Assembly: GCF_001570525.1 (NCBI RefSeq)
Contig: NZ_BBXC01000024.1
Span: forward strand, 27,784-91,783
Direction of reading: 5' to 3'
DNA from: Herbidospora sakaeratensis
Lineage (GTDB): Bacteria > Actinomycetota > Actinomycetes > Streptosporangiales > Streptosporangiaceae
DNA: 64,000 nucleotides
Below are positions 1 to 64,000 of the stretch, one piece after another (position 1 is the first letter of the stretch; every line of letters begins with the position of its first letter). Position numbers and translations under genes: made by a program. The notes beneath the pieces were generated by a model. The model ran no database searches, was not told the DNA's origin, and saw only the letters and a list, made by a program, of their open reading frames with translations.

Positions 1-744
1 ATATGGGACGCGGGCGCCGAGGTCCTGCGGCTCGCGCACGACGGCCCGGTGAACTGGGTCGTCTTCGACCCAGGCGGCGCAGGCCTGGCGACGGCGAGCG
101 CCGACGGCACGGTCCGGGTGTGGGACGCGGCCACGGGCGCGGAGCTGATCCGGCTGACCCACGGCGACGTGGTGTGGTCGGTGGTGTTCAGCCCCGGCGG
201 CGACCTGCTGGCGTCGGCGAGCGGCGACGGTACGGCCCGCGTCTGGGACACCCGATCGGGCACGGAAAAGGCCCGGCTGGCCCACGACGTCCTGGTGCGG
301 GCGGTGGTGTTCGGGCCCGGCGGCGACCGGCTGGCCTCGGTCGACGACGCCGGGTGCGTACGGGTGTGGGACGTGGTCTCGGCCGCGGAGGTGGCGCGGC
401 TGACCCACGACGGCGAGGTGAACTGGGCGGCGTTCTCCCCCGGCGGCGACCGGCTGGCGACGGCCTGCCGCGACGGCTCGGTGCGGATCTGGGACGCCGC
501 CTCCGGCGCGGAACTGGCCGAGTTGCCGCACGACGACGCGGTGTGGTCGCTGGCGTTCAGCCCCGACGGTTCCCGGCTGGCCTCGGCGAGCGGCGACGGC
601 TCGGCGCGGGTGTGGGCCCTGAGCACCGAGGAGCTGATCGCCCAGGCGCTGGGCCGCCTCACCGAGAACCTGACCGAAGAGGAGTGGCAGCACCACATGG
701 GCCCGGACGTGCCCTACCGCCGCCTGCGCGACGACCTCCCCTGA
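1..744 (+). CDS. WD40 repeat protein, C-terminal part (5' end outside window)
   Basis: The reading frame is open from the first base, so the gene begins upstream. The visible 247 residues hold about five WD40 blades, each with a GD/DG-[ST]-hydrophobic-R-[VI]-W-D signature (for example GTVRVWD and GSVRIWD) and a histidine-aspartate or HDG turn at the start of each blade. Such blades build a beta-propeller used for protein binding. The last 30 residues leave the propeller pattern and contain LTENLTEEEW, a tail commonly found behind WD40 propellers of actinobacterial nSTAND NTPases or kinases. The missing N-terminal domain may therefore be a signalling ATPase or kinase, but this cannot be seen here. 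A strong hairpin follows the stop codon. Confidence 0.85.
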   Translation: MWDAGAEVLRLAHDGPVNWVVFDPGGAGLATASADGTVRVWDAATGAELIRLTHGDVVWSVVFSPGGDLLASASGDGTARVWDTRSGTEKARLAHDVLVRAVVFGPGGDRLASVDDAGCVRVWDVVSAAEVARLTHDGEVNWAAFSPGGDRLATACRDGSVRIWDAASGAELAELPHDDAVWSLAFSPDGSRLASASGDGSARVWALSTEELIAQALGRLTENLTEEEWQHHMGPDVPYRRLRDDLP

Positions 745-748
745 ACGC

Positions 749-787
749 GGAAACGCCCGTCCCCCGGGGAAGAGGACGGGCGCTTCC
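749..787. terminator. Bidirectional intrinsic terminator between convergent genes
   Basis: A 14-bp inverted repeat (749-762 with 774-787, one G-U pair) with an 11-nt loop lies between the stop of the WD40 gene and the stop of the minus-strand nuclease gene. It can serve both convergent transcripts. There is no long T-run, which is usual in high-GC actinomycetes. Confidence 0.75.
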
Positions 788-802
788 GTTCTGCGGAGGG
801 TG

Positions 803-3250
803 TTACTCGACGTCCACGACCGGGCTGCCCGGACGGCACCGCTCGGGCAGCGGCTCCGTGTTGCACCCGGTCAGGATCCGCAGGATCTGCGGGTCGTGGT
901 CGGAGGCCTGGTCGGAGAACTCGGCGTTGATGTGCACGACGCCGTACGCGTAGCCCTTGATGTTCGGGGTCACCAGGATGTGGTCGAGCGCCTGGGAGTT
1001 CCCGTCGAAGATGTACGAGTAGCGCTCACCGGCGGGCAGGTCGTTGATCAGCGCCTTCAGCAGCGCGCCGTTGTCGGTCAGCGTGCCGACGGCCGGCGAG
1101 AACTGGTAGTCGTTGATGTCGCCCAGGACGACCGCGCGGGCCTGGCCGCCGCTCTTGGTGTTGAGGTCGGCGATGAAGTTGCGCACCTCGGTGGCCTGCG
1201 CGATGCGCTGGACTTCGGTGGTGCGGTTCGGGGGCTGGACCGCCGCCGAGTGGGGGTGGTCGCCGCCCTTGCTGTTGAAGTGGTTGGCGACGACGAACAG
1301 CTGCTTGTTGCCGTCGTACAGGAACTCGCCGACGAGCGGCTTGCGGCTGGAGGACCACGCCGACGACGTCGGGTTGATGCGGCCGGGGGAGGCCGACAGG
1401 TAGACCTGGTTGCTCGTCGGACGCTCGCGCAGCACCGTCACGGCGGTGTTCGCGTCGCCGCCCGGACGGTCCACGAAGGTGGTCCGGGCCGGGTTGAACA
1501 GGAAGACCTGGCGGATGTTGCCGCCGGGCGCGCCGCCGTCGGTGCCCTCGTTGGGGTCGATCGAGCGCCAGTCGTAGGTGGGGCCGCCGGCCGCGACGAT
1601 GGCCGCGATGAACTTGGCCACGGTCTGGTCGGCCGCGACGGTGCCGGTGGCGGTGCCGTTGTTGTCCTGGATCTCTTCGAGGGCCAGGATGTCGGGCGTG
1701 CCGAGGTTGACGACCACGGCCTCGGCGAGACGCTGGTACTTCGCGGCCGAGTCGGCGACGGTCAGGTTCTCGACGTTGTACGTCGCGATCGACAGGTCGC
1801 CGGCCTTCTTCGCCGGGGTCACCTTCTGGCGCTTGAGGCCGCCCTCGGTGATGGCGCCGAGCTGGGTGGCCTGCAGGACGTAGCCGCCGAAGCTCTGGTA
1901 GTCGATGACGCCGGTGGTGCCGGCGGCCAGCGTCGAGCCGACGTTGGCGGCGGGGGCGCCGACGAGCGACTGGATGAAGAACCGGCCCGCGTTGTTGTCG
2001 GCGTAGTCGAGGTAGATGTGGCCGCCGCGCGGGGTCGGGTTGTGGTTCGGGGTGTACGACACCCAGAGCTCGCCGAACTCGGTGTTGACCGGGCTGACCA
2101 GCTTGGTGTCCTGGGCGACGGTCATCCGCATGCCCTCGTGGACCTCGAGGTAGTCGAGCACGTACGACGACGGCTCCAGCGGCTGGGCCTCCAGGGCGCC
2201 CGACTTGGTGTAGACGGCGGGCAGGTTCACCGGGATCGGCGCGGGGAGCGCGTTGCCGCCGCTCACCCTGATGGTGCTGACGGTGCCGCCGATCTCGGTC
2301 AGCGCCTGCGAGCCCGTGGCGGGGCGGAACTCGGTGACGCGGCCGGAGGTGACGACCGAGTCGCCGGCGACGACACCGGGGGAGGTCGAGCCCGTGAAGA
2401 CGAACAGGCCCTCGGAGGTCAGCGGGTCGGCGTCGGCCGAGAGGTCCTGCATCCAGTAGCCGCGCGAGTTGCCGGTGTTGCGGACGGCCGTGACGATGCC
2501 GGGCACGTTGGTGACGTTCTGGCCGACGATCGGGGAGATCCGGCCGCTGCCCTGGATGTCGTGGATGCGGACCGAGCCGGGCGTCGGGTCGGTCGGGCCG
2601 CCGGTGTCGGTCGCGACGACCGTGGTGCCCGCCGAGTTGGTGGCCTTCGGCACGCCCGAGGTGAAGTCGACCGAGTTGTTGTCGGTGTCGACCATCGAGC
2701 CGGACCGGGCGGCGGCCGTGGTGTTCGACAGGCCGGGGGCCGCGAGGGTCTCGACGTTGGCGGTGGCGCCGTAGCCGACGAGGTCCTTCACGTTCGGGGC
2801 GGTCGAGCAGGTGATGCCGCAGCCGACCAGCGGGATCTGCGCGGTGACCAGCGCGACGACGCCGGAGGTGCCCGACATCGGGATCGAGCCGATGGCGTCG
2901 GGGGTCGGCAGGTTCAGGGTGCCGCCGGCGCCGGCGGCCTGCTGGACCAGGTACTTCCCATGGGCCGGGATGGTGCCCGTCAGGTTCGTCATCTGGAAGA
3001 CGGCACCTGCGGCGGAGGCGTATTGAACGCTCCAACCGGACACGCTGACCGGGCTGCCGGTGAGGTTGGCCAGCTCGATGTAGTCGTTCTTGATGGTCGC
3101 GCCCGAGTTGCCGCCACCGCCGTAGACGCCGGAGATGACGACATCGCTCGAGAGGGCGTTGGCGGGAGCCGGGACGGTCGTCAGGCTGGCCGCGACCGCT
3201 AACGACAGACCTGCCGAGGCGATCAGGCGGCGTGCTCTGGGATTAGCCAC
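803..3250 (-). CDS. Secreted nuclease: lamin-tail domain plus endonuclease/exonuclease/phosphatase domain
   Basis: An 815-residue exported nuclease. The GTG at 3250 is chosen because AAGGAG lies 10 nt upstream and the protein then starts with a clean Sec signal peptide (Arg-rich n-region, hydrophobic core, ANA-like cleavage site near residue 31); an upstream ATG at 3322 would add 24 non-signal residues. Order of domains: lamin tail domain (about 35-160), an OB-like middle region (about 225-450), and a DNase I-like EEP domain (about 485-790). Catalytic motifs of the EEP family are visible: ATYNVENL, the metal-binding Glu in LALEEIQDN, GDIND and the terminal SDHDP. The architecture matches ExeM/NucH-type extracellular nucleases, which degrade environmental DNA for nutrients. 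It stands alone, convergent with the WD40 gene. Confidence 0.9.
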   Translation of the reverse strand: MANPRARRLIASAGLSLAVAASLTTVPAPANALSSDVVISGVYGGGGNSGATIKNDYIELANLTGSPVSVSGWSVQYASAAGAVFQMTNLTGTIPAHGKYLVQQAAGAGGTLNLPTPDAIGSIPMSGTSGVVALVTAQIPLVGCGITCSTAPNVKDLVGYGATANVETLAAPGLSNTTAAARSGSMVDTDNNSVDFTSGVPKATNSAGTTVVATDTGGPTDPTPGSVRIHDIQGSGRISPIVGQNVTNVPGIVTAVRNTGNSRGYWMQDLSADADPLTSEGLFVFTGSTSPGVVAGDSVVTSGRVTEFRPATGSQALTEIGGTVSTIRVSGGNALPAPIPVNLPAVYTKSGALEAQPLEPSSYVLDYLEVHEGMRMTVAQDTKLVSPVNTEFGELWVSYTPNHNPTPRGGHIYLDYADNNAGRFFIQSLVGAPAANVGSTLAAGTTGVIDYQSFGGYVLQATQLGAITEGGLKRQKVTPAKKAGDLSIATYNVENLTVADSAAKYQRLAEAVVVNLGTPDILALEEIQDNNGTATGTVAADQTVAKFIAAIVAAGGPTYDWRSIDPNEGTDGGAPGGNIRQVFLFNPARTTFVDRPGGDANTAVTVLRERPTSNQVYLSASPGRINPTSSAWSSSRKPLVGEFLYDGNKQLFVVANHFNSKGGDHPHSAAVQPPNRTTEVQRIAQATEVRNFIADLNTKSGGQARAVVLGDINDYQFSPAVGTLTDNGALLKALINDLPAGERYSYIFDGNSQALDHILVTPNIKGYAYGVVHINAEFSDQASDHDPQILRILTGCNTEPLPERCRPGSPVVDVE

Positions 3251-3505
3251 AGGTGTTCTGCTCCTTGGGGGAGATGGTCTCCACAGAGCATGGTGCCAGC
3301 GCATATCCCTTGGAAATGGCACATTCTGCTACTAACGATGTGTTCTCCGTTTCTTTCCGTGACGTTTCACTTCGGCCTGCTCTCCGACGTGCCCAAATGC
3401 CGCTTTGACCCTGGTCGTGTACGGATCGACGACAATCCCAGTGAAATGCCGGCGCCGGTCAGCCCATGAAGAAGGTGTACGCAGCCCCGCCGACGAAGGA
3501 CACCA

Positions 3506-4018
3506 GTGGATGAACGCCAAACCCGGTTCGAGGAGGTCTACCGGGAGACGTACGGCCGGATCACCGCCTACGCCGCCCGCCGCTGCGCCGACCCCTTGGA
3601 CGCCGCCGACGTCGTCGCCGAGACCTACACGATCGCCTGGCGGAAGGTGGCCCGATTACCTCCCGGCCCCGAGGCGCTGCTCTGGCTCTACGGCATCGCC
3701 CGGCGCGTCGCCGCAGATCACCGGAGGGGTGAGGCGAAACGGCGGGCCCGCATGGTCGAACTCGACGCCGACCTCGCCGCCTTGTACGCCGACCCGGCCG
3801 ACCTGACCGCGATCCACCAGGTCTTCGCAACCCTCAAGGATGACGATCGGGAACTGCTGGGCCTGCTCGCCTGGGAGGGCCTGTCGCACGAGGAGATCGC
3901 GGCCGTCCTGGGGATCTCCCGCAATGCGGTCAGGATTCGCCTGCACCGGGCGCGACGCCGCTTCTCCGAGAAGCTCACCGAGAACGACCTGTGCCTACCG
4001 GCGGAAAGGCCCCTGTGA
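3506..4018 (+). CDS. Sigma-70 family (ECF/SigE-like) RNA polymerase sigma factor
   Basis: A 170-residue sigma factor made only of regions 2 and 4. Region 2 (about 10-75) has the core-binding and -10 recognition helix around DAADVVAETYTIAWR, and region 4 (about 100-155) carries a helix-turn-helix, GLSHEEIAAVLGIS followed by RIRLHRAR. The GTG start at 3506 is preceded by GAAGGA at 6 nt. The stop overlaps the GTG of the next gene by 4 bp, so the two are translationally coupled. In actinomycetes such a pair usually consists of a sigma factor and a membrane protein that controls it or reads out its signal. The target promoter is not known. Confidence 0.88.
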   Translation: MDERQTRFEEVYRETYGRITAYAARRCADPLDAADVVAETYTIAWRKVARLPPGPEALLWLYGIARRVAADHRRGEAKRRARMVELDADLAALYADPADLTAIHQVFATLKDDDRELLGLLAWEGLSHEEIAAVLGISRNAVRIRLHRARRRFSEKLTENDLCLPAERPL

Positions 4019-4854
4019 ACGACACCGACGAACTCATCGCCGCGCTGGCCAGGGTCGAACCCGGCCATCAAGGCGCCGACCCGTCCGGCGCGGGGGCCCG
4101 GACGCTGCTGGCCGGAATCACGACCCGAAAGCCGCGAAGAAGAAGGTTCACGCTGGCCCTGGCCGGAATGGCCACGGCCGTCGGAGCCGGGCTCTTCCAG
4201 ATCGGCACGCCCTCCTACGCCGTCACCAAGGACGCCGACGGCGTCGTCTGGGTCAGCGTGCACGACTTCGGCGACGTCAGCCGCCTGCGCGATGACCTGA
4301 TGAGCCTCGGCGTCTCGGCCATGGTCGACCACGTCCCGGCAGGTCACTGGTGCCAGGAGCCACGGGGGGAGATCGTCTACGACGTCCCGCCCGGTCTTTA
4401 CACCCTCCCGGAAGGAGACGGGCCGGGCTGGAGAATGCGGATCGACGGCACCCTGCTCGAGAAAGACCAGACGATCGTCTACACGATCGGCGCCGACGGG
4501 GGCGCCGGCACCTTGGTCTACCGAGGCCCGGTCGCGCCGTGCCGGGTCGTCTCGGGAAGTCCGTTCAGGGAGGTGACCAGCGAAGAGGAGGAGCCGTTCC
4601 GGTTCGTCGATCTCGACGTCGGCGGGCAGACCGTCGGGGAGGTCCTGCCCCGCCTACCGGGCGGGAAGGTCGGCTTCATGCCCATCAGCGTTCCGCCGGG
4701 CAGCCCCGGCGGCTGGGGCGAGGGGCCTGTCATCGAGAAGGCCGACGCTGGCTGGTACGTCTGGGCGGCCGTGCGGTTCAGGGACGACCCCGGCCGCCTC
4801 GTTCTCCTGGTCACCGAGGAGAAGTTCGGCCGCAACCCCGTCACCGGCCGCTAG
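4015..4854 (+). CDS. Membrane-anchored protein co-encoded with sigma factor (possible anti-sigma/sensor)
   Basis: A 279-residue protein. The GTG at 4015 overlaps the preceding TGA and is preceded by GGAAAGG, so it is preferred over the in-frame GTG at 3991. Residues 1-38 form a short cytosolic part ending in a basic RRRR cluster, followed by one membrane segment (about 39-62) and a roughly 215-residue extracytoplasmic domain with two cysteines (in WCQEP and APCR). I recognise no catalytic motif and no HxxxCxxC zinc motif of classical ZAS anti-sigma factors. Coupling to the sigma gene suggests it regulates that sigma factor or is its main target; both are inference. A second pair of this type lies at 16.5-17.8 kb. 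Confidence 0.7.
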   Translation: MNDTDELIAALARVEPGHQGADPSGAGARTLLAGITTRKPRRRRFTLALAGMATAVGAGLFQIGTPSYAVTKDADGVVWVSVHDFGDVSRLRDDLMSLGVSAMVDHVPAGHWCQEPRGEIVYDVPPGLYTLPEGDGPGWRMRIDGTLLEKDQTIVYTIGADGGAGTLVYRGPVAPCRVVSGSPFREVTSEEEEPFRFVDLDVGGQTVGEVLPRLPGGKVGFMPISVPPGSPGGWGEGPVIEKADAGWYVWAAVRFRDDPGRLVLLVTEEKFGRNPVTGR

Positions 4855-5624
4855 AACGACGTCGACTGGCCGGGTTCCAGGAGGCGCAGGCGGTCGGCGA
4901 GTTCGTACTTCTCGAAGGCGTCGAGCAGGTCGGCCGGGCCTTCGGTGAAATGTTGCCAGCCCTCCATGTGGACGGGGATCACCACCTCGGCGCCGGTGAT
5001 CAGGGTCGCCTCCACCACCTCCTCGGCCGTGAAGGTCAGGAAGCCGTCGAGCAGCGGGGTGCGGGCGGCGCCGGCGAAGAAGATCCCGGCGTCCATGGGG
5101 CCGAGGCGTTCGGTGATCTCGCGGGTCTCCTCCAGTGAGGCGTTGTCGCCGCTCACGTAGATCGCCGGTAGATCGAAGGCGGTCAGCACGAAGCCGGTCA
5201 CCGGGCCGGTGAGATCTTCCGTGCCCGGCGGCCCGTGGCGGCCCGGCACCCACGTGATGCGGAGGGAGCCGCCGTCGGGTCGCTCGAAGGTCACGTGGTC
5301 CCAGGGCCGCAGGCCGGTGATGTCCTCGCCGAGCCGTTCGGCCGCCTCGGGCGTGGTCAGCACCTCGGGCACCTCGTCGAGCAGGGCGCGGCCCGAGCGG
5401 TCGAGGTTGTCGGCGTGCTGATCGTGGGAGAGCAGGATGATGTCGAGATCGCCCAGTTCCTCCCGGGAGACGGCCGGGCCGGTGGTCTTGATGAGCGTCC
5501 GGGTGCCGCTGGCGATCGGCCCGGGCGCGTCGAAGGCCGGATCGGTAAGCAGCCGGAGGCCGCCGATCTCCAGCAGCGCGGTGGGCCCGCCCACCAACCG
5601 CACGGTGCAGGTTTTCCGCTCCAT
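4851..5624 (-). CDS. Metallo-beta-lactamase-fold hydrolase (UlaG/RomA-like)
   Basis: A 257-residue cytosolic protein of the metallo-beta-lactamase fold. The signature loop reads LLSHDQHADNLD, the family's HxHxD-type metal motif with Gln at the second His position and a following His. Other expected pieces are the N-terminal LLTDPAFD, GHxG-like WVPGRHGP, and the late histidine in PVHMEGWQHF. The ATG at 5624 is used because AGGAT lies about 10 nt upstream and because an earlier start at 5726 would run through the NrdR boxes of nrdA. The substrate is unknown; relatives are annotated as L-ascorbate lactonase-like or N-acyl-phosphatidylethanolamine phospholipase-like. It is divergent from nrdAB and convergent with the preceding gene (4-bp overlap). 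Confidence 0.82.
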   Translation of the reverse strand: MERKTCTVRLVGGPTALLEIGGLRLLTDPAFDAPGPIASGTRTLIKTTGPAVSREELGDLDIILLSHDQHADNLDRSGRALLDEVPEVLTTPEAAERLGEDITGLRPWDHVTFERPDGGSLRITWVPGRHGPPGTEDLTGPVTGFVLTAFDLPAIYVSGDNASLEETREITERLGPMDAGIFFAGAARTPLLDGFLTFTAEEVVEATLITGAEVVIPVHMEGWQHFTEGPADLLDAFEKYELADRLRLLEPGQSTSF

Positions 5625-5674
5625 CACCCCATCCTGCGCACACTCCGCCAAGGGGATTCGCCCGGGGGTACCGG

Positions 5675-5721
5675 ACACCACATGTTGATGTGACAGCTGA
5701 GAACGATCCCATATATGGTGT
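5675..5721 (+). promoter_or_regulatory. Tandem NrdR boxes upstream of nrdAB
   Basis: Two 16-bp sites, 5675-5690 and 5706-5721, match the NrdR consensus ACACWATATATWGTGT at 10 and 12 positions, and both keep the most conserved C, A, AT, T and G positions. Their starts are exactly 31 bp apart, about three helical turns, the arrangement NrdR uses elsewhere. They lie upstream of the cobalamin riboswitch, where the nrdA promoter must be. NrdR represses ribonucleotide reductase genes when dATP is plentiful. No nrdR gene is in the window. Confidence 0.75.
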
Positions 5722-5725
5722 CCCA

Positions 5726-5918
5726 CGCGTTGGTTCGCCCCGCCTGCCAGGTGGGACGGCGTAAGAGGGAACCCGGTGGGAATCCGGGACTGCCCCGCAG
5801 CGGTGAGTGGGAACGAAAGCCGTCATCAAGCACTGGGCCCGTCGACGGGCCTGGGAAGCGACGGCCGGTAGGCGCTTCGAAAGAGCATGCCCGCGAGTCC
5901 GAATACCTGCCAATCGCG
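5726..5918 (+). ncRNA. Cobalamin (B12) riboswitch in the nrdAB leader
   Basis: The leader contains the conserved cobalamin aptamer core (GGGAATCCGGG, CTGCCCCGCAGCGGTGAG at about 5772-5805) and the B12 box AGTCCGAATACCTGCC at 5896-5911. The ends pair as P1: CGCGTTGG at 5726-5733 with CCAA-T-CGCG at 5910-5918. In Streptomyces a B12 riboswitch represses the oxygen-dependent class Ia reductase so that the B12-dependent class II enzyme is used when cobalamin is present. The same logic is expected here. Confidence 0.93.
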
Positions 5919-5925
5919 ATTTGGT

Positions 5926-5997
5926 CCGAGGCCGCGTGGGACGGCCCCGCCCGGTGCCCTCGTGCCCGCGCGCCTCGGTGAGTTCGCGAGGAGAGGA
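5926..5997 (+). promoter_or_regulatory. Expression platform able to sequester the nrdA ribosome binding site
   Basis: Between the aptamer and the nrdA ATG, CCGAGGC (5926-5932) can pair with GCCTCGG (5972-5978). Alternatively CCTCG (5973-5977) can pair with CGAGG (5987-5991), which covers the Shine-Dalgarno GAGGAGAGG of nrdA. The two pairings exclude each other, which fits translational control by B12. Confidence 0.6.
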
Positions 5998-6002
5998 CGA
6001 GG

Positions 6003-8288
6003 ATGCGGATCAAGAAGCGCGACGGGTCGCTCGAACCGGTCGACGTGACGAGGATCGTCCGCGCGGTCGAGGATTGTTCCGGCGGGCTCGCCGACGTCGA
6101 GCCGCTGCGGGTCGCCACCCGGACGATCAGCGGCCTGTACGACGGCGCCACCACCGCCGAACTCGACCGCCTGTCGATCCAGACCGCCGCCGAGATGATC
6201 GGCGAGGAGCCGCAGTACTCCCGGCTGGCCGCGCGGCTGCTGGCGGCCTACATCCGCAAGGAGGTGGAGGCCGACACGTTCAGCCGGTCGATCAAGGAGG
6301 GCCACGCCCTCGGCCTGATCGGCGACACGACCGCCGCCTTCGTGGCCGACCACGCCGACCTGCTCGACGCCACGATCGACGTCGGCAACGACCGGCGGTT
6401 CGAGTACTTCGGCCTGCGCACCGTGTACGACCGCTACCTGCTCCGCCACCCCCAGACCCGGCTCCCGGTCGAGACCCCGCAGTTCTGGCTGCTCCGGGTG
6501 GCCTGCGGCCTGGCCCAGACGCCCGGCGAGGCGGTCGAGCTCTACCGCCTGATGTCGTCGCTGGCCTACCTGCCCAGCTCGCCGACGCTGTTCAACTCCG
6601 GCACCGGCCACACCCAGATGTCCTCGTGCTACCTGGTCGACTCCCCGCGCGACGAGCTCGGCTCGATCTACGAGCGGTACGCCCAGGTCGCCCACCTGTC
6701 GAAGTTCGCCGGCGGCATCGGCATCTCCTGGTCGCGGGTCAGGTCGAGGGGCGCCCTGATCAAGGGCACCAACGGCCACTCCAACGGGATCGTGCCGTTC
6801 CTGCGCACCCTCGACGCCTCCGTGGCCGCCGTGAACCAGGGCGGCCGCCGCAAGGGCGCCGCGTGCGTCTACCTGGAGCCCTGGCACCCCGACGTCGAGG
6901 AGTTCCTGGAGCTCCGCGACAACACCGGCGAGGACGCCCGCCGCACCCACAACCTCAACCTGGCCAACTGGATCCCCGACGAGTTCATGCGCCGCGTCGA
7001 GGCCGACCAGATGTGGTCGCTGTTCGACCCGAACGAGCTGCCCGAGCTGCCCGACCTGTGGGGCGACGCCTTCGACGAGGTCTACCGCAAGGCGGAGCAG
7101 GACGGCCGCCAGGCGCGCCAGATCCGCGCCCGCGACCTCTACGCCAAGATGATGCGCACCCTGGCCCAGACCGGCAACGGCTGGATGACGTTCAAGGACA
7201 CCTCGAACCGCACCTGCAACCAGGCCGCCGAGCCGGGCAACGTGGTGCACCTGTCGAACCTGTGCACCGAGATCATCGAGGTGTCGAACGACGACGAGAC
7301 CGCGGTCTGCAACCTGGGTTCCATCAACCTGGCCGCCCACCTGGCCGACGGCGGCGTCGACTGGGCCAGGCTGCGCCGGACCGTCAAGACGGCCGTGGTC
7401 TTCCTCGACCGCGTGATCGACATCAACTACTACCCGACCAAGCAGGCCGCGGCGAGCAACCCGCGCTGGCGTCCGGTCGGGCTCGGGCTGATGGGCCTCC
7501 AGGACGTCTTCTTCGCGCTCCGGCTGCCCTTCGACTCCCCCGAGGCCAAGGAGCTGTCGACCCGGATCTCCGAGGAGATCTACCTGGCCGCCCTCGACAC
7601 CTCGGCCGACCTCGCGGCGGAGCACGGGCCGCATCCGGCGTACGGCGAGACCTGGGCGGCCCGTGGGAAGCTCCAGCCCGACCTGCACGGCCTCAGCCCC
7701 GAGTGGACCGCCCTCCGCGCGAAGATCGCCGAGCACGGGCTGCGCAATTCCCTGCTGATCGCCATCGCCCCCACGGCGACCATCGCCTCGATCGCGGGCT
7801 GCTACGAGTGCGTCGAACCGCAGGTGTCGAACCTCTTCAAGCGCGAGACGCTGAGCGGGGAGTTCCTCCAGATCAACAACGCGCTGGTCGCCGAGCTCAA
7901 GGCCCGGGGCCTGTGGACCGAGCCGGTCCGGACCGCCATCCGCCAGGCCGAGGGCTCGGTGCAGGGCATCGCCGAGTTGCCTGGTGAGGTCAGGAGCCTG
8001 TTCCGGACCGCGTGGGAGCTGCCGCAGCGGGCCCTCATCGACATGGGGGCGGCGCGGGCGCCGTACATCGACCAGAGCCAGTCGCTCAACCTGTTCATGG
8101 CCAGCCCGACCATCGACAAGTTGTCGTCGATGTACCTGTACGCCTGGAAGTCGGGCCTGAAGACCACCTACTACCTGCGCTCGCGCCCCGCGACGCGCAT
8201 CCAGCAGGCCACCGTGCCCGTCGCGGCCGTCGACGCCGCGATCGCCTGCTCCCTGGAGAACCCCGAGTCCTGTGAGGCGTGCCAGTGA
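6003..8288 (+). CDS. nrdA: Class Ia ribonucleoside-diphosphate reductase, alpha subunit
   Basis: The 761-residue large subunit reduces ribonucleoside diphosphates to deoxy forms. An ATP-cone is at the N terminus (about 1-90), followed by the ten-stranded barrel. Visible catalytic residues: a redox Cys in TQMSSCYLVDS (about 210), the Asn-x-Cys-x-Glu triad in NLCTEI (about 419-423), the partner Cys in CNLGSIN, the radical-transfer tyrosine pair in TYYLRS (about 723) and a C-terminal CEAC thiol shuttle. The ATG has a strong SD (GAGGAGAGGACGAGG). Transcription and translation are likely controlled by NrdR and by the B12 riboswitch just upstream. The gene overlaps nrdB at TGATG, so the subunits are co-translated. 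Confidence 0.95.
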   Translation: MRIKKRDGSLEPVDVTRIVRAVEDCSGGLADVEPLRVATRTISGLYDGATTAELDRLSIQTAAEMIGEEPQYSRLAARLLAAYIRKEVEADTFSRSIKEGHALGLIGDTTAAFVADHADLLDATIDVGNDRRFEYFGLRTVYDRYLLRHPQTRLPVETPQFWLLRVACGLAQTPGEAVELYRLMSSLAYLPSSPTLFNSGTGHTQMSSCYLVDSPRDELGSIYERYAQVAHLSKFAGGIGISWSRVRSRGALIKGTNGHSNGIVPFLRTLDASVAAVNQGGRRKGAACVYLEPWHPDVEEFLELRDNTGEDARRTHNLNLANWIPDEFMRRVEADQMWSLFDPNELPELPDLWGDAFDEVYRKAEQDGRQARQIRARDLYAKMMRTLAQTGNGWMTFKDTSNRTCNQAAEPGNVVHLSNLCTEIIEVSNDDETAVCNLGSINLAAHLADGGVDWARLRRTVKTAVVFLDRVIDINYYPTKQAAASNPRWRPVGLGLMGLQDVFFALRLPFDSPEAKELSTRISEEIYLAALDTSADLAAEHGPHPAYGETWAARGKLQPDLHGLSPEWTALRAKIAEHGLRNSLLIAIAPTATIASIAGCYECVEPQVSNLFKRETLSGEFLQINNALVAELKARGLWTEPVRTAIRQAEGSVQGIAELPGEVRSLFRTAWELPQRALIDMGAARAPYIDQSQSLNLFMASPTIDKLSSMYLYAWKSGLKTTYYLRSRPATRIQQATVPVAAVDAAIACSLENPESCEACQ

Positions 8289-9283
8289 TGCTGCTCGACC
8301 CCGGCATGAGCCTGACCCTGCGCCCGATGCGCTACCCGGCGTTCTTCGAGCGTTATCGCGACGCCATCAAGAACACCTGGACCGTCGAGGAGGTCGACCT
8401 CCACTCCGACCTCGCCGACCTGGGCAGGTTGTCGCCGGCCGAACGCCACCTGGTGTCGCGGCTGGTGGCCTTCTTCGCCACGGGTGACACGATCGTCGCC
8501 AACAACCTGGTGCTCAACCTCTACCAGCACGTCAACGCCCCAGAAGCGCGCCTCTACCTGTCGCGGCAGCTCTTCGAGGAAGCCGTGCACGTGCAGTTCT
8601 ACCTGAACCTGCTCGACACCTACGTGCCCGACGAGCAGGAGCGCTTCGAGGCGTTCGCGGCCGTCGAGAACATCCCGTCGATCAGCCGCAAGGCCGAGTT
8701 CTGCTTCCGCTGGATCGACTCCCTCGGCGACCTGAAGAGCCTGGAGACCAAGGCCGACCGCCGGGCCTTCCTGCTCAACCTCATCTGCTTCGCCGCGTGC
8801 ATCGAGGGCCTGTTCTTCTACGGCGCCTTCGCGTACGTCTACTTCCTGCGCTCCCGCGGCCTGCTCAACGGCCTGGCCTCGGGCACGAACTGGGTGTTCC
8901 GCGACGAGTCGATGCACATGGCGTTCGCGTTCGACGTCGTCGAGGTCGCCCGCGCCGAGGAGCCCGACCTGTTCGACGACGACCTGGTCGCCCAGATCAG
9001 GACCATGCTCGCCGAGGCGGTCGACTGCGAGGCCCAGTTCGCCGAGGACCTGCTCAACCAGGGCGTGCCGGGCATGTCGATCGCCGACATGCGCCTCTAC
9101 CTGGAGCACGTCGCCGACCGCCGGCTGGCCCAGCTCGGCATCGCGCCCCTGTACGGCTCGAAGAACCCCTTCGCCTTCATGGAACTCCAGGACGTGCAGG
9201 AGCTCTCGAACTTCTTCGAGCGCAAGGTCTCGGCCTACCAGGTCGGCGTCACCGGCTCGGTCAGCTTCGACGCCGACTTCTAG
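8288..9283 (+). CDS. nrdB: Class Ia ribonucleoside-diphosphate reductase, beta subunit
   Basis: The 331-residue small subunit makes the tyrosyl radical used by NrdA. Iron ligands and radical site are recognisable: Asp67 in ATGDTI, Glu98 and His101 with Tyr105 in EEAVHVQFY (the E-x-x-H-x-x-x-Y pattern), Glu in IEGLFFYGAF, and DESMHMAF with the last Glu and His. The presence of the tyrosine argues for a canonical class Ia enzyme rather than a Phe-type class Ic. The ATG at 8288 overlaps the nrdA stop by one base; GTG codons at 8279 and 8285 are alternative starts. The end overlaps the convergent gene by 4 bp. No nrdS-like regulator follows, unlike the nrdABS operon of Streptomyces. Confidence 0.94.
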   Translation: MLLDPGMSLTLRPMRYPAFFERYRDAIKNTWTVEEVDLHSDLADLGRLSPAERHLVSRLVAFFATGDTIVANNLVLNLYQHVNAPEARLYLSRQLFEEAVHVQFYLNLLDTYVPDEQERFEAFAAVENIPSISRKAEFCFRWIDSLGDLKSLETKADRRAFLLNLICFAACIEGLFFYGAFAYVYFLRSRGLLNGLASGTNWVFRDESMHMAFAFDVVEVARAEEPDLFDDDLVAQIRTMLAEAVDCEAQFAEDLLNQGVPGMSIADMRLYLEHVADRRLAQLGIAPLYGSKNPFAFMELQDVQELSNFFERKVSAYQVGVTGSVSFDADF

Positions 9284-10380
9284 CGCACGCTCAGCCGCGC
9301 CCCGGTGACGGTCACGCCCTTCGAGGAGACCGTCACCGGTGACAGGTCCACCGACGTCACCTCGGGGACGGTCGCGACCAGGCGGCCGACCTGCGTGAGG
9401 AGTTCGCCCAGCGCGGCCGTGTCGGCCCGGGGGTGGTCGCGGTAGCCGTACAGGAGCGGGGAACAGCGCAGGTCGGCGATCATCTCGGCGGCGGCCTCCG
9501 GCCCGAGCGGCGGCACCCGGCAGGCCCGGTCGCCGGTCAGCTCGGCGACGACGCCGCCGTAGCCGACCACCACGAGCGGCCCGGTCACCGGGTCGTTGAC
9601 GCCCCGCACGGTCATCTCCACCCCCGGCCACGAAGGGCCGAGCGTGATGCCGAAGTGGGCCAGCAGCGCCGGAGTGTCGTGGACGAGGCCGCGCGCCGCC
9701 GGGTCGTCGGCCGCGAAGAGCCATTCGGGCGCGGTCCGCCGCCACTCCACGTAGGCCGCCACCCGGGCCAGCGCCCCGACCGCCTGCTCGGGGTAGGCGT
9801 AACACGGCACCCGGCCGCCGACCAGCCCGTCCTGGCCGAGCACGCACGCCAGCGTGGTCACCTCGCGCTCGGCCGCCAGCACGGTCTTCCACGCCGTGCC
9901 GAGGTCGGCCCCGAACGGCGCGACGACCAGGCACGCGTCGGCGTCGGCCTCGGCCCCGCGCGGGAGCAGCGGCGTGGCCGCGTCGGCGTGCAGCAGGTCG
10001 CCGCTGACGGCCACCCGGCGGCCCGCGGGCAGGGGCTGGTAGGCGAGCAGCCGGACGGTGTCGACCAGGTCGCGCAGCCCTTCGACCAGGATCACCCCGG
10101 TGGCGCGGGCGAGCGCCGCCAGGCCCTCGGTGATCCCGGCCGGGGTGAAGACCACGATCGGCTTGCGGCGGCTGACCCGCGCCGCGACCTGCGCGAACTC
10201 CCGGGGGTCCCCCAGCGAGTCGACGACGATGACCGTCGTCAGCGGGTCGTCGCCCCAATGGGTCAACATCTCCGCGTCGTCGGCCCGCACGTAGGAACAC
10301 ACCGGCAGCACGTCGACGAGCGCCGCCAGCACCGCCTCCGACCGCGCCAGCACGGCCACCTCACCAGGAATGGAAACCAC
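9280..10380 (-). CDS. Reduced ADP-forming acyl-CoA ligase-like protein
   Basis: A 366-residue protein resembling only parts of the roughly 700-900-residue ADP-forming acetate-CoA ligase family. Residues 1-150 look like the flavodoxin-like ligase domain, with the RLLAYQPLPAGRRVAV joint typical of the family. The last 110 residues look like the C-terminal ATP-grasp half (DPVTGPLVVVGYGGVVAEL, PLLYGYR, then the VDLSPV end strand). The N-terminal CoA-binding Rossmann domain and the front half of the ATP-grasp are missing, so catalysis as a CoA ligase is doubtful. The GTG start has no clear SD. It is divergent from devS, with a DevR-type box in the 95-bp gap, so it may belong to that regulon. It may be a regulatory derivative or a decaying gene. 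Confidence 0.65.
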   Translation of the reverse strand: MVSIPGEVAVLARSEAVLAALVDVLPVCSYVRADDAEMLTHWGDDPLTTVIVVDSLGDPREFAQVAARVSRRKPIVVFTPAGITEGLAALARATGVILVEGLRDLVDTVRLLAYQPLPAGRRVAVSGDLLHADAATPLLPRGAEADADACLVVAPFGADLGTAWKTVLAAEREVTTLACVLGQDGLVGGRVPCYAYPEQAVGALARVAAYVEWRRTAPEWLFAADDPAARGLVHDTPALLAHFGITLGPSWPGVEMTVRGVNDPVTGPLVVVGYGGVVAELTGDRACRVPPLGPEAAAEMIADLRCSPLLYGYRDHPRADTAALGELLTQVGRLVATVPEVTSVDLSPVTVSSKGVTVTGARLSVR

Positions 10381-10437
10381 GCGATCAGGCTGCCCGCGTC
10401 GAGATCTCCCGGCTAGGGCCGGACGGCTCGCCCCGAA

Positions 10438-10451
10438 AGGACCAAAGTCCC
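10438..10451 (+). promoter_or_regulatory. DevR/DosR-type box upstream of devS
   Basis: AGGACCAAAGTCCC matches the core of the DosR palindrome (GGGACTWWAGTCCC) with the full right arm GTCCC and one mismatch in the left arm. It lies in the gap shared by devS and the minus-strand ligase-like gene. It shares GGACCWAAG with two further boxes at 12451 and 13144. Confidence 0.65.
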
Positions 10452-10475
10452 GCCGGTTAGGAGCAGAATGTCGGC

Positions 10476-12017
10476 ATGGCTCACCCCCTCGTGCCCAGCA
10501 TGCGCCTGGATGAGCTGCTCGCCGAGCTGCAGACCCGGCTCGAGGCGGTGCTGGCCACCCGCGACCGCGTCCACTCGCTGCTCGAAGCCGTCGTGCTCAT
10601 CGGCAGCGACCTCCAGCTGGAGACGGTGCTCGGCCGGATCGTGGAGACCGCCGCCCGGCTGGTCGACGCCACCTACGGCGCGCTCGGCGTGGTGGGCGAG
10701 GAGTCCACCCTCCTGGAGTTCATCCCGGTCGGGCTGAGCGAGGAGGAGATCGCCCGCATCGAGCACTGGCCCCACGGCCTCGGGCTGCTGGGCCTGCTCA
10801 TCAAGGAGCCGAAGCCGCTGCGGCTGGCGCGGATCTCCGACCACCCCGACTCCTACGGCTTCCCGCCCGGCCACCCGCCGATGGGCAGCTTCCTCGGCGT
10901 GCCGCTGCGGGTGCGCGACGAGGTCTTCGGCAACCTCTATCTGACCGAGAAGCGCGGCGGCGCCGAGTTCGACGAGGAGGACCAGGCGGTCGTCACCGCG
11001 CTGGCCACGGCCGCCGGCGTCGCGATCGAGAACGCCCGCCTCTACGAGGAGACCCGCCGCCGCGAGATGTGGTTGCAGGCGTCGTCCGAGGTGACCACGA
11101 GCCTGTTGTCGGGCGCCGGCCCTCACGAGGTGCTCACCCACGTCGTCGGCCGGGCCCGCGAGATGGCCGACGCCGACGTCGCGGTGTTGCGCTTCGGCAA
11201 CGGCACCGAGATCGTCGAGGGCGACCTCGCCGACCTCGTCGACCAGACGTCGATACCGCTCGGCCGGGTCGGTTCGGTGCGCGCGGTGCTGCTGCTGGGC
11301 AAACGTCCGGGGCGGTTGCCGTTCACGCCGTCGCTGGTGCGCATGCTGAGCGCCTTCGCCGACCAGGCGTCGATCGCGCTGGAACTGGCCGAGGCCCGCG
11401 AGGACGCCGAGCGCCTGGGCCTGCTCGAAGACCGCCACCGCATCGCCAAGGACCTGCACGACGTCGTCATCCAGCGGCTGTTCGCCACCGCCATGACGCT
11501 GATGAGCACGGTCCGGCTGGTCGAACACCCCGAGGCGGCGACCCGCGTCAGGCACACGATCGACGAGCTCGACGAGACGATCCGGCAGATCCGCTCCACC
11601 ATCTTCGCGCTGCAGTCGCCGGCCGTGATGGGCGAGCAGAGCCTCCGGTCCCACATCGTCGAACTGGTCGAGGGCGCCCGCGGCCACCTGGGCTTCATGC
11701 CCGGCCTGCGGATGGACGGCTGGCTCGACAACGCCGTGAGCGACGCGGTCGCCGAGCAGCTGCTCGCCGTCCTGCGCGAGGCCCTCTCCAATCTGGTACG
11801 CCACGCGAAGGCCACCCGCGCCGACGTGGTGGCCGAGGTGACCGACGGCGTGCTGACGTTGATCGTCCAGGACGACGGCGTCGGCGTCGCCGCCGAGGGC
11901 CGCCGCAGCGGCCTGCGCAACCTGGAGGAGCGGGCGGTCCTGCTGGGCGGGTCGTTCTCGATCGGCCCGGCCGGCGCCTGGAACACCCGCCTCCGCTGGA
12001 GCGTGCCCGTCAATTAA
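10476..12017 (+). CDS. devS: DevS/DosT-type GAF sensor histidine kinase
   Basis: A 513-residue soluble kinase: GAF-A (about 40-190), GAF-B (about 210-305), HisKA_3 dimerisation helix with the phosphorylated His near residue 328 in KDLHDVVIQRLF, and an HATPase domain (about 410-513) with NLVRHAKA and DDGVGV. GAF-A carries the family segment HPDSYGFPPGHPPM; its second His (residue 133) corresponds to the proximal haem ligand His149 of M. tuberculosis DosS. It should therefore sense O2, NO, CO or redox state through haem. The ATG at 10476 follows TAGGAG at 12 nt; ATG 10500 is a possible alternative. The 3' end overlaps the convergent PNPOx gene by 8 bp. Its partner is devR, 450 bp further on. 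Confidence 0.92.
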   Translation: MAHPLVPSMRLDELLAELQTRLEAVLATRDRVHSLLEAVVLIGSDLQLETVLGRIVETAARLVDATYGALGVVGEESTLLEFIPVGLSEEEIARIEHWPHGLGLLGLLIKEPKPLRLARISDHPDSYGFPPGHPPMGSFLGVPLRVRDEVFGNLYLTEKRGGAEFDEEDQAVVTALATAAGVAIENARLYEETRRREMWLQASSEVTTSLLSGAGPHEVLTHVVGRAREMADADVAVLRFGNGTEIVEGDLADLVDQTSIPLGRVGSVRAVLLLGKRPGRLPFTPSLVRMLSAFADQASIALELAEAREDAERLGLLEDRHRIAKDLHDVVIQRLFATAMTLMSTVRLVEHPEAATRVRHTIDELDETIRQIRSTIFALQSPAVMGEQSLRSHIVELVEGARGHLGFMPGLRMDGWLDNAVSDAVAEQLLAVLREALSNLVRHAKATRADVVAEVTDGVLTLIVQDDGVGVAAEGRRSGLRNLEERAVLLGGSFSIGPAGAWNTRLRWSVPVN

Positions 12018-12414
12018 TACGGCGCCCCGACACCTCTTCGGTCGAGAGCGTCACGAAGTGGTCGAAGGCCGACGGCGCCCAGGGCATCAACGGCAGCGCC
12101 GACAACCGGGCGACCTCCTCGGGCGCGGTCACCCCGCGGGCGTGCCCGAGCACGGTCACCGACCAGCCCGAACCGGTGTCCTTGTCGACGTCGTCGATCT
12201 CGAAGGCCACCACGGCGTCACGGGTCGCGGCGGCCAGGCGGGAGCCGATGGCGGTCCGGATGACGACGGTCTCCCCGTCGAGGACGTAGTTGACCGGCTG
12301 GACGGCGGGCAGCGCCCGATAGGTGAAGACCAGCCGCCCGATAGGCGTGGTGGCCAACAGGCGCAGGCACTCCTCCCGCGACAACACCGTGAGTCCGGCC
12401 GAGTCGATTCTCAT
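12010..12414 (-). CDS. Pyridoxamine 5'-phosphate oxidase-fold flavin/F420-binding protein
   Basis: A 134-residue single-domain split-barrel protein. It starts with the usual LSREECLRLLATTPIGRLVF helix-strand unit of small PNPOx-like proteins, followed by QPVNYVLDG and the EIDDVDKDTGSGWSV stretch. Such proteins bind FMN or F420 and are common members of DosR regulons in mycobacteria. A DevR box sits with its centre 43.5 bp upstream of the ATG. This is the standard activating position if transcription starts at the start codon, and no SD is visible. A role in low-oxygen redox balance is inference from the family and the box. Confidence 0.85.
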   Translation of the reverse strand: MRIDSAGLTVLSREECLRLLATTPIGRLVFTYRALPAVQPVNYVLDGETVVIRTAIGSRLAAATRDAVVAFEIDDVDKDTGSGWSVTVLGHARGVTAPEEVARLSALPLMPWAPSAFDHFVTLSTEEVSGRRIN

Positions 12415-12450
12415 GACGTGAGTCTGCCGGTAACGGCATATAGGGGATTA

Positions 12451-12464
12451 GGGACCTAAGTCAC
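12451..12464 (-). promoter_or_regulatory. DevR/DosR-type box of the PNPOx gene
   Basis: GGGACCTAAGTCAC matches the DosR core palindrome at 12 of 14 positions. It lies two bases after the devR stop codon and its centre is 43.5 bp before the PNPOx ATG at 12414, the distance expected for DosR-activated promoters on a leaderless mRNA. Confidence 0.75.
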
Positions 12465-12465
12465 A

Positions 12466-13107
12466 TCAATCGCGCCGATCTGCCCTCATCCGGGCCGCGA
12501 GAGCCGCCGCCTGCGTCCGGCGCTGCATGTTCAGCTTGGCCAGCAGGTTGGAGACGTAGTTCTTGACGGTCTTCTCCGCCAGATACATGCGCTCGCCGAT
12601 CTGCCGGTTCGTCAGCCCCTCGCCGATCAGCTCCAGGATCGTGCGCTCCTGCTCCGACAACATCCCCAGCGGGTCGGTGCGGCCGGCCTGGTCGCGCAGC
12701 CGGTGGAGCATCGACGCGGTGGTCTGCGGGTCGAGCAGCGACTGCCCGGCGGCGACCGTGCGGACCGCGCCCACCAGGTCGGAGCCGTGGATCTGCTTCA
12801 GCACGTAACCGGCCGCCCCGGCCATCACGGCCTCGAAGAGGGCGTCGTCGTCGGCGTAGGAGGTGAGCATCAGGCAGGCCAGGCCGGGCACCTGGCTGCG
12901 CACCTCGCGGCAGACCTTGACGCCGTCGCCGTCGGGCAGGCGTACGTCGAGGATCGCCACGTCGGGCCGCAGGGCGGGGATGCGCGCGGCCGCCGCGGCG
13001 GCGGTGCCCGCCTCGCCGACGACCTCGATGTCCTCCTCCGACTCCAGCAGCGCTGCCACTCCACGCCGCACGACCTCGTGGTCGTCGAGCAGGAAGACAC
13101 GAATCAT
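12466..13107 (-). CDS. devR: DevR/DosR-type NarL/LuxR response regulator
   Basis: A 213-residue response regulator that keeps the residue numbering of mycobacterial DosR: acidic pocket Asp8/Asp9, phospho-acceptor Asp54 in AILDVRLPDG, Thr82 and Lys104 in YVLKQI. The LuxR-type helix-turn-helix is at about 150-200 (LTNRQIGERMYLAEKTVKNYVSNLL). It is the expected partner of the DevS kinase. TAGATT (complement of 13115-13120) is spaced 7 nt from the ATG, so the mRNA is probably leaderless. A DevR box at 13144-13157 has its centre 43.5 bp upstream of that start, so autoregulation is likely. Together with devS, the PNPOx and the SnoaL-like gene it forms a compact stress module. Confidence 0.93.
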   Translation of the reverse strand: MIRVFLLDDHEVVRRGVAALLESEEDIEVVGEAGTAAAAAARIPALRPDVAILDVRLPDGDGVKVCREVRSQVPGLACLMLTSYADDDALFEAVMAGAAGYVLKQIHGSDLVGAVRTVAAGQSLLDPQTTASMLHRLRDQAGRTDPLGMLSEQERTILELIGEGLTNRQIGERMYLAEKTVKNYVSNLLAKLNMQRRTQAAALAARMRADRRD

Positions 13108-13143
13108 GGGACGAAATCTAGATACCGGAGGTCTCCGGCGGAA

Positions 13144-13157
13144 GGGACCTAAGCCCT
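13144..13157. promoter_or_regulatory. DevR/DosR-type box between devR and the SnoaL-like gene
   Basis: GGGACCTAAGCCCT shares the first ten bases with the box at 12451. It lies in the divergent gap; its centre is 43.5 bp from the devR start on the minus strand and 46.5 bp from the ATG at 13197 on the plus strand, so it could serve both directions. Confidence 0.7.
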
Positions 13158-13196
13158 CCTTGACGTCAAGCTCACTTGATGAAGCACGCTGAGGCC

Positions 13197-13571
13197 ATGG
13201 ACATCGAGGAGATCAGAGCCGTCGTCGCCGCCGTCGAGCACGCCCAGCGGAACGAGCTGGTCGAGGAGTTCGTCGCCCTCTTCCGCCACGACGCGATCTG
13301 GACCACCGGCCACGGCCGCCGCCTGTACGGCCGCGACGAGATCGCCGCCTTCACCCGGAAGGTGCTGCCGGGCGCGATGACCGACCTGTCGGTCACCTTC
13401 GAGATCGAGCACGTGCTGTTCATCCGCCCCGACGTCGCGGCGGTGAAGGTGGTCCAGCGCTACACCCCGTCGGACGGCAACCCGGGCTCGCCCATGTGGG
13501 TGATGGCCAAGGAGGACGGCCGCTGGTTGCTGACCGCCTGCCAGAACACCGAGGTGCTCCCTACGTGTTGA
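13197..13571 (+). CDS. SnoaL-like / SgcJ-EcaC family protein
   Basis: A 124-residue protein with an NTF2-like fold: an N-terminal helix, FVALFRHDAIWTT, a GRDEIAAFTRKVLPG helix and a C-terminal strand pair ending in GRWLLTACQNTEV. This is the pattern of SgcJ/EcaC-type proteins, whose substrates are mostly unknown. The ATG at 13197 is chosen because it places the DevR box at an activating distance and matches the usual family start; ATG 13179 and TTG 13176 are upstream alternatives. No SD is visible. Control by DevR is inferred. Its last 11 bp overlap the convergent tspO-like gene. Confidence 0.78.
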   Translation: MDIEEIRAVVAAVEHAQRNELVEEFVALFRHDAIWTTGHGRRLYGRDEIAAFTRKVLPGAMTDLSVTFEIEHVLFIRPDVAAVKVVQRYTPSDGNPGSPMWVMAKEDGRWLLTACQNTEVLPTC

Positions 13572-14046
13572 GCCGGCCGAACTCGTAGCTGAGGGCGATG
13601 AGGTAGGTCGTCCAGGCCATGAACGGCAGCAGTAGCAGGGCCGCCATCCTGCTGTCGCGCCAGAAGACGAAGAAGCCGACGACCTGCAGCACCAGGAAGA
13701 TCGCCGCGTCGACCGCGGCCAGGTAGTGGAGGCGCAACCCGAGCGAGAGCGGCGCCCACAGGCCGTAGGCGATCAGCTGGGCCACCCACCACCACAGGGC
13801 GAAGGGCCGGGCCTCCTCGTACCAGAGCAGGCCGGCGATCAGGGCGAGGGTGAGTGAGAGGAAGGCGAACATCGGTCCGTGCAGCCAGATCGGCAGCTCG
13901 AAGGGGGGACGCTGGAACTCCGCCAACCCCGGCCGCGCGTTCTGCGCGATCACCCGGTTGTCGATCGCCGTCATCAGCACGGCGAGCAGCGCGAGCACCA
14001 GCCCCGGCCAGCGCCGGAGCCAGTGGGTACGCGGGGGTTCACTCAT
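13561..14046 (-). CDS. tspO: TspO/MBR family membrane protein
   Basis: A 161-residue protein with five predicted membrane segments. The family pattern is visible: RPPFELPIWLHGPMFAFL resembles the PPWxPPxWxFGPVW loop, ALWWWVAQLIAYGLWAPL matches helix 3, and the second half (SRMAALLLLPFMAW followed by LSYEFGRLN) matches the SRxAxxLLxPYxxW...LNxxIxRLN end. TspO proteins bind tetrapyrroles and act in oxygen- and light-dependent stress responses. It lies directly against the DevR-associated SnoaL-like gene, and TACGGT is 5 nt before the ATG. The sequence is diverged, so haem or porphyrin binding needs testing. Confidence 0.72.
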   Translation of the reverse strand: MSEPPRTHWLRRWPGLVLALLAVLMTAIDNRVIAQNARPGLAEFQRPPFELPIWLHGPMFAFLSLTLALIAGLLWYEEARPFALWWWVAQLIAYGLWAPLSLGLRLHYLAAVDAAIFLVLQVVGFFVFWRDSRMAALLLLPFMAWTTYLIALSYEFGRLNT

Positions 14047-14068
14047 GGTGACACCGTAACGTCCCGTA

Positions 14069-14096
14069 AAACGGCCCGGCCGGAGCCGGGCCGTTT
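14069..14096 (-). terminator. Intrinsic terminator after the esterase gene
   Basis: A perfect 12-bp inverted repeat (14069-14080 with 14085-14096, 4-nt loop) follows the minus-strand esterase stop and precedes the tspO-like gene. Confidence 0.8.
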
Positions 14097-14101
14097 CCCG
14101 G

Positions 14102-15403
14102 TCAGGCGACGGTGCAGGCGGTTCCGTTCAGCGTGAACGCGCTCGGCCGCGCGGTGTTGCCGTTGTGGTTGGCGTTGAACCCGAACGACTGGCTCCCGTT
14201 CACGGGGATCGTCGCGTTGTACGACAGATTCGCCGCCGTGACGTTCCCGCTGGCCGGCGAGACGGTGGCGTTCCACGCCGAGGTCACCGTCTGCCCGGAC
14301 GGCAGCGTGAACGCCAGGTTCCACGAGCCGATCGGGCTGGTCCCGGTGTTGGTGACGGTCACCCCGGCCGTCAGCCCGGTGTTCCACGGGTTGACCGTGT
14401 AGGTCACCCGGCAGGGACCGTTGTTGGGGGTCGGCGTGGGCGTGGGCGTGGGCGTGGGCGTCGGGCTGGGCGTGGGCGTCGGGGAAGGCGTCGGCGTGGG
14501 TGAGGGTGACGGCTGGGCGCCGTCGAGGCCGAAGAAGGTGATCGCCATCGCGGCCTGACCCGACAGCGGCAGGTTGTGGCCCACCCCCTGGAGGCTGATC
14601 GCCTCGACCTGGGTGCCGTAGCGGGTCCGCGTCCAGCCGGAGCGCGGGGTGTCGGTGGAGGTCGGCGTCTGCGACAGGCCGTGGACGTTGGTCCACTGCT
14701 TGATCTGCTCCCCGAAGTTCGGGTAGCGCAGGGTGGCGTCCTCGGTGCCGTGCCAGATCTGCATCCTCGGCCGGGGCCCGGTGTACCCCGGGTAGGCGCC
14801 GCGCACCAGGTCACCCCACTGCTGGGCGGTCCTGATCAGCTGCCCGTTGGCGCACTGGCTGTTCCACGTCGACCCGCCCGTGGTGGCGAAACAGGCGAAC
14901 GGCACGCCCATGAACGCCGCCCCGGCCCGGAACACGTCGGGGTAGTCGCCGAGCAGGACGTTGGTCATCATGCCGCCCGAGGAGGCACCGGCGGCGAAGA
15001 CCCGGTTCGGGTCGGCGTTGTAGCGCGACTTCACGTAGTTGACCATCGAGACGATGCCCACCGGGTCGCTGTTGCCGTTGTGGGTCAGCGCGCCGGAGGA
15101 GTACACGTCGAAGCACTGGCCGCTGCGGGTCGCCGACGGGTAGATCACGATGAAGCCGTAACGGTCGGCCAGGGAGGCGAACTCCGTGCCCGTGTAGAAG
15201 GCGGGACCGGTGCCGGTGCAGTAGTGCACGGCCACCAGGATCGCGGGGCGCTGGGCGACGGTGTCGGGGACGTACAGGTGCATGCGCAGGTTGGTGGGAT
15301 TGGTGCCGAACCCCGTCACCTCGACGAGCGAGGCCGCCTGAGCCGGGCGCAGGGGCAGCAGCCCCGCCGCGAGGATCAGGAGGGCGACCAGGAGTCGTTT
15401 CAT
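14102..15403 (-). CDS. Secreted PHB-depolymerase-family esterase with CBM2 cellulose-binding module
   Basis: A 433-residue exported enzyme. Signal peptide at 1-23 ending in AQA; alpha/beta-hydrolase domain (about 25-285) of the PHB depolymerase/feruloyl-acetylxylan esterase (CE1) type with the nucleophile Ser in GASSGGMM; a roughly 35-residue Ser-Pro-Thr-Pro linker (encoded by a simple repeat at about 14425-14515); and a C-terminal CBM2 module (about 330-433) with the conserved end cysteines and tryptophans NPWNTG and GSWNLAF. The CBM indicates plant-polysaccharide surfaces as the target, so acetylxylan or feruloyl esterase activity is more likely than polyester cleavage. SD GGAGGAG precedes the ATG. 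Palindromes in the leader suggest sugar-responsive control. Confidence 0.9.
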
Positions 15404-15412
15404 GCTCTCCTC

Positions 15413-15453
15413 CGAACGTTCGAAATATATCGGAGAGTGAACCGAAATATTTC
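15413..15453 (-). promoter_or_regulatory. Palindromes upstream of the secreted esterase
   Basis: CGAACGTTCG (15413-15422) and GAAATATTTC (15444-15453) are perfect 10-bp palindromes just before the esterase start, with CGAAATATATCGG at 15421-15433 between them. GAAA-NN-TTTC palindromes resemble operators of LacI-type sugar repressors in actinomycetes. The assignment is tentative. Confidence 0.4.
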
Positions 15454-15651
15454 AGCAGGCAACGTTCCGCGCGGAGGAGATCAGCCCACCTGGGACGGGT
15501 CATGAAACATTCGGAAAGAGGTTCTCAAGGTCTTCGGCACCGTGGTCACCGACGCCTGGCGCGACGACCAGTGCCGCAGGGCCGCGGCCGACCGGTTGTT
15601 CCGTTCCCGTTCCCGTTTTCGTCACCTCGGCCCAGGTGATTGCATGACCCC

Positions 15652-16479
15652 ATGCGACTTCGTCTTGCCGTGGGCTGTGCGATGTGGAACCAGAAGTCGT
15701 GGCCGTCGGAGGGCCTGGCCGACTACGCGGCCCACTGCACCGCCGTCGAGGGCAACACGACCTTCTACGCCGTCCCGTCGCGCGAGACCGTCGAGTCGTG
15801 GGCCCGCCAGACCGGCCCCGACTTCCGCTTCCTGGTCAAACTCCCGAAGACCATCACCCACGAACGCCGCCTGACGGGCGCGGCCGACGAGCTGAGGGCG
15901 TTCCTGCACACGATGGAGCCCCTCGGCCCCCGCAACCACGCCCTGTGGATCCAGCTCCCCGGCGGCTTCGGCCCGGCCGACCTCGGCGTCCTGGCGGCCT
16001 TCCTGCGCGGGCTGCCCACGGGCCACCGCTACGCCGTCGAGGTCCGCCACCGGGCCTTCTTCGACGACGAGCGGGCCGCCTCGGCGCTTGAGAAGGTGCT
16101 GGCCCCCCGCGACGCCGAATGGGTGCCCTTCGACACGACGGTCCTGTTCGAGCGGCCCCCGACCTCCGACACCGAACGCGAGGCGTGGACGCGCAAACCG
16201 CGCATGCCCAGAAGAGACCGCGCGCTGACCGCCCACCCGCTGATCCGCTACATCGGCCGCGACGACCCCGACCGGACCGTCGAGGGCTGGGCCTTCTGGG
16301 TGGAGAAGACGGTCGAGTGGCTGAAGGAGGGCCGCTCGCCGACGATGTTCGTGCACACCCCCGACAACGTCGACGCGCTCACCCTCAACCGGCGCTTCCA
16401 CGAGGAGGTCAGGGCGCGCCTTCCCGAACTGGAGCCGCTGCCCGAGCCTCCCGAGACGGAGCCGCTGACCCTCTTCTAG
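15652..16479 (+). CDS. DUF72 (YecE) family protein
   Basis: A 275-residue protein of the DUF72 TIM-barrel family. Recognisable pieces are LAVGCAMWNQKSWP at the start, VEGNTTFYAVPSRETVESWA, FLVKLPKTITHERRL, WIQLPGGFGP, the EVRH strand and a C-terminal MFVHTPDN. The start replaces the usual GxSGW signature with GCAMW, seen in a common actinobacterial subgroup. The biochemical role is unknown. ATG 15652 is preferred to TTG 15640; AGGTGA lies 12 nt upstream. The stop overlaps the convergent gene by 4 bp. Confidence 0.85.
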   Translation: MRLRLAVGCAMWNQKSWPSEGLADYAAHCTAVEGNTTFYAVPSRETVESWARQTGPDFRFLVKLPKTITHERRLTGAADELRAFLHTMEPLGPRNHALWIQLPGGFGPADLGVLAAFLRGLPTGHRYAVEVRHRAFFDDERAASALEKVLAPRDAEWVPFDTTVLFERPPTSDTEREAWTRKPRMPRRDRALTAHPLIRYIGRDDPDRTVEGWAFWVEKTVEWLKEGRSPTMFVHTPDNVDALTLNRRFHEEVRARLPELEPLPEPPETEPLTLF

Positions 16480-17339
16480 AGCACGGACAGGTGCAGGCCC
16501 TCGCCGACGGCGTACAGGTCGAAGCGCCGCAGCGTCTCGGCGTCGTCGGCGCACAACGTCACCCGTTCCGACTGGCGGCTCACGGCGTCCAGGCAGGCTC
16601 CGGCGCGGGAGACGCCCCACCCGATCCGCACTGTCACGGGCCTGCCGTGGAGCGTGTAGTGGACCCGCTGCTCCCAGAACCTGGGCGCGGTCTCGGTGCC
16701 GAGCCGGACCACCTCGATCCGGTCGAGCCGCCACCCCTCGGGCAGCAGCGCGTCCGCCGCGTACGACCTCGGCCGCAGCACGACCGTCAGCTCCGACGCG
16801 ACGCGGTGCAGCACGCCGCGGACGTCCCGCTCCGGCAGGTCGTTCGTGCCGGCCTGGACCCAGGTTCCGTCGGGCATGCGCCAGCGCAACCAGTCGTCGT
16901 CCACCCAGAACGCCGGGTTCCCGTTCACCGGCGGCGCCTGCTCACCGCTCCCCGGAGGCACGAGCAGGTCGAGCAGGATCGCCGACTTGGGCTGGTCGCC
17001 CGACTCGTAGATCGCCGCGCGCTCGTCATCGACGTCGTAGATCGAAAGACTGCCGCCCCCGCGCCTGACCGACTCGGGCAACCAGCCGAAGACGGGATAG
17101 CGGTCGAGGACCGCGCCGCCGGTGACCGAAGGACCGGCGACGGTGTCGGCTTCCCGGTGGGCCGGGTTGAGGAACACCGCCAGCGCCCCCGCGAGCGCCA
17201 GTGCGCCCGCCAGGCCGCCGACCTGCCGCGCCCGCCGCCGTCTCCGCCCGCCGCGCACGGCCCGGCCGACGTCGATGGTGGTGTGCGGGGGCGGGTTGCG
17301 TACCAGATCATGAAGTTGCACGGTCAGCCCGTCGGACAC
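16476..17339 (-). CDS. Membrane-anchored protein co-encoded with SigE-family sigma factor
   Basis: A 287-residue protein with a cytosolic N terminus (about 1-38) that ends in a GGRRRRRAR cluster, one membrane segment (about 40-60), and a large extracytoplasmic domain with cysteines near the C terminus (GACLDA and TLCADD). I find no enzymatic motif. The N-terminal hexad around LVRNPPPHTTIDVGRAV resembles CU044_5270-like proteins that follow SigE-family sigma genes. The GTG start is one base after the sigma stop, so the pair is an operon. Likely roles are membrane sensor or anti-sigma factor, by analogy only. Confidence 0.7.
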   Translation of the reverse strand: MSDGLTVQLHDLVRNPPPHTTIDVGRAVRGGRRRRRARQVGGLAGALALAGALAVFLNPAHREADTVAGPSVTGGAVLDRYPVFGWLPESVRRGGGSLSIYDVDDERAAIYESGDQPKSAILLDLLVPPGSGEQAPPVNGNPAFWVDDDWLRWRMPDGTWVQAGTNDLPERDVRGVLHRVASELTVVLRPRSYAADALLPEGWRLDRIEVVRLGTETAPRFWEQRVHYTLHGRPVTVRIGWGVSRAGACLDAVSRQSERVTLCADDAETLRRFDLYAVGEGLHLSVL

Positions 17340-17340
17340 G

Positions 17341-17817
17341 TCAGACCCTCTCCAGGTTCCTGCGCAGCGTCGCCAGCCCCCGCGAGGCCTGGCTCTTGAC
17401 GTTCCCGGGCGAACACCGCATCGTCCGCGCCGCTTCCTCGATCGACAGGTCGCAGTAGTACCGCAGCACCACCGCCGCCCGCTGCCGCGGCGGCAGCGCG
17501 TCGAGCGCGGTCCGCAGGTCGAGAGCCGTCTCCAGGTCCTGTACGGCCACCGCCTCGTCCGTCCCCGTCCACGGCACCACCCACCGCGCCCAGAACCTCC
17601 GGCGCTCGGCCAGGAACTCGTTCACGAGCACCGCCCGCGCGTAGCCGTCGAGGTTCCCGGCCCGCCGCGCCCGCTGCCAGTGCACGAACAGCTTGGTGAT
17701 CGCCGCCTGGACCAGGTCGTCGGCCTGATGCCAGTCGCCGCACAACAAATAGGCCACCTTGCGTAACCAGGGCGTCTTCGCCGTGGCGTACTCGATGAAC
17801 TCGGCGTCCGCCGCCAT
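17341..17817 (-). CDS. SigE-family RNA polymerase sigma factor
   Basis: A 158-residue two-domain sigma factor. Region 2 (about 8-75) contains RKVAYLLCGDWHQADDLVQAAITKLFVHW, the typical SigE-family -10 recognition segment. Region 4 (about 100-155) has LPPRQRAAVVLRYYCDLSIEEAARTM and the recognition helix SPGNVKSQASRGLATLR. The ATG at 17817 follows GGGAGGG at a normal distance. It is the second sigma/membrane-protein pair in the window, but the two sigma factors are only distantly alike. The target genes are unknown. Confidence 0.9.
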   Translation of the reverse strand: MAADAEFIEYATAKTPWLRKVAYLLCGDWHQADDLVQAAITKLFVHWQRARRAGNLDGYARAVLVNEFLAERRRFWARWVVPWTGTDEAVAVQDLETALDLRTALDALPPRQRAAVVLRYYCDLSIEEAARTMRCSPGNVKSQASRGLATLRRNLERV

Positions 17818-17864
17818 CAGGAGCCCTCCCGGGGATGCCGTCACATCTCTGATGGCCCGAGCCG

Positions 17865-18821
17865 TCAGGAAGGTTGCACGGAGGTTTTCCGGAACCGCGA
17901 CGGGGCGATGCCGTAGCGGCCGGTGAAGGCCTGGCGCAGCGACTCCGCCCGGCCGAAGCCGGTCCGCTGGGCGATCACCGCCATCGTCAGGTCGGTCGTC
18001 TCCAGCAGCCGCGCCGCCGCCTCCAGCCGGGCCTCGCGCACGTACCGGGCCGGCGACGACCCCAGGTGCTTCACGAACAGCCGGGTCAGGTGGCGCTCGC
18101 TGGTGCCGGCGCGGCGGGCGAGGGCGGCCGTCGACAGGTCGTCGCACAGGTTGGCCCCGATGAAGGCGGTGAGGGTGCTCAGCGGCCCGTCGGGGGCGGG
18201 AGGCTTGACGAACATGCTCATCTGGGCCTGGTTGCCGGGCCGCTGGAGGTAGGTCACCAGGTGCCGGGAGGTCATCCGGGCCACCTCGGCGCCGTGGTCC
18301 TCCTCGATGAACGCCAGCGTGAGGTCGAGCGCGGCGGTCACCCCGGCCGAGGTGGCGACCGCGCCGTCGCGGATGAAGATCGGGTCGGGGTCGACCGTGA
18401 TCCGCGGGTGGCGGGCGGCCAGGCGGGGGGCGTGCCACCAGTGGGTGGTGGCCCGGCGGCCGTCGAGCAGGCCGGTCTCGGCCAGCACCGACGCGCCCGT
18501 GCAGACCGAGGCGACCCGGCGGCTGATCGCGGCGAGCCGCCTGACGTGGGCGACCAGCACGGGATCGTCCGCGGCGTCGTCGCAGCCGATCCCGCCGGCG
18601 ACGATCAGGGTGTCGAGCGGGCCGGTCTCGTGTTCGAGCGCGCCCTGCGCGGCCAGGGTCAGCCCGCTGGCGCAGACGACGGGCCGCCCGCCGAGGGTGG
18701 CGAACGTGACGTCGTAGGGAGGCGCGGCGCCGAACAGGTTCGACATGATCAGCGAGCTGGTGACACAGGCGATGTCCAGTAATTCGGCGGCCGGATACCC
18801 GACGACCACGACTCTCCGCAT
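17865..18821 (-). CDS. GlxA-type AraC family transcriptional regulator with DJ-1/PfpI domain
   Basis: A 318-residue regulator. The N-terminal domain (about 1-170) is a DJ-1/PfpI amidase-like fold with the cysteine elbow VCTGASVLAETGLLDGRRATTHW. The C-terminal AraC domain (about 215-312) has two helix-turn-helices, including STAALARRAGTSERHLTRLF and MAVIAQRTGFGRAESLRQAF. Relatives sense small molecules, amino acids or ADP-ribose-derived signals. TAGTCT lies 6 nt before the ATG and no SD is seen, so the mRNA is probably leaderless. It is divergent from the small membrane protein at 18907, a likely target. Confidence 0.9.
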   Translation of the reverse strand: MRRVVVVGYPAAELLDIACVTSSLIMSNLFGAAPPYDVTFATLGGRPVVCASGLTLAAQGALEHETGPLDTLIVAGGIGCDDAADDPVLVAHVRRLAAISRRVASVCTGASVLAETGLLDGRRATTHWWHAPRLAARHPRITVDPDPIFIRDGAVATSAGVTAALDLTLAFIEEDHGAEVARMTSRHLVTYLQRPGNQAQMSMFVKPPAPDGPLSTLTAFIGANLCDDLSTAALARRAGTSERHLTRLFVKHLGSSPARYVREARLEAAARLLETTDLTMAVIAQRTGFGRAESLRQAFTGRYGIAPSRFRKTSVQPS

Positions 18822-18906
18822 GACAGCAGACTAAGAGCCCAGATTTCCGGACACATTGGTCTCCGGACGTAGGTTCGGCTCCTTCTCGCGGACCATCCTC
18901 GACCGC

Positions 18907-19269
18907 ATGAACTGGAAACGATTCGTCCTGCACTACCTCGAGATGATCGTCGCGATGTTCGCCGGGATGTTCCTGCTGGGCCTGGTCACCGGCCGCTGGG
19001 ACCTCGGCCCCGAGCTCGGCTACCTCGTCATGGCCACCAACATGTCGATCGGGATGGCCGTCGTCATGCGGCTGCGCGGGCACTCATGGCCACGCACCCT
19101 GGAGATGTGCGCCGCCATGTACGCGCCCGCGCTGGTGGCCTTCCCGCTCTTCTGGGCCGGCGTGCTCGACGACCACGGCCTGATGATGACGACCCACGTG
19201 ATCATGTTCCCGCTGATGCTCGCCGTGATGCTGCTGCGCCGCGACGAGTACGCCCACGCCCACCATTAG
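18907..19269 (+). CDS. Small four-helix membrane protein
   Basis: A 120-residue protein with four hydrophobic segments (about 12-32, 38-55, 72-90, 95-112), several methionines and an HAHH tail. The ATG at 18907 is chosen because the protein then begins MNWKRFVLHYLEM and runs into the first helix. Similar short proteins in databases carry unreliable names such as flagellar biosynthesis protein. I do not assign a function. Its position opposite the GlxA-type regulator suggests it is the controlled gene. It overlaps the convergent transporter gene by 4 bp. Confidence 0.7.
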   Translation: MNWKRFVLHYLEMIVAMFAGMFLLGLVTGRWDLGPELGYLVMATNMSIGMAVVMRLRGHSWPRTLEMCAAMYAPALVAFPLFWAGVLDDHGLMMTTHVIMFPLMLAVMLLRRDEYAHAHH

Positions 19270-20474
19270 AGCTTCTCCTGCCGGGGCAGGACCACCTCCC
19301 GCAGGATCAGCAGCAGGGCGGCGGCCAGCGGGATGCCCAGCAGGGCGCCCACCACGCCGAGCAGCGCGCCGCCCAGCAGGGCGCCGATGATGGTCGCGAT
19401 CGGCGGCACGTCGACCGACGACTTGAACACCCTCGGCGAGATCACGTAGTTCTCGATCTGCTGGTAGATCACGAAGAAGATCACGCACGCGATGCCGACG
19501 GGCAACGAGGTCAGCAGGCCCACCAGAGAGGCCACCGCGGCCCCGATGACCGCGCCGACCATGGGGATCAGGTCGGTGATCGCCACGAAGATCGCCAGCG
19601 CCAGGGCGTAGGGCACCCCGGCGATGGTCAGGAAGACGAACGTCACCACGCCGGCGATCAGGGAGATGATCAGGTTGCCGCCGACGTAGCCGCCGATCTG
19701 CCTGATCACCTCGTCCACGAGCTTGGTCACCCGCTCGCGCCGCGAGCGCGGCACCAGCCGGTAGCCCGACTCCTTGATCGTGTTCAGCGACCCGAGGAAG
19801 TAGAGCGTCAGCACCAGCACCGTCAGGAAGCTGAACACGGCGCTGATCACCACGCCGGCCACGCCGAGAAGGCCGCCGAAGAGCTGGGTGGCCAGGTCGC
19901 CGCTGGTGACGTACTGCGTCAGCTTGTCCAGCACCTGATACTCCTGGTCCAGCGACCGGATCAGGGGATGGTTCTGGAGCTGCTGGACGAGCGTCGGCAC
20001 GTCCTGGATGAAGCCGGTCGTCTGCTCGGTGAGCGCCGGCACGATCGACACCGCGAAGATCGCGAAGAACGCGATCACCCCGACGAACACGATGGTGATC
20101 GCCCAGATGCGGGCCATGCCCCGGCCGTGCAGCCACTCGACGGCCGGGTTGAGCCCGATCGCCAGGAACAGCGACACCACGATCAGGACCAGGACGGACC
20201 CGGCGGCGGCCACCATCTGGACCAGCCACCAGGCCGTCAGCACGCCCAGCGCGGCCACCAGGCCGAACATGAACGGGCCGTTGCCCATGGGCTTGCCGGG
20301 ACGGCCGAACGGCAGCTTGTGCTCGCCGGTCGGCTCGCGTTCCGGCGGAGGCGGCGGTTCGGCCACGGCGCCGATGGGAGCGTGTGCGATGGGCGTCTCG
20401 ACGGGCGAGGGCCCGGAGGAAACGGATTTGTCCGTCACGAGAGCCAAGACTGCCCCAAACGTGCCCTCATACAC
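19266..20474 (-). CDS. AI-2E family transporter (PerM-like)
   Basis: A 402-residue membrane protein of the AI-2E/DUF20 superfamily. After a Pro-rich cytosolic N terminus (about 1-75) there are paired helices, a long amphipathic middle region (FIQDVPTLVQQLQNHPLIR), and the family-typical second half with LVDEVIRQIGGYVGGNLIISLIAG, IPMVGAVIGA and PRVFKSSVDVPPIATIIGALLGG. The family exports diverse small molecules or ions; the AI-2 name should not be read as a substrate claim. GTG 20474 has no clear SD, and a start at GTG 20438 is possible. Confidence 0.85.
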   Translation of the reverse strand: MYEGTFGAVLALVTDKSVSSGPSPVETPIAHAPIGAVAEPPPPPEREPTGEHKLPFGRPGKPMGNGPFMFGLVAALGVLTAWWLVQMVAAAGSVLVLIVVSLFLAIGLNPAVEWLHGRGMARIWAITIVFVGVIAFFAIFAVSIVPALTEQTTGFIQDVPTLVQQLQNHPLIRSLDQEYQVLDKLTQYVTSGDLATQLFGGLLGVAGVVISAVFSFLTVLVLTLYFLGSLNTIKESGYRLVPRSRRERVTKLVDEVIRQIGGYVGGNLIISLIAGVVTFVFLTIAGVPYALALAIFVAITDLIPMVGAVIGAAVASLVGLLTSLPVGIACVIFFVIYQQIENYVISPRVFKSSVDVPPIATIIGALLGGALLGVVGALLGIPLAAALLLILREVVLPRQEKL

Positions 20475-20480
20475 AAAGAA

Positions 20481-20506
20481 GCCGACGCCCGATCATGGGC
20501 GCCGGC
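20481..20506 (-). terminator. Intrinsic terminator hairpin
   Basis: GCCGACGCCC (20481-20490) pairs with GGGCGCCGGC (20497-20506) around a 6-nt loop, with one mismatch. It follows the stop of the minus-strand gene at 20523 and separates it from the transporter gene. Confidence 0.7.
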
Positions 20507-20522
20507 TCCTCCGAGCTGGGCC

Positions 20523-21077
20523 TCAGGACATGCGGTTCTGCATCTCGTCGGCCTTCTGCTCCATCGTCTCGCCCGCCTGGTGAGCGCGGTGCCGCACGTG
20601 CTCCACCTTGCCGCGGACCGCCTCCTTGGTGTCGGACATGGTGTCCGCCCACTGCCGGGCGTTCCGCTTGTAGAGCGCGAAACCGATCGCGCCCATGGCC
20701 AGGCCGCCCATCAGCACCATCATCGGCATCCGGGTCCGCCGCTTGACGATCGGCGGCGCCGGGTCGATGCGACGGGCCATCTCGGCCATCATCGCGGCCA
20801 CCCTCGGCGCGATGTGCTCCTCGAACGAAATCGCCGCGTGGTCAAGCCGCGGGGCGGCCCAGTAGCGGGCGTCCTCGAACCGGCTCGTCGCGACGTCACG
20901 GGCGGTGCCCGCGTAGTCACGAGCGTTGCCGGCCATGCCGATCGCGCCGTCACGGGCCATGCCGGCCATCGGGCCGACCCTGTTGGCCGTGCGGTAAGCC
21001 GAGTGTTTCGCCCGGCTCGCCCACGTCTCTGGATAGTCGAGCGCGGCGCGCGCCTTCTTCTTCATTGTCCGGGACAC
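20523..21077 (-). CDS. Hypothetical protein with helical repeats and one membrane segment
   Basis: A 184-residue protein. The GTG at 21077 is supported by GGGGAGG at 5 nt. The first half is an alanine- and arginine-rich helical stretch with repeated A-R-D units (GMARDGAIG, GNARDYAG, GTARDVAT), then a basic stretch and a membrane segment (about 118-138, MPMMVLMGGLAMGAIGFALY), and a charged C-terminal helix rich in His, Lys and Glu. It resembles the YtxH/apolipoprotein-like amphipathic proteins found beside stress genes, but I recognise no specific family. It is divergent from the cyclophilin gene. Confidence 0.65.
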   Translation of the reverse strand: MSRTMKKKARAALDYPETWASRAKHSAYRTANRVGPMAGMARDGAIGMAGNARDYAGTARDVATSRFEDARYWAAPRLDHAAISFEEHIAPRVAAMMAEMARRIDPAPPIVKRRTRMPMMVLMGGLAMGAIGFALYKRNARQWADTMSDTKEAVRGKVEHVRHRAHQAGETMEQKADEMQNRMS

Positions 21078-21221
21078 GACAACCTCCCCTGTCGAATTGG
21101 GGCCCCGAAGCGTCACCTTCCCGGCGGAATGCCCCTCAATCATCACCAGGGGCGCTCCGGACGATCGCTACCCTTGCCCTTGGAAAACATCGAGTCTGTG
21201 ACACAAAGGGGGCGGCCACGC

Positions 21222-21752
21222 ATGGCTGAGAACCTCATCGCGACCCTGAACACCAACCGGGGCACGATCAAAATCAAGCTCTGGCCGAACCAGGCGCCGA
21301 AGACGGTCCGCAACTTCGTCGAGCTCGCCGAGGGCACCCGGGAGTGGACCCACCCGGAGACCGGCCAGAAGACCAACGCCAAGCTCTACGACGGCACCGT
21401 CTTCCACCGCGTGATCGCCGGGTTCATGCTCCAGGGCGGCGACCCGCTGGGCCAGGGCATCGGCGGCCCCGGCTACGACTTCGACGACGAGATCCACACC
21501 GAGAACCAGTTCAACCGCCCCTACCTGCTGGCCATGGCCAACGCGGGCAAGCGGTTCGGCAAGGGCACCAACGGCTCGCAGTTCTTCATCACCGTCGCCA
21601 AGACCCCCCACCTGAACCAGGGGCACACGATCTTCGGTGAGGTCATCGAGGGCAGCGACGTGGTCGACGCGATCGCCGTCACCGAGACCGACGGCCGCGA
21701 CCGGCCGATCAAGGAAGTCGTCCTGGAGTCGGTCACCATCGACCGGGTCTGA
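21222..21752 (+). CDS. Peptidyl-prolyl cis-trans isomerase, cyclophilin type
   Basis: A 176-residue single-domain cyclophilin. Active-site and family residues are visible: FHRVIAGFMLQGGDP (catalytic Arg and Phe), GTNGSQFFIT, and HLNQGHTIFGEV. The protein begins directly with the first strand (MAENLIATLNTNRGTIKI) and has no signal peptide, so it is cytosolic and probably assists folding. AAAGGGGGCGG precedes the ATG. A strong hairpin follows, before the rhomboid gene. The cyclophilin-rhomboid-crgA order is conserved near the replication origin of many actinobacteria. Confidence 0.94.
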   Translation: MAENLIATLNTNRGTIKIKLWPNQAPKTVRNFVELAEGTREWTHPETGQKTNAKLYDGTVFHRVIAGFMLQGGDPLGQGIGGPGYDFDDEIHTENQFNRPYLLAMANAGKRFGKGTNGSQFFITVAKTPHLNQGHTIFGEVIEGSDVVDAIAVTETDGRDRPIKEVVLESVTIDRV

Positions 21753-21759
21753 TCGCCCG

Positions 21760-21793
21760 CGGCGGAGGCGCCCCACGGTGGGCGCCTTCGCCG
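21760..21793 (+). terminator. Intrinsic terminator after the cyclophilin gene
   Basis: A 14-bp inverted repeat (21760-21773 with 21780-21793, one G-U pair, 6-nt loop) starts 8 bp after the stop codon. Confidence 0.75.
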
Positions 21794-21837
21794 TTTCCGT
21801 ATGGCAGGCTGTGGTAAGGCCCCTCCGGAAGGACCCC

Positions 21838-22731
21838 ATGACCACCCAGCCTCCCTCGATGGAACCGGGCTCGGCGGCGGTGCCCACCTGCTACCGGCAC
21901 CCCGAGCGCGAGACCTACGTCCGCTGCCAGCGGTGCGACAAGCCCATCTGCCCCGACTGCATGCAAGACGCCGCGGTCGGCTTCCAGTGCGTCGAGTGCG
22001 TCCGCGAGGGCAACAAGGGCGTCCGGCAGGCCCGGGCCCAGTTCGGCGGCGGCCACGTCACCGTGCCCCGGGTCACCTGGGCGCTGCTGGCGGTCAACGT
22101 GCTGGCCTACGCGGCCGAGCTGGTGCTGGGCGGCGAGTTCGTCAACCGGTTCTCCACCTCGCCGGGCGCGATCTACGGCGGCGAGTTCTGGCGGCTGATC
22201 ACTGGCGCCTTCCTGCACTCCCGGCCCACGTCGGCGTTCGCGATCACCCACATCCTGTTCAACATGTGGGCGTTGTGGGTCATCGGGCCCGAACTCGAAC
22301 GCCGCCTGGGTCACGCGCGGTTCGCCGCGCTCTACCTGACCGCCGCGCTCGGCGGATCGGTCGCCGTCTACCTGTTCAGCGCCTACTCGGCCGTCGGCGC
22401 CTCGGGCGCCATCTACGGCCTGTTCGGCGCGATGTTCGTGATGGCCCGCCGCCTCGGCTACGACGCCCGCGGGGTGGTCTGGCTGATCGGCATCAACGTC
22501 TTCGTGACCTTCGTGATCCCCGGCATCAGCTGGCAGGGTCACCTGGGCGGCCTGGTCGTGGGCGCGCTGGTGGCGGTCATCTTCGCCTACGCGCCCGAAC
22601 GCAACCGGTCGGTCATCCAGTGGGCCGGCGTGGCCGCGGTGCTGCTCGTGCTGGTGCTGACCGTCTACCTGGCCGATCCCTACGCGTTCGTCGCCGAGTG
22701 GGAGAGGCAGATCGGGCCGTTCCCCCGGTGA
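21838..22731 (+). CDS. Rhomboid family intramembrane serine protease with N-terminal zinc-binding motif
   Basis: A 297-residue protease that cleaves substrates inside the membrane. The N terminus (about 14-62) is a B-box-like zinc site with Cys/His pairs (CYRHPER, CQRCDKPICPDCM, CVECVR). Six helices follow; the catalytic Ser189 is in GASGAIYGLFG and the catalytic His235 in GHLGGLVVG, giving the usual Ser-His dyad. The loop GGEFWRLITGAFLH is the standard rhomboid segment. ATG 21838 has GAAGGA at 4 nt. Substrates are unknown. Confidence 0.93.
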   Translation: MTTQPPSMEPGSAAVPTCYRHPERETYVRCQRCDKPICPDCMQDAAVGFQCVECVREGNKGVRQARAQFGGGHVTVPRVTWALLAVNVLAYAAELVLGGEFVNRFSTSPGAIYGGEFWRLITGAFLHSRPTSAFAITHILFNMWALWVIGPELERRLGHARFAALYLTAALGGSVAVYLFSAYSAVGASGAIYGLFGAMFVMARRLGYDARGVVWLIGINVFVTFVIPGISWQGHLGGLVVGALVAVIFAYAPERNRSVIQWAGVAAVLLVLVLTVYLADPYAFVAEWERQIGPFPR

Positions 22732-22738
22732 AACGAAT

Positions 22739-22792
22739 ACGGGCTGATGCTTCCCCAGGCTGTGGAAAAACCTGTGGAAAGTCTCAGCCCGT
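22739..22792. repeat. Inverted repeat enclosing two DnaA-box-like nonamers
   Basis: ACGGGCTGA (22739-22747) and TCAGCCCGT (22784-22792) form a 9-bp inverted repeat between the convergent rhomboid and crgA genes. The loop holds TGTGGAAAA (22761-22769) and TGTGGAAAG (22773-22781); on the minus strand these read TTTTCCACA, which fits the DnaA consensus TTWTNCACA, and CTTTCCACA, one mismatch. It may be a terminator, a DnaA-binding site, or both. Confidence 0.5.
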
Positions 22793-22806
22793 CGTCGTGA
22801 ACCCGG

Positions 22807-23055
22807 CTAGCGCCACTTGGTGGAGAGAACCACACCGAAGATGATCAGGGCGAACCCGATCGCCAGGTTCCAGTTGCCGAGGGGCTCGAACACGGGGCCC
22901 GTGCGGCCGACGATGTAATAGGCCGCGATCCAGCCGATGCCGAGGATCCAGGACGCCACCATCACCGGCGCGAGCCAGCGGGGGCTCACCTTGACCGTCG
23001 TCGTCTTCTGCGGCGGGGTGTAGACGGCCTTCTTGCGAACCTTCGAGTTGGGCAC
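22807..23055 (-). CDS. crgA: Cell division protein CrgA
   Basis: An 82-residue protein with two membrane helices (about 25-45 and 57-77), separated by the short loop GRTGPVFEPLGNWN, and a basic N terminus (PNSKVRKKAVYTPP). Length, topology and the sequence PRWLAPVMV match CrgA, which coordinates FtsZ-ring activity and septal peptidoglycan synthesis in actinobacteria. The GTG at 23055 follows AGGAG by 9 nt; longer reading is not needed. It lies, as in Streptomyces and mycobacteria, near the pknAB-pbpA-rodA operon. Confidence 0.93.
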   Translation of the reverse strand: MPNSKVRKKAVYTPPQKTTTVKVSPRWLAPVMVASWILGIGWIAAYYIVGRTGPVFEPLGNWNLAIGFALIIFGVVLSTKWR

Positions 23056-23222
23056 GGGAGTCTCCTGATGGTCACCCGCGCTCGATGCGGGTCTGGCAGT
23101 AAGCGTAGTCGCTAAGAATAGACGCCGACGTCCCCGAAGGGCGATTCCCCTTTCCATCGGGCGTCCGCAAACAATAGGTCAACACCGGGGATCTCGAGCA
23201 CCCCCACTTCTACGGTGGCCCG

Positions 23223-23840
23223 GTGAGGGCGATCCTGCGGACCATCGGTGAGCTCAGCATCACCCTGGGTGTCGTGTTGCTGCTCTTCTGCGCCTACCTG
23301 CTATGGGGTACCAGCGCCTACACCGAACGCCACCAGCGCCTCCTCCAGCGCCAACTCGAGGCCGAGCAGGCCGACAAGCCCCTCGGGAAGGTCGAACTCG
23401 GCGGCGCCGTGGCCCTCATCCGGATCCCCCGCCTCGGTGCAAGTTACAAATACGCCATCGTCGAGGGCGTCGAGGACGAACACCTGCGCCAGGGCCCCGG
23501 CCACTATCCCGGTTCGGCCCAGCCCGGCGAGGTCGGCAACTTCGTCGTCTCGGGCCACCGCACCACCTACGCCGCCCCGTTCAACCGCATCGACGAACTC
23601 AAGAAGGGCGACCCCATCGTGGTCGACGCCCGCGAGGCCCGGTACACCTACCAGGTCACCGGCACGAAGATCGTCGAACCCACCGAGGTGGACGTCATCG
23701 AACCGGTCCCCGGTCACCCCGGCAAGAAGGCGGTGAAAGCCCTGATCACCCTCTCGACCTGCCACCCCGAATACTCGGCCCGCCAGCGCCTCATCGTCTT
23801 CGGCTCCCTCACCAAGACCGAGGAACGCGATGTGATCTAG
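23223..23840 (+). CDS. Class E sortase
   Basis: A 205-residue membrane-anchored transpeptidase. An N-terminal membrane helix (about 8-28) is followed by an extracytoplasmic sortase domain with the catalytic His112 in SGHRTTYAAPF, Cys180 in LSTCHPEYS and the Arg in ARQRLIVF. The TLXTC-type motif is LSTC and the tyrosine in the substrate loop typical of class E (recognising LAXTG) is present in HRTTY. Class E sortases anchor proteins such as chaplins in Streptomyces. TACGGT lies 6 nt before the GTG and no SD is seen. A small membrane protein gene follows. Confidence 0.92.
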   Translation: MRAILRTIGELSITLGVVLLLFCAYLLWGTSAYTERHQRLLQRQLEAEQADKPLGKVELGGAVALIRIPRLGASYKYAIVEGVEDEHLRQGPGHYPGSAQPGEVGNFVVSGHRTTYAAPFNRIDELKKGDPIVVDAREARYTYQVTGTKIVEPTEVDVIEPVPGHPGKKAVKALITLSTCHPEYSARQRLIVFGSLTKTEERDVI

Positions 23841-23852
23841 GAGGTCCTGCGT

Positions 23853-24008
23853 ATGTACGCCTTCATCTGGCGCCGCCTGCCCGGCAACCGCGCCGCCAAG
23901 CTGGTCGGCACGCTCCTGCTGCTCGGCCTGGCCGGGCTCGTCCTCTGGTACGGCGTCTTCCCGTGGCTGGAGCCGCGTGTCGCCCTTGACGAGGTGACCG
24001 TAGGGTGA
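23853..24008 (+). CDS. 51-residue single-pass membrane protein between sortase and pabA-like gene
   Basis: A 51-codon frame begins with ATG 23853, 8 nt after TAGGAGG, a good SD that has no other gene to serve. The product has a basic N terminus (RRLPGNRAAK), one hydrophobic helix (about residues 17-38, LVGTLLLLGLAGLVLWYGV) and a short acidic tail, giving an N-in topology. The sortase stop is 13 bp upstream and the next gene starts 5 bp downstream, so it is part of this operon. Similar mini-proteins sit at the same place in many actinobacteria. The function is unknown; an accessory to the sortase is possible. Confidence 0.75.
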   Translation: MYAFIWRRLPGNRAAKLVGTLLLLGLAGLVLWYGVFPWLEPRVALDEVTVG

Positions 24009-24012
24009 GCAG

Positions 24013-24579
24013 GTGCGCATTCTGGTCGTCGACAACCATGACAGTTTCGTGCACACCATCGTGCAATACCTGCGTGTCCTCGGCGCCGACTGCGACGTCC
24101 GGCCCCGCGACGACGTAGGGGTCGCCGACGCCGGCGGGTTCGACGGGGTGCTGGTCTCCCCGGGCCCCGGGGCTCCCGAAGACGCCGGGGTCAGCGTGCC
24201 GCTGGTCCACTGGTGTGCCGCCCGGCGGGTGCCCTACCTGGGCGTCTGCCTGGGCCATCAGGCCCTGGCCGTCGCCTACGGCGGCGAGGTGAAGCGGGCC
24301 CCCGAACTCCTGCACGGGCGCACCAGCCCGATCGCCCACGACGGCCACGGGGTCTTCGAGGGGCTGCCGAGCCCGGTCACCATGACCCGCTACCACTCGC
24401 TGGCGGTGGTGCCCGAGACCGTGCCCGGGGAGCTGACCGTCACCGCGACCACCCCCGACGGGGTGGTCATGGGACTGCGGCACAGGTCAGCCCCTCTGGA
24501 AGGGGTGCAATTCCACCCAGAATCGGTCCTGTCCGAGCATGGCTCACAATTGCTCGGAAATTGGCTCAGAAACCTGTAA
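24013..24579 (+). CDS. pabA: Glutamine amidotransferase of anthranilate/aminodeoxychorismate synthase (TrpG/PabA)
   Basis: A 188-residue class I glutamine amidotransferase. The triad is complete: Cys in GVCLGHQALAVAYGG (about 79), and His and Glu in GVQFHPESVLSEHG (about 168-170). The oxyanion segment VSPGPGAPEDAG is also present. It supplies ammonia to a PabB or TrpE partner for folate or tryptophan synthesis. No partner is in the window. Its location in the kinase/crgA region is the standard place of the pabA/trpG-like gene in actinobacteria. The choice between the two pathways cannot be made from sequence alone. A strong bidirectional terminator follows. Confidence 0.88.
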   Translation: MRILVVDNHDSFVHTIVQYLRVLGADCDVRPRDDVGVADAGGFDGVLVSPGPGAPEDAGVSVPLVHWCAARRVPYLGVCLGHQALAVAYGGEVKRAPELLHGRTSPIAHDGHGVFEGLPSPVTMTRYHSLAVVPETVPGELTVTATTPDGVVMGLRHRSAPLEGVQFHPESVLSEHGSQLLGNWLRNL

Positions 24580-24610
24580 CACGGCGGGGGCTGTAACCGA
24601 AGTCACAGTG

Positions 24611-24647
24611 AGGGTTTCCGCCATTGCCCCCGAGTGGCGGAAACCCT
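24611..24647. terminator. Bidirectional intrinsic terminator between pabA-like gene and pknB
   Basis: AGGGTTTCCGCCA (24611-24623) and TGGCGGAAACCCT (24635-24647) form a perfect 13-bp stem with an 11-nt loop between two converging genes. Confidence 0.88.
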
Positions 24648-24655
24648 TCCTGCGT

Positions 24656-26557
<1,902 letters not shown>

Positions 26558-26621
26558 TTCCTGCACAGTCCCTTGCCGTTCATCGTGGGGTGCCGCCGTT
26601 GTCCATCATCGACCCCATACG

Positions 26622-27968
26622 TCATGGCGTCTCCTCGTTCGGGAGGGTCGTGGCGCTTGGGGAAGGTGAGGGCATTGTTGGAGTCTCACTGGGCGTCGGA
26701 GTCTCGCTCGGCGTCGGGGTCGGGGTGGGAGTCGTCGTGGTCGTCGGCGACGGCGCGGGGCTCTTGCTCGGGATCGCCGTCTTGACAACGGTAGCCGACG
26801 GCGTGGAAATAGGCCGGGCCGACGGCACCGAGGGCGGCCGGCGGGTGGCCGGCACCAGGGGCGTGAGTGTGGTCCGCCTCGGCTGGTCGACCGGCGCGAA
26901 CGTCACCTCACCACCGTCTTCGGGGGACCTCCCGGTCACCGTCTCCGGCTCGTTCGAAGTCGGTATGAATTGAATCGCCCCGAACCCGGCCGCCGCGGCC
27001 GCACCGACGGCGGCGACGACGAGGGCGGTCGTCCGCCGCCCGTTCTGGGGCAGCGGCTTGGTCGACAACGGCCCGCCCGACGGCGGGGCGCCCACCCGGT
27101 TGGTGATGACGACGCTCGGCCCGGTGAGCGTGCTCAGCGCGGCCTCCTGCGGCCCGGCCAGCGAGTCGCGCAGCACCATCGCCCGGTCGCCCAGCTCGCG
27201 GGCGCTGCCGGGACGCCGTGCGGGGTCTTTGGACAGCAGGGCCATCACCAGCGCCCGCACCCCCTCGGGCACGTCGGCCGGCAGCGGCGGCGGCTGCTCG
27301 TTGAGGTGGAGCAGCGCCACGGCCACCTGGGTCTCGGCCAGGAACGGCGGCCGGCCGGTCAGGCACTCGTAGGCCACCACGCCCAGCGAGTAGAGGTCGG
27401 TCGAGGGGGTCAGCTGATGGCCCGACGCCTGCTCGGGGCTGACGTACTGGGCGGTGCCGAGGACCGTTCCCGTCGCCGTGACCGAGGCCGATTCGAGGGC
27501 CCGGGCGATGCCGAAATCGGTGATCTTGATCAGGCCGGTGCGGGTGACCAGCAGGTTCCCCGGCTTGACGTCGCGATGGATGACGCCGGCCCGGTGGGCG
27601 GCGTCGAGGCCGCGCGACGACTGCGAGACGACGTCGAGGGTGACCTCGGCGCTCAGCTTCCCGTTGCGGGCCAGGATCGCCGACAGCGGCTCTCCCGGCA
27701 CCAGCTCCATCACCAGATAGGCGAGGTCGTTCTCCTCGCCGTAGTCGAAGACCTGGGCGATGCCCGGGTCGGCCAGCCCGGCGGTGATGCGGGCCTCGGT
27801 CCGGAACCGGTCGCGGAACGCCGGATCGGCGGCCACGTGGGCACGCAGCAGCTTGACCGCGACCTCCCGGTGGAGGAGGTCGTCGGTCGCGCGCCAGACC
27901 TCGCCCATGCCGCCGATGGCGATCCGGGAGGTCAGCCGGTAACGGTTGCCGAGCAGGCCATGGCTCAT
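26622..27968 (-). CDS. pknA: Ser/Thr protein kinase PknA
   Basis: A 448-residue kinase. The catalytic domain (about 8-270) shows GGMGEVW, the Lys in VAVKLLR, HRDVKPGNLLV, DFGIARA and GTAQYVSPEQASG. It is followed by a membrane helix (about 312-330) and a Ser/Thr/Pro-rich extracytoplasmic tail with repeated TPTPTPSETPTPSETP units and no PASTA domain, as expected for PknA. The start codon overlaps the pbpA stop by 4 bp (ATGA). PknA acts with PknB in the control of cell shape, division and peptidoglycan synthesis. Confidence 0.93.
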   Translation of the reverse strand: MSHGLLGNRYRLTSRIAIGGMGEVWRATDDLLHREVAVKLLRAHVAADPAFRDRFRTEARITAGLADPGIAQVFDYGEENDLAYLVMELVPGEPLSAILARNGKLSAEVTLDVVSQSSRGLDAAHRAGVIHRDVKPGNLLVTRTGLIKITDFGIARALESASVTATGTVLGTAQYVSPEQASGHQLTPSTDLYSLGVVAYECLTGRPPFLAETQVAVALLHLNEQPPPLPADVPEGVRALVMALLSKDPARRPGSARELGDRAMVLRDSLAGPQEAALSTLTGPSVVITNRVGAPPSGGPLSTKPLPQNGRRTTALVVAAVGAAAAAGFGAIQFIPTSNEPETVTGRSPEDGGEVTFAPVDQPRRTTLTPLVPATRRPPSVPSARPISTPSATVVKTAIPSKSPAPSPTTTTTPTPTPTPSETPTPSETPTMPSPSPSATTLPNEETP

Positions 27969-29428
27969 TTCGAGTCGAGCACCGCCTGCATGACGTCACG
28001 CGCCAGCGGCGCAGCCGTGCCACCGCCGGTGGCGTCGTTGCCGGCGCTGCCGGCCTCGATGAAGACGCAGATGGCCGTCTGGGGGTCTTCGGCCGGGGCG
28101 AAGCCGATGAACCACGCGTGCGGCGCCGGGGCGTCGCCCGCCTCGGCGGTGCCGGTCTTGCCGGCCACCGTCACGCCGGGGATCTGGGCGCCGGTGCCGG
28201 TGCCGTTGGTGATGACCGAGACCATCATCTGCTTGAGCTCGTCGGCGACCTCGCCGCTCAGCGCCTCGGTGAGCTGTTCGGGCTTCAGCTCCTCGATGAC
28301 GCTGCCGCCGGGGTCGGTGATCTTGTTGATCAGGTTCGGCTTCATCAGCACGCCGCTGTTGGCGATCGCCGAGGCGACCTGGGCCATCTGGAGCGGGGTC
28401 TGCTGGTTGTTGCGCTGGCCGATGGAGAGCTGCGCGAGCGCCGCCGTCTCCTCTTCGGGCCCGATCGTGGTGCCGGCGGTCGGCAGGTCGAACTGGATCG
28501 GCTCGCCGATGCCGAACTTGGCCGACTCCTCGCGCATCGTGTCCCACCCGAGGTCCATGCCCATCTGGCCGAACGGGGTGTTGCACGAGCGCTCCAGCGC
28601 GAACCGCAACGTCACCTCGCCGCTGCCGCACGCCGCGCCGCCGTAGTTGGGCAGGCCCGCCGTGGTGTCGGGCAGGTCGAGCACCTGCGGCGCCGGAACC
28701 GTCGTCTCGGGGTCGCGGCTGCGGTCGGCCTCCAGGAACGCCGCCGCGGTGACGACCTTGAAGGTCGAGCCCGGCGGGTAGGTCTTCTCGGTCACCCGGT
28801 TGAGCAGCGGGTCGGTGTCGTCTTCAGCCAGCTTGTTGTAGGCGGCGGCCACGTCGCCGCGGTCGGGGATCGCCAGCTCGTTGGGGTCGTAGGTGGGCAG
28901 CGAGACCATCACCTGGATGGCGCCCGTCTTCGGGTTGAGGGCCACCACCGCGCCGCGCTTGCCGCTCGCCCGCAGCTTGTCGTAGGCGACCTTCTGGGCG
29001 GCCGGAATGAGCGTCAGGTCGACGCTGGCGCCCTTCGGCGGCTTCTTGCTGACGAAGTCGATCAGGCGGCCGACGACCAGGTCGGGGTCGCTGCCGTCGA
29101 GGAACTTGTTCTCGTTGAGCTCGACGCCGCGCGCGCTCTCGGGTGCGAAGAAGCCCAGGACGTGGGCGTACATGCGCCCGTTGGGGTATTCGCGCTCGTA
29201 GCGGAACTCGGCGTCCTTGGTGTCGACCGTCTTGGCGAGGGTGGTCTTGCCGTTGTCTGCGGTGATCCAGCCCCGGTCGACGGAGTAGCGCTTGTAGAAC
29301 GAGCGGGTGTTGCGGTTGTCGGTGCTGTAGTCGCCGGCCTTCACCGCGCCCAGGTAGTTCACGTTGATCATGAGCAGGCCGAACATGACCATGCAGGCGA
29401 CGGCCGCGCGTTTGAGGGTGCCGTTCAT
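27965..29428 (-). CDS. pbpA: Penicillin-binding protein A (class B transpeptidase)
   Basis: A 487-residue transpeptidase with an N-terminal membrane anchor (about 7-27), a dimerisation-like N domain and the penicillin-binding domain (about 150-487). The three active-site motifs are visible: SxxK in PGSTFKV (Ser about 221), SxN in ERSCNTPFG, and KTG in AGKTGTAEAG. It cross-links peptidoglycan during septum formation or polar growth and works with the adjacent RodA glycosyltransferase. Both ends overlap neighbours by 4 bp. In mycobacteria the equivalent protein is phosphorylated by PknB. Confidence 0.95.
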   Translation of the reverse strand: MNGTLKRAAVACMVMFGLLMINVNYLGAVKAGDYSTDNRNTRSFYKRYSVDRGWITADNGKTTLAKTVDTKDAEFRYEREYPNGRMYAHVLGFFAPESARGVELNENKFLDGSDPDLVVGRLIDFVSKKPPKGASVDLTLIPAAQKVAYDKLRASGKRGAVVALNPKTGAIQVMVSLPTYDPNELAIPDRGDVAAAYNKLAEDDTDPLLNRVTEKTYPPGSTFKVVTAAAFLEADRSRDPETTVPAPQVLDLPDTTAGLPNYGGAACGSGEVTLRFALERSCNTPFGQMGMDLGWDTMREESAKFGIGEPIQFDLPTAGTTIGPEEETAALAQLSIGQRNNQQTPLQMAQVASAIANSGVLMKPNLINKITDPGGSVIEELKPEQLTEALSGEVADELKQMMVSVITNGTGTGAQIPGVTVAGKTGTAEAGDAPAPHAWFIGFAPAEDPQTAICVFIEAGSAGNDATGGGTAAPLARDVMQAVLDSK

Positions 29429-30813
29429 CGCGTGAACACCTGGGTGAGTCCTTCGTTCTGGATGGCCTGGGGCGGCGGGCGTCGAGCCGCGTCCGACATG
29501 CGTACCAGCAGGGCGATAAGGATCCAGTTAGCCAGCAGGGCCGAACCGCCCGCCGACATGAACGGGGTGACGAGTCCCGTGAGGGGGATCAGCCTGGTCA
29601 CGCCGCCGACGATGATGAAGACCTGCCAGGCGAGGATGAACGACAGACCACCCGCCAGCAGCTTCGAGAACGGGTCTCGGGCGGCCAGGGCGGTGCGCAG
29701 GCCGCGCTGCACGATGAGGGCGTACACCATCAGCAGCGCCATCAGCCCGGTCAGGCCGAGCTCCTCGCCGACGACGGCCATGATGAAGTCGGAGAACGAC
29801 AGCGGGATCAGGTTGGGGAAGCCCTCGCCGAGGCCGGTGCCGAGGATGCCGCCGGAGCCGAACGCGAACAGGCCCTGCAGCAGCTGGAAGCTGCCGCCCA
29901 GTTCACGCTCGTAGAACTCGGGGTCTTCCGGGTGGAGCCAGACCTCGAAGCGCGCCTGCACGTGGTCGAACAGCTGCCCCGCCAGCACGGCGCCGCCGAT
30001 GAACAGCAGGATGCCGATGAGCACCCAGGAGGTGCGCTGGGTGGCGACGTAGAGCATCACGATGAACGTGCCGAACACCAGCAGCGAGCTGCCCAGGTCT
30101 TTCTGGAGGATCAGCACACCGAGGCTGAGCCCCCACGTGACCAGGACGGGCCCGAGGTCGCGGGCGCGGGGCAGGTCGATGAAGAGCAGCCGCCGTCCGG
30201 CCAGCGCCAGCACGTCACGCTTGGCCACCAGGTAGCCGGCGAAGAAGATGACCAGCGCCAGCTTGGAGAACTCGGCTGGCTGGATGGTGAACGGGCCGAC
30301 GCCGATCCAGATGCGGGCGCCGTTGATCTCGCGACCGACGAGCGGCAGCAGCGGCATGATCAGCAGCCCGAGGCCGATGAAGCCCATCGTGTAGGTGAGG
30401 CGCTGCAAGGCCCGGTGGTCCTTCAACACGATCAGGGTCGCGGAGAACATCACCACGCCGAGCGCGGTCCACATGAGCTGGTTGGTGGCCGAGGCGCCGC
30501 CCTGGCCGGTCTGCTCGATCCGGTAGATGATCACCAGGCCGAGCCCGTTGACCAGCGTCACGAGGGGGAGCAGCAGGGGATCTGCCCAGGGGGCCCATTT
30601 CGCCAGCACGCCGTAGGCGGCGAACATCAGCGCGGCCAGGCCGAGGCCGTAGGTGAAGGTGCCCGAGGGGATCTGACCGTTGATGCCGAGGCCGACGCTC
30701 GCGTAGGCGCCCATCACGACGACGATCGCGAAGGCGAGCATGACGAGCTGGGCGCCCCGCCGCTTGGCGGTCATCGGGACGGCCGGCGCCTCCGCTACGG
30801 GTGCGGTGGTCAC
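29425..30813 (-). CDS. rodA: FtsW/RodA/SpoVE family peptidoglycan glycosyltransferase
   Basis: A 462-residue SEDS protein with about twelve membrane helices. The GTG at 30813 overlaps the pstP stop (GTGA) and gives a short N-terminal tail before the first helix. Family motifs include IWIGVGPFTIQPAEFSKLAL, the QKDLGSSLLVFG loop with the catalytic-region Asp, and VGEELGLTGLMALL near the end. SEDS proteins polymerise lipid II glycan strands; the partner transpeptidase is the PbpA encoded next to it. Confidence 0.94.
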   Translation of the reverse strand: MTTAPVAEAPAVPMTAKRRGAQLVMLAFAIVVVMGAYASVGLGINGQIPSGTFTYGLGLAALMFAAYGVLAKWAPWADPLLLPLVTLVNGLGLVIIYRIEQTGQGGASATNQLMWTALGVVMFSATLIVLKDHRALQRLTYTMGFIGLGLLIMPLLPLVGREINGARIWIGVGPFTIQPAEFSKLALVIFFAGYLVAKRDVLALAGRRLLFIDLPRARDLGPVLVTWGLSLGVLILQKDLGSSLLVFGTFIVMLYVATQRTSWVLIGILLFIGGAVLAGQLFDHVQARFEVWLHPEDPEFYERELGGSFQLLQGLFAFGSGGILGTGLGEGFPNLIPLSFSDFIMAVVGEELGLTGLMALLMVYALIVQRGLRTALAARDPFSKLLAGGLSFILAWQVFIIVGGVTRLIPLTGLVTPFMSAGGSALLANWILIALLVRMSDAARRPPPQAIQNEGLTQVFTR

Positions 30814-32120
30814 GACGGCGTTTCCGAGCTGTCGGCCGGCTGGTCGGCGGGGCTCTGGGTCGGGCTGGGGGACGCGTCGGGCGTCGGGCTCTCGGTGCCG
30901 CCGGTGAGGGCGGCGATCTTCGCCTTGCCGGCGTCGACGTCGTTGACCATGATCCCGCTCATCACTTTGTCCTGTTCCACCTGCGGGAGAGCCGAGACCG
31001 ACAGGTCGGAGGTGTGGACGACGTGCTTGAACGAGACGAAGCCCAGGTCGGCGTCGACCCCCTGGAACACCACCAGGCGGCCTTGATCGGCGCCGACGTA
31101 GAACTGGTTCTGGGTCCACTGGTAGCCGAAGTAGCCTCCGGCTCCCAGGACGCCGACCACGACGACCAGTAACGTCGTGACGACCGGCCAGGTGCGCCGC
31201 TTGCGGGCGGCCCGGCGGCCGGAGGCCGCGAGGGCCTCCGGCGCGGGTCGGTCGTCGAGATCGAGGTCGACGATGACCGGCTGGGGCGCGGTCACCGTCG
31301 TGGCCCGGCCGGCCGGGTTGTCGGGCGGTGCCGAACGGACGCGTCCGGAACCGGCCGCCCCGACCACCGCCGCCGCGTGGCTGAGCGGCTGCACGTCGTC
31401 GGTCTCGATGACGTCGGCCACCACGCAGGTGATGTTGTCAGGTCCGCCGCCGCGATTGGCCAGGTCGATGAGCTGGCGTACCACGTCGTCGGGATCGTCG
31501 ATGGTGGAGAGCGTGTGATGGAGTGTCTCGGCGCTGACGACGGTGGACAGGCCGTCCGAGCACAACAGGTAGCGGTCGCCGATCTGGGCTTCCCGGTCCT
31601 GCAGGTCGGGGTCGACCTCGCCGCTGCCGTCGAGGGCGCGGAGAAGGATCGAGCGTTGCGGGTGGTTGGCGGCCTCTTCCTGGGTGATGCGGCCGTCGTC
31701 CACCAGCGACTGCACGAGCGTGTGGTCGTGGGTGATCTGGTAGAGCTCACCGTTGCGCAGCAGGTAGGCCCGCGAGTCGCCCACGTGGACGAGCGCGAAC
31801 CTGGTGCCGTTCCACAACATGGCGGTGAGCGTGGTCCCCATGCCCTTCAGGCTGGGATCGCGGGCCACCATCATGTGGAGCTGGTGGTTGGCGTCGCGGA
31901 CCGCGGCCTCGATCGTGCCGACCAGGTCACTCCCGTAGGCGTCCCGGTCAAGGGACGACAGTGCGGCGATGGCGACCGAGGAGGCCACCTCACCGTGAGC
32001 GTGCCCGCCCATGCCGTCGGCGACGGCGAGCAGGCGGCCGCTGGCGTACGCCGAGTCCTCGTTTCCTTCACGGAGGAGGCCGACGTCCGAGCGGGCGGCG
32101 TATCGGAGTGCTGTTGTCAT
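30810..32120 (-). CDS. pstP: PP2C-family Ser/Thr protein phosphatase PstP
   Basis: A 436-residue phosphatase. The PP2C domain (about 1-240) has the metal-binding motifs GNEDSAYA, VADGMGGHAHGE, VGDSRAYLL, LCSDGLSTVVS and GGGPDNITCVV. A basic linker (RRAARKRR) leads to one membrane helix (about 315-337) and an extracytoplasmic part ending in a Pro/Ser/Asp-rich tail. It reverses phosphorylation by PknA and PknB, and the FHA proteins beside it. The ATG at 32120 overlaps the fhaB stop. Confidence 0.94.
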   Translation of the reverse strand: MTTALRYAARSDVGLLREGNEDSAYASGRLLAVADGMGGHAHGEVASSVAIAALSSLDRDAYGSDLVGTIEAAVRDANHQLHMMVARDPSLKGMGTTLTAMLWNGTRFALVHVGDSRAYLLRNGELYQITHDHTLVQSLVDDGRITQEEAANHPQRSILLRALDGSGEVDPDLQDREAQIGDRYLLCSDGLSTVVSAETLHHTLSTIDDPDDVVRQLIDLANRGGGPDNITCVVADVIETDDVQPLSHAAAVVGAAGSGRVRSAPPDNPAGRATTVTAPQPVIVDLDLDDRPAPEALAASGRRAARKRRTWPVVTTLLVVVVGVLGAGGYFGYQWTQNQFYVGADQGRLVVFQGVDADLGFVSFKHVVHTSDLSVSALPQVEQDKVMSGIMVNDVDAGKAKIAALTGGTESPTPDASPSPTQSPADQPADSSETPS

Positions 32121-32590
32121 TTGCGCAATTCGATGACGGTCTTGCCGATGCGGATCGGAGTCCCGAGAGGCACCGGCGTCGGGCGGGTCACTTTGGAACG
32201 GTCGAGGTAGGTTCCGTTGGTCGAGCCGAGGTCTTCCACGATCCACTGGCCGTCCTGGGGGAAGAGCTGGGCATGGCGGCTGGACGCGTAGTCGTCGCTG
32301 AGGACGAGCGTCGAGTCAGTGGCCCGGCCTATCGTGATCGGCTGTTCGGTGAGGTTGATGATGGTCCCTTGCAGGGGGCCACCTGTGACGACCATCTGAC
32401 GTGGCTCCCCCCTCTTGGGCTTGGCAGGAATATTCTTCGCCGGTTTCGTGGGCAGCTTCCGGGGATTGGCGGAAGGAGCCGTTCGCGGACCGAACAAGTC
32501 TGTCCGGATCACGCCGACCGCGGCAATGACGAAGAACCAGAGCACCGCCAGGAAGGCGAGCCTGATCAGCAGCAGCGCGAGCTCGGACAT
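32117..32590 (-). CDS. fhaB: FHA domain protein FhaB/FipA
   Basis: A 157-residue protein with an N-terminal membrane helix (about 5-27), a basic Pro/Lys linker and a C-terminal FHA domain (about 70-155) that keeps the phosphothreonine-binding residues: ITIGRATDSTLVL, SSRHAQLF and DLGSTNGTYLD. FhaB binds phosphorylated kinases or FtsZ/FtsQ-complex partners during division. It is 17 bp from fhaA and overlaps pstP by 4 bp. Confidence 0.93.
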   Translation of the reverse strand: MSELALLLIRLAFLAVLWFFVIAAVGVIRTDLFGPRTAPSANPRKLPTKPAKNIPAKPKRGEPRQMVVTGGPLQGTIINLTEQPITIGRATDSTLVLSDDYASSRHAQLFPQDGQWIVEDLGSTNGTYLDRSKVTRPTPVPLGTPIRIGKTVIELRK

Positions 32591-32607
32591 GGACCGTTTG
32601 TCTACCT

Positions 32608-33351
32608 TTAATCGCGTCTGAACACCAGGGTCGTGCGCCCCAGTGTCACCCTCGTCCCGTCTTGCATCTCGATCCTGCGGACCGGCTGCCCGTTGACGAA
32701 GGTGCCGTTCGTGGAACCGAGATCAACCAGAACGACCTGCTGACCCTCGACCCGTAGCTCGGCATGATGCCGCGATACGCCCGGATCCACCAGCCGTAGA
32801 TCACAATCGGTCCCCCGGCCCAGCAGAGTGACCGGTGTGGTCAGCTCGTAGGACCGCTGGCCCTGCGGGTCGTCCTGGGTGGACACCAGCAGGCGGGGCC
32901 GGCCGCCGAACGCGCTGCTCTTGCGAGCCGCGGGCACGTCGCTGACCGGCTGTCTGATCTCGTCTTGCTCGACCGTCGCGCCGCGGATGACCCCGGACCT
33001 GATCCGGAACAGCCCGACCGCTAGGTCTTCGGCGATCTCGAAGCGCACCCGGACGGGTCCGACGAACGAGTAGCCCTGCTCCTTGGCGTATTCCCGAGCG
33101 AGGTTGGCGAGCTCGTGGCTGATGCTGTCGGCATAGACCTCGAGCCGCTCGTTGTCGGTCGTGGACAACTCCACCACGAAGTCGTTGGGCACGAGCGTTC
33201 TGCCCTGAGCGACGATCGCGGCACGGTCGTCCATCTCCCTCTGCACCGCGCTGGCGACCTCTACGGGCTGAAGGTCGGACTTGAACGCACGTGCGAAGGC
33301 CCCCTCAACCAAACCTTCGAGCCTGCGCTCGAAGCGCTGAAGGACTCCCAC
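32608..33351 (-). CDS. fhaA: FHA domain protein FhaA (DUF3662 plus FHA)
   Basis: A 247-residue protein. The N-terminal DUF3662 domain (about 1-120) starts with GVLQRFERRLEGLVEGAFARAF. A linker follows, then an FHA domain (about 160-245) with LLGRGTDCDLRL, SRHHAEL and DLGSTNGTFVNG. The GTG at 33351 is chosen over ATG 33372 because GGAGG lies 6 nt upstream and the resulting start matches family members. FhaA binds phosphorylated MviN and regulates peptidoglycan precursor export in mycobacteria. It is the first gene of the seven-gene operon ending with pknB. The promoter should lie in 33352-33459, opposite tRNA-Leu. Confidence 0.94.
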   Translation of the reverse strand: MGVLQRFERRLEGLVEGAFARAFKSDLQPVEVASAVQREMDDRAAIVAQGRTLVPNDFVVELSTTDNERLEVYADSISHELANLAREYAKEQGYSFVGPVRVRFEIAEDLAVGLFRIRSGVIRGATVEQDEIRQPVSDVPAARKSSAFGGRPRLLVSTQDDPQGQRSYELTTPVTLLGRGTDCDLRLVDPGVSRHHAELRVEGQQVVLVDLGSTNGTFVNGQPVRRIEMQDGTRVTLGRTTLVFRRD

Positions 33352-33459
33352 CGGGTACCTCCCTTCCTCCATCGTCTACACGGATCGTATCCGGGTTCAG
33401 TGGCACTGGCGGATCCGTGCTAACCTTTCCAGGCAGCCGAAAAGAGGCGCACCCGTAAG

Positions 33460-33542
33460 GGGCAAGTGGCGGAATGGCAGACGCGCACGGTTCAGGTCCG
33501 TGTGTCCGAAAGGACGTGGGGGTTCAACTCCCCCCTTGCCCA
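33460..33542 (+). tRNA. tRNA-Leu (anticodon CAG)
   Basis: An 83-nt class II tRNA. The acceptor arms GGGCAAG (33460-33466) and CTTGCCC (33535-33541) pair fully, with discriminator A at 33542. The anticodon stem CACGG/CCGTG encloses TTCAGGT with anticodon CAG at 33493-33495, so it reads CUG, the main leucine codon in such genomes. There is a long variable arm (GTGTCCGAAAGGACGT) and a T-loop GTTCAAC. The 3' CCA is not encoded. Confidence 0.97.
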
Positions 33543-33552
33543 CAGAGAATCG

Positions 33553-33596
33553 ACCTCGCTGGTCGGAAGGATCACCTTCCACCTGCGGGGTTTTTT
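33553..33596 (+). terminator. Rho-independent terminator after tRNA-Leu
   Basis: A long imperfect hairpin (33553-33590, with perfect inner stem GGAAGG/CCTTCC) is followed by TTTTTT at 33591-33596. It is the only terminator in the window with a clear T-tract. Confidence 0.9.
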
Positions 33597-33597
33597 C

Positions 33598-33900
33598 GTT
33601 GTGGGGCATAACGTCCCTGATGGCACGGCGGATCCTCCGTAGTCTGAACGGCGTTGATCCATATTCTCCGAAGCGCGGCTTTCAAACCGCTTGCACCCGG
33701 GTTCGGATGAAAAAGTTTGCCCGAAGTCTCGTCATGCGAGACCGAATGTCCCGGAATACGGGCCGCTCCCTGTTACAGGAGCGACCCTTGGGGCAGGCGG
33801 GGGCGCGTACGCGTGAGACGCGAGGGCGCGCCCCCGTCTGGACTGAGGAACGCAGGAGAGCGAAGCGAACCGGAGTGACGAGGGAAGACGGGGGCTGAAA
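33598..33900 (+). other. Hairpin-rich non-coding stretch with two mutually exclusive stems
   Basis: No convincing gene lies between the tRNA terminator and the next stop codon. The stretch holds consecutive hairpins: GTCTCG/CGAGAC (33726-33742), CCCG/CGGG (33750-33762), GCTCC/GGAGC (33765-33782) and GGGGGCGCG/CGCGCCCCC (33799-33835, with an inner CGCG/CGCG hairpin). The segment 33830-33839 (GCCCCCGTCT) can instead pair over 10 bp with 33886-33895. A 132-codon frame (33500-33898) overlaps it but begins inside the tRNA and has no family signature. Confidence 0.55.
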
Positions 33901-33907
33901 GCGCCCG

Positions 33908-33932
33908 AGCCGCCGTGCCGGAGGCACGGCGG
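33908..33932 (-). terminator. Intrinsic terminator after the CNNM/CBS gene
   Basis: CGCCGTGCC (33911-33919) and GGCACGGCG (33923-33931) form a perfect 9-bp stem with a 3-nt loop immediately after the minus-strand stop at 33934. Confidence 0.75.
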
Positions 33933-33933
33933 G

Positions 33934-34932
33934 CTACACCGTGAGAAGCTCGCCGATCAACGACGTCACGCTGATCTCGCCGACGACCTCGCCTCGTTCG
34001 TCGACCACCAGGCCGAGTTGGGCCCGCGCGTCCTGAAGCGCGGTGACCGCGTCGGGGATGGGGGTCGAGACCTTCAGGGTCGGTACGGGCGTCGCCAGCT
34101 CCCCTGGGGTCATGTCGGGATGGACCAGGCTGTCGCGGACGTGCAGCACGCCTCTGACGCCCTCGGGAGAGGTCACCAGCATGCGCAGCCGGTTGGCCGC
34201 CACCGCCGTCTTGTGTACCCGGTCGGCCGGGGCGTCGGCGGCGATGGTGACCGCGTCGGCGAGCGGCGTCATCAGGCGTTCGACCGGCTGGTTCTGCACC
34301 CGCAGCGCCCGGGTGAGCAGGTCGTGCTCATCGCGGTCGAGCATGCCCATCCGGCCCGACTCGGCCACCAGCACGGCGAGCTGGTGCGGCGTGCGGGCGG
34401 TGGCCAGTTCGTCGCGGGGGCGGACGCCGCACAGGCGCAGCAGGCCGTTGGTCAGCCCGTTCAGGCTGGCCAGCAGCGGGCGGGCCAGCCAGACGAAGCC
34501 GCGGAACGGCAACGCCAGGGCCAGCGCGGCCGGCTCGGGGTGGGTCAGGGCCAGCGACTTGGGCGCCATCTCCCCGACCACCATGTGCAGGAAGGTGACG
34601 ATCCCGAGGGCGAGCACGTACGAGAGCGCGGTGCCCACACTCTCGGGCAGGCCGCCCAGGACCGGTTCGAGCAGGTGGTGCAGCGCCGGTTCGGTCACCA
34701 TGCCCAGGCCCAGCGAGCAGAGCGTGATGCCGAGCTGGGCGCCGGCCAGCATCAGCGAGAGCTGGCGGCTGCCCCGCAGGGCGGCCCTGGCGGCGATCCG
34801 GGCGAACGGACCGGAGGCCGCCTCTTCGAGGCGGTGACGGCGGGCCGAGATGACCGCGAACTCGGCGGCCACGAAGAACCCGTTCAGCGCCAGCAGCACG
34901 ACGCCGAGCAGGAGCGCCATCGTGGAGCTCAC
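33934..34932 (-). CDS. CNNM/CBS domain membrane protein (CorC-like), second of a pair
   Basis: A 332-residue protein: CNNM/DUF21 membrane domain with three to four helices (about 1-175, starting MALLLGVVLLALNGFFVAAEFAVISARRHRL) containing the family GEMAPKSLALTHPE motif, followed by a CBS pair (about 205-330). It lacks the C-terminal CorC_HlyC domain present in its upstream neighbour. CNNM proteins are Mg2+/Na+ or Co2+ transport or regulatory proteins. The GTG overlaps the upstream stop (GTGA), so both are co-translated and probably form a heteromeric complex. Confidence 0.9.
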   Translation of the reverse strand: MSSTMALLLGVVLLALNGFFVAAEFAVISARRHRLEEAASGPFARIAARAALRGSRQLSLMLAGAQLGITLCSLGLGMVTEPALHHLLEPVLGGLPESVGTALSYVLALGIVTFLHMVVGEMAPKSLALTHPEPAALALALPFRGFVWLARPLLASLNGLTNGLLRLCGVRPRDELATARTPHQLAVLVAESGRMGMLDRDEHDLLTRALRVQNQPVERLMTPLADAVTIAADAPADRVHKTAVAANRLRMLVTSPEGVRGVLHVRDSLVHPDMTPGELATPVPTLKVSTPIPDAVTALQDARAQLGLVVDERGEVVGEISVTSLIGELLTV

Positions 34933-36350
34933 ACCGGCCTCCCTTGGAAGAGGGCCGAGAAGAGCTCGGGCGCGTAGTCCTGCGGACCGGTGTTCTCGTG
35001 GGCGGACTCCTCGGCGGCCGGCTCGGCGGCCGGGGTCGCGATCGCCAGGCGGATCATCTGGGGCACCCGCCGGTGCACGTCGAGCACGGTCAGCAGCGCG
35101 TGGCGCGGCTCCTCGTCGTCGTCGAGCAGGTCGTGCTCCTCGACGGTCCCGACGGTCACCGCGTCGCCGGGCTCGGCCATGCGGCCCAGCTCGGCCAGCA
35201 CGAGGCCGCCGATGGTCTCGTAGCCGTCGTCCTCGGGGAGGGTGACGCCGGTCGCGCGCTCGACCTCGTCGATGCGCAGCGTGCCGGGCACGTCCCAGGA
35301 GCCGTCGGGGTTGACGGTGACGCCGAGGGGTTCGGGGTCGTTCTCGTCGACCAGTTCGCCGACGAGCTCCTCGGCCAGGTCTTCGATCGTGACGACGCCC
35401 GCGAGGCCGCCGTACTCGTCGATGACGCAGGCGAAGGTGCCGCCGGACATGCGGGAGAGCAGCACCGGCACGGGCAGGGTGGCCGGGACCAGCAGCGGGG
35501 TGCGCATGATGCCGGCGATGGTCGCCTCGCCCTCGCGGCCCAGGTAGTCGAGCAGGCCGACGACGCCCACGACGTCGTCGGTGTCGCTGCCGAGCACCGG
35601 GTAGCGGGAGTGGCCGTGGTCGCGTACCGCGTCGACCAGGGACGACACGGGCGTGTCGGCGTGCAGCGAGACCACGCGGGGGCGGGGGACCATGACGTCC
35701 TCCGCGGTGCGGTCGCCGAAGTCGAGGGCGCGCTCCAGCAGGTCGGCCAGCCGGGGCGGCAGGTCGCCGGCCTCACGGGAGTCGTCGACGATGCGGTGCA
35801 GTTCCTCGGGGGTGGCGCCGTGCTCGAGCTCCTCGACGGGCTCGATGCCGAACAACCGGACCAGCCGGGTGGCGGAGCCGTCGAAGAACCGGATCAGCGG
35901 CCCGAAGATCTTCAAGTAGAGCAGGGTCGGGCGGGACAGCCACATGGCGACCGGCTCGGGCCGGGCGATGCCCAGGTTCTTGGGCGCCAGCTCGCCGAGG
36001 ATCATCTGGATGATCGTGGCGATGGCGACGCCGATCGCGACGCTCACCCCGGGAACGGCGCCCGGCGGCAGCCCGAGGTCTTCGAGCGGGCCGCGGAAGG
36101 AGACCGAAATGGCCGGCTCCGCGAGGAAACCGACCAGCAGGGTGGTCACGGTGATGCCGAGCTGGGCGCCCGACAACATGAAGGAGAGCCGGCCGGTGAC
36201 GTCGAGGGCCCGGCGGGCGGCGGGGTTGGTGTCGGCCTGCTGGCGCAGCAGCGCGCGGTCGGCGGCGACGTAAGCGAACTCCTGGGCGACGAAGAAGCCG
36301 GTCGCCAAGGTGAGGAGCAGGACGGCGAGGAGGCCGAGGGCGATGGTCAT
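34929..36350 (-). CDS. CNNM/CBS/CorC_HlyC membrane protein, first of a pair
   Basis: A 473-residue protein with the full architecture: DUF21 membrane domain (about 1-195, with FFVAQEFAYVAADRALL and GELAPKNLGIARPE), a CBS pair (about 210-345, with EDVMVPRPRVVSL and CVIDEYGGLAGVVTIEDLAEELVGE) and a CorC_HlyC domain (about 355-440). It is probably an Mg2+/divalent-cation exporter or efflux regulator. The ATG has GTGAGGCG directly upstream, and a stable hairpin (36369-36386) lies in the leader. It is coupled by a 4-bp overlap to the shorter paralogue. Confidence 0.91.
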   Translation of the reverse strand: MTIALGLLAVLLLTLATGFFVAQEFAYVAADRALLRQQADTNPAARRALDVTGRLSFMLSGAQLGITVTTLLVGFLAEPAISVSFRGPLEDLGLPPGAVPGVSVAIGVAIATIIQMILGELAPKNLGIARPEPVAMWLSRPTLLYLKIFGPLIRFFDGSATRLVRLFGIEPVEELEHGATPEELHRIVDDSREAGDLPPRLADLLERALDFGDRTAEDVMVPRPRVVSLHADTPVSSLVDAVRDHGHSRYPVLGSDTDDVVGVVGLLDYLGREGEATIAGIMRTPLLVPATLPVPVLLSRMSGGTFACVIDEYGGLAGVVTIEDLAEELVGELVDENDPEPLGVTVNPDGSWDVPGTLRIDEVERATGVTLPEDDGYETIGGLVLAELGRMAEPGDAVTVGTVEEHDLLDDDEEPRHALLTVLDVHRRVPQMIRLAIATPAAEPAAEESAHENTGPQDYAPELFSALFQGRPV

Positions 36351-36593
36351 CTCATCGCCTCACGTGGACCCGTGCCAAGGCACGGGCCGGTACTCCAGGG
36401 GTCCGAAACGGACACGACGGTCCTTTCAACTAGGGGTGCTTCAACCGTAACGGGCGAGCTGCCGATGATGTTTCCCGGATCGGATCTGTGTACTTTTCCA
36501 TAGGAAAACCTTGATAACGGGCCCGCCCCGGGGGGTCGGATCGGCGTACCGTCAAGGCAGAGTCAGATGTCGGCAAGCGGGGGGTAGAGGAAC
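36351..36593. other. Divergent promoter region with leader hairpin
   Basis: The 243-bp gap separates the CNNM operon from the LCP gene. CCCGTGCC (36369-36376) and GGCACGGG (36379-36386) form an 8-bp stem just before the CNNM start. I see no known riboswitch or clear -10/-35 pair in the rest. Confidence 0.4.
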
Positions 36594-37748
36594 GTGGTTG
36601 AGGACAACGAGCCGACGCGAATGGTGCGGCGGCCGCTGGAGCCTCCGGCCTACCCGGTTCGCGAGCCGGAAGTCAAGGGACCCGAGCCCAAAGGCCGTTC
36701 CAAGGTCTACGGCAAGCCCCGCAAGGGCGACTCACCGGTCAGGATGTTCGACGGCGGGAACGAGCCAAGGGCCGAAAAAGGCCCGCGCAAACCGCGCCGC
36801 ATCGGCCGGAACATCGCCATCGGCCTGGCCGTATTCCTCTCGCTGGTGCTGATCGGGGTCGTGGCGCTGTTCTTCAGCGTCCAGGGGAAGATGAACAACG
36901 TCGACGCCTTCACCGACTACGACGGGCGGCCGGCCGAAACGCCGGGGCAAGACTGGCTGCTGGTCGGCTCCGACAGCCGGGCCGGGCTGAGCGCGGCCGA
37001 GAAGAAGAAGCTGCGCACCGGGTCGGCGGTCGGGCGGCGTACCGACACGATGATGTTGCTGCACATCCCCGACGGCGACGGCCGCCCCACGCTGGTCAGC
37101 CTCCCGCGTGACTCCTACGTGCCGATCCCGGGCAACGGCAACGGCAAGCTCAACGCGGCCTACGCCTTCGGCGGCCCCAAGCTGCTGACCCAGACGGTCG
37201 AGCAGGTCACCGGCATCCGCGTCGACCACTACATGGAGATCGGCTTCGGCGGCTTCGTCGGCATCGTCGACGCGGTCGGCGGCGTCGAGATCTGCCCCAA
37301 GCAGGCGATCAAGGACCCGAAGGCGGCCCTGAACATCAAGAAGGGCTGCCAGGTCATGGACGGCGGCACCGCCCTCGGCTACGTCCGCACCCGCAAGACC
37401 GGCGCCATCCCCGACTTCGACCGCACCCAGCGCCAGCGCGAGTTCTTCTCCGCCGTGGTCAAGAAGGCCGCCAGCCCCGGCACCCTGATCAACCCGTTCA
37501 CGGCCGTCCCGCTGGCCAACAGCGCCGCCGAGTCGGTCGCGGTCGACCCCGCCACCGGCCCGTTCAACCTGCTCTCGCTGGGCCTGGCCATGAAGAACAA
37601 CCCGGTCACCACCGCGGTCCCGATCGGCTCGTTGCCCACCATCGACGGGCAGTCGGTCGTCAAGTGGGACACGACCAGGGCGAATCAGCTGTTCGAGGCG
37701 CTGGAGGCCGACAAGCCGGTGCCGAAGAGCGCGCTCGAGAAGGGCTAA
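36594..37748 (+). CDS. LytR-CpsA-Psr (LCP) family cell wall ligase
   Basis: A 384-residue protein with a basic cytosolic N terminus (about 1-75), a membrane helix (about 78-100) and an extracytoplasmic LCP domain (about 120-345). Family residues are visible: DTMMLLHIPDG, VSLPRDSYVPIPG, NAAYAFGG, VDAVGGVEICP, and YVRTRKTGAIPDFDRTQRQREF with the arginines that bind the polyprenyl pyrophosphate. LCP enzymes transfer polymers such as teichoic acids or arabinogalactan-like glycans onto peptidoglycan. The GTG is preceded by AGAGGA. It is convergent with the GPP34 gene (4-bp overlap). Confidence 0.93.
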   Translation: MVEDNEPTRMVRRPLEPPAYPVREPEVKGPEPKGRSKVYGKPRKGDSPVRMFDGGNEPRAEKGPRKPRRIGRNIAIGLAVFLSLVLIGVVALFFSVQGKMNNVDAFTDYDGRPAETPGQDWLLVGSDSRAGLSAAEKKKLRTGSAVGRRTDTMMLLHIPDGDGRPTLVSLPRDSYVPIPGNGNGKLNAAYAFGGPKLLTQTVEQVTGIRVDHYMEIGFGGFVGIVDAVGGVEICPKQAIKDPKAALNIKKGCQVMDGGTALGYVRTRKTGAIPDFDRTQRQREFFSAVVKKAASPGTLINPFTAVPLANSAAESVAVDPATGPFNLLSLGLAMKNNPVTTAVPIGSLPTIDGQSVVKWDTTRANQLFEALEADKPVPKSALEKG

Positions 37749-38392
37749 CTCACGGCCGTGACGATGACGGCCGTGGTGATCACCATCAGCACGGCCGCCT
37801 CCACCGCCTTGATGGCCTCCCTGACGCCCTCCCCGACCCAGTCGCCCTCGGTGATCTCCTTCACCCGAGACTCGTCGGCGCCGGGGAACTGCTTCTTGAG
37901 CGCCTTGGCGGCGTGCATGATCCCGATGAGCACGGCGGTCCGCTCATCGGGCTCGGCGCCGTTCAGCACGCTCTCCACCCGCATCCGTACGGCCCTCTCG
38001 ACGCTGCCGTCGAGCTCCGGGTACTTGACGGTCTTGAACAGGCCGAGGATCTTGCCGCGCTCCTCCGAGAGCACCCCGCCCTCCACGAGCCTGACGAGCA
38101 GCCGCTCGCGCAGCTTGGCGCCCTGCAGCTTGTCGACCCACCACTCGGGCTTGCGCACCTTCTCCTCGGCGGCGATCCGGGCCAGCGCGGCGTCGAGCTC
38201 CGGCTCGCCGACGGGGGTGTCGTCGGTGACGACGACCTTCTTGTCGGCCAGGCTCAGCCGGCCCCTGATCGACAACTCGGCCAGGAGGGCGCCGGCGAGG
38301 CCGGCGTTCAGCTCGGTGGAGCCGATCGTGGGCTGGCCCGTCGTCTCGTCGTAACCGAGAAGCAGCACGTCTTCGGCGATGATGCTGGTCAT
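37745..38392 (-). CDS. GPP34 (Golgi phosphoprotein 3-like) family protein
   Basis: A 215-residue protein starting with ATG 38392 (AGGGACGGGCAC upstream). It shows the GPP34 pattern: IIAEDVLLLGYDETTGQP, a GLAGALLAELSIRGRLSL helix, VVTDDTPVGEPELDAAL, and KLRERLLVRLVEGGVLSEERGKILGLFKTVKYPE. The family binds phosphatidylinositol-4-phosphate in eukaryotes. It is abundant in actinobacteria, where the role is unknown but is thought to involve membrane lipids. The C-terminal helix (AVLMVITTAVIVTAV) may touch the membrane. Confidence 0.9.
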   Translation of the reverse strand: MTSIIAEDVLLLGYDETTGQPTIGSTELNAGLAGALLAELSIRGRLSLADKKVVVTDDTPVGEPELDAALARIAAEEKVRKPEWWVDKLQGAKLRERLLVRLVEGGVLSEERGKILGLFKTVKYPELDGSVERAVRMRVESVLNGAEPDERTAVLIGIMHAAKALKKQFPGADESRVKEITEGDWVGEGVREAIKAVEAAVLMVITTAVIVTAVS

Positions 38393-38418
38393 GTGCCCGT
38401 CCCTACGTAGTCTGAAGT

Positions 38419-39297
38419 ATGCCTGAATTGCCGGAGGTGGAGTCGCTGGCCGAGTTCCTGCGGGAACGTGCGGTCGGACAGGTCGTGCAGGCCGTCGACG
38501 TGGTGGCGTTCTCGGCGCTGAAGACCGTTTCGCCGCCGATCTCCGCATTGGGCGGTCTTACCGTGACGACGGTCGCCCGCCACGGGAAGTTCCTCGATCT
38601 CGACTGCGACGGGATCCACCTCATCTTCCATCTCGCGCGCGGGGGCTGGCTGCGCTGGCGCGACGACCTCTCGGGCGCCAAGCCGGTGCGGCCGGGCAAG
38701 GGCCCGCTCGCCCTGCGGGTCAGGTTCGCACCCGACCTGCTCGGCGTCGCCCCCGGCTTCGAGCTGACCGAGGCGGGCACCCAGAAACGGCTGGCCGTCT
38801 ACGTCGCGACCGCGCCCGGCGACGTGCCGGGCGTCGCCGCCCTCGGCCCCGACCCGCTGACGCCCGACTTCACCGTCGAGACGCTGACCTCGATCGTCGC
38901 GGGCAAGCGCACCCAGATCAAGGGCCTGCTGCGCGACCAGAAGATCATCGCGGGGATCGGCAACGCCTACTCCGACGAGGTGCTGCACGCGGCGAAGATG
39001 TCTCCGTTCAAGGTCGCCTCGACCCTGACCCCCGACCAGATCTCCTCCCTGTACGACGCCATCGTGGTCACCCTGAAAGAGGCGGTCGAACGGGCCCGGG
39101 GCCTGGCCGCCAAGGACCTGAAGGCCGAGAAGAAGTCCGGGCTGCGGGTGCACGGGCGTACCGGAGAGAAGTGCGAGGTCTGCGGCGACACGGTGCGGGA
39201 GGTGTCGTTCGCCGACTCCTCGTTGCAGTACTGCCCGACGTGCCAGACGGGCGGGAAACCGCTGGCCGACCGGCGGATGAGCAAACTGCTCAAGTAG
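38419..39297 (+). CDS. Fpg/Nei family DNA glycosylase/AP lyase
   Basis: A 292-residue base-excision repair enzyme. The N terminus MPELPEVE supplies the catalytic Pro2 and Glu3. The H2TH region contains KGLLRDQKIIAGIGNAYSDEVLHAAKMSP, and the C-terminal zinc finger has CEVCGDTV and CPTCQTGG. The absence of a canonical Fpg lysine-rich loop and the overall form place it with Nei2/Fpg-like actinobacterial proteins, so I cannot say whether it prefers 8-oxoguanine or oxidised pyrimidines. TAGTCT is 5 nt before the ATG, consistent with a leaderless mRNA. Confidence 0.92.
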   Translation: MPELPEVESLAEFLRERAVGQVVQAVDVVAFSALKTVSPPISALGGLTVTTVARHGKFLDLDCDGIHLIFHLARGGWLRWRDDLSGAKPVRPGKGPLALRVRFAPDLLGVAPGFELTEAGTQKRLAVYVATAPGDVPGVAALGPDPLTPDFTVETLTSIVAGKRTQIKGLLRDQKIIAGIGNAYSDEVLHAAKMSPFKVASTLTPDQISSLYDAIVVTLKEAVERARGLAAKDLKAEKKSGLRVHGRTGEKCEVCGDTVREVSFADSSLQYCPTCQTGGKPLADRRMSKLLK

Positions 39298-39324
39298 GGA
39301 CCAGCTGTCCCTACACTGGGGCGC

Positions 39325-39648
39325 ATGACTCTGCGGGACGTGCAACCGACCGGTGTGCCTGACGGCGCTTACCTGCTTGACGTGCGTGAACTCGACGAGT
39401 GGCGGGCCGGCCACGCCCCCTCGGCGACCCACATCCCGCTCGGCCAGCTGCAGAACCGGGTGGGCGAGGTGCCCCAGGGCCAGCCGGTCTACGTGATCTG
39501 CCGGGTCGGCGGCCGGTCGGCCCAGGCGGCCACGTGGCTCAACCACGTGGGCTGGGAGGCGGTCAACGTCGGCGGCGGCATGCAGTCGTGGGCGGCCTCG
39601 GGGTTGCCGATGCAGAGCGAGAGCGGCCAGCCGCCCTACGTGGCGTGA
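39325..39648 (+). CDS. Rhodanese-like domain protein
   Basis: A 107-residue single rhodanese domain. LLDVRELDEWRAGHAPSATHIPLGQL and the active-site Cys in VICRVGGRSAQAA (CxxGxRS loop) are typical, as is NVGGGMQSWAASGLP. Such proteins transfer sulphur or act as persulphide carriers. TACACT lies 7 nt before the ATG and there is no SD, so the mRNA may be leaderless. The convergent neighbour is the NlpC/P60 gene. Confidence 0.92.
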   Translation: MTLRDVQPTGVPDGAYLLDVRELDEWRAGHAPSATHIPLGQLQNRVGEVPQGQPVYVICRVGGRSAQAATWLNHVGWEAVNVGGGMQSWAASGLPMQSESGQPPYVA

Positions 39649-39664
39649 CTGTCGCGCTTCCGGC

Positions 39665-40162
39665 TCACATCCGGTAGTAGCCGAGCAGGTCGTCGAGCGC
39701 GTTCACGGGGTCGATCCGGACGATGGTCCCGGTCTTGAACGCGTTGATCATCTTGCCGTCACCGATGTAGACGCCGACGTGGTGGGTGCGCTTGGCCGTG
39801 CCGAAGAAGACCAGGTCGCCGGGGGCCGGGACGGTCGCCTCGCGCAGCCGGCGCAGGTGGTCGTCGGTGGTGCCGGGGCCCAGCACGTCGTGGTCGTAGG
39901 CGATTTCGTAGACCCAGCGGGTCAGCCCGGAGCAGTCGAGGCCGTTGGTGCGCTCGGCCGGGCACGGCTTGATGTCGCCCCGATAGCCCCTGCAGGTGCC
40001 CAGTGACGGTCCGGCGCTTCCGGCGTGGCCGCCGCCCCACGAGTAGGGGTACCGGCCGATCAGCGCGTACGCCGAAGCGAGGATCTGGGCCCGTTCGTCC
40101 GGCCGGGGAACGGACGCCACCGCGAAGACCAGGATCAGCGCCGCGATCACGGAAATTTTCAT
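39665..40162 (-). CDS. Secreted NlpC/P60 family cell-wall hydrolase
   Basis: A 165-residue exported protein: signal peptide (about 1-20, MKISVIAALILVFAVASV) and an NlpC/P60 domain with the catalytic Cys in GLDCSGLTRWVYE and His in THHVGVYIG. It probably cleaves peptidoglycan stem peptides. An inserted loop with two cysteines (TCRGYRGDIKPCP) may form a disulphide. ATG 40162 is preferred over ATG 40192 because it gives a good signal peptide and because TAGGCT lies 7 nt upstream (complement of 40170-40175). Confidence 0.85.
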   Translation of the reverse strand: MKISVIAALILVFAVASVPRPDERAQILASAYALIGRYPYSWGGGHAGSAGPSLGTCRGYRGDIKPCPAERTNGLDCSGLTRWVYEIAYDHDVLGPGTTDDHLRRLREATVPAPGDLVFFGTAKRTHHVGVYIGDGKMINAFKTGTIVRIDPVNALDDLLGYYRM

Positions 40163-40251
40163 CGATATGAGCCTAAAGGTGACAGTCGTCATGCGCGGTC
40201 GACCGCCGCCTGGTCCGACGGCGCGGCGCCGCGTACTGGGGCTGATCGAGC

Positions 40252-40274
40252 GAAACTTTTAGGTGAAAACTTTC
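40252..40274 (+). promoter_or_regulatory. GAAA-type repeat pair upstream of the ThuA gene
   Basis: GAAACTTTT (40252-40260) and GAAAACTTTC (40265-40274) form a near-duplicate pair in the 250-bp leader of the secreted ThuA protein. The second is a GAAA-NN-TTTC palindrome like the one before the esterase at 15.4 kb. A TTGACA hexamer lies at 40305-40310. This may be a sugar-repressor operator. Confidence 0.35.
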
Positions 40275-40413
40275 GTCGATGAAAATCAGAAGTCCGTAAG
40301 ATCGTTGACAAATCTGTGGGACGAAGCTCACACTCTCGACATTCATCGCGTTAGGCATTGGGTCGGCACTCAGACGCGGTGGAGTTCCTGTACGACCCGA
40401 AAAGAGGAGCGAC

Positions 40414-42792
40414 ATGCCGTCCTCTCGCCCACGTCCCACCACCCGATCGTTAGCCACTGCCCTGCTGGCAGTGCCCGCTTTGCTGCTCGGCACCCCCGGT
40501 GTAGCCCTCGCCGCCGAGACCGGCGCCCCGCCCGTCCTCGACGTCGCCACGCTCTCTCCGGTCCACCCGGTCCCGAACTACAACGGGGTGGCCAACAACG
40601 CATATGTGACCTCCACGAGCACCGGCCCCGGTGGCTGGTTCACCGGCAACGAGGTCACGCTGAACCTGTCGGCGACCGACGACGACGCCGTCAACCTGTT
40701 CCGGGTGACCGTCGCGGGCGTCACCGTCGAGGTGCCGGCCGTCCGGAACGGCAACCGGGGCACCGCCGCCCACGTGATCAGCGGAGACCGCAACGGCGCC
40801 GTGAGCTACGTCGCCGTCGACGCGGCCGGCAACGCCTCGGCCTCGCGGTCGATCACCGTGCGCATCGACACCAAGCCGCCGGTGGCGGCCTGGCCCGGCA
40901 TCGCCAACGGCAAGGTCGCGCACAGCGCGCTGCCCGCGTCCATCACCCCGACCCGTACCGACCCCACCCCGGGTGCGGGCGGCGCGGCGGTCCGGGACAT
41001 GTGGATCGACGGCGTCTGGACCTACCCGATGCCGCTCGACCTGGCCACCCTCTCGGTGGGGCAGCACACGTGGGCCGTCAACGTCGGCGACTCCGCCGGC
41101 AACGCCGCCAAGTACACGCTGACCTTCGAGATCACCACCTCGATCGCCGACCTGCGGGCGCTGGTCCAGCGGTACGTCACCGCCGGTAAGATCTCCACGC
41201 CCAACGGCAACCGGCTGCTGGCGCTGCTGACCGAGGCCGAAGGCGGCGCGGCCGAGGCGGCGCTGGTCAAGTTCGGCGCGCTGGCCGCGAAGGTGACCCC
41301 GGCGGGCTACATGCGGGACTCGCTGGTCAAGGACGCCGCCTGGCTCGTCGAGGAGCTGCAGGGCGTCGACCACCCCGACGTCGTCACCGGCGTCGCGGTG
41401 ACCGCCGGCCAGGGCATGGAACGTTACCCGTTCCGGGCTCCGGGCGAGGCCGTGCGGAACAACCGGCCCAAGTTCAAGATCCTGCTGTTCGGCAACCGTC
41501 CGGGCGCCTTCCGGCACGAGCACATCCCGCTGACGATGGCGATGATCCAGGACCTCGGCCGGGCCAACTCCTTCGACGTCGACGTGTACGACTACCTCAG
41601 CCCCGAGGTGTCCGTCGCGGGCAACCCGTTCGAGAGCGCCGAGCGCCTGTCGCAGTACGACGCCCTGGTCGGCGTCTCCAGCGTCGGCAACGACGTGTTC
41701 GTCACCAACCGGCCGTCGACGACCACCCCCGGCGCCACCGTCGACGAGCAGGCCGCGCTGCAGACCTACATCCGCAACGGCGGCGGCTTCGTCGCCATCC
41801 ACGGCGCGACCGACTCCATGCACAACTGGGACTGGTACAAGAACCTGGTCGGCGGCGAGTTCGACAACCACGGCTCCAACGCCGGCGGCATCCAGAACAC
41901 CTGCGGCGGCTGCGTCATCGGCGAACTGGTCACCGAGGACGACACCCACCCGTCCACCCGTCACTTCGAGAAGAAGATGCCGGTCATGGACGAGCTCTAC
42001 AACTGGCGGGGCTTCCTCCCCCGCGAGAAGGTGCACGTCCTGCAGACGCTGACCGAGTCGACGTACGTGTCGGGCATCGGCAACAGCGCGGGCCGCGTCG
42101 AGGGCCCCGACCACCCGATCTCGTGGTGCGCCAATTACGACGGCGGGCGTTCGTTCACCCAGGCGCTGATGCACAACTGGAAGAACACCGCCGACCCGAT
42201 CTTCCAGAAGAACATCCTGGAAGGCATCAAGTGGGCCGCCGGCGCCACCTCCGGCAACTGCGTCACCCACGTGGAGATGCGCGCCCTGGTCGCCGCCGGG
42301 ACGGCCGACGGCTCCATCGACACCGGTCTGGCCGCCACGCTGACCGGCGCGATCGACGCCTCGTACAACGCCTACCTGGTCAAGGACTACGTCGAGGCCA
42401 TGGAGCAGGCCAAGGTCGTCCGCCGCGAGGTGAAGGCCAACCTGCCCGGCGTCGACAACACCCCCATCCGGGAGCGCGCGAAGGAACTCGCCGAGTGGAT
42501 GAAGGTGCTCGCCGACGACGCCGTCATCCTGCGCTTCACGTCGGAGCCCGTGCCGGCCACCCACAGCGCCGGTGACGACGCCGTCTTCGCGGCGCCCGCC
42601 GAGGGCCAGAACGTCGCCTACCAGTGGCAGGTCAAGGCGCCCGGGGCCGACTGGGCCGACGTGCCCGGCCAGACCTCGTTCGCGATCGCCCTGGCCGTGA
42701 CGCCGGAACTGGACGGCTCGGAGTACCGGGTCCGCGCCACCGACCCGACCGGCGAGATCGTCTCGCGCTCGGCGGTCCTGCGGGTCAGCTGA
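40414..42792 (+). CDS. Secreted multidomain ThuA-like protein
   Basis: A 792-residue exported protein with SD GAGGAG. Order: signal peptide (1-33, ending ALAAE), two Ig-like or cadherin-like domains (about 35-245) with DTKPP hinge, a helical FIMAH-like unit (about 250-310, DLRALVQRYVTAGKISTPNG), a ThuA/trehalose-utilisation domain (about 350-605) with the glutamine-amidotransferase-like strands FKILLFGN and FVAIHGATDSMHNWDWYKNLVGGEFDNH, a second FIMAH-like helical unit (about 620-690), and a C-terminal Ig-like domain. ThuA-like proteins act on disaccharides or their keto forms; here an extracellular carbohydrate-related function is likely but unproved. A perfect hairpin terminates it. Confidence 0.87.
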   Translation: MPSSRPRPTTRSLATALLAVPALLLGTPGVALAAETGAPPVLDVATLSPVHPVPNYNGVANNAYVTSTSTGPGGWFTGNEVTLNLSATDDDAVNLFRVTVAGVTVEVPAVRNGNRGTAAHVISGDRNGAVSYVAVDAAGNASASRSITVRIDTKPPVAAWPGIANGKVAHSALPASITPTRTDPTPGAGGAAVRDMWIDGVWTYPMPLDLATLSVGQHTWAVNVGDSAGNAAKYTLTFEITTSIADLRALVQRYVTAGKISTPNGNRLLALLTEAEGGAAEAALVKFGALAAKVTPAGYMRDSLVKDAAWLVEELQGVDHPDVVTGVAVTAGQGMERYPFRAPGEAVRNNRPKFKILLFGNRPGAFRHEHIPLTMAMIQDLGRANSFDVDVYDYLSPEVSVAGNPFESAERLSQYDALVGVSSVGNDVFVTNRPSTTTPGATVDEQAALQTYIRNGGGFVAIHGATDSMHNWDWYKNLVGGEFDNHGSNAGGIQNTCGGCVIGELVTEDDTHPSTRHFEKKMPVMDELYNWRGFLPREKVHVLQTLTESTYVSGIGNSAGRVEGPDHPISWCANYDGGRSFTQALMHNWKNTADPIFQKNILEGIKWAAGATSGNCVTHVEMRALVAAGTADGSIDTGLAATLTGAIDASYNAYLVKDYVEAMEQAKVVRREVKANLPGVDNTPIRERAKELAEWMKVLADDAVILRFTSEPVPATHSAGDDAVFAAPAEGQNVAYQWQVKAPGADWADVPGQTSFAIALAVTPELDGSEYRVRATDPTGEIVSRSAVLRVS

Positions 42793-42808
42793 CCCGTCCG
42801 CTACACCA

Positions 42809-42838
42809 CCGGTGGCCCGAACCGCTTCGGGCCACCGG
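42809..42838 (+). terminator. Intrinsic terminator after the ThuA gene
   Basis: A perfect 13-bp inverted repeat (42809-42821 with 42826-42838) with a 4-nt loop starts 16 bp after the stop codon. Confidence 0.85.
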
Positions 42839-42865
42839 CCTGGCGATCCATCAGGAGTGAACTCA

Positions 42866-43324
42866 ATGCGCCGCCGTCTCATCCCGGCCGTGGCCGCGCT
42901 CGTGTTGTGCGCCGCGTGCGGGACCCCGGCCGATTCCGCGGCGGGGGCGGTCACCTGCGAATCAGGCCCCCGTACGTCTCTGGCCACCCCCGGCGACACC
43001 CAGTGGCGCCACCCCGACCAGTCGTTCTACGCCCCGGGCGACCCGAACGTGCCCAGCGGCGGCAGCCTGGAGCACCTGATCGTCGGCGACAACGCCCTGA
43101 TCGTCCAGTACTCCCCGGAGTTGCCCCAGCCGTCCATCGACGCGCTCCGCGAGTGGGCCGCGATGCAGACGGCGACGGTGGCCGTACCGGGAGAGACCGA
43201 CCCGGTCGTCCGCGCCGTCATCGCCTCGACGGAACTCACCTGCGACGGCCTGGACACCGACCAGCTCACGGAACTGGCCCGCTCCCGCGCACCCGGCCAG
43301 GGGACCGAACACGACGCCCAATAG
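42866..43324 (+). CDS. Lipoprotein, DUF3105-like
   Basis: A 152-residue lipoprotein. ATG 42866 has GGAGTGA 5 nt upstream. The signal sequence ends with a lipobox (VLCAAC, Cys20). The mature part has the SLEHLIVGDNALIVQYSPELP segment and LREWA helix found in DUF3105 proteins, although the usual GPHY/TSG loop is not evident. Two further cysteines (TCESGP and TCDGLD) may form a disulphide. The function is unknown. It sits between a terminator and the TPP riboswitch, so it is probably a separate unit. Confidence 0.7.
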   Translation: MRRRLIPAVAALVLCAACGTPADSAAGAVTCESGPRTSLATPGDTQWRHPDQSFYAPGDPNVPSGGSLEHLIVGDNALIVQYSPELPQPSIDALREWAAMQTATVAVPGETDPVVRAVIASTELTCDGLDTDQLTELARSRAPGQGTEHDAQ

Positions 43325-43413
43325 CGAGCACCCCGGGGGTGGTCGAACGGGTGAGCATGATGCATCATGTGGGGGCGAACCGGGCTGGTCCCGGTTCGCG
43401 ACAACCTAAGAAC

Positions 43414-43500
43414 CGCGGGAGCTCGGGCGTAACCGGGCTGAGAGGGCGACCAGCGTCGCCGACCGCATGAACCTGTCCGGGTAATGCCGGCGTAGGGAGC
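43414..43500 (+). ncRNA. TPP (THI-box) riboswitch controlling cytX
   Basis: The thiamine pyrophosphate aptamer is complete: GGGCTGAGA (43435-43443), the variable P3a hairpin GGCGAC/GTCGCC, GACCGC-ATGAACCTG (43461-43475), and CGGGTAATGCCGGCGTAGGGAGC. P1 pairs GCTC (43421-43424) with GAGC (43497-43500). The GAGC strand is part of the AGGGAG ribosome binding site of the next gene, 8 nt before its ATG, so ligand binding should hide the SD directly. Confidence 0.95.
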
Positions 43501-43507
43501 GTGTGTG

Positions 43508-44875
43508 ATGACAGCCGTCGTCGATTCCGAGGCCCCCCTCACCCTGCACGAAGCTCCGCCGAAGACGCTCGGCCTGCTCGACCAGGGTGCCCTTTGGGCC
43601 AACCTCGGAGTGTCACTGCTCGGGTTCTCAGGAGCGATCGCACTCGTCAACCCCCTCGGCGACCGTCCGCTGAGCTTCGTCGCGGCCCTGGCGGCCGCCG
43701 TGGTGGGCAGTCTCATTGGCACGGCCATGGTCGGCCTGGCCGCCATCCCGGGCACCCAGACGGGTGCGCCGGCGATGATGCTGCTCAGAGGGCTTTTCGG
43801 GGCGCGGCTCTCCTATCTCCCGACAGTGCTGAACATCATCCAGATGCTGGGCTGGGGGGCCTTCGAGCTCTGGGTCATCGCCCAGGGTGCGCAGGCCATC
43901 GCGGGGCAGTTCGGCGTCACGGTGCCTTATGCGGTCTGGGTGGTCATCGCGGGGGTGATCACCACGGCGCTCACCATCAAGCCGCTGGGAGCCGTGCGCA
44001 TCCTGCGGCGGTACGTCACCGTCGGCGTCGTCGTCGCGATGCTCTATTTCGCGTACGAGCTGATCTCCCGAGGGCCCTCGCTCGGAGCGGGGTCGTGGGA
44101 GGCGTTCACGCCGGCCGTCGACTACGTCATCGCGTTGAGCGTCTCGTGGGTGCCGCTGGCGGCCGACTTCTCGCGTTTCTCCCGCAGTTCGCGGGCGGCG
44201 TTCGGCGGGGTGGTCGGCGGGTACACGATCGCGCAGGTGGCCTGCCTGGCGCTGGGGATCGCGGCGCTGGCGCTGGTGGGGAACGACACGAACAAGGTGT
44301 GGGACCCGTTCGTCACCGCGTCGCTCGGCGCGGTGTTCTTCGGGATCCTGGTGCTGCGGGAGACCGACCAGTCGTTCGTGAACGTCTACTCGGTGACGAT
44401 GTCGCTGCAGAACCTGATGCCGAGGGTCGACCGGCGCATTCTCTCGGTCGTCATCGGGGTGCTGGTCACGCTGCTGGCGATCTTCGTGAGCGCCGACACC
44501 TACTCGGCTTTCCTGGGCATCATCGGGGCGGTGTTCGTGCCGATGTTCGCCGTGCTGGTGGTCGACTACTTCCTGCTCGGCGGGTCGCGCGGGTGGGACA
44601 CCTCCGACCACGCGCCGTCGCGGTGGCTGATGACCGTGCCGTGGCTGCTCGGGTTCGCCACCTGGTGGATGCTCGGGGCGCTGCCCGACATCGGGTGGTG
44701 GGAGGCCATCTGGACGTCGGCGCGGGAGGCCCTCGGGTTCACCCCCGCGCCCTGGATGAGCGCCGCGCTCGGCTCGTTCCTGGTCGCCGCGCTGGTCACG
44801 CTGGCGATCGGGGCCTCACGCGGCGCTCGGCCGCGACGTCTATCTGATGCGGGTGAACGCCACCGCCGCGGCTGA
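43508..44875 (+). CDS. cytX: NCS1 family permease CytX (hydroxymethylpyrimidine uptake)
   Basis: A 455-residue permease with about twelve helices. The NCS1 pattern is visible: DQGALWANLGVSLLGF in helix 1, IPGTQTGAPAMMLLRGLFG, LGWGAFELWVIAQGA, and SVSWVPLAADFSRFSR. The upstream TPP riboswitch identifies the cargo as a thiamine precursor, most likely HMP. ATG 43508 is chosen over GTG 43505 because of the SD at 8 nt. The end overlaps the convergent proline-rich gene by 36 bp. Confidence 0.92.
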   Translation: MTAVVDSEAPLTLHEAPPKTLGLLDQGALWANLGVSLLGFSGAIALVNPLGDRPLSFVAALAAAVVGSLIGTAMVGLAAIPGTQTGAPAMMLLRGLFGARLSYLPTVLNIIQMLGWGAFELWVIAQGAQAIAGQFGVTVPYAVWVVIAGVITTALTIKPLGAVRILRRYVTVGVVVAMLYFAYELISRGPSLGAGSWEAFTPAVDYVIALSVSWVPLAADFSRFSRSSRAAFGGVVGGYTIAQVACLALGIAALALVGNDTNKVWDPFVTASLGAVFFGILVLRETDQSFVNVYSVTMSLQNLMPRVDRRILSVVIGVLVTLLAIFVSADTYSAFLGIIGAVFVPMFAVLVVDYFLLGGSRGWDTSDHAPSRWLMTVPWLLGFATWWMLGALPDIGWWEAIWTSAREALGFTPAPWMSAALGSFLVAALVTLAIGASRGARPRRLSDAGERHRRG

Positions 44876-45499
44876 CGCGATCACGGTCGACAACACGACC
44901 ATGAACAGCACCGACTTCAGCGGGTTCTCCCGCTTCGGCGGGGTGGCCACGGCCGCGACCCTCGGCTTGCGCGGCTCCGGCGTGGCCGACGGGGTCGGCT
45001 TGGGACGCGGAGACGGCTTCTTCGTGGTCGGGGCCGGTTTCGGGAGACGTACCGGAACGACCCTGGCCGGGCGCTCGGCCCTCGGCGTCGACTCCTTCAC
45101 CGGAGGAGGCGGCGGCGGGGGCGGTGGCGGTGGCGGAGGCGGTGGTGGCTCCTCGGCCGGCGGCGGTGGCGGCGGTTGCTCCACCTCCGGTTCCTCCGGC
45201 AGGGGCGGCGGCGGTTCCTCTTCGGCCGGCGGTGGAGGAGGTGGCTGTTCCTCCTCGGCCGGTGGCGGCGGCGGGGGTGGCGGCGGCGGAGGCGGCTGGT
45301 CGCACGGCGGCTGCTGGCCGACGCCGACCCCCAGCTCCACGTCGAGGACCACCCCGACCTGGACGCACACGCCCACGCCCGGCCCCACGTCGAGGCCCAC
45401 CCCGATGATGTCGTCGGCCGTCGCGGCCGGGGCCGAGGCCACCGACAGGGTCGACAACATCAGGAAGCCCAGCGTGGCGGCGGTGATGCGGCTGTTCAT
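44840..45499 (-). CDS. Proline-rich exported protein with C-terminal membrane helix
   Basis: A 219-residue protein. Signal peptide (1-28, SAPAATA), a Gly/Val-rich segment with alternating LDVGPGVGVCVQVGVVLDVELGVGVG-like units (about 32-60, two cysteines), a long proline-rich region (about 64-135) with runs of up to sixteen prolines broken by EEE, a Lys/Arg/Pro region, and a C-terminal membrane helix (about 195-215). The N terminus is out, the C-terminus is tethered. The design resembles wall-spanning stalks such as TonB-like or cell-wall-anchored spacers. No family is recognised. It overlaps the DUF4239 gene by one base (TGATG), so the two are co-translated. Confidence 0.75.
   Translation of the reverse strand: MNSRITAATLGFLMLSTLSVASAPAATADDIIGVGLDVGPGVGVCVQVGVVLDVELGVGVGQQPPCDQPPPPPPPPPPPPAEEEQPPPPPPAEEEPPPPLPEEPEVEQPPPPPPAEEPPPPPPPPPPPPPPPPVKESTPRAERPARVVPVRLPKPAPTTKKPSPRPKPTPSATPEPRKPRVAAVATPPKRENPLKSVLFMVVLSTVIASAAAVAFTRIR
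45099..45300 (-). repeat. Low-complexity proline-codon repeat
   Basis: The minus strand carries tracts of CCG/CCT/CCC codons interrupted by GAG/GAA. It reads as GGCGGTGGCGG-type simple sequence on the plus strand and encodes the polyproline region of the gene at 44840. Length variation between strains is likely. Confidence 0.85.
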
Positions 45500-46266
45500 C
45501 AGCTCAACCCCGATATGCGGCCGAACTCGGCCAGCGCGCTGGTGAACGCGTCGGGCTTCACGGCCAGCCCGCCGTCGAACACGTGGACGATGTCGAACGC
45601 CATGTAGATGCCGACCCCCAGCAGCGCCGCCATGGCCAGCATCGGCAGCAGCGCCATCCCCTTCGGCCGGGCCCCGGCCAGGAACGGGAAGACCAGCACG
45701 ATCAGGCCGGTCACCACGGTCAGCACCAGCAGGATCGTCGGCGGCGTCGCCCCGGCGTCGGCGGCGCGCTGCCGCCGCGACGAGCTCAGCTGGGAGATCT
45801 GGTCCATGACGGCCGCCTTGGCGTCTTCCTGGTCTTCGCCGTCGACGATCAGACCGGACACCTGGGCGCGCAGCGTGTTGAGCCGGGTGGTGCCCTCGGC
45901 GCTGAGCTGGCCGTCGGCCATCAGCGGCCACTCCTGGTCGACCACGAAGCCGACGTAGTCGCGCAGCCCGGCCTGGATCTGCGTGGCGGCCGGCCCGGGC
46001 AGTTCGTTTGCGGCCCAGTAGGCCTCGACGGCCGACTGGCTCTCGGTGTAGGTGTTCTGGCGGGCCGAGTCGGCGGTCGTCCACGGCACGACGATCGCGA
46101 TGGCGAAGACCAGCAGGAACAGCGCCGACAACATCGACCCGGCGTGACCGACCGACGGGCCGCCCGGGTCGGAGTCTTCACTTCCGGCGCCGAACCTGCG
46201 GAACAGGAACGCCGACAGTGCCACCACGGCGATCGCCGACCCCACGGCGACGATGAACCCCAGCAT
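45499..46266 (-). CDS. DUF4239 (bestrophin-like) membrane protein
   Basis: A 255-residue protein with four membrane helices: two near the N terminus (about 3-22 and 43-63), two near the C terminus (about 175-195 and 203-225). The central soluble part contains DSARQNTYTESQSAVEAYWAANELPG and VVDQEWPLMADGQLS, matching DUF4239. These proteins are called bestrophin-like but channel activity has not been shown. ATG 46266 is chosen because GGGGAG lies 6 nt upstream. The coupled downstream gene encodes a proline-rich stalk, which suggests a two-part envelope complex. Confidence 0.82.
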   Translation of the reverse strand: MLGFIVAVGSAIAVVALSAFLFRRFGAGSEDSDPGGPSVGHAGSMLSALFLLVFAIAIVVPWTTADSARQNTYTESQSAVEAYWAANELPGPAATQIQAGLRDYVGFVVDQEWPLMADGQLSAEGTTRLNTLRAQVSGLIVDGEDQEDAKAAVMDQISQLSSSRRQRAADAGATPPTILLVLTVVTGLIVLVFPFLAGARPKGMALLPMLAMAALLGVGIYMAFDIVHVFDGGLAVKPDAFTSALAEFGRISGLS

Positions 46267-46362
46267 GACCACTCCCCACTAGTGACCTGGTGATTGCTCG
46301 GCGTGAGATTACTATCACATTGAGTGATCACAGGTTTACCGTGTGGGGACAGACCCGTTGCG

Positions 46363-46932
46363 CTAAGCGATTTCCATGTTCAGCAGCAGTTCTTTGGCGG
46401 CTTTTCCACCGGCGTACGCCCCCGGCGAGCCCGGCCCCTCGACCACCCGGTGACACGGAACCAGGAGACAGACGGGGTTCTCGGTGACCGCGTTGGCGAC
46501 CGCGCGCAGCGCCTGCGGCCGGCCGATGCGGGCGGCGACCTCGCCGTAGGTGGTGGTCGTGCCGTAGGGGACCGAGGTGATCATCTGGAGCACGCTGCGG
46601 GCGAAGGCGGTCGCCAGGCGGAGGTCGAACGGCAGGGTGAAGGTCCGCAGCCGGCCGTCGAAGTAGGCGTCGATCTCCCGCTTCAGCGGGTCGAGGCGCT
46701 TGGGGTCGTGGCCGATGAACGACCCGACCTCACGGTAGACGCGTTCATAAACGGCGTGTTCGTCGTCGAATGTGGTGGCAATCACACCCTTCGCCGTGAC
46801 GGCCAGCACGAGGCGCCCGGCGGGGGTCTCGTGGGTGCCGAAGGCGATGTCGGGTGCCGATTCCCCTACGTACGTGGGCGAGGTGACCCGGAGCAGTGCC
46901 TCCAGGTCGCCCGATGCGGCCGACGCGTCCAT
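46363..46932 (-). CDS. ogt: Methylated-DNA-protein-cysteine methyltransferase
   Basis: A 189-residue DNA repair protein that removes the methyl group from O6-methylguanine. The acceptor Cys is in LVPCHRVV, preceded by GRPQALRAVANAVTENP (recognition helix), and TSVPYGTTTTYGEVA marks the DNA-binding domain start. ATG 46932 follows GGGAAGGGAAG. The N-terminal ribonuclease-like domain is short, as in Ogt proteins. It is divergent from the soluble sensor kinase gene. Confidence 0.94.
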   Translation of the reverse strand: MDASAASGDLEALLRVTSPTYVGESAPDIAFGTHETPAGRLVLAVTAKGVIATTFDDEHAVYERVYREVGSFIGHDPKRLDPLKREIDAYFDGRLRTFTLPFDLRLATAFARSVLQMITSVPYGTTTTYGEVAARIGRPQALRAVANAVTENPVCLLVPCHRVVEGPGSPGAYAGGKAAKELLLNMEIA

Positions 46933-47020
46933 GGCACTTCCCTTCCCCGGGTTCGAGGGCAGCGTAGCGGAGCATTGGAAAAGGTCATGATCACGATCGG
47001 AAAAGCGGCACGATGGACCC

Positions 47021-48913
47021 GTGGAATGTGACCACTGGGACAAACGTGATGACGAGGACGAAGGGATCGCGCGGGCGGTAGTCGCCAGCGCGGCCGATGC
47101 CATCGTCGCCCTCGACCGCGATCTGTCGGTGGTCACGTGGAACCCGGCCGCGGAGCGGCTGTTCGGCTGGCCCGCCGACGAGATCCTCGGCCGCCGGCCC
47201 CCCTTCGTGCCCGAGGAGCTGATGGCCGAGCACAACGCGGTGCTCGAACGGGTGCGCACGGGTGGCACCGTACAGCTGAGGACCCGCAGGTTCCGGCGCG
47301 ACGGCACGCTCATCGAGGTGCAGGCCGACATCAGCGGGCTGCGCACGCCCTCGGGCGCGTTGCTCGGCTACGTCGGCGTCTACCACCAGCGCGAAGACAA
47401 CGAGGCCGCGCGGGCCCGGTCGGTCCGCCGCGCCCAGCTGGTCCGCCGCCTCACCGACGTCGTCGGCGACATCAACGCCGAGCTCGACCAGAACGTGGTG
47501 CTCGACCGGATCGCGGGCTCGCTGACCGAGCTGACCGGGGCCGACGCGGGCGGGTTCGTGCTGATCGACGGCGAGAAGCTCCGGCTGGTCAGCTCCCACC
47601 GGCTGCCCGAGGGCATGAAGGGCGCCACCGCCGACCTGGGCAGCAGCCTGGTGGGCAAGCTGCTGCGCACCGGCAAGCCGGTGATCCTGGAAACCGGGCC
47701 CGAGGGCCTGCAGGACCTGATCTGGGCCCAGCTCGACGGGCTGCACACCATCGCGGTCGGCATCGCGGCCGTCGGCGGGCGGCCCTACGGCGCCCTCTAC
47801 GCCCTGTTCGCCCGGCGCAAGCCCGGCCACGTCGAACTCGAGCTGCTCGAACTGCTCGCCGGGCACGCCGGCATCGCGGTCGGCAACGCGGTGGCCTACC
47901 AGGACGCGGTCAGGCAGCGGGCGCACGAACGCGCGGTCTTCGACGCCAGCGCCGACGGCATCGCCGTGCTGAGCGAGAGCGGCACGGTCATGCGCTGGAA
48001 CCCCAAGGCGGCCGAGCTGACCGGCTACGCCTATGACGACGTGATCGGCAAGCCGCCGCCCTTCGACCTGCCGGCCCCCGGCGAGAAGCTGACCTTCCAG
48101 CTCGAATCGGGCCGCTGGCTCGACGTGCTGTGCGCGACCATCCCCGAGACCGGTGAGATCGTCGCCGACTTCCGCGACATCACCAGCGCCAAGGAGCTGG
48201 AGGAGGCCAAGGACCTGTTCCTGGCCACCACCAGCCACGAGCTGCGCACCCCGATCACCGTCGTGACCGGCTTCGCCAGCACTCTGGCCGACCGGTGGGA
48301 CAAGCTCTCCGACGGCGACCGGCGGGCCCACGTCCACACGATCGCCGAACGCGCCAAGTCGCTCGGGCGGCTGATCGACCACCTCCTGCTCGGCGCCCGC
48401 GCCGGCGCCGCCGAGCCGTCGGTCCGCGACGAGGCCTTCGACCTGGCCGAACGCGTGCGGGCCGCGACTCTGGGCCTGCCGGTGCTCTCCGACCGCCACC
48501 GCGTCGAGGTGCGGGTGCCCGACGATCTTCCGCTCGTACGCGGCGACGCGCTCGCCACCGACATACTGCTCGACCAGCTGCTGGAGAACGCCTTCAAGTA
48601 CTCCCCCGACGGCGGCCTCATCCAGGTCTCGGCCTGGTCGGAGGAGTCCCGGGTGGTCCTCACGGTCGACGACGAGGGCATCGGCATCGCCCCGTCCGAC
48701 CGCGAGCGCGTCTTCGAGCGGTTCGTCCAGGGCGAGAGCGGCGACCGCCGCCGGTTCGGCGGGGTGGGGCTGGGTCTCTACATCGTCCGGAGCCTCGCGC
48801 GGGCCCAAGGAGGGGAGGTGGCCGCACTGCCTCGACCCGAGGGTGGTACACGTATGCAGTTCGTGCTGCGCAGAGAGGGGTTTGTCACCGCACCCGACAC
48901 ACCGGGGCGGTAA
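47021..48913 (+). CDS. Soluble PAS-GAF-PAS sensor histidine kinase
   Basis: A 630-residue kinase without membrane segments. Domains in order: PAS (about 20-125, DRDLSVVTWNPAAERLFGWPADE), GAF (about 150-295), PAS (about 305-385, MRWNPKAAELTGY), HisKA with the phospho-His in ATTSHELRTPITVV (about 408), and HATPase (about 500-615) with the N box ENAFKYSP, DDEGIGI and FGGVGLGLYIV. It should sense an internal signal, possibly redox or energy state. No response regulator is directly adjacent; the nearest is the atypical one at 50729. The GTG start has no obvious SD. Confidence 0.92.
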   Translation: MECDHWDKRDDEDEGIARAVVASAADAIVALDRDLSVVTWNPAAERLFGWPADEILGRRPPFVPEELMAEHNAVLERVRTGGTVQLRTRRFRRDGTLIEVQADISGLRTPSGALLGYVGVYHQREDNEAARARSVRRAQLVRRLTDVVGDINAELDQNVVLDRIAGSLTELTGADAGGFVLIDGEKLRLVSSHRLPEGMKGATADLGSSLVGKLLRTGKPVILETGPEGLQDLIWAQLDGLHTIAVGIAAVGGRPYGALYALFARRKPGHVELELLELLAGHAGIAVGNAVAYQDAVRQRAHERAVFDASADGIAVLSESGTVMRWNPKAAELTGYAYDDVIGKPPPFDLPAPGEKLTFQLESGRWLDVLCATIPETGEIVADFRDITSAKELEEAKDLFLATTSHELRTPITVVTGFASTLADRWDKLSDGDRRAHVHTIAERAKSLGRLIDHLLLGARAGAAEPSVRDEAFDLAERVRAATLGLPVLSDRHRVEVRVPDDLPLVRGDALATDILLDQLLENAFKYSPDGGLIQVSAWSEESRVVLTVDDEGIGIAPSDRERVFERFVQGESGDRRRFGGVGLGLYIVRSLARAQGGEVAALPRPEGGTRMQFVLRREGFVTAPDTPGR

Positions 48914-49050
48914 GGCCGGGGTAACACCGAAGCTGACCTATTGTCCAATGTGCACAAGCTGTAATCAGTGCTCGGTTTCCACGGTCAGCGAACGGGGCAT
49001 TTCGGTCTTACTGGGGTGACCATCTTCAGGGGGTTCGGGAGAACGGGGAG

Positions 49051-49503
49051 GTGAGTGCGTCGAGCGTCGTCATGCTGCCGTACGCTCTGTCGAGCGTGGC
49101 TGTGGCGCGTCAACGCCTCAGCGCCGACCTGCTCGCTTCCGGGGTTTTCGAAGCGGCGGTCGACGACACGGTCCTGGTGATGAGCGAACTGTTGAGCAAT
49201 GCCCTGCGCCACGCACACCCCCTCGCGTCTGGGCAGCTCAGAGTCACATGGGCCTGTGGTGACGGACATGTGGAAGTGGCCGTGAGCGACGGTGGGGCGA
49301 CCACCGAGCCGCGTGCCGGAAGGCCTACCCTCTCGTCTCTGGGGGGCCGGGGGCTCGGCATCGTCGAGTTCCTGGCAGAGCGCTGGGGAGTACGCCACGA
49401 GGGCGAGACGACGACTGTTTGGGCCATCGTCCACGCCCCGCAGCCTGCCCGAAACGGGCAGTCAGGTGAGTCCGAAATAAGCGCACTGCGCGAAGTCGTC
49501 TAA
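49051..49503 (+). CDS. RsbW-type ATP-binding protein (HATPase_c_2, anti-sigma-factor-like)
   Basis: A 150-residue protein of the serine/threonine kinase-like ATPase family that includes anti-sigma factors RsbW and SpoIIAB. The N box is DTVLVMSELLSNALRHAHP and the G boxes are VAVSDGGATTEP and GGRGLGIVEFLAERWG. Actinomycetes encode dozens of such proteins, which bind sigma factors or STAS antagonists. A STAS protein lies 2.4 kb downstream (51906). The GTG at 49051 is preceded by GGGAGA at about 8 nt. It overlaps the convergent yidC-like gene by 4 bp. Confidence 0.88.
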   Translation: MSASSVVMLPYALSSVAVARQRLSADLLASGVFEAAVDDTVLVMSELLSNALRHAHPLASGQLRVTWACGDGHVEVAVSDGGATTEPRAGRPTLSSLGGRGLGIVEFLAERWGVRHEGETTTVWAIVHAPQPARNGQSGESEISALREVV

Positions 49504-50159
49504 GCGGTGAGTAGTCGCCGTTCGGTCGTCGTCCATGCGGTGCTGATCAGCAGGTAGACGCCCGTCGCGAACGGCAGGAACGCGGCGGCGAGCACGGTCC
49601 CGTAGGGAAGTAGTTTCAACAGCCCGCTTCCGGGCATTTCAGGCGTCCCGATCACGAGTCGGGACGACTGCCAGGCCACCAGTGCGATGAGCACGAGGAG
49701 GCCGACGAACACCAGGGTGGGCCCGCCGAACAAACCGGAATGGGCGATCACCGCCCCCAGGTGCTCACTCAGGGGCACCGACAGTGCGCTGTGGGTCATC
49801 AGGACGTTCTGCTGCCCGGCGATCACCGGGTGGGTGAACAGGTTGTACAACACGAACACGAACGGGATCTGGGCCAGGCCCGTCCCGACGCCGGCGAATA
49901 TCGAGGTCCCGGCGCCGGCATAGAGGGCCTGGACCTCCCTTGCCATACGCTCCGGGTCGTCGGCGTGGCGCTTGCGGAGTTTCGCCAGGTCGGGGGCGAG
50001 CTTCTGGCGGATGCGCTGGAGCTTCGCCTGACGGATCCCCAGGGGGAGCAGGGCGAGCCTGACCAGCAGGGTCAGCAGCACGATCGCCGGGGCGGCGCCG
50101 ACGAGGCCGGCCAGCGCCGCCGTGGCGTCATAGGCCGGGCCGAGGATGAAGTCGAACAC
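49500..50159 (-). CDS. YidC/Oxa1-family membrane insertase, short paralogue
   Basis: A 219-residue protein of the YidC/Oxa1/Alb3 fold: five hydrophobic segments, the conserved positively charged groove residue region in LLVRLALLPLGIRQAKLQRIRQKLAP, the coiled-coil charged loop LAKLRKRHADDPERMAREVQALY, and the following AQIPFVFVLYNLFTHP segment. It is shorter than the essential YidC near rnpA and dnaA and has no long periplasmic domain. It is probably a specialised second insertase. The GTG start is preceded by AAAGG. It is followed upstream by a DUF6412 gene. Confidence 0.88.
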   Translation of the reverse strand: MFDFILGPAYDATAALAGLVGAAPAIVLLTLLVRLALLPLGIRQAKLQRIRQKLAPDLAKLRKRHADDPERMAREVQALYAGAGTSIFAGVGTGLAQIPFVFVLYNLFTHPVIAGQQNVLMTHSALSVPLSEHLGAVIAHSGLFGGPTLVFVGLLVLIALVAWQSSRLVIGTPEMPGSGLLKLLPYGTVLAAAFLPFATGVYLLISTAWTTTERRLLTA

Positions 50160-50278
50160 GATGCGGGAACCTTTCGTCGTGCCTTCGAGGCAGATTCAAA
50201 GCGCGAGCCACAGCCGGCCTTCGGCCGTCTGCATCTCGCTTTGGGCATGACGAAGGCACCCCTGCCGATCAATGGCGA

Positions 50279-50512
50279 TCAGCGGGGCGCCGGGGTTCCT
50301 GTCGGAGCTCTCGACCTTGTGCGGCCCGGTGAATTGGGGCGGCGGAGCCGTACAAGCACGGCTTCGACGCCCGCGCCGAGCGGCGCGTGCGCGACGTGCG
50401 GCGCCGCGGCCAGCAGCCGCAGCGCCCACGCGACGAGCAGCAGGCCCAGCACGGCGAGAAACGCGATGCCACCGGGCATCGCGAGCGCGCCGAGCAGGGC
50501 CTGGACGAACAT
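50279..50512 (-). CDS. DUF6412-like small membrane protein next to the YidC paralogue
   Basis: A 77-residue protein with one or two hydrophobic segments (about 3-37), followed by a basic Arg/Pro tail (LRRPNSPGRTRSRAP) that matches the RxRxPxAxGRxRPRAP pattern of DUF6412. These proteins are encoded next to short YidC paralogues in actinomycetes, so they may be insertase partners or substrates. It begins 3 bp after the stop of the 53-residue protein. Confidence 0.68.
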   Translation of the reverse strand: MFVQALLGALAMPGGIAFLAVLGLLLVAWALRLLAAAPHVAHAPLGAGVEAVLVRLRRPNSPGRTRSRAPTGTPAPR

Positions 50513-50515
50513 GCG

Positions 50516-50677
50516 TTACTTCTTGCCCACCAGCGTGATCACACCGACCACGACCGCCGCGATCAGCGCGACGACAAGGAGGAACTTCAGCGTCGCGAAG
50601 AGCGCGGGGATGATGAATCCGGTCACCAGCCAGATGGCGATGATGATCCCCACGACCGCAAGAACAGTACGGGTCAT
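50516..50677 (-). CDS. 53-residue two-helix membrane protein
   Basis: A 53-codon frame from ATG 50677 to TAA at 50516. The product has two hydrophobic helices (about 4-25 and 31-48, joined by FATLKF) and ends in GKK. It lies 3 bp upstream of the DUF6412 gene and is divergent from the response regulator at 50729. The tight spacing and clean topology argue for a real gene. The function is unknown; with DUF6412 and the YidC paralogue it forms a three-gene membrane cluster. Confidence 0.65.
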   Translation of the reverse strand: MTRTVLAVVGIIIAIWLVTGFIIPALFATLKFLLVVALIAAVVVGVITLVGKK

Positions 50678-50728
50678 GGCCAACAAACTACGCGTTCGGC
50701 GATCGCCGTGCGACCTAGTCTTTGGGTC

Positions 50729-51370
50729 GTGACCGTCATTCTCGTGGTCGACGACGACCCCGCCGTGGCCGAGGTCGTCGCACGTTATCTCGAACGTGAC
50801 GGCCACGAGGTCGAGTGTGATCCCCTGGCCCTCACCGGACCGCCCGACCTGCTCATCCTGGACATGAACCGGCTCGCCGTCGGCCGTGAGCTGCGCGCCC
50901 GCTGGCCGGTCCCGGTGATCATGCTCGGCGAGGCCATCGACCTGGCCGTCGACCTCGACGCCGACGCCGACGACTACGTCACCAAGCCCTTCAGCCCCCG
51001 TGAGCTGGCCCTGCGCGTCGCCGCGGTGCTCCGCAGGGCCCGTGGATCGATCGTGCCGGCCGGAACCGGGGTGCTGCGCGACGCCGACCTCGTGGTCGAC
51101 GTCGGGGCCCGCCACGTGCGCCTGGGCGACGCGGAGGTCACCCTGACCGCCCGCGAGTTCGACCTGCTGGTCTACCTGCTGCGCAACCCGCGCCAGGCGT
51201 TCAGCCGCACCGACCTGCTCGACCGCGTCTGGGGCTGGGCGTTCGGCGACTCCTCGACGGTCACCGTCCACGTTCGCCGACTGAGGGAGAAGATCGAACG
51301 CGACCCGACCGACCCCGGCCGCATCATCACCGTGTGGGGCGTCGGCTACCGCTACGAACCGAGGTCGTGA
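50729..51370 (+). CDS. OmpR-family response regulator with shortened receiver domain
   Basis: A 213-residue protein. The receiver has the acidic triad start DDD (8-10), Asp45 in LLILDMNR and Lys86 in VTKPFSPREL. It is about 16 residues shorter than usual: eight are missing between the acidic pocket and Asp45 (helix 2 region) and eight between Asp45 and the Lys. The usual Thr/Ser of the IMLTA motif is replaced by IMLGE. The OmpR/PhoB winged helix (about 120-210) is intact: LTAREFDLLVYLLRNPRQAFSRTDLLDRVWG and VTVHVRRLREKIE. It may be phosphorylation-independent. TAGTCT is 7 nt before the GTG, so the mRNA is likely leaderless. Confidence 0.88.
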   Translation: MTVILVVDDDPAVAEVVARYLERDGHEVECDPLALTGPPDLLILDMNRLAVGRELRARWPVPVIMLGEAIDLAVDLDADADDYVTKPFSPRELALRVAAVLRRARGSIVPAGTGVLRDADLVVDVGARHVRLGDAEVTLTAREFDLLVYLLRNPRQAFSRTDLLDRVWGWAFGDSSTVTVHVRRLREKIERDPTDPGRIITVWGVGYRYEPRS

Positions 51371-51741
51371 CCGATCGAGAACGCCTCGGTGATCGCCCGG
51401 AACGTCGGGCACGGCCAGCGCCACATGCAGCTGCGGCAGCGCAGGATCGGATGGGCCGTGTCGCTCGTGATGCCGCCCGCGTCGCGCGGCTGGTGCAGGT
51501 CGATCAGCCGCAGCGACAACTCGGAGAAGGCCAGCAGATCGTCTCGGGAGGCTTCCAGGAAGTCGAGGTCGGTCGAGGCGAGCCGGGTCTTGATCGGTAC
51601 GAAGCCCTCACGGTTCAACAGGTATCGCAGAGGTCTGACCGCGTCACGCCATGAACTCGCCTTGTCGGTGCGGATCTGGATGACTTCCAGCCGCTCACGA
51701 AGCCGACGTCTCTGTGGATCTTCGGGAAGTTCCGTGTTCAT
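51352..51741 (-). CDS. Conserved hypothetical protein with Cys-rich C terminus
   Basis: A 129-residue protein with a strong SD (GAGGAGGAG) before ATG 51741. It is mainly helical with a charged N-terminal half (RRRLRERLEVIQIRTDKASSW), a LLAFSELSLRLIDLHQP helix and a C-terminal CRSCMWRWPCPTFRAI motif whose three cysteines could bind a metal or an iron-sulphur cluster. I recognise no family function. Its last 19 bp overlap the convergent response regulator gene. Confidence 0.7.
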   Translation of the reverse strand: MNTELPEDPQRRRLRERLEVIQIRTDKASSWRDAVRPLRYLLNREGFVPIKTRLASTDLDFLEASRDDLLAFSELSLRLIDLHQPRDAGGITSDTAHPILRCRSCMWRWPCPTFRAITEAFSIGHDLGS

Positions 51742-51905
51742 GAGCGCCGCTCCTCCTCGGGCTCCGGCGGGAGCCGGTTCCTTAGCGTCAAGCTTCGCGC
51801 ACTCTGCGTTTACATGGGACCGAAATCGGGGACAAAGGGCGGACGACTCTTCGGTAATCCCAGAGGAACGTGACCCAGCGCCCGACCGGCGCTAGTGTGC
51901 GCGCT

Positions 51906-52253
51906 GTGGAGCTCAAAGTCTCGACTCGATCGCATGCGGGTCACGCTGTGATGGCCGTAATCGGAGAAATCGACCTCTATACCGCGCCTCGCCTGCAGTC
52001 GGAGTTCACCCGAGTGCTCGAAGAGACCGCGCTTGACCGGGTCGTCATCGACATGTCCGGCGTGGAGTTCTGTGACTCCACCGGCATGAACGTGCTGCTG
52101 TCCGCTCTCAAGCGGCTCAAGGAACGCGGCGGCGTGCTGGAGGTGGCCGCACCACGTCCGGCGGTCCGCAAGATCCTGCAGGTGACCGGTCTCGACTCGG
52201 TGTTCACCGTGCACGAGAGCGTGCCCGCGGAGCTGGCCAACCCGACCGGATGA
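51906..52253 (+). CDS. STAS-domain anti-anti-sigma factor (BldG/RsbV-like)
   Basis: A 115-residue STAS protein. It shows the family strands (VMAVIGEIDLYTAPRLQ) and the phosphorylatable Ser in VEFCDSTGMNVLL. Such antagonists are phosphorylated by RsbW-type kinases and release sigma factors when dephosphorylated. GTG 51906 is preferred: the protein then starts like BldG and TAGTGT lies 7 nt upstream, suggesting a leaderless mRNA; GTG 51870 (with GAGGAAC 3 nt upstream) is an alternative. The stop overlaps the next gene by 4 bp (ATGA). The RsbW-type protein at 49051 is a candidate partner. Confidence 0.9.
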   Translation: MELKVSTRSHAGHAVMAVIGEIDLYTAPRLQSEFTRVLEETALDRVVIDMSGVEFCDSTGMNVLLSALKRLKERGGVLEVAAPRPAVRKILQVTGLDSVFTVHESVPAELANPTG

Positions 52254-52999
52254 GCGACCTTTCCCCCCGCTCCGACACCGCGGTCGTCATCCCGGCCAAA
52301 GACGAGGGCGACCGCATCGCCACGACGGTGACCGCGGCCCTGCGCCTGCCCGGCGTCTCGATCGTCCTCGTGGTCGACGACGGCTCGTCCGACGAGACCG
52401 GGCGGGCGGCGCGCGCCGCCGGCGCCCGCGTCGTGCGCCACAGCCGCAACCGCGGCAAGGCCGCCGCCATGGAGAGCGGCGCCGAAGCCGTGCGGCTGCT
52501 CGACGAAGACTGCAACCTGCTTTTTCTGGACGCCGACCTGGGGGAGACGGCCGCCGCCGCGGCCCCCCTGATCGGACCGGTCCGCGACGGCATGGCCGAC
52601 ATGACCATCGCGACCTTCACCACCCGCGTGAAGCTGGGCGGCCACGGCGTCGTGGTCAGGGTCGCCCGCGACGGCATCAAACGGCTGACCGGCTTCGACC
52701 CGGCCCAGCCCCTCAACGGCCAGCGCTGCCTGACCCGCGCGGCCTTCGAGGCGGCCCGTCCGCTGGCGGCCGGGTTCGGCGTGGAGACCGGGTTGACGAT
52801 CGACCTCGTCCGGAAGGGGTTCCGGGTCGTGGAGGTCGAGGTGGAGATGGCCCATCGCGCCACCGGCACCGACTGGCGGGCCCAGCTGCACCGGGCCAAG
52901 CAACTGCGCGACGTGTCACGGGCGCTGGCGGCCCGCGAGCCGACGGTGGTCAAGGCGATGGAGACGATCGAAGGTCTGCGGCCGAACACCCGTTCCTGA
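52250..52999 (+). CDS. Glycosyltransferase family 2 protein
   Basis: A 249-residue GT-A fold enzyme: AVVIPAKDEGDRI, VDDGSSDET (nucleotide-binding Asp), HSRNRGKAAAMESG, and LFLDADLGE (the DxD metal site). The middle part with NGQRCLTRAAFEAARPLAAGFGVETGLTIDLVRKG is characteristic of glucosyl-3-phosphoglycerate synthase or polyprenyl-phosphate sugar transferase-like GT2 proteins. The acceptor cannot be named. No membrane helix is present. It is co-translated with the STAS gene and ends with a strong terminator. Confidence 0.85.
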   Translation: MSDLSPRSDTAVVIPAKDEGDRIATTVTAALRLPGVSIVLVVDDGSSDETGRAARAAGARVVRHSRNRGKAAAMESGAEAVRLLDEDCNLLFLDADLGETAAAAAPLIGPVRDGMADMTIATFTTRVKLGGHGVVVRVARDGIKRLTGFDPAQPLNGQRCLTRAAFEAARPLAAGFGVETGLTIDLVRKGFRVVEVEVEMAHRATGTDWRAQLHRAKQLRDVSRALAAREPTVVKAMETIEGLRPNTRS

Positions 53000-53011
53000 G
53001 GGTCCTGTTTG

Positions 53012-53035
53012 TTTCGGGCGCTTTCGCGCCCGAAA
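53012..53035 (+). terminator. Intrinsic terminator after the GT2 gene
   Basis: A perfect 10-bp inverted repeat (53012-53021 with 53026-53035) with loop TTTC follows the stop codon by 12 bp. Confidence 0.88.
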
Positions 53036-53086
53036 TTTCGGTTGGTGGATGCCGGAATCGACCTGACCTCAGATGGCCTGACGAGG

Positions 53087-53113
53087 TTTTCCACAGGCTG
53101 GGAGTTGTCCACA
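53087..53113 (+). other. Two DnaA-box-like nonamers
   Basis: TTTTCCACA (53087-53095) matches the DnaA consensus TTWTNCACA, and TTGTCCACA (53105-53113) matches the preferred actinomycete form. They are in the same orientation, 18 bp apart, in the promoter region of the MptB-like gene. They may titrate DnaA or link transcription to replication; two boxes are not an origin. Confidence 0.55.
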
Positions 53114-53164
53114 GGTTGCCTCCGGGCAGGTTGACGCCGGGCGGGCGGCCCTAGGCTTCTCGGC

Positions 53165-54541
53165 GTGGAGCGTGTGGCTGCGGGCAGGCTGGCCGTCTGG
53201 TGTGTGGCGGCGGCCCTTGGGCTGACCGTGCTGCTGGCCCTGCTCGGGCCGTCGGCGCTGCAGCCCCGGCTGACCGGGTCCGGGTGGTTGCCCGTCTTCT
53301 TCGACGCCGGGTTGCCCGGATGGCCGGTCATCGGGCTGGGGGCGGCGGTCGTCGTCTTCGGGACCGCCGGGGTGCTGCTCGGGCTCTACGGCGCGCCTTC
53401 GTTGCGGGTGTTGCGGTGGCTGGGGGTCGTGGCGGTTCTGCTCCTGGCCTTCCTGCCGCCGATCGGGTCGTCCGACCACCTCAACTACGCCGCCTACGGC
53501 CGGTTGGCGGCCCTCGGGCACGACCCTTATTCGGTCACGCCCGACCGATTCCCCGGCGACCCCGTTGTCGGGGCGGTCGAGGAGTGGGCCACGACGCCGA
53601 GTGTCTACGGTCCCGTCACGACCGGGGTGCAGGCGCTGGCGAGTCTCGTGGGCGGCGACTCCGTCCGGCTGACCGTGTTCGTGATGGCGCTCGTCAACGC
53701 CGCCGCCTTCCTCGCCGTCGCCTGGCTGCTCGGGTCGCGCGGGGTGGTTCTGTGGACGGCCAATCCGCTGGTCGTCCACCATCTCGTCGGCGGCATGCAC
53801 GCCGACACGCTCGCCATCGCCTTCGTGGTCGCCGCGCTGGTCACCCGGTTCAAGGGCGTCTTCCTCGGCCTGGGGGTCGCGGCCAAGGTGACCGTGGGGG
53901 TGGTCGCGCTCGGCGTCGCCTGGGAGCTGCGCCGGAACCTGGGCCGGTTGGCGGTGGTCGCCGCGACCGCGCTGGCGGTCTCCGGGGTGGCCTACTGGCT
54001 GGCGGGGCCGCATTCGCTGGGGCAGGTGCTCAACGCCAGCAAGATGGTCTCGCTCGCGACGCCGTGGAGCGTGGTCAAGAGCGGGCTCCAGGCGGTGATC
54101 GGCCCGGGGTCCTACCAGGTCTGGATCCAGATCGGGTCGCTGCTCCTGTTCGCCGCGCTGGCGGCGCTCCTGCTGCGGGCGCTGGCGCCGCTCGACGCCA
54201 CGCGGGTCGCCGTGGCGTTCTCCGTCGCGTGGTTGTTCGCCACGCCCTACGCGCTGCCCTGGTATGACGGGCTCGCGTTCGCGCTGCTCGCCCTGGTGCC
54301 GAGGTCGTGGCTCGACTACGTCCTGGTCGCCCGGATCTCGTTGTTGTCGCTGGCCTACCTGCCGGCGCGCCAGTTCGACCAGCCCGCCGGGTCGGAGTGG
54401 CTGGTGGAGGTGGTCAGGTCTCAGGTCGTTCCGTGGCTGCTGCTGGTTGTGGTGGTGTTTCTGCTCGTACGACTGCCGCGAGTGTCAGCGGTACGGCCAC
54501 CGTCAGTGCCATCGCCGGAATCGCGATCCCCGAGTCGTTGA
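53165..54541 (+). CDS. MptB-like polyprenol-phosphomannose-dependent mannosyltransferase
   Basis: A 458-residue integral membrane GT-C enzyme with about twelve helices. The signature of the MptB/MptA group is present in the first loop: SSDHLNYAAYGRLAALGHDPYSVTP and TTPSVYGPVTTG, plus WTANPLVVHHLVGGMHADTLAI. The family transfers mannose from polyprenol phosphate to lipomannan or related glycolipids at the outer face. TAGGCT is 7 nt before the GTG, consistent with a leaderless mRNA. Its last 128 bp overlap the 3' end of the opposite-strand gene, an unusually long convergent overlap. Confidence 0.82.
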   Translation: MERVAAGRLAVWCVAAALGLTVLLALLGPSALQPRLTGSGWLPVFFDAGLPGWPVIGLGAAVVVFGTAGVLLGLYGAPSLRVLRWLGVVAVLLLAFLPPIGSSDHLNYAAYGRLAALGHDPYSVTPDRFPGDPVVGAVEEWATTPSVYGPVTTGVQALASLVGGDSVRLTVFVMALVNAAAFLAVAWLLGSRGVVLWTANPLVVHHLVGGMHADTLAIAFVVAALVTRFKGVFLGLGVAAKVTVGVVALGVAWELRRNLGRLAVVAATALAVSGVAYWLAGPHSLGQVLNASKMVSLATPWSVVKSGLQAVIGPGSYQVWIQIGSLLLFAALAALLLRALAPLDATRVAVAFSVAWLFATPYALPWYDGLAFALLALVPRSWLDYVLVARISLLSLAYLPARQFDQPAGSEWLVEVVRSQVVPWLLLVVVVFLLVRLPRVSAVRPPSVPSPESRSPSR

Positions 54542-56579
54542 TCAGGAACCCGACGAACGCCGCCGTCAGCGCGCCGATCAACCCGGCCCGCAGTTCGGGG
54601 GCCTTCTCGTAGGCCACGCTCAGCGCGGCGACCTTCATCTCGCGCGGCCGGGCCAGCACCAGGAACAGGAACGCCACCGCGACCAGCGAGAGCAGGGTCA
54701 GCGGCCAGTTCCCCAGCGTGCCGAGCATCGCGCTGAGCTTGCGCGCCAGCACCCCGCCGGCCTCGCCGTCGACGACCTGCTGGACGAACGCGCCCAGGTG
54801 GGTGCGCTGCTCGGCCGGGCGCGACCAGTCGGCCAGCGCGATCACCGTGATCAACGCGGCGCCCCCGGCGGCGATCAGGGCCAGCCGGGCCACCGACACC
54901 CGCAACCCCGCCAGGAGCAGCAGGAATACCGCGAAACCGAGCACGAACGACGGCACCCCGCCGAAGTCGGCCCCCCAGGAGGGCCAGCCGTCGGCGGCGA
55001 TGGCGAGCAGGCCGTACAGGCCGCAGAAGGCGAACGCGAGCCCGCGACGGCGGATGAAGTGCGCGGCGGCGGCCAGGAACAGGATCGTGCCGGTCGAGTA
55101 GACGGCGAAGGCCATGTTGCCGAAGCCGTAGAACCGGCCGCCGGTGACCGGTTCGTAGCCGGTCACCGCGTTGACCTGCAGGTGTGAGCCCGTCATGACG
55201 TCGAGCAGCAGCGCCAGCGACGACACCCCCGCCACCACGCCCAGCGGCCCGAGCACCTCGCGCCGCCACGGCCCGGCGAACGCCATCCCCGCGATGAGCA
55301 GGGCGAAGCCGAGGATCGTGCCGACCAGCGCGGGCATCGGATGGGCGACGCTCCACCACGGCACGAGCTGCGCCAGGAACGTCGAGACGGGCACCGCGCC
55401 GCTGACGACGCCGACGATCATCATGGCCCGCCCGGCGGCGACGACCTGGCGTCGCATGATCACCGCCGCGACGGCGTAGAAGAGCACCTGGATCATGACC
55501 AGCGCGAAGAAGAACGGCTCGCGCACGTCCCTGAGAACCTGACTGGCAAGATCGTCGTCAGCGAGGGCCTGCGGGGTGGCGGGCTCGGTCGTCGAGGTCC
55601 AGGCGCGGCCCACGACGCCGTCGGGCACGGGCAGGCCGAGGGCGGTCAGCGCGGTCGCGGTCAGGTCGGTGATGGTGACCAGCCCGACCTGCCGGGTTGA
55701 CGACGCGGTCAGCAGCCCCTTCCCGAACCCGGGCCCCGTGGCCATGGCGACGTGCAGATGGGCGGTGGTACGCGCGTCGGAGACCCCCCCGACCAGCACC
55801 GTGGCCCCCTGAGGAACCTTGGCGAGGATGGCCCCGACGGTGACGTCGGCGGCGGCGACGGCCTGGTCCCTGCCCCGGTCGCTCAGGCCGGCGGCGAGCC
55901 AGGCGTCGGAGATCTCCGGGGCCTCGGTGACGATGAGCTGGTGACCGGTGGGGTCGAGGTCGGCGATGGTGGTGGCGTAGGTGGTGACATTTCCGGAAAT
56001 GTCGGCTGCGGCCAGCAGGGCCCCCGGGCCCACGGCGGCGACCCGGCCCCCGGCGTCCTTGACCGCCTGCCCGAGGGTTCCGATCCGCGCCTGGAACGAC
56101 GAGTGCTCCTGGAGCGCGACGAGCGAGCGCCAATCGGGCACGGCGGTGCCCGAGGGCCGGGCGGGCGGCTCGCAGTTCAGGTCGGCCGCCCGCTGTCCCG
56201 CCGAGACGGTCAGCCAACCGGCGACCGGGCACGTGATGCCCCGGCCTACGAGCGGCACCGCCCGGGTCGACAACGAGGCCGCACCGGCGGTCTCGGCGAG
56301 TTTCCACAGGTTGGGGGTGCGCGTGGGGCTGAGGTCGGCCCACTCCAGCCCCGGGACGCCGATGATCACCACCTGGCCCCGGGGGGCCGCGAGCGCGGTA
56401 CCCGGCAGGCAGAAGGCCCCGGCCAGGGCGGCGGTGAGCAGAACCCAGACGATCCGGTGGAACCTGTTCGGGCGGCGAACCGGGTTCGAGGCCGGATGGC
56501 TGCCGGCGACGCCGCCCGAAGAGACCGCCGTGTCCAGAGCGGGTCCCCGTGCGGCCTCGGTCGTGGAGGGGTCGTGCAC
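54414..56579 (-). CDS. Large membrane protein with extracytoplasmic phosphatase/phosphodiesterase-like domain
   Basis: A 721-residue protein with SD AAGGAG before GTG 56579. Residues 42-65 form a signal anchor. The extracytoplasmic domain (about 68-345) resembles the alkaline-phosphatase superfamily: GQVVIIGVPGLEWADLSPTRTPNLWKLAETAGAA, and the repeated ITDLTATALTALGLP end. The normal metal-binding Asp/Thr residues are only partly recognisable, so activity is uncertain. The second half (about 355-705) has about ten membrane helices with the well-conserved GYEPVTGGRFYGFGNMAFAVYS segment. It lies between two mannosyltransferases and may act on lipid-linked glycans. I do not know its function. 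Confidence 0.75.
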   Translation of the reverse strand: MHDPSTTEAARGPALDTAVSSGGVAGSHPASNPVRRPNRFHRIVWVLLTAALAGAFCLPGTALAAPRGQVVIIGVPGLEWADLSPTRTPNLWKLAETAGAASLSTRAVPLVGRGITCPVAGWLTVSAGQRAADLNCEPPARPSGTAVPDWRSLVALQEHSSFQARIGTLGQAVKDAGGRVAAVGPGALLAAADISGNVTTYATTIADLDPTGHQLIVTEAPEISDAWLAAGLSDRGRDQAVAAADVTVGAILAKVPQGATVLVGGVSDARTTAHLHVAMATGPGFGKGLLTASSTRQVGLVTITDLTATALTALGLPVPDGVVGRAWTSTTEPATPQALADDDLASQVLRDVREPFFFALVMIQVLFYAVAAVIMRRQVVAAGRAMMIVGVVSGAVPVSTFLAQLVPWWSVAHPMPALVGTILGFALLIAGMAFAGPWRREVLGPLGVVAGVSSLALLLDVMTGSHLQVNAVTGYEPVTGGRFYGFGNMAFAVYSTGTILFLAAAAHFIRRRGLAFAFCGLYGLLAIAADGWPSWGADFGGVPSFVLGFAVFLLLLAGLRVSVARLALIAAGGAALITVIALADWSRPAEQRTHLGAFVQQVVDGEAGGVLARKLSAMLGTLGNWPLTLLSLVAVAFLFLVLARPREMKVAALSVAYEKAPELRAGLIGALTAAFVGFLINDSGIAIPAMALTVAVPLTLAAVVRAETPPQPAAATERPET

Positions 56580-56632
56580 GAGGTCTCCTTCCCTGCGGGC
56601 GGTCGGCGGGCTAAACGGTAGCCTGCCTCGTC

Positions 56633-57790
56633 GTGGGAAGCGTTGCGCGGAGTCGGACGAGCTGGTGGCCGCTGGCGGGCCTGCTGCTGGTGGTGGCCGC
56701 GGCCGCGCCGCTGGTGCACTACTGGCTGACCAACCCCGATGACCAGCGGCTCGTCGATCTCGACGTCTACCGGCTCGGCGGGCAGGCGCTGCTCGACGGG
56801 TTGCCCGTCTACGGCGTGGTCACGCCGGCGCCGCAGTTGCTGCCGTTCACCTATCCGCCCATCGCGGCCATGCTCGCGGTGCCGCTCGCTCTGTTGCCGT
56901 GGCCGGTGCTCCAGTGGGTGTGGACGGCGGCCATCATCGGAACGCTGGTCGCCGTCGTCTGGGTGGCCTTTCCCGAGCAGCGGAAATGGTTGCCGCTGGT
57001 CACGATCGCGTGCCTTTACCTGATGCCGATCCGCGACCAGATCAGGTTCGGTCAGGTCGATCTGTTCCTCGTCGCGTTGTGCCTGTTCGACGTCGTGGTC
57101 AAACGGCCGTGGTGGCCGCGCGGCATTCTCATCGGCATCGCGACGGCGGTGAAGCTCACGCCCGGCGTGTTTCTCATCCTCTTGTTGCTGGTGGCGTGGC
57201 GGAAGCCGTACCGGAATGAGGAGATGAAAACGTTCCTCACGGCGTCGGGAACGGCGGCGCTGCTCACGGTCATTCCGTTTCTGGTGATTCCGCGGGACGC
57301 CGTCGACTTCTGGTTCGGGGCGCTGCTCGATTCGGAAAGGCTCGGGGCCAATACGGCGACCACGAATCAGTCGATGCGCGGGATGTTGCTGCGGCTCTAC
57401 TGGCCCGATGCGCTGACCACCGTGCTCTGGCTCGCCGCCGTCGCCTTCATCGGCTGGTACGGCTTCCGCGCCGCCCGCCGCCATTACCTCGATGGCCACC
57501 TCGTCACCGCGACGGCGTTGACCGGATTGATGGCCGTGTTGTTGTCTCCGGTGGCGTGGATTCACCATCTCGCCTGGATCGTGGTCGTGCTGGCGGCGCT
57601 GCCGGAGATCCGGCAGAAGGCGGTCACGTGGGTCTATTACGTGCTGCCCATTCCGTGGTGGGGGGCCTACGTCAAGATGTGGGAGATCCCCGTGTTGTCG
57701 CCGACGCTGGGGAAGATCGTGCAGAACGCGTTCGGGCTGGGGGCGATCGCGCTCGTGTTCATCCTTGCCCGAACCCGGGCGAAACCGTGA
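56633..57790 (+). CDS. GT87 family polyprenol-phosphomannose-dependent mannosyltransferase
   Basis: A 385-residue GT-C membrane enzyme. Family features are the early aspartate loop LVDLDVYRLGGQALLDGLPVYG, FTYPPIAAML, the IRFGQVDLFLVALC helix, and the late SPVAWIHHLAWIVVV segment. GT87 members (PimE, Rv2181) add alpha-mannose to phosphatidylinositol mannosides or lipomannan. TAGCCT is 8 nt before the GTG. With MptB-like and GT2 genes nearby, an envelope glycolipid pathway is likely. Confidence 0.88.
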   Translation: MGSVARSRTSWWPLAGLLLVVAAAAPLVHYWLTNPDDQRLVDLDVYRLGGQALLDGLPVYGVVTPAPQLLPFTYPPIAAMLAVPLALLPWPVLQWVWTAAIIGTLVAVVWVAFPEQRKWLPLVTIACLYLMPIRDQIRFGQVDLFLVALCLFDVVVKRPWWPRGILIGIATAVKLTPGVFLILLLLVAWRKPYRNEEMKTFLTASGTAALLTVIPFLVIPRDAVDFWFGALLDSERLGANTATTNQSMRGMLLRLYWPDALTTVLWLAAVAFIGWYGFRAARRHYLDGHLVTATALTGLMAVLLSPVAWIHHLAWIVVVLAALPEIRQKAVTWVYYVLPIPWWGAYVKMWEIPVLSPTLGKIVQNAFGLGAIALVFILARTRAKP

Positions 57791-57812
57791 CCGCGCCATT
57801 ACGCTCGGTCGC

Positions 57813-58271
57813 GTGCTGGTTACCGCTTTCGTGATCGTCGGGTTGCTCGCCGGGTTCACCGGGGTCGTCATCGGGCTCTATTCGCTGCGCAACGCGCGGG
57901 CCGCCGTCCAAGACTGCCTCGACGTATTGGCCCGGCGGGCGGCGGTCGAGGGGGTCGTCGACACCAAGGCGATCCGCGACGTCGCCGTCTTCCGCTACGA
58001 CGCGCTGGAGGAGATGACCGGGCGGTTGTCGTTCTCGGTGGCGCTGATCAACGGGCTGGGCGACGGGATCGTGCTGACGTCCATCAACGGACGGACCGAA
58101 ACCCGCACCTACGTCAGGGCCCTAAGGGGCGGCAAGGGGCTCCAGCCGCTCTCTCCGGAGGAGGAGCAGGCGGTGCGGGCCGCGCGGCTCGGGCTGGGGC
58201 CCGAGGTCGAGGCGGCCGACGGTGACCTGCTGCGACCCGCCGGAGGGCTCTGGAGCAACTCGGCCCGCTGA
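57813..58271 (+). CDS. DUF4446 family membrane protein
   Basis: A 152-residue protein with one N-terminal membrane helix (about 2-24), then the DUF4446 domain: LDVLARRAAVEGVVDTKAIRDVAVFRYDALEEMTGRLSFSVALINGLGDGIVLTSINGRTETRTY and LQPLSPEEEQAVRAARLG are the family core. The function is unknown. GTG 57813 is chosen over GTG 57765 because TACGCT lies 7 nt upstream and the product then starts at the helix. It precedes pheA, as in many actinobacteria. Confidence 0.85.
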   Translation: MLVTAFVIVGLLAGFTGVVIGLYSLRNARAAVQDCLDVLARRAAVEGVVDTKAIRDVAVFRYDALEEMTGRLSFSVALINGLGDGIVLTSINGRTETRTYVRALRGGKGLQPLSPEEEQAVRAARLGLGPEVEAADGDLLRPAGGLWSNSAR

Positions 58272-58292
58272 ACTCGTAAAGTTCCGCATACT

Positions 58293-58308
58293 CCACAGCC
58301 GACTGTGG
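58293..58308 (+). promoter_or_regulatory. Palindrome in the pheA promoter region
   Basis: CCACAG (58293-58298) and CTGTGG (58303-58308) form a perfect inverted repeat with a 4-bp spacer, directly upstream of the putative -10 TAACCT (58310-58315) of pheA. An operator is possible; the regulator is unknown. Confidence 0.35.
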
Positions 58309-58321
58309 CTAACCTGGTGTT

Positions 58322-59248
58322 ATGTCAAAGCTCGCCTATCTGGGCCCCGAGGGCACCTTCTGTGAGGCCGCCCTTCGCCAACTGGCGCCCGAGGCCGAGC
58401 GCCTGCCGTGCGCCAACGTCAGGGCCGCGCTCGACGCGGTCCGCAACGGCGAGGCCGAGGGGGCCGTCGTGCCCCTCGAGAACTCGCTCGAAGGCGGCAT
58501 CGCCCAGACGCTCGACGAGCTCGCCTGGGGGCAGCCGCTGCTGATCGTGGCGGAACTGATGCTGCCGGTCGAGTTCTCCCTTCTGGTCCGTCCGGGCACC
58601 GAGATGCGGCAGATCAAGCGCATCTTCACCCACCCCGCCGCGCACACCCAGTGCCGTGACTTCATCGACCGGGAGATCCCGGGCGCCGTGGTCGTCCACG
58701 CCTCCTCGACCGCCGGCGCGGCCCAGGAGATCGCCAACCCCGAGTCCCCCTACGACGCCGCCATCGGGCCGGCCATCGCGGGCGAGATCTACGAACTGAC
58801 CGAGCTGGCCTCCGACATCGGCGACCGCAACGACACGGTGACCCGGTTCGTCCGGGTCGCGCCCCCCGGCACGCTGCCCGAGCCGACCGGCGCCGACCGT
58901 TCGTCGATGGTGGCTTTCCTGCGCGACGACCACGCGGGCGCGCTGCTGGAAATGCTCTCGGAGTTCTCGGTACGCGGCGTCAACCTGACCCGCATCGAGT
59001 CGCGTCCGACCGGTGACGGGATCGGCAGCTACTTCTTCCACTTCGACTGCGAGGGGCACATCGCCGAGGCGCGGGTCGGAGAGGCCATCTCGGGGCTCCA
59101 CCGCATTTCCGGCGATCTGCGCTTCCTCGGCAGCTATCCGCGGGCCGACAAGGTGCCGACGCAGGTCAAGCGCGGCACCGGCGACCCCGATTTCGCCGAG
59201 GCCGCCGGGTGGCTAAGCCGAATGCGGGCAGGCTCCGTGCAACGGTAG
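58322..59248 (+). CDS. pheA: Prephenate dehydratase
   Basis: A 308-residue enzyme converting prephenate to phenylpyruvate in phenylalanine biosynthesis. The dehydratase domain (about 1-190) has [27 protein letters not shown], and the ACT-preceding T-R-F motif DTVTRFV. The ACT domain (about 200-280) contains [24 protein letters not shown], the Phe-binding site (GALL and ESRP). There is no chorismate mutase domain, as usual in actinobacteria. TAACCT is 6 nt before the ATG and there is no SD, so the mRNA may be leaderless. The stop is 10 bp before serS. Confidence 0.96.
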
Positions 59249-59258
59249 CGTTTGCCTT

Positions 59259-60521
59259 GTGATTGACCTGCGAACCCTACGCGAAGATCCCGACCGGCTG
59301 CGCGACTCGCAGCGCGCCCGCGGGGAGGACGACACCGTCGTCGACACGCTGCTCTCCCTCGACGGGCGCCGTCGCAGTGCGCTGGGCTCCTTCGAGTCCC
59401 TGCGCGCCGAGCAGAAGAACGTGGGCAAGTCGGTCTCCAAGGCGTCCGGCGACGAGCGGCAGGCGCTGCTCGACCGGGCGAAGGATCTCGCGGCGCAGGT
59501 GAAGGCGGCCGAGGCGGAGGCCGAGCAGCTCGGCGCCGAGCTCGAGGCCATGTCGATGTCGGTGCCCAACATCGTCGACCCGGCCGCGCCCCACGGCGGT
59601 GAGGACGACTACGTCGTCCTCGACCACGTAGGGGCCCCCAGGGAGTTCGACTTCACCCCGCGCGACCACCTTGAGCTGGGCGAACTGCTCGGCGCGATCG
59701 ACATGGAGCGGGGCGCGAAGGTCTCGGGCTCGCGCTTCTTCTTCCTGCGCGGCGCCGGGGCCCGGCTCCAGCTCGGGCTGCTCAACATGGCCATGCAGCA
59801 GGCCGTCGAGGCCGGCTTCGTGCCGATGATCACGCCGGTGCTGGTCAAGCCCGAGTCGATGCAGGGCACCGGCTTCACGATCGCCCACGACAGCGAGATC
59901 TACCGGCTGCCCGAAGACGACCTCTACCTGGTCGGCACCTCCGAGGTGCCGCTGGCGGCCTACCACGCCGACGAGATCCTCGACGGCTCGCAGCTGCCCT
60001 ACCGCTACGCGGGCTGGTCGTCGTGCTTCCGCCGGGAGGCCGGGTCGTACGGGAAGGACACCCGCGGCATCATCCGGGTGCACCAGTTCGACAAGGTCGA
60101 GATGTTCTCCTACTGCAAGCCGGAGGATTCGGCCGAGGAGCACCAGCGGCTGCTCGCGTGGGAGAAGCAGATGCTCGACAAGTGCGAGCTGCCCTACCGC
60201 GTCATCGACACCGCCGCCGGCGACCTCGGCATGTCGGCCGCCCGCAAGTTCGACTGCGAAGGCTGGATCCCCAGCCAGGGGCGTTACCGCGAACTCACCT
60301 CGACGTCGAACTGCACCGAGTTCCAGGCCCGCCGCCTCAAGGTGCGTTTCCGCGACGAAGACGGCAAGCCCCGCGTGGTGGCCACGCTGAACGGCACACT
60401 CGCGACCACCAGATGGATTGTGGCGATTCTCGAGAACCACCAGCAGGCCGACGGTTCGGTCGTGGTTCCCAAGGCGCTGCGGCCCTTTGTGGGGCTCGAC
60501 GTTCTCGAACCCGTCAAATAA
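59259..60521 (+). CDS. serS: Seryl-tRNA synthetase
   Basis: A 420-residue class II synthetase charging tRNA-Ser. The N-terminal coiled-coil arm (about 1-105) is followed by the catalytic domain with motif 2 ([29 protein letters not shown]) and motif 3 ([18 protein letters not shown]). The GTG at 59259 has no SD; TAGCGT (59246-59251), which includes the stop codon of pheA, lies 7 nt upstream, suggesting its own leaderless promoter. A strong bidirectional terminator follows. Confidence 0.96.
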
Positions 60522-60526
60522 CACGA

Positions 60527-60566
60527 CGAAGGCCGGGGTTCTTCTTTCGAAGAGCCCCGGCCTTCG
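60527..60566. terminator. Bidirectional intrinsic terminator between serS and the cold-shock gene
   Basis: A 17-bp stem (60527-60543 with 60550-60566, one G-U pair) with a 6-nt loop sits between the two convergent stop codons. Confidence 0.9.
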
Positions 60567-60580
60567 CCGTTGTCAGTGGT

Positions 60581-60784
60581 CTAGAGGGCGCGGACCTGCG
60601 AGGCCTGCGGACCCTTCGGGCCCTCGGTGACCTCGAACTCCACCCGCTGGCCGTCTTCCAGGTTCCGGTAACCGGAGCCGGTGATGGCCGAGAAGTGCAC
60701 GAACACGTCCGGCGCGCCGCCGTCCGGGGCGATGAAGCCGAAGCCCTTTTCAGCGTTGAACCACTTGACGGTTCCCTGAGCCAT
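60581..60784 (-). CDS. Cold-shock domain protein
   Basis: A 67-residue CspA-type nucleic acid-binding protein with both RNP motifs: KGFGFIAP (RNP1) and DVFVHFSAI (RNP2). ATG 60784 follows AGGGAGAG by 6 nt. The 240-bp divergent gap to the HAD gene should contain a long 5' leader, usual for csp genes, with ACACAC/GTGTGT able to form a hairpin near 60818-60842. It acts as an RNA chaperone and may be constitutive. Confidence 0.95.
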
Positions 60785-61023
60785 TAACGCTCTCCCTAAG
60801 GAAGTGAATCTTGGGGCACACACCTCGTGAGCCCCGGTGTGTCGCACAGCTCCCCGGGTGGCTCATAACAGTCAAGCTGGTTTTCGCTACGGGAACAGCT
60901 AATACAACGCGTTCACATCTAACACTATGTCGGCCCCCCGGTGTTCCAAGTCCGGGGGAGAATTCTTGTCCTGAGATCCCCCTGACCGGGGCGTCTCGCT
61001 GACAGGGCAAACTGGGAGCTGTT

Positions 61024-61818
61024 ATGGCCCCACCGCGCCTCGTCGCCACCGACCTCGACGGCACCGCTCTGCGTTCCGACGGCACCATCTCGGCCCGCAC
61101 CGCCGCCGCATTCGCCTCCGTCGAGGACTCCGGGGCGACCCTGGTCTTCGTCACCGCCCGCCCGCCCCGCTGGATGACGAGCGTCTCCCACGTCGTCAAC
61201 CACCGGGGGCTGGCCATCTGCGCCAACGGCGCACTCCTCTACGACCTCCACACCGAGTCGATCGCCGACGCCCACCTGATGCCGTCAGAGGTGGTGACCG
61301 AAACCGTCGCCCTGCTGCGCGCCGCCGTGCCTTCGCTGGCCTTTTCTGTCGAGTACGAAGACGGCTACGCCTACGAGAGCGACTTTCCCCTGGGCGGCTG
61401 GGATCTGCGCTTCGGCGACGGCCGGCCGCCCGTTTCCTCGGTGCTCGGGCGTTCGTGCGCGAAGCTGCTCGCCTATCACCACACGATGGACGCCGACGAT
61501 CTCTACGAGCAGGTCGTGGCGTTGGTGGGGGGCCTGGTCACGCCCACACATTCGAGCGGGCGCGCGTTGATCGAGATGAGCGCGCTGGGGGTGACCAAGG
61601 CGACCGCGCTGGCCCGGTTCGCCGAACGCAACGGGATCGCGCCCGCCGAGGCGGTCGCGTTCGGCGACATGCCGAACGACCTGCCGATGCTGGGGTGGGC
61701 GGGGACGTCGTTCGGGGTGGCCAACGCCCATCCCGACGTGCTGGCGGCGGTCGACCAGGTGACGGCGGCCAACGACGACGACGGGGTGGCACTGGTTCTG
61801 GAGCGGCTGTACGGGTGA
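61024..61818 (+). CDS. HAD-superfamily hydrolase, Cof subfamily
   Basis: A 264-residue phosphatase. Motif I is ATDLDGTALRSDG (nucleophile Asp), motif II is in FVTARPPRW, motif III contains the KATALARF lysine, and motif IV is VAFGDMPNDLPML. The cap domain (about 85-185) is of the Cof type. Typical substrates are sugar phosphates, FMN or pyridoxal phosphate; the exact one is unknown. GGGAGC precedes the ATG. Confidence 0.9.
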   Translation: MAPPRLVATDLDGTALRSDGTISARTAAAFASVEDSGATLVFVTARPPRWMTSVSHVVNHRGLAICANGALLYDLHTESIADAHLMPSEVVTETVALLRAAVPSLAFSVEYEDGYAYESDFPLGGWDLRFGDGRPPVSSVLGRSCAKLLAYHHTMDADDLYEQVVALVGGLVTPTHSSGRALIEMSALGVTKATALARFAERNGIAPAEAVAFGDMPNDLPMLGWAGTSFGVANAHPDVLAAVDQVTAANDDDGVALVLERLYG

Positions 61819-61875
61819 ACGGATCGTGTTCGGGCCGGGTGCCTTGAGGGTCGCCCAGCCCGTACACGAAGAGGC

Positions 61876-62385
61876 CTAAAGGTAAGGACCCGAGGCGCCG
61901 CGGTGGCCGGGGTCGTCCTGGCCGCCCTGGGAGAAGCCGCCCGGGAGGGCGCGGCGCATCTGCTCCAGCTGGGCGCGGGCCGCCATCTGCTGGGCGAACA
62001 GGGTGGTCTGGATGCCGTGGAAGAGGCCTTCGAGCCAGCCGACCAGCTGGGCGTGGGCCACACGGAGCTCGGCCTCGCTGGGCGGGGAGCCGTTGGTGTC
62101 GGTGAACGGGAGCGAGAGGCGCTCGAGTTCGTCGACGAGCTCGGGGGCCAGGCCGTCTTCGAGCTCCTTGATCGAGCTCTGGTGGATCTCCATGAGACGC
62201 TTGCGGCTCGCCTCGTCGAGGGGGGCCGCGCGGACCTCTTCGAGAAGCTGGCGGATCATGCTGCCGATCCGCATCACCTTCGCGGGCTGTTCCACCAGGT
62301 CGGCGACCGACCGCTCCTCGCCGTCCGGGGCCTCTTCGCCTGCCGGAAGAACCACGATGTGTGGAGTGCTCTCGTCAGCGTTCAT
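61876..62385 (-). CDS. bpa: Bacterial proteasome activator Bpa/PafE
   Basis: A 169-residue protein with a central four-helix region (VMRIGSMIRQLLEEVR, RKRLMEIHQSSIKELEDGLAPELVDELERL, AHAQLVGWLEGLFHGIQTTLFAQQMAA) and a C-terminal GPYL tail. It closely resembles Bpa, whose terminal GQYL opens the 20S proteasome gate independently of ATP. TAGGTT (complement of 62393-62398) lies 7 nt before the ATG inside the last codons of the upstream gene, so a leaderless transcript is likely. Proteasome genes are not in the window. Confidence 0.92.
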   Translation of the reverse strand: MNADESTPHIVVLPAGEEAPDGEERSVADLVEQPAKVMRIGSMIRQLLEEVRAAPLDEASRKRLMEIHQSSIKELEDGLAPELVDELERLSLPFTDTNGSPPSEAELRVAHAQLVGWLEGLFHGIQTTLFAQQMAARAQLEQMRRALPGGFSQGGQDDPGHRGASGPYL

Positions 62386-62390
62386 GTCTC

Positions 62391-63350
62391 TCAACCTACT
62401 AGCAGGATCTTGCCGATGTGGTCGCCGGCTTCGAGCATGCGGTGGGCCTCCGCAGCGTGTTCCATCGGTATCTGAGCGTGGACGACCGGCGTGATCGCAC
62501 CCGCGCTGACCAGCGGCCACACGCTGTCGGCCACGCCCCGGCAGATCGCGCCCTTCTCGTCGGGGGTGCGGCTGCGCAGGGCCGTGGCCATCACGGTCGC
62601 GCGCTTCTGCAGCAGGGCGGCGATGTCGAGCTCGCCCCTCGTGCCGCCCTGCATCCCGATGATGGCCAGCCGCCCGCCTTTGGCCAGGACCGCGACGTTG
62701 GGCTTCAGGTACTTGGCGCCCATGATGTCGAGGATGACGTCGGGGCGGTCGTCCTTGAGTACTTGGGAGAAATCTTCTTCTCGGTAGTTGATTCCTCTAT
62801 CCGCGCCGAGCGCCAGGCATCGTTCGAGTTTCGCGTCCGAACCCGCCGTGACGATCACCCGCGACCCGAACGCCTTGCCGAGCTGGATGGCCATCGTCCC
62901 GATGCCGCTGGCGCCGCCGTGGACGAGCAGGGTCTCGCCCTTGCGCAGGCGCGCGGCCATGAAGACATTGGACCAGACCGTGCACGCCACCTCGGGCAGT
63001 GCGGCCGACTCGGCCAGGGAGGTGGGGGCGGGCATCACCTGCTGCCACGGAACTGCCACCTTTTCGGCATATCCGCCGCCGGCCAGCAGGGCCGTGACTT
63101 CGTCACCGACAGTGAGAGTGTCGACACCCTCGCCGACTTCAGTGATCACCCCAGAACATTCCAACCCGGGAATTTCAGACGCGCCGGGCGGAGGCGAGTA
63201 GAGTCCTTGCCGCTGCAGGAGGTCGGCCCGATTCACGGCCGACGCCGTGATCTCAATCACCACCTCACCTCGGGCGGGGACGGGATCCGGCACCTCGCGC
63301 CACTCCAGGACCTCCGGTCCGCCGGGGCTTGAAATCACGATCGCACGCAT
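62391..63350 (-). CDS. Zinc-independent NAD(P)H:quinone oxidoreductase (MDR, PIG3-like)
   Basis: A 319-residue medium-chain reductase. The N-terminal half has VNRADLLQRQGLYSPPPGASEIPGLECSG, and the nucleotide-binding site is LLVHGGASGIGTMAIQLGKAFGSRV; no catalytic zinc cysteines are visible. This is the PIG3/QorA subgroup of NADPH quinone oxidoreductases. TACTTT (complement of 63358-63363) is 7 nt before the ATG, so a leaderless mRNA is likely. Its stop is 5 bp from the bpa start. Confidence 0.92.
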   Translation of the reverse strand: MRAIVISSPGGPEVLEWREVPDPVPARGEVVIEITASAVNRADLLQRQGLYSPPPGASEIPGLECSGVITEVGEGVDTLTVGDEVTALLAGGGYAEKVAVPWQQVMPAPTSLAESAALPEVACTVWSNVFMAARLRKGETLLVHGGASGIGTMAIQLGKAFGSRVIVTAGSDAKLERCLALGADRGINYREEDFSQVLKDDRPDVILDIMGAKYLKPNVAVLAKGGRLAIIGMQGGTRGELDIAALLQKRATVMATALRSRTPDEKGAICRGVADSVWPLVSAGAITPVVHAQIPMEHAAEAHRMLEAGDHIGKILLVG

Positions 63351-63465
63351 GTGACCTAAAGTAACCGAGCAGCCAACTCGACGGTTGGCCGCGTTCGCCT
63401 GTATACGGGGCGCTAATCTGCAATGTGTTTGCTGCCCCTTTAGCCCATCCCGAGGGGGAAACACG

Positions 63466-64000
63466 GTGGCACGACACGATCGTGAGGATCCCCACTCGCT
63501 CGAAGACCAGCTGGCCTGGCTCGACGCGATCAAGGAGATGCCCGACGAGGTCGACATCGCGGTGTCCGCGGTGACGGCGTCGTCGCTGGCTGCGTCCCAG
63601 CAGCCGGCGCCGCCGACCGACGAGGTGCCTTCGCCATACCCGAAGGACCCATGGCGTTCGGTGCCGGCCGAGCCGGCCCCGTTCCGCGCGGTCGCCGCGG
63701 TCGACGAGCCGCCCGCGCCCGACAACGGGGTCGAGACGCTCGACCCGCTGCCGTTCGGGACCGGACGAGGGGCGTTCGGGGACTCTCCGATCGACACCGA
63801 CTCCTACAACGTCGGAGCATTCGGCGAACGGCCACCGGCCGAGCCCGACCTCTCCGACGAGCCGGTACGCGGCTGGCTGGAGCCGGCCGTGCCGGTGTCC
63901 GACGAGCCCCGCCCCGACGCGGAGACGGGCCGGTTCTCGCCCGAGACCGTGTCCGATCTGGCGAGCTACGCGCGCAACGACACCGACCCGGGGACCTTCG
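63466..64000 (+). CDS. Acidic Pro-rich protein, N-terminal part (continues beyond window)
   Basis: The frame from GTG 63466 (GAGGGGG 8 nt upstream) is open to the window end, 178 residues. It begins with LEDQLAWLDAIKEMPDEVDIAVS, then becomes acidic and Pro/Ala/Glu-rich with recurring DEP, PAEP and PFG units and no membrane segment. Such extensions precede the ATPase domain of some actinobacterial MinD/ParA-like proteins and other proteins with disordered leaders. Without the C-terminal part I make no assignment. Confidence 0.7.
   Translation, partial: MARHDREDPHSLEDQLAWLDAIKEMPDEVDIAVSAVTASSLAASQQPAPPTDEVPSPYPKDPWRSVPAEPAPFRAVAAVDEPPAPDNGVETLDPLPFGTGRGAFGDSPIDTDSYNVGAFGERPPAEPDLSDEPVRGWLEPAVPVSDEPRPDAETGRFSPETVSDLASYARNDTDPGTF

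Follow-up and report, generated by a model that had tools for sequence, protein, structure and literature searches.

A DevRS-type two-component module in Herbidospora with predicted DevR boxes at a fixed distance from the devR and PNPOx start codons

Results

Gene content of the locus

The window, a 64,000-nucleotide stretch of the Herbidospora sakaeratensis genome, carries a sensor kinase gene and a response regulator gene with three palindromic boxes between the surrounding genes. The corresponding loci of six other Herbidospora species (L039, L040, L041, L042, L043, and L056) were compared with it. The features, in window coordinates, are as follows.

9280..10380, minus strand: acyl-CoA synthetase (NDP-forming)/ATP-grasp remnant ("ligase-like"; Pfam), 366 aa
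10387..10392, minus strand: possible -10 of the remnant (CAGCCT), 6 nt before the GTG at 10380
10438-10451: DevR box 1, AGGACCAAAGTCCC; 31.5 nt to the devS ATG and 64.5 nt to the remnant's GTG
10464..10469, plus strand: likely devS -10 (CAGAAT), 6 nt before the ATG at 10476; identical in 7/7 Herbidospora
10476..12017, plus strand: devS-like sensor kinase, 513 aa, with GAF-A (haem type), shortened GAF-B, HisKA_3, and HATPase
12010..12414, minus strand: PNPOx-like protein (Pyridox_ox_2), 134 aa; convergent with devS, 8-base overlap
12421..12426, minus strand: PNPOx -10 (CAGACT), 6 nt before the ATG; identical in 7/7 Herbidospora
12451-12464: DevR box 2, GGGACCTAAGTCAC; centre 12457.5, 43.5 nt upstream of the PNPOx ATG at 12414 (minus strand)
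12466..13107, minus strand: devR, receiver plus LuxR-type response regulator, 213 aa (Pfam; 3c3w match)
13115..13120, minus strand: devR -10 (TAGATT), 7 nt before the ATG; TAGATT or TACATT at 6-7 nt in 7/7 Herbidospora
13144-13157: DevR box 3, GGGACCTAAGCCCT; centre 13150.5, 43.5 nt upstream of the devR ATG at 13107 (minus strand)
13197..13571, plus strand: SnoaL/DUF4440-like protein (TIGR02246), 124 aa from the ATG used; doubtful as a member of the unit
13561..14046, minus strand: TspO/MBR-like protein; no DevR box visible in the upstream sequence

The response regulator and the sensor kinase

The regulator has a receiver domain and a LuxR-type helix-turn-helix, and its residues 1-211 align with Mycobacterium tuberculosis DevR (3c3w; E 6.2e-78). 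The two proteins share the phospho-acceptor Asp54 and the motif KTVKNY at 179, which we take to be the DNA-contacting helix. GAF-A of the kinase matches the DevS/DosT GAF-A structures 2y8h, 2vzw, 4ynr, 2y79, and 2w3d (E 1.5e-49 to 1.9e-48). At the residue level, His133 and Tyr155 align with the haem ligand His149 and the distal Tyr171 of DosS, and the same residues are found in DosT. HisKA_3 and HATPase domains follow, with the phospho-acceptor His328 in the motif DLHD. These matches bear out the assignment of a DevRS-type pair, which a sequence-only reading of the window had made. The predicted hypoxia/NO signal derives solely from the haem residues of DevS.

GAF-B of the kinase spans 112 residues, compared with 157-159 in eight compared kinases, so that about 45 residues are missing. 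Pfam detects one GAF stretch, and the 2vjw GAF is matched only at positions 89-149 of 149. By its predicted domain layout the protein is a DevS-like kinase with a reduced GAF-B, not one with tandem full-length GAF-A and GAF-B.

Box sequences and their frequency

The three DevR-like boxes reported earlier were reproduced exactly in sequence and coordinates, and the shared GGACCWAAG occurs three times in the 64 kb, only at these sites. Shuffled versions of the window contained it 0.41 times on average, and 3 of 100 shuffles reached three. With the consensus GGGACCWAAGTCCC, two sites with at most one mismatch were found (0.03 expected; 0/100 shuffles reached two) and three with at most two mismatches (0.89 expected; 8/100 reached three). 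At up to three mismatches, the 10 sites found equal the background (10.6 in shuffles). By these counts the devR box (box 3) is weak on its own. Across the complete own genome, matches with one or two mismatches did not exceed a reversed-pattern control (25 versus 54; 38 versus 54).

The window count at up to three mismatches and the lack of a genome-wide excess fit the view that all three sites arose by chance in GC-rich DNA, which is nevertheless most improbable given the comparative data. Position, spacing, and -10 hexamer are conserved across species and genera, and exact GGGACCTTSGTCCC occurs 82 times in 61 genomes against 11 for the reversed control (summed by hand). In the seven Herbidospora genomes, 20 of the 26 places matching GGGACYWWNGTCCC lie within 10 kb of a devR (hand count). 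Pointing the other way, the reversed control also gave 14 matches in these genomes versus 41, and 2 versus 3 in the own genome. A palindrome of the form GGGAC-N4-GTCCC is found upstream of the predicted target genes and conserved in relatives. For the boxes, comparison across species is stronger evidence than the statistics of the window.

A fixed distance between box and start codon

The distance of 43.5 nt between box centre and start codon, claimed earlier for both PNPOx and devR, proved exact. Box 2 keeps it in 7/7 Herbidospora. Box 3 lies at 42.5-43.5 nt from the devR ATG in 5/7 and is below threshold in L041 and L056. The 1-nt shifts at devR fall between the -10 and the ATG, so the spacing from box to -10 is kept. 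Both genes have promoters of a putative leaderless type (TAGATT-N7-ATG for devR, CAGACT-N6-ATG for PNPOx), as also claimed, with sequence features that are kept in other genera. The -10 hexamers end 6-7 nt before the start codon, and no Shine-Dalgarno sequence was seen by eye upstream of either gene. M. tuberculosis has TANNNT centred 7-12 bp upstream of starts, as described in PMC3898074.

Across genera, 41 of 55 distinct devR/PNPOx upstream regions carried a box (at least 8/10 half-site letters) at 42.5-45.5 nt together with a -10-like hexamer ([TCG]ANNNT) 6-7 nt before the start. The chance of a box per 4-nt slot is 0.0038 (0.4%). The remaining 14, including devR of two Herbidospora, had no box at that distance. 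The regions came from 71 of 129 tblastn pieces, 55 having been dropped because they did not begin at residue 1 and three because they had no ATG/GTG; the sample thus favours proteins with a common N-terminus, and a single genus supplies 14 of the 55 regions. Ten devR loci beginning ATGATTCG had not been seen when the idea arose. All 10 had the hexamer and eight had a box in range; since L165 repeats L053, the independent count is 7/9. Twenty of 30 devR loci do not begin ATGATTCG, and such boxes as were found at these loci precede the first aligned codon by 54.5-163.5 nt. In gene sense, the central dinucleotide is TT in 25 devR/PNPOx boxes and AA in one. Together, the conserved distance and hexamer support leaderless mRNAs, with DevR predicted to sit over the -35 position.

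Box 1 and the acyl-CoA synthetase remnant

Box 1 and the devS ATG are separated by 31.5 nt, a distance that the sequence-only reading did not mention and that is not the usual activating one. On its other side lies the ligase-like gene, in which Pfam detects ATP-grasp_5 positions 108-221 (of 221) and Succ_CoA_lig positions 38-95 (of 138). An intact relative in Planotetraspora mira (885 aa) has GNAT, CoA_binding_2, full Succ_CoA_lig, Ligase_CoA_2, and near-full ATP-grasp_5 domains. From the same GTG, the open reading frame (ORF) is shortened in four of the six other Herbidospora loci (223, 105, 157, and 281 aa in L039, L040, L043, and L056) and is 379 aa in L041; tblastn gave no match at the L042 locus. 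Judged by these comparisons, the gene is an internally deleted, decaying remnant. The CAGCCT before its GTG also occurs in L039, L041, and L043, with CAGCAT in L056 and neither in L040.

Twelve of the 14 positions of box 1 are invariant in five Herbidospora, against 54/81 around it (35/57 on the remnant side, 19/24 on the devS side; L040, which has a deletion, was left out). The box was not found in L042. It probably belongs, or belonged, to the divergent remnant rather than to activation of devS. It could instead be a repressor site, with phosphorylated DevR at -31.5 masking the -35 to -10 stretch of the devS core promoter, so that devR would be under positive and devS under negative feedback. 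The 31.5-nt distance and the CAGAAT hexamer are constant in the six box-bearing species, and the box is kept in four species with a shortened remnant ORF, as such a site would be. We nonetheless consider repression rather unlikely: L042 lacks box and remnant yet has an intact devS (513 aa), and none of 13 devS loci from other genera has a box at 31.5 nt, three having boxes of 8-10/10 letters at 51.5, 106.5, and 142.5 nt. Moreover, the centre of box 1 reads TT towards the remnant, the orientation that devR/PNPOx boxes show towards their own genes, and its conservation is little above that of the devS-side flank.

Neighbouring genes

The DevRS-type pair, the boxes, the 43.5-nt geometry, and the leaderless-type promoters of the earlier interpretation stood; its extension to a self-contained unit of all surrounding genes was not supported. 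In such a unit, box 1 would serve devS and/or the ligase, box 3 would serve devR and SnoaL, and TspO and the ligase would act with PNPOx in a hypoxia/NO response. TspO is present at the locus in 7/7 Herbidospora, and in three species box 3 and the SnoaL ATG are 46.5-47.5 nt apart and CACGCT precedes this ATG by 6-7 nt. In Acrocarpospora (L044, L054), a single box is 44.5 nt away from devR and 43.5 nt away from an ORF on its other side, which encodes a phosphoketolase in L044, so one box could serve two divergent genes. Against this, no box was visible in the 90 nt upstream of tspO, and none with 9-10/10 half-site letters was seen nearby; TspO is probably not part of the predicted regulon. In addition, the ligase gene is a remnant, box 1 is off the activating distance at -31.5 of devS, and SnoaL was matched at the locus in only four of seven species (the window, L040, L042, and L056, the last with its box below threshold) and not at loci L039, L041, and L043, where only the loci were searched. 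A self-contained unit is accordingly improbable. In the window, 46.5 nt separate the centre of box 3 from the SnoaL ATG, a spacing that had gone unmentioned.

A second module

The genome encodes a second devR/usp module (contig C7), which is likewise set against a self-contained unit. Its devR2/usp promoter has two boxes exactly matching GGGACYWWNGTCCC, one of them at 43.5 nt, and devR2 has TACGTT-N7-ATG at its start. Like the window module, it has a proximal box at 43.5 nt, a DevR (75% identical), and a kinase gene convergent with devR2. Unlike in the window module, a pair of boxes spaced 28 bp apart separates devR2 from the divergent Usp gene, and in DevS2 the haem-ligand and distal-Tyr positions are occupied by Asp and Cys and GAF-B has its full length. 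In genome G003, DevS2 still has a histidine at the aligned ligand position. A highly speculative scheme is a double-GAF sensor split over two kinases, DevS contributing the haem with a reduced GAF-B and DevS2 a GAF-B without the haem-ligand His and distal Tyr. Both would feed two DevRs acting on one leaderless box ruler, combining gas and non-gas inputs through separate or heterodimeric kinases.

Extent of the geometry beyond devR and PNPOx

A regulon-wide 43.5-nt geometry was considered and rejected: only 6 of 30 exact-box loci from the family have a long-ORF start at 42.5-45.5 nt in box sense. This count includes repeats (palindromes on both strands, boxes in two loci), and the numbers used above are taken from the 55 distinct regions. 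The ruler is thus claimed only for devR and PNPOx plus a few further cases, namely phosphoketolase genes at 42.5 nt (L126) and 43.5 nt (L044). The ORF of L121, at 42.5 nt, has N-terminal residues nearly the same as those of the phosphoketolase ORFs, as known from its start residues alone. The own phosphoketolase (contig C10) had no box of at least 7/10 letters within the 150 nt of its start examined. Of the 27 further box loci examined in the own genome, many fall within ORFs, and their number does not rise above background; L091 may be a further target.

Discussion

We regard the module as a probable gas-sensing two-component system of the DevRS (DosRS/OsdKR) type, with DevR acting at -43.5 on leaderless devR and PNPOx transcripts (probability about 0.8). 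DevS would sense O2, and probably NO and CO, through the GAF-A haem and phosphorylate DevR. Phosphorylated DevR would occupy the 14-bp palindrome, whose centre is at -43.5 and which overlaps the -35 position, and would activate devR itself and the PNPOx gene. Transcription of both would start at the AUG, giving leaderless mRNAs, and the box-to-AUG distance would in effect be the distance from box to RNA polymerase. The sequence directly shows the boxes, their distances, the -10-like hexamers, the protein similarity, and the conserved residues; we infer that DevR binds, that transcripts lack leaders, that DevS carries haem and responds to gas, and in which direction regulation acts.

The M. tuberculosis DevR regulon includes PNPOx-type targets. 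The window module resembles DevRS/DosRST in its DevR, its haem-type GAF-A kinase, and the type of palindrome, and it differs in that devR and PNPOx have one box each, strong boxes are few in the genome, the box is fixed relative to the AUG, and GAF-B is shortened. The start-proximal M. tuberculosis DevR site overlaps the -35 element, as described in PMC3029386, which is similar to the arrangement predicted here. Streptomyces coelicolor OsdR is reported to bind M. tuberculosis DevR targets (PMC5069765), a further likeness. The same report gives a predicted 16-mer site at -50 upstream of the PNPOx gene SCO0214 (PMC5069765), whose centre, taking -50 as the first base, would be at about -42.5. The OsdKR system differs in its 43 predicted sites affecting 85 genes, with the consensus AGGGCCGATCGGCCCT, and in the nitrate reductase and USP genes flanking osdR (PMC5069765), neither of which is among the eight genes scanned at the window locus.

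The Herbidospora module is another, not previously known member of the DevRS/DosRS/OsdKR group; among the matches listed in open-licence DevR/DosR literature paired with Streptosporangiaceae names or with "leaderless", no title or abstract opening addressed the module or a ruler to the AUG. The complementary losses in DevS and DevS2 would offer a natural experiment on the respective contributions of GAF-A and GAF-B. The fixed box-to-AUG distance allows rare actinomycetes to be tested from sequence alone for leaderless genes under direct DevR control, and it predicts that the regulator and one target would be translated from leaderless mRNAs under low oxygen.

DevR boxes at fixed distances from start codons

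The genome that contains the window measures 8.6 Mb, and the devS of the window shares 91-98% identity with those of Herbidospora daliensis, galbida, yilanensis, solisilvae, and cretacea (loci L039, L040, L041, L042, and L043, respectively). The sequence-only reading had described three DevR-like boxes, two of them centered 43.5 nt from the PNPOx and devR start codons; all three boxes and both distances proved exact on checking the window sequence.

9280-10380, minus strand: remnant of an ATP-grasp/acyl-CoA synthetase gene (NDP-forming)
10438-10451: box 1, between devS and the remnant
12451-12464: box 2, of the PNPOx gene (Pyridox_ox_2 family)
13144-13157: box 3, between devR and the SnoaL gene
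13197: SnoaL/DUF4440-like gene
13561: TspO/MBR gene

Two window sites had at most one mismatch, which is unexpected (0.03 by chance), and the devR box taken alone is a weak match. In all seven Herbidospora genomes, PNPOx had a box at 43.5 nt and CAGACT-N6-ATG. For devR, the box lay at 42.5-43.5 nt in five of seven genomes and TAGATT or TACATT 6-7 nt upstream of ATG in all seven, with the 1-nt spacing differences located between the -10 hexamer and ATG.

Family-wide, 71 of 129 tblastn pieces were used (start at residue 1, ATG or GTG, 60 nt upstream; 58 were dropped), giving 55 distinct upstream sequences of devR or PNPOx, 14 from Herbidospora. With a threshold of at least eight of ten half-site letters, 42 of the 55 carried a box within 40-48 nt. 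All but one of these (41/42) had it at 42.5-45.5 nt, each with a -10-like hexamer; 14/55 had no box at 42.5-45.5 nt, and the chance of a box at random positions was 0.0038 per 4-nt slot. Ten of 30 further devR loci start with ATGATTCG, and these showed the hexamer (10/10) and the box (8/10), one of the ten being a duplicate of L053 and their genomes having already been part of the 61-genome GGGACCTTSGTCCC count given below. The remaining 20 did not fit this geometry.

As described in PMC3898074, TANNNT in Mycobacterium tuberculosis promoters is centered 7-12 bp upstream of transcription starts, a placement that agrees with putative starts at the AUG here. We infer a box spacing fixed relative to the AUG, as in leaderless promoters with the DevR box over the -35 position; no description of it was seen among the listed titles and abstract openings of open-licence papers linking DevR/DosR with Streptosporangiaceae or with leaderless transcription.

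On the SnoaL side of box 3, the palindrome CTTGACGTCAAG (13159-13170) is also present in the other three SnoaL-bearing species, one copy having one change. Because its TTGACG hexamer precedes CACGCT by 19 nt, SnoaL may be under its own control.

Box 1 and the acyl-CoA synthetase remnant

The remnant matches about half of ATP-grasp_5 and less than half of Succ_CoA_lig (Pfam). In Planotetraspora mira, a gene for an 885-aa GNAT/CoA-ligase protein adjoins a PNPOx-like gene and devR. The dN/dS of the remnant (0.19-0.45 versus five species; devR, 0.11-0.15 versus six) is inflated by reading-frame breaks. The genes for both ribonucleotide reductase chains, large and small (6003-9283), adjoin the remnant convergently; the large chain is present at the locus in 7/7 Herbidospora, and no DevR box was seen in the 75 nt upstream of its gene.

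Box 1, through which devS would be repressed in the main rival reading, has its center 31.5 nt from the ATG of devS in all six species having it. The distance to the remnant GTG is 64.5 nt in five of the six and 15.5 nt in H. galbida after a deletion; H. solisilvae has an intact devS and lacks both box 1 and the remnant. Invariant positions in five species numbered 12/14 in box 1, 35/57 on the remnant side, and 19/24 on the devS side, and conservation alone therefore cannot tell which gene is served. In gene sense, center letters 7-8 of the 42 devR/PNPOx boxes are TT (25), TA (12), AA (1), or other (4), and the TT of box 1 reads toward the remnant. Box 1 is retained in species with remnant ORFs of 223, 105, 157, and 281 aa. 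In our reading, box 1 formerly served the acyl-CoA synthetase gene.

Sensor kinases and the second module

DevR aligns with M. tuberculosis DevR (3c3w) across residues 1-211 and has Asp54 and KTVKNY at 179. GAF-A of DevS matches DevS/DosT GAF-A structures, with His133/Tyr155 as counterparts of His149 (proximal) and Tyr171 (distal), the pair reported in PMC4082495. Unlike in DevS/DosT kinases, no full-length GAF-B was found in the window DevS, which is thus filed as DevS-like; its GAF-B spans 112 residues versus 157-159 in the P. mira kinase and in DevS2, the kinase of a second module, of seven Herbidospora. In H. mongoliensis (L056:8001-9097), devS is broken (29-aa ORF from the conserved start; residues 131-216 and 333-388 skipped by tblastn pieces), and the devR box scores below threshold.

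Mismatch-free GGGACYWWNGTCCC occurs in the H. sakaeratensis genome only twice, at boxes spaced 28 bp from each other that lie on contig C7 between devR2 and the Usp gene of the second module; the box proximal to devR2 lies at 43.5 nt, with TACGTT-N7-ATG. Across the seven Herbidospora genomes there were 41 matches versus 14 for the reversed control, and 20 of 26 exact places lay within 10 kb of a devR. GGGACCTTSGTCCC occurred 82 times in 61 family genomes (reversed control, 11) and zero times in the H. sakaeratensis genome.

Phosphoketolase (XFP) genes at L126:5-1465 and L044:10363-12684 (Acrocarpospora) have DevR boxes 42.5 and 43.5 nt from ATG, the latter common to devR; none was found at the H. 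sakaeratensis phosphoketolase on contig C10. In this genome, GGGACCAGGGTCCC (C8:819911-819924) lies 43.5 nt from an ATG preceded by CACAAT, opening an ORF of 488 or more codons, judged by eye to encode a membrane-type protein, that is a possible further DevR target.

DevS2 of H. sakaeratensis (L106:10364-11986) has a full-length GAF-B and Asp in the ligand-histidine column, where two other Herbidospora genomes have Arg (G005) and His (G003). In all three, the distal-Tyr column is Cys and the loop before it is missing. His and Tyr are kept in G001, G002, G004, and G006, with a shortened loop in G004. DevS and DevS2 would have undergone complementary losses.

According to PMC5069765, Streptomyces coelicolor OsdR binds M. 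tuberculosis DevR targets. Apart from the DevS GAF-B, the window module is of the DevRS/DosRS/OsdKR kind, both by membership and in its predicted way of working.
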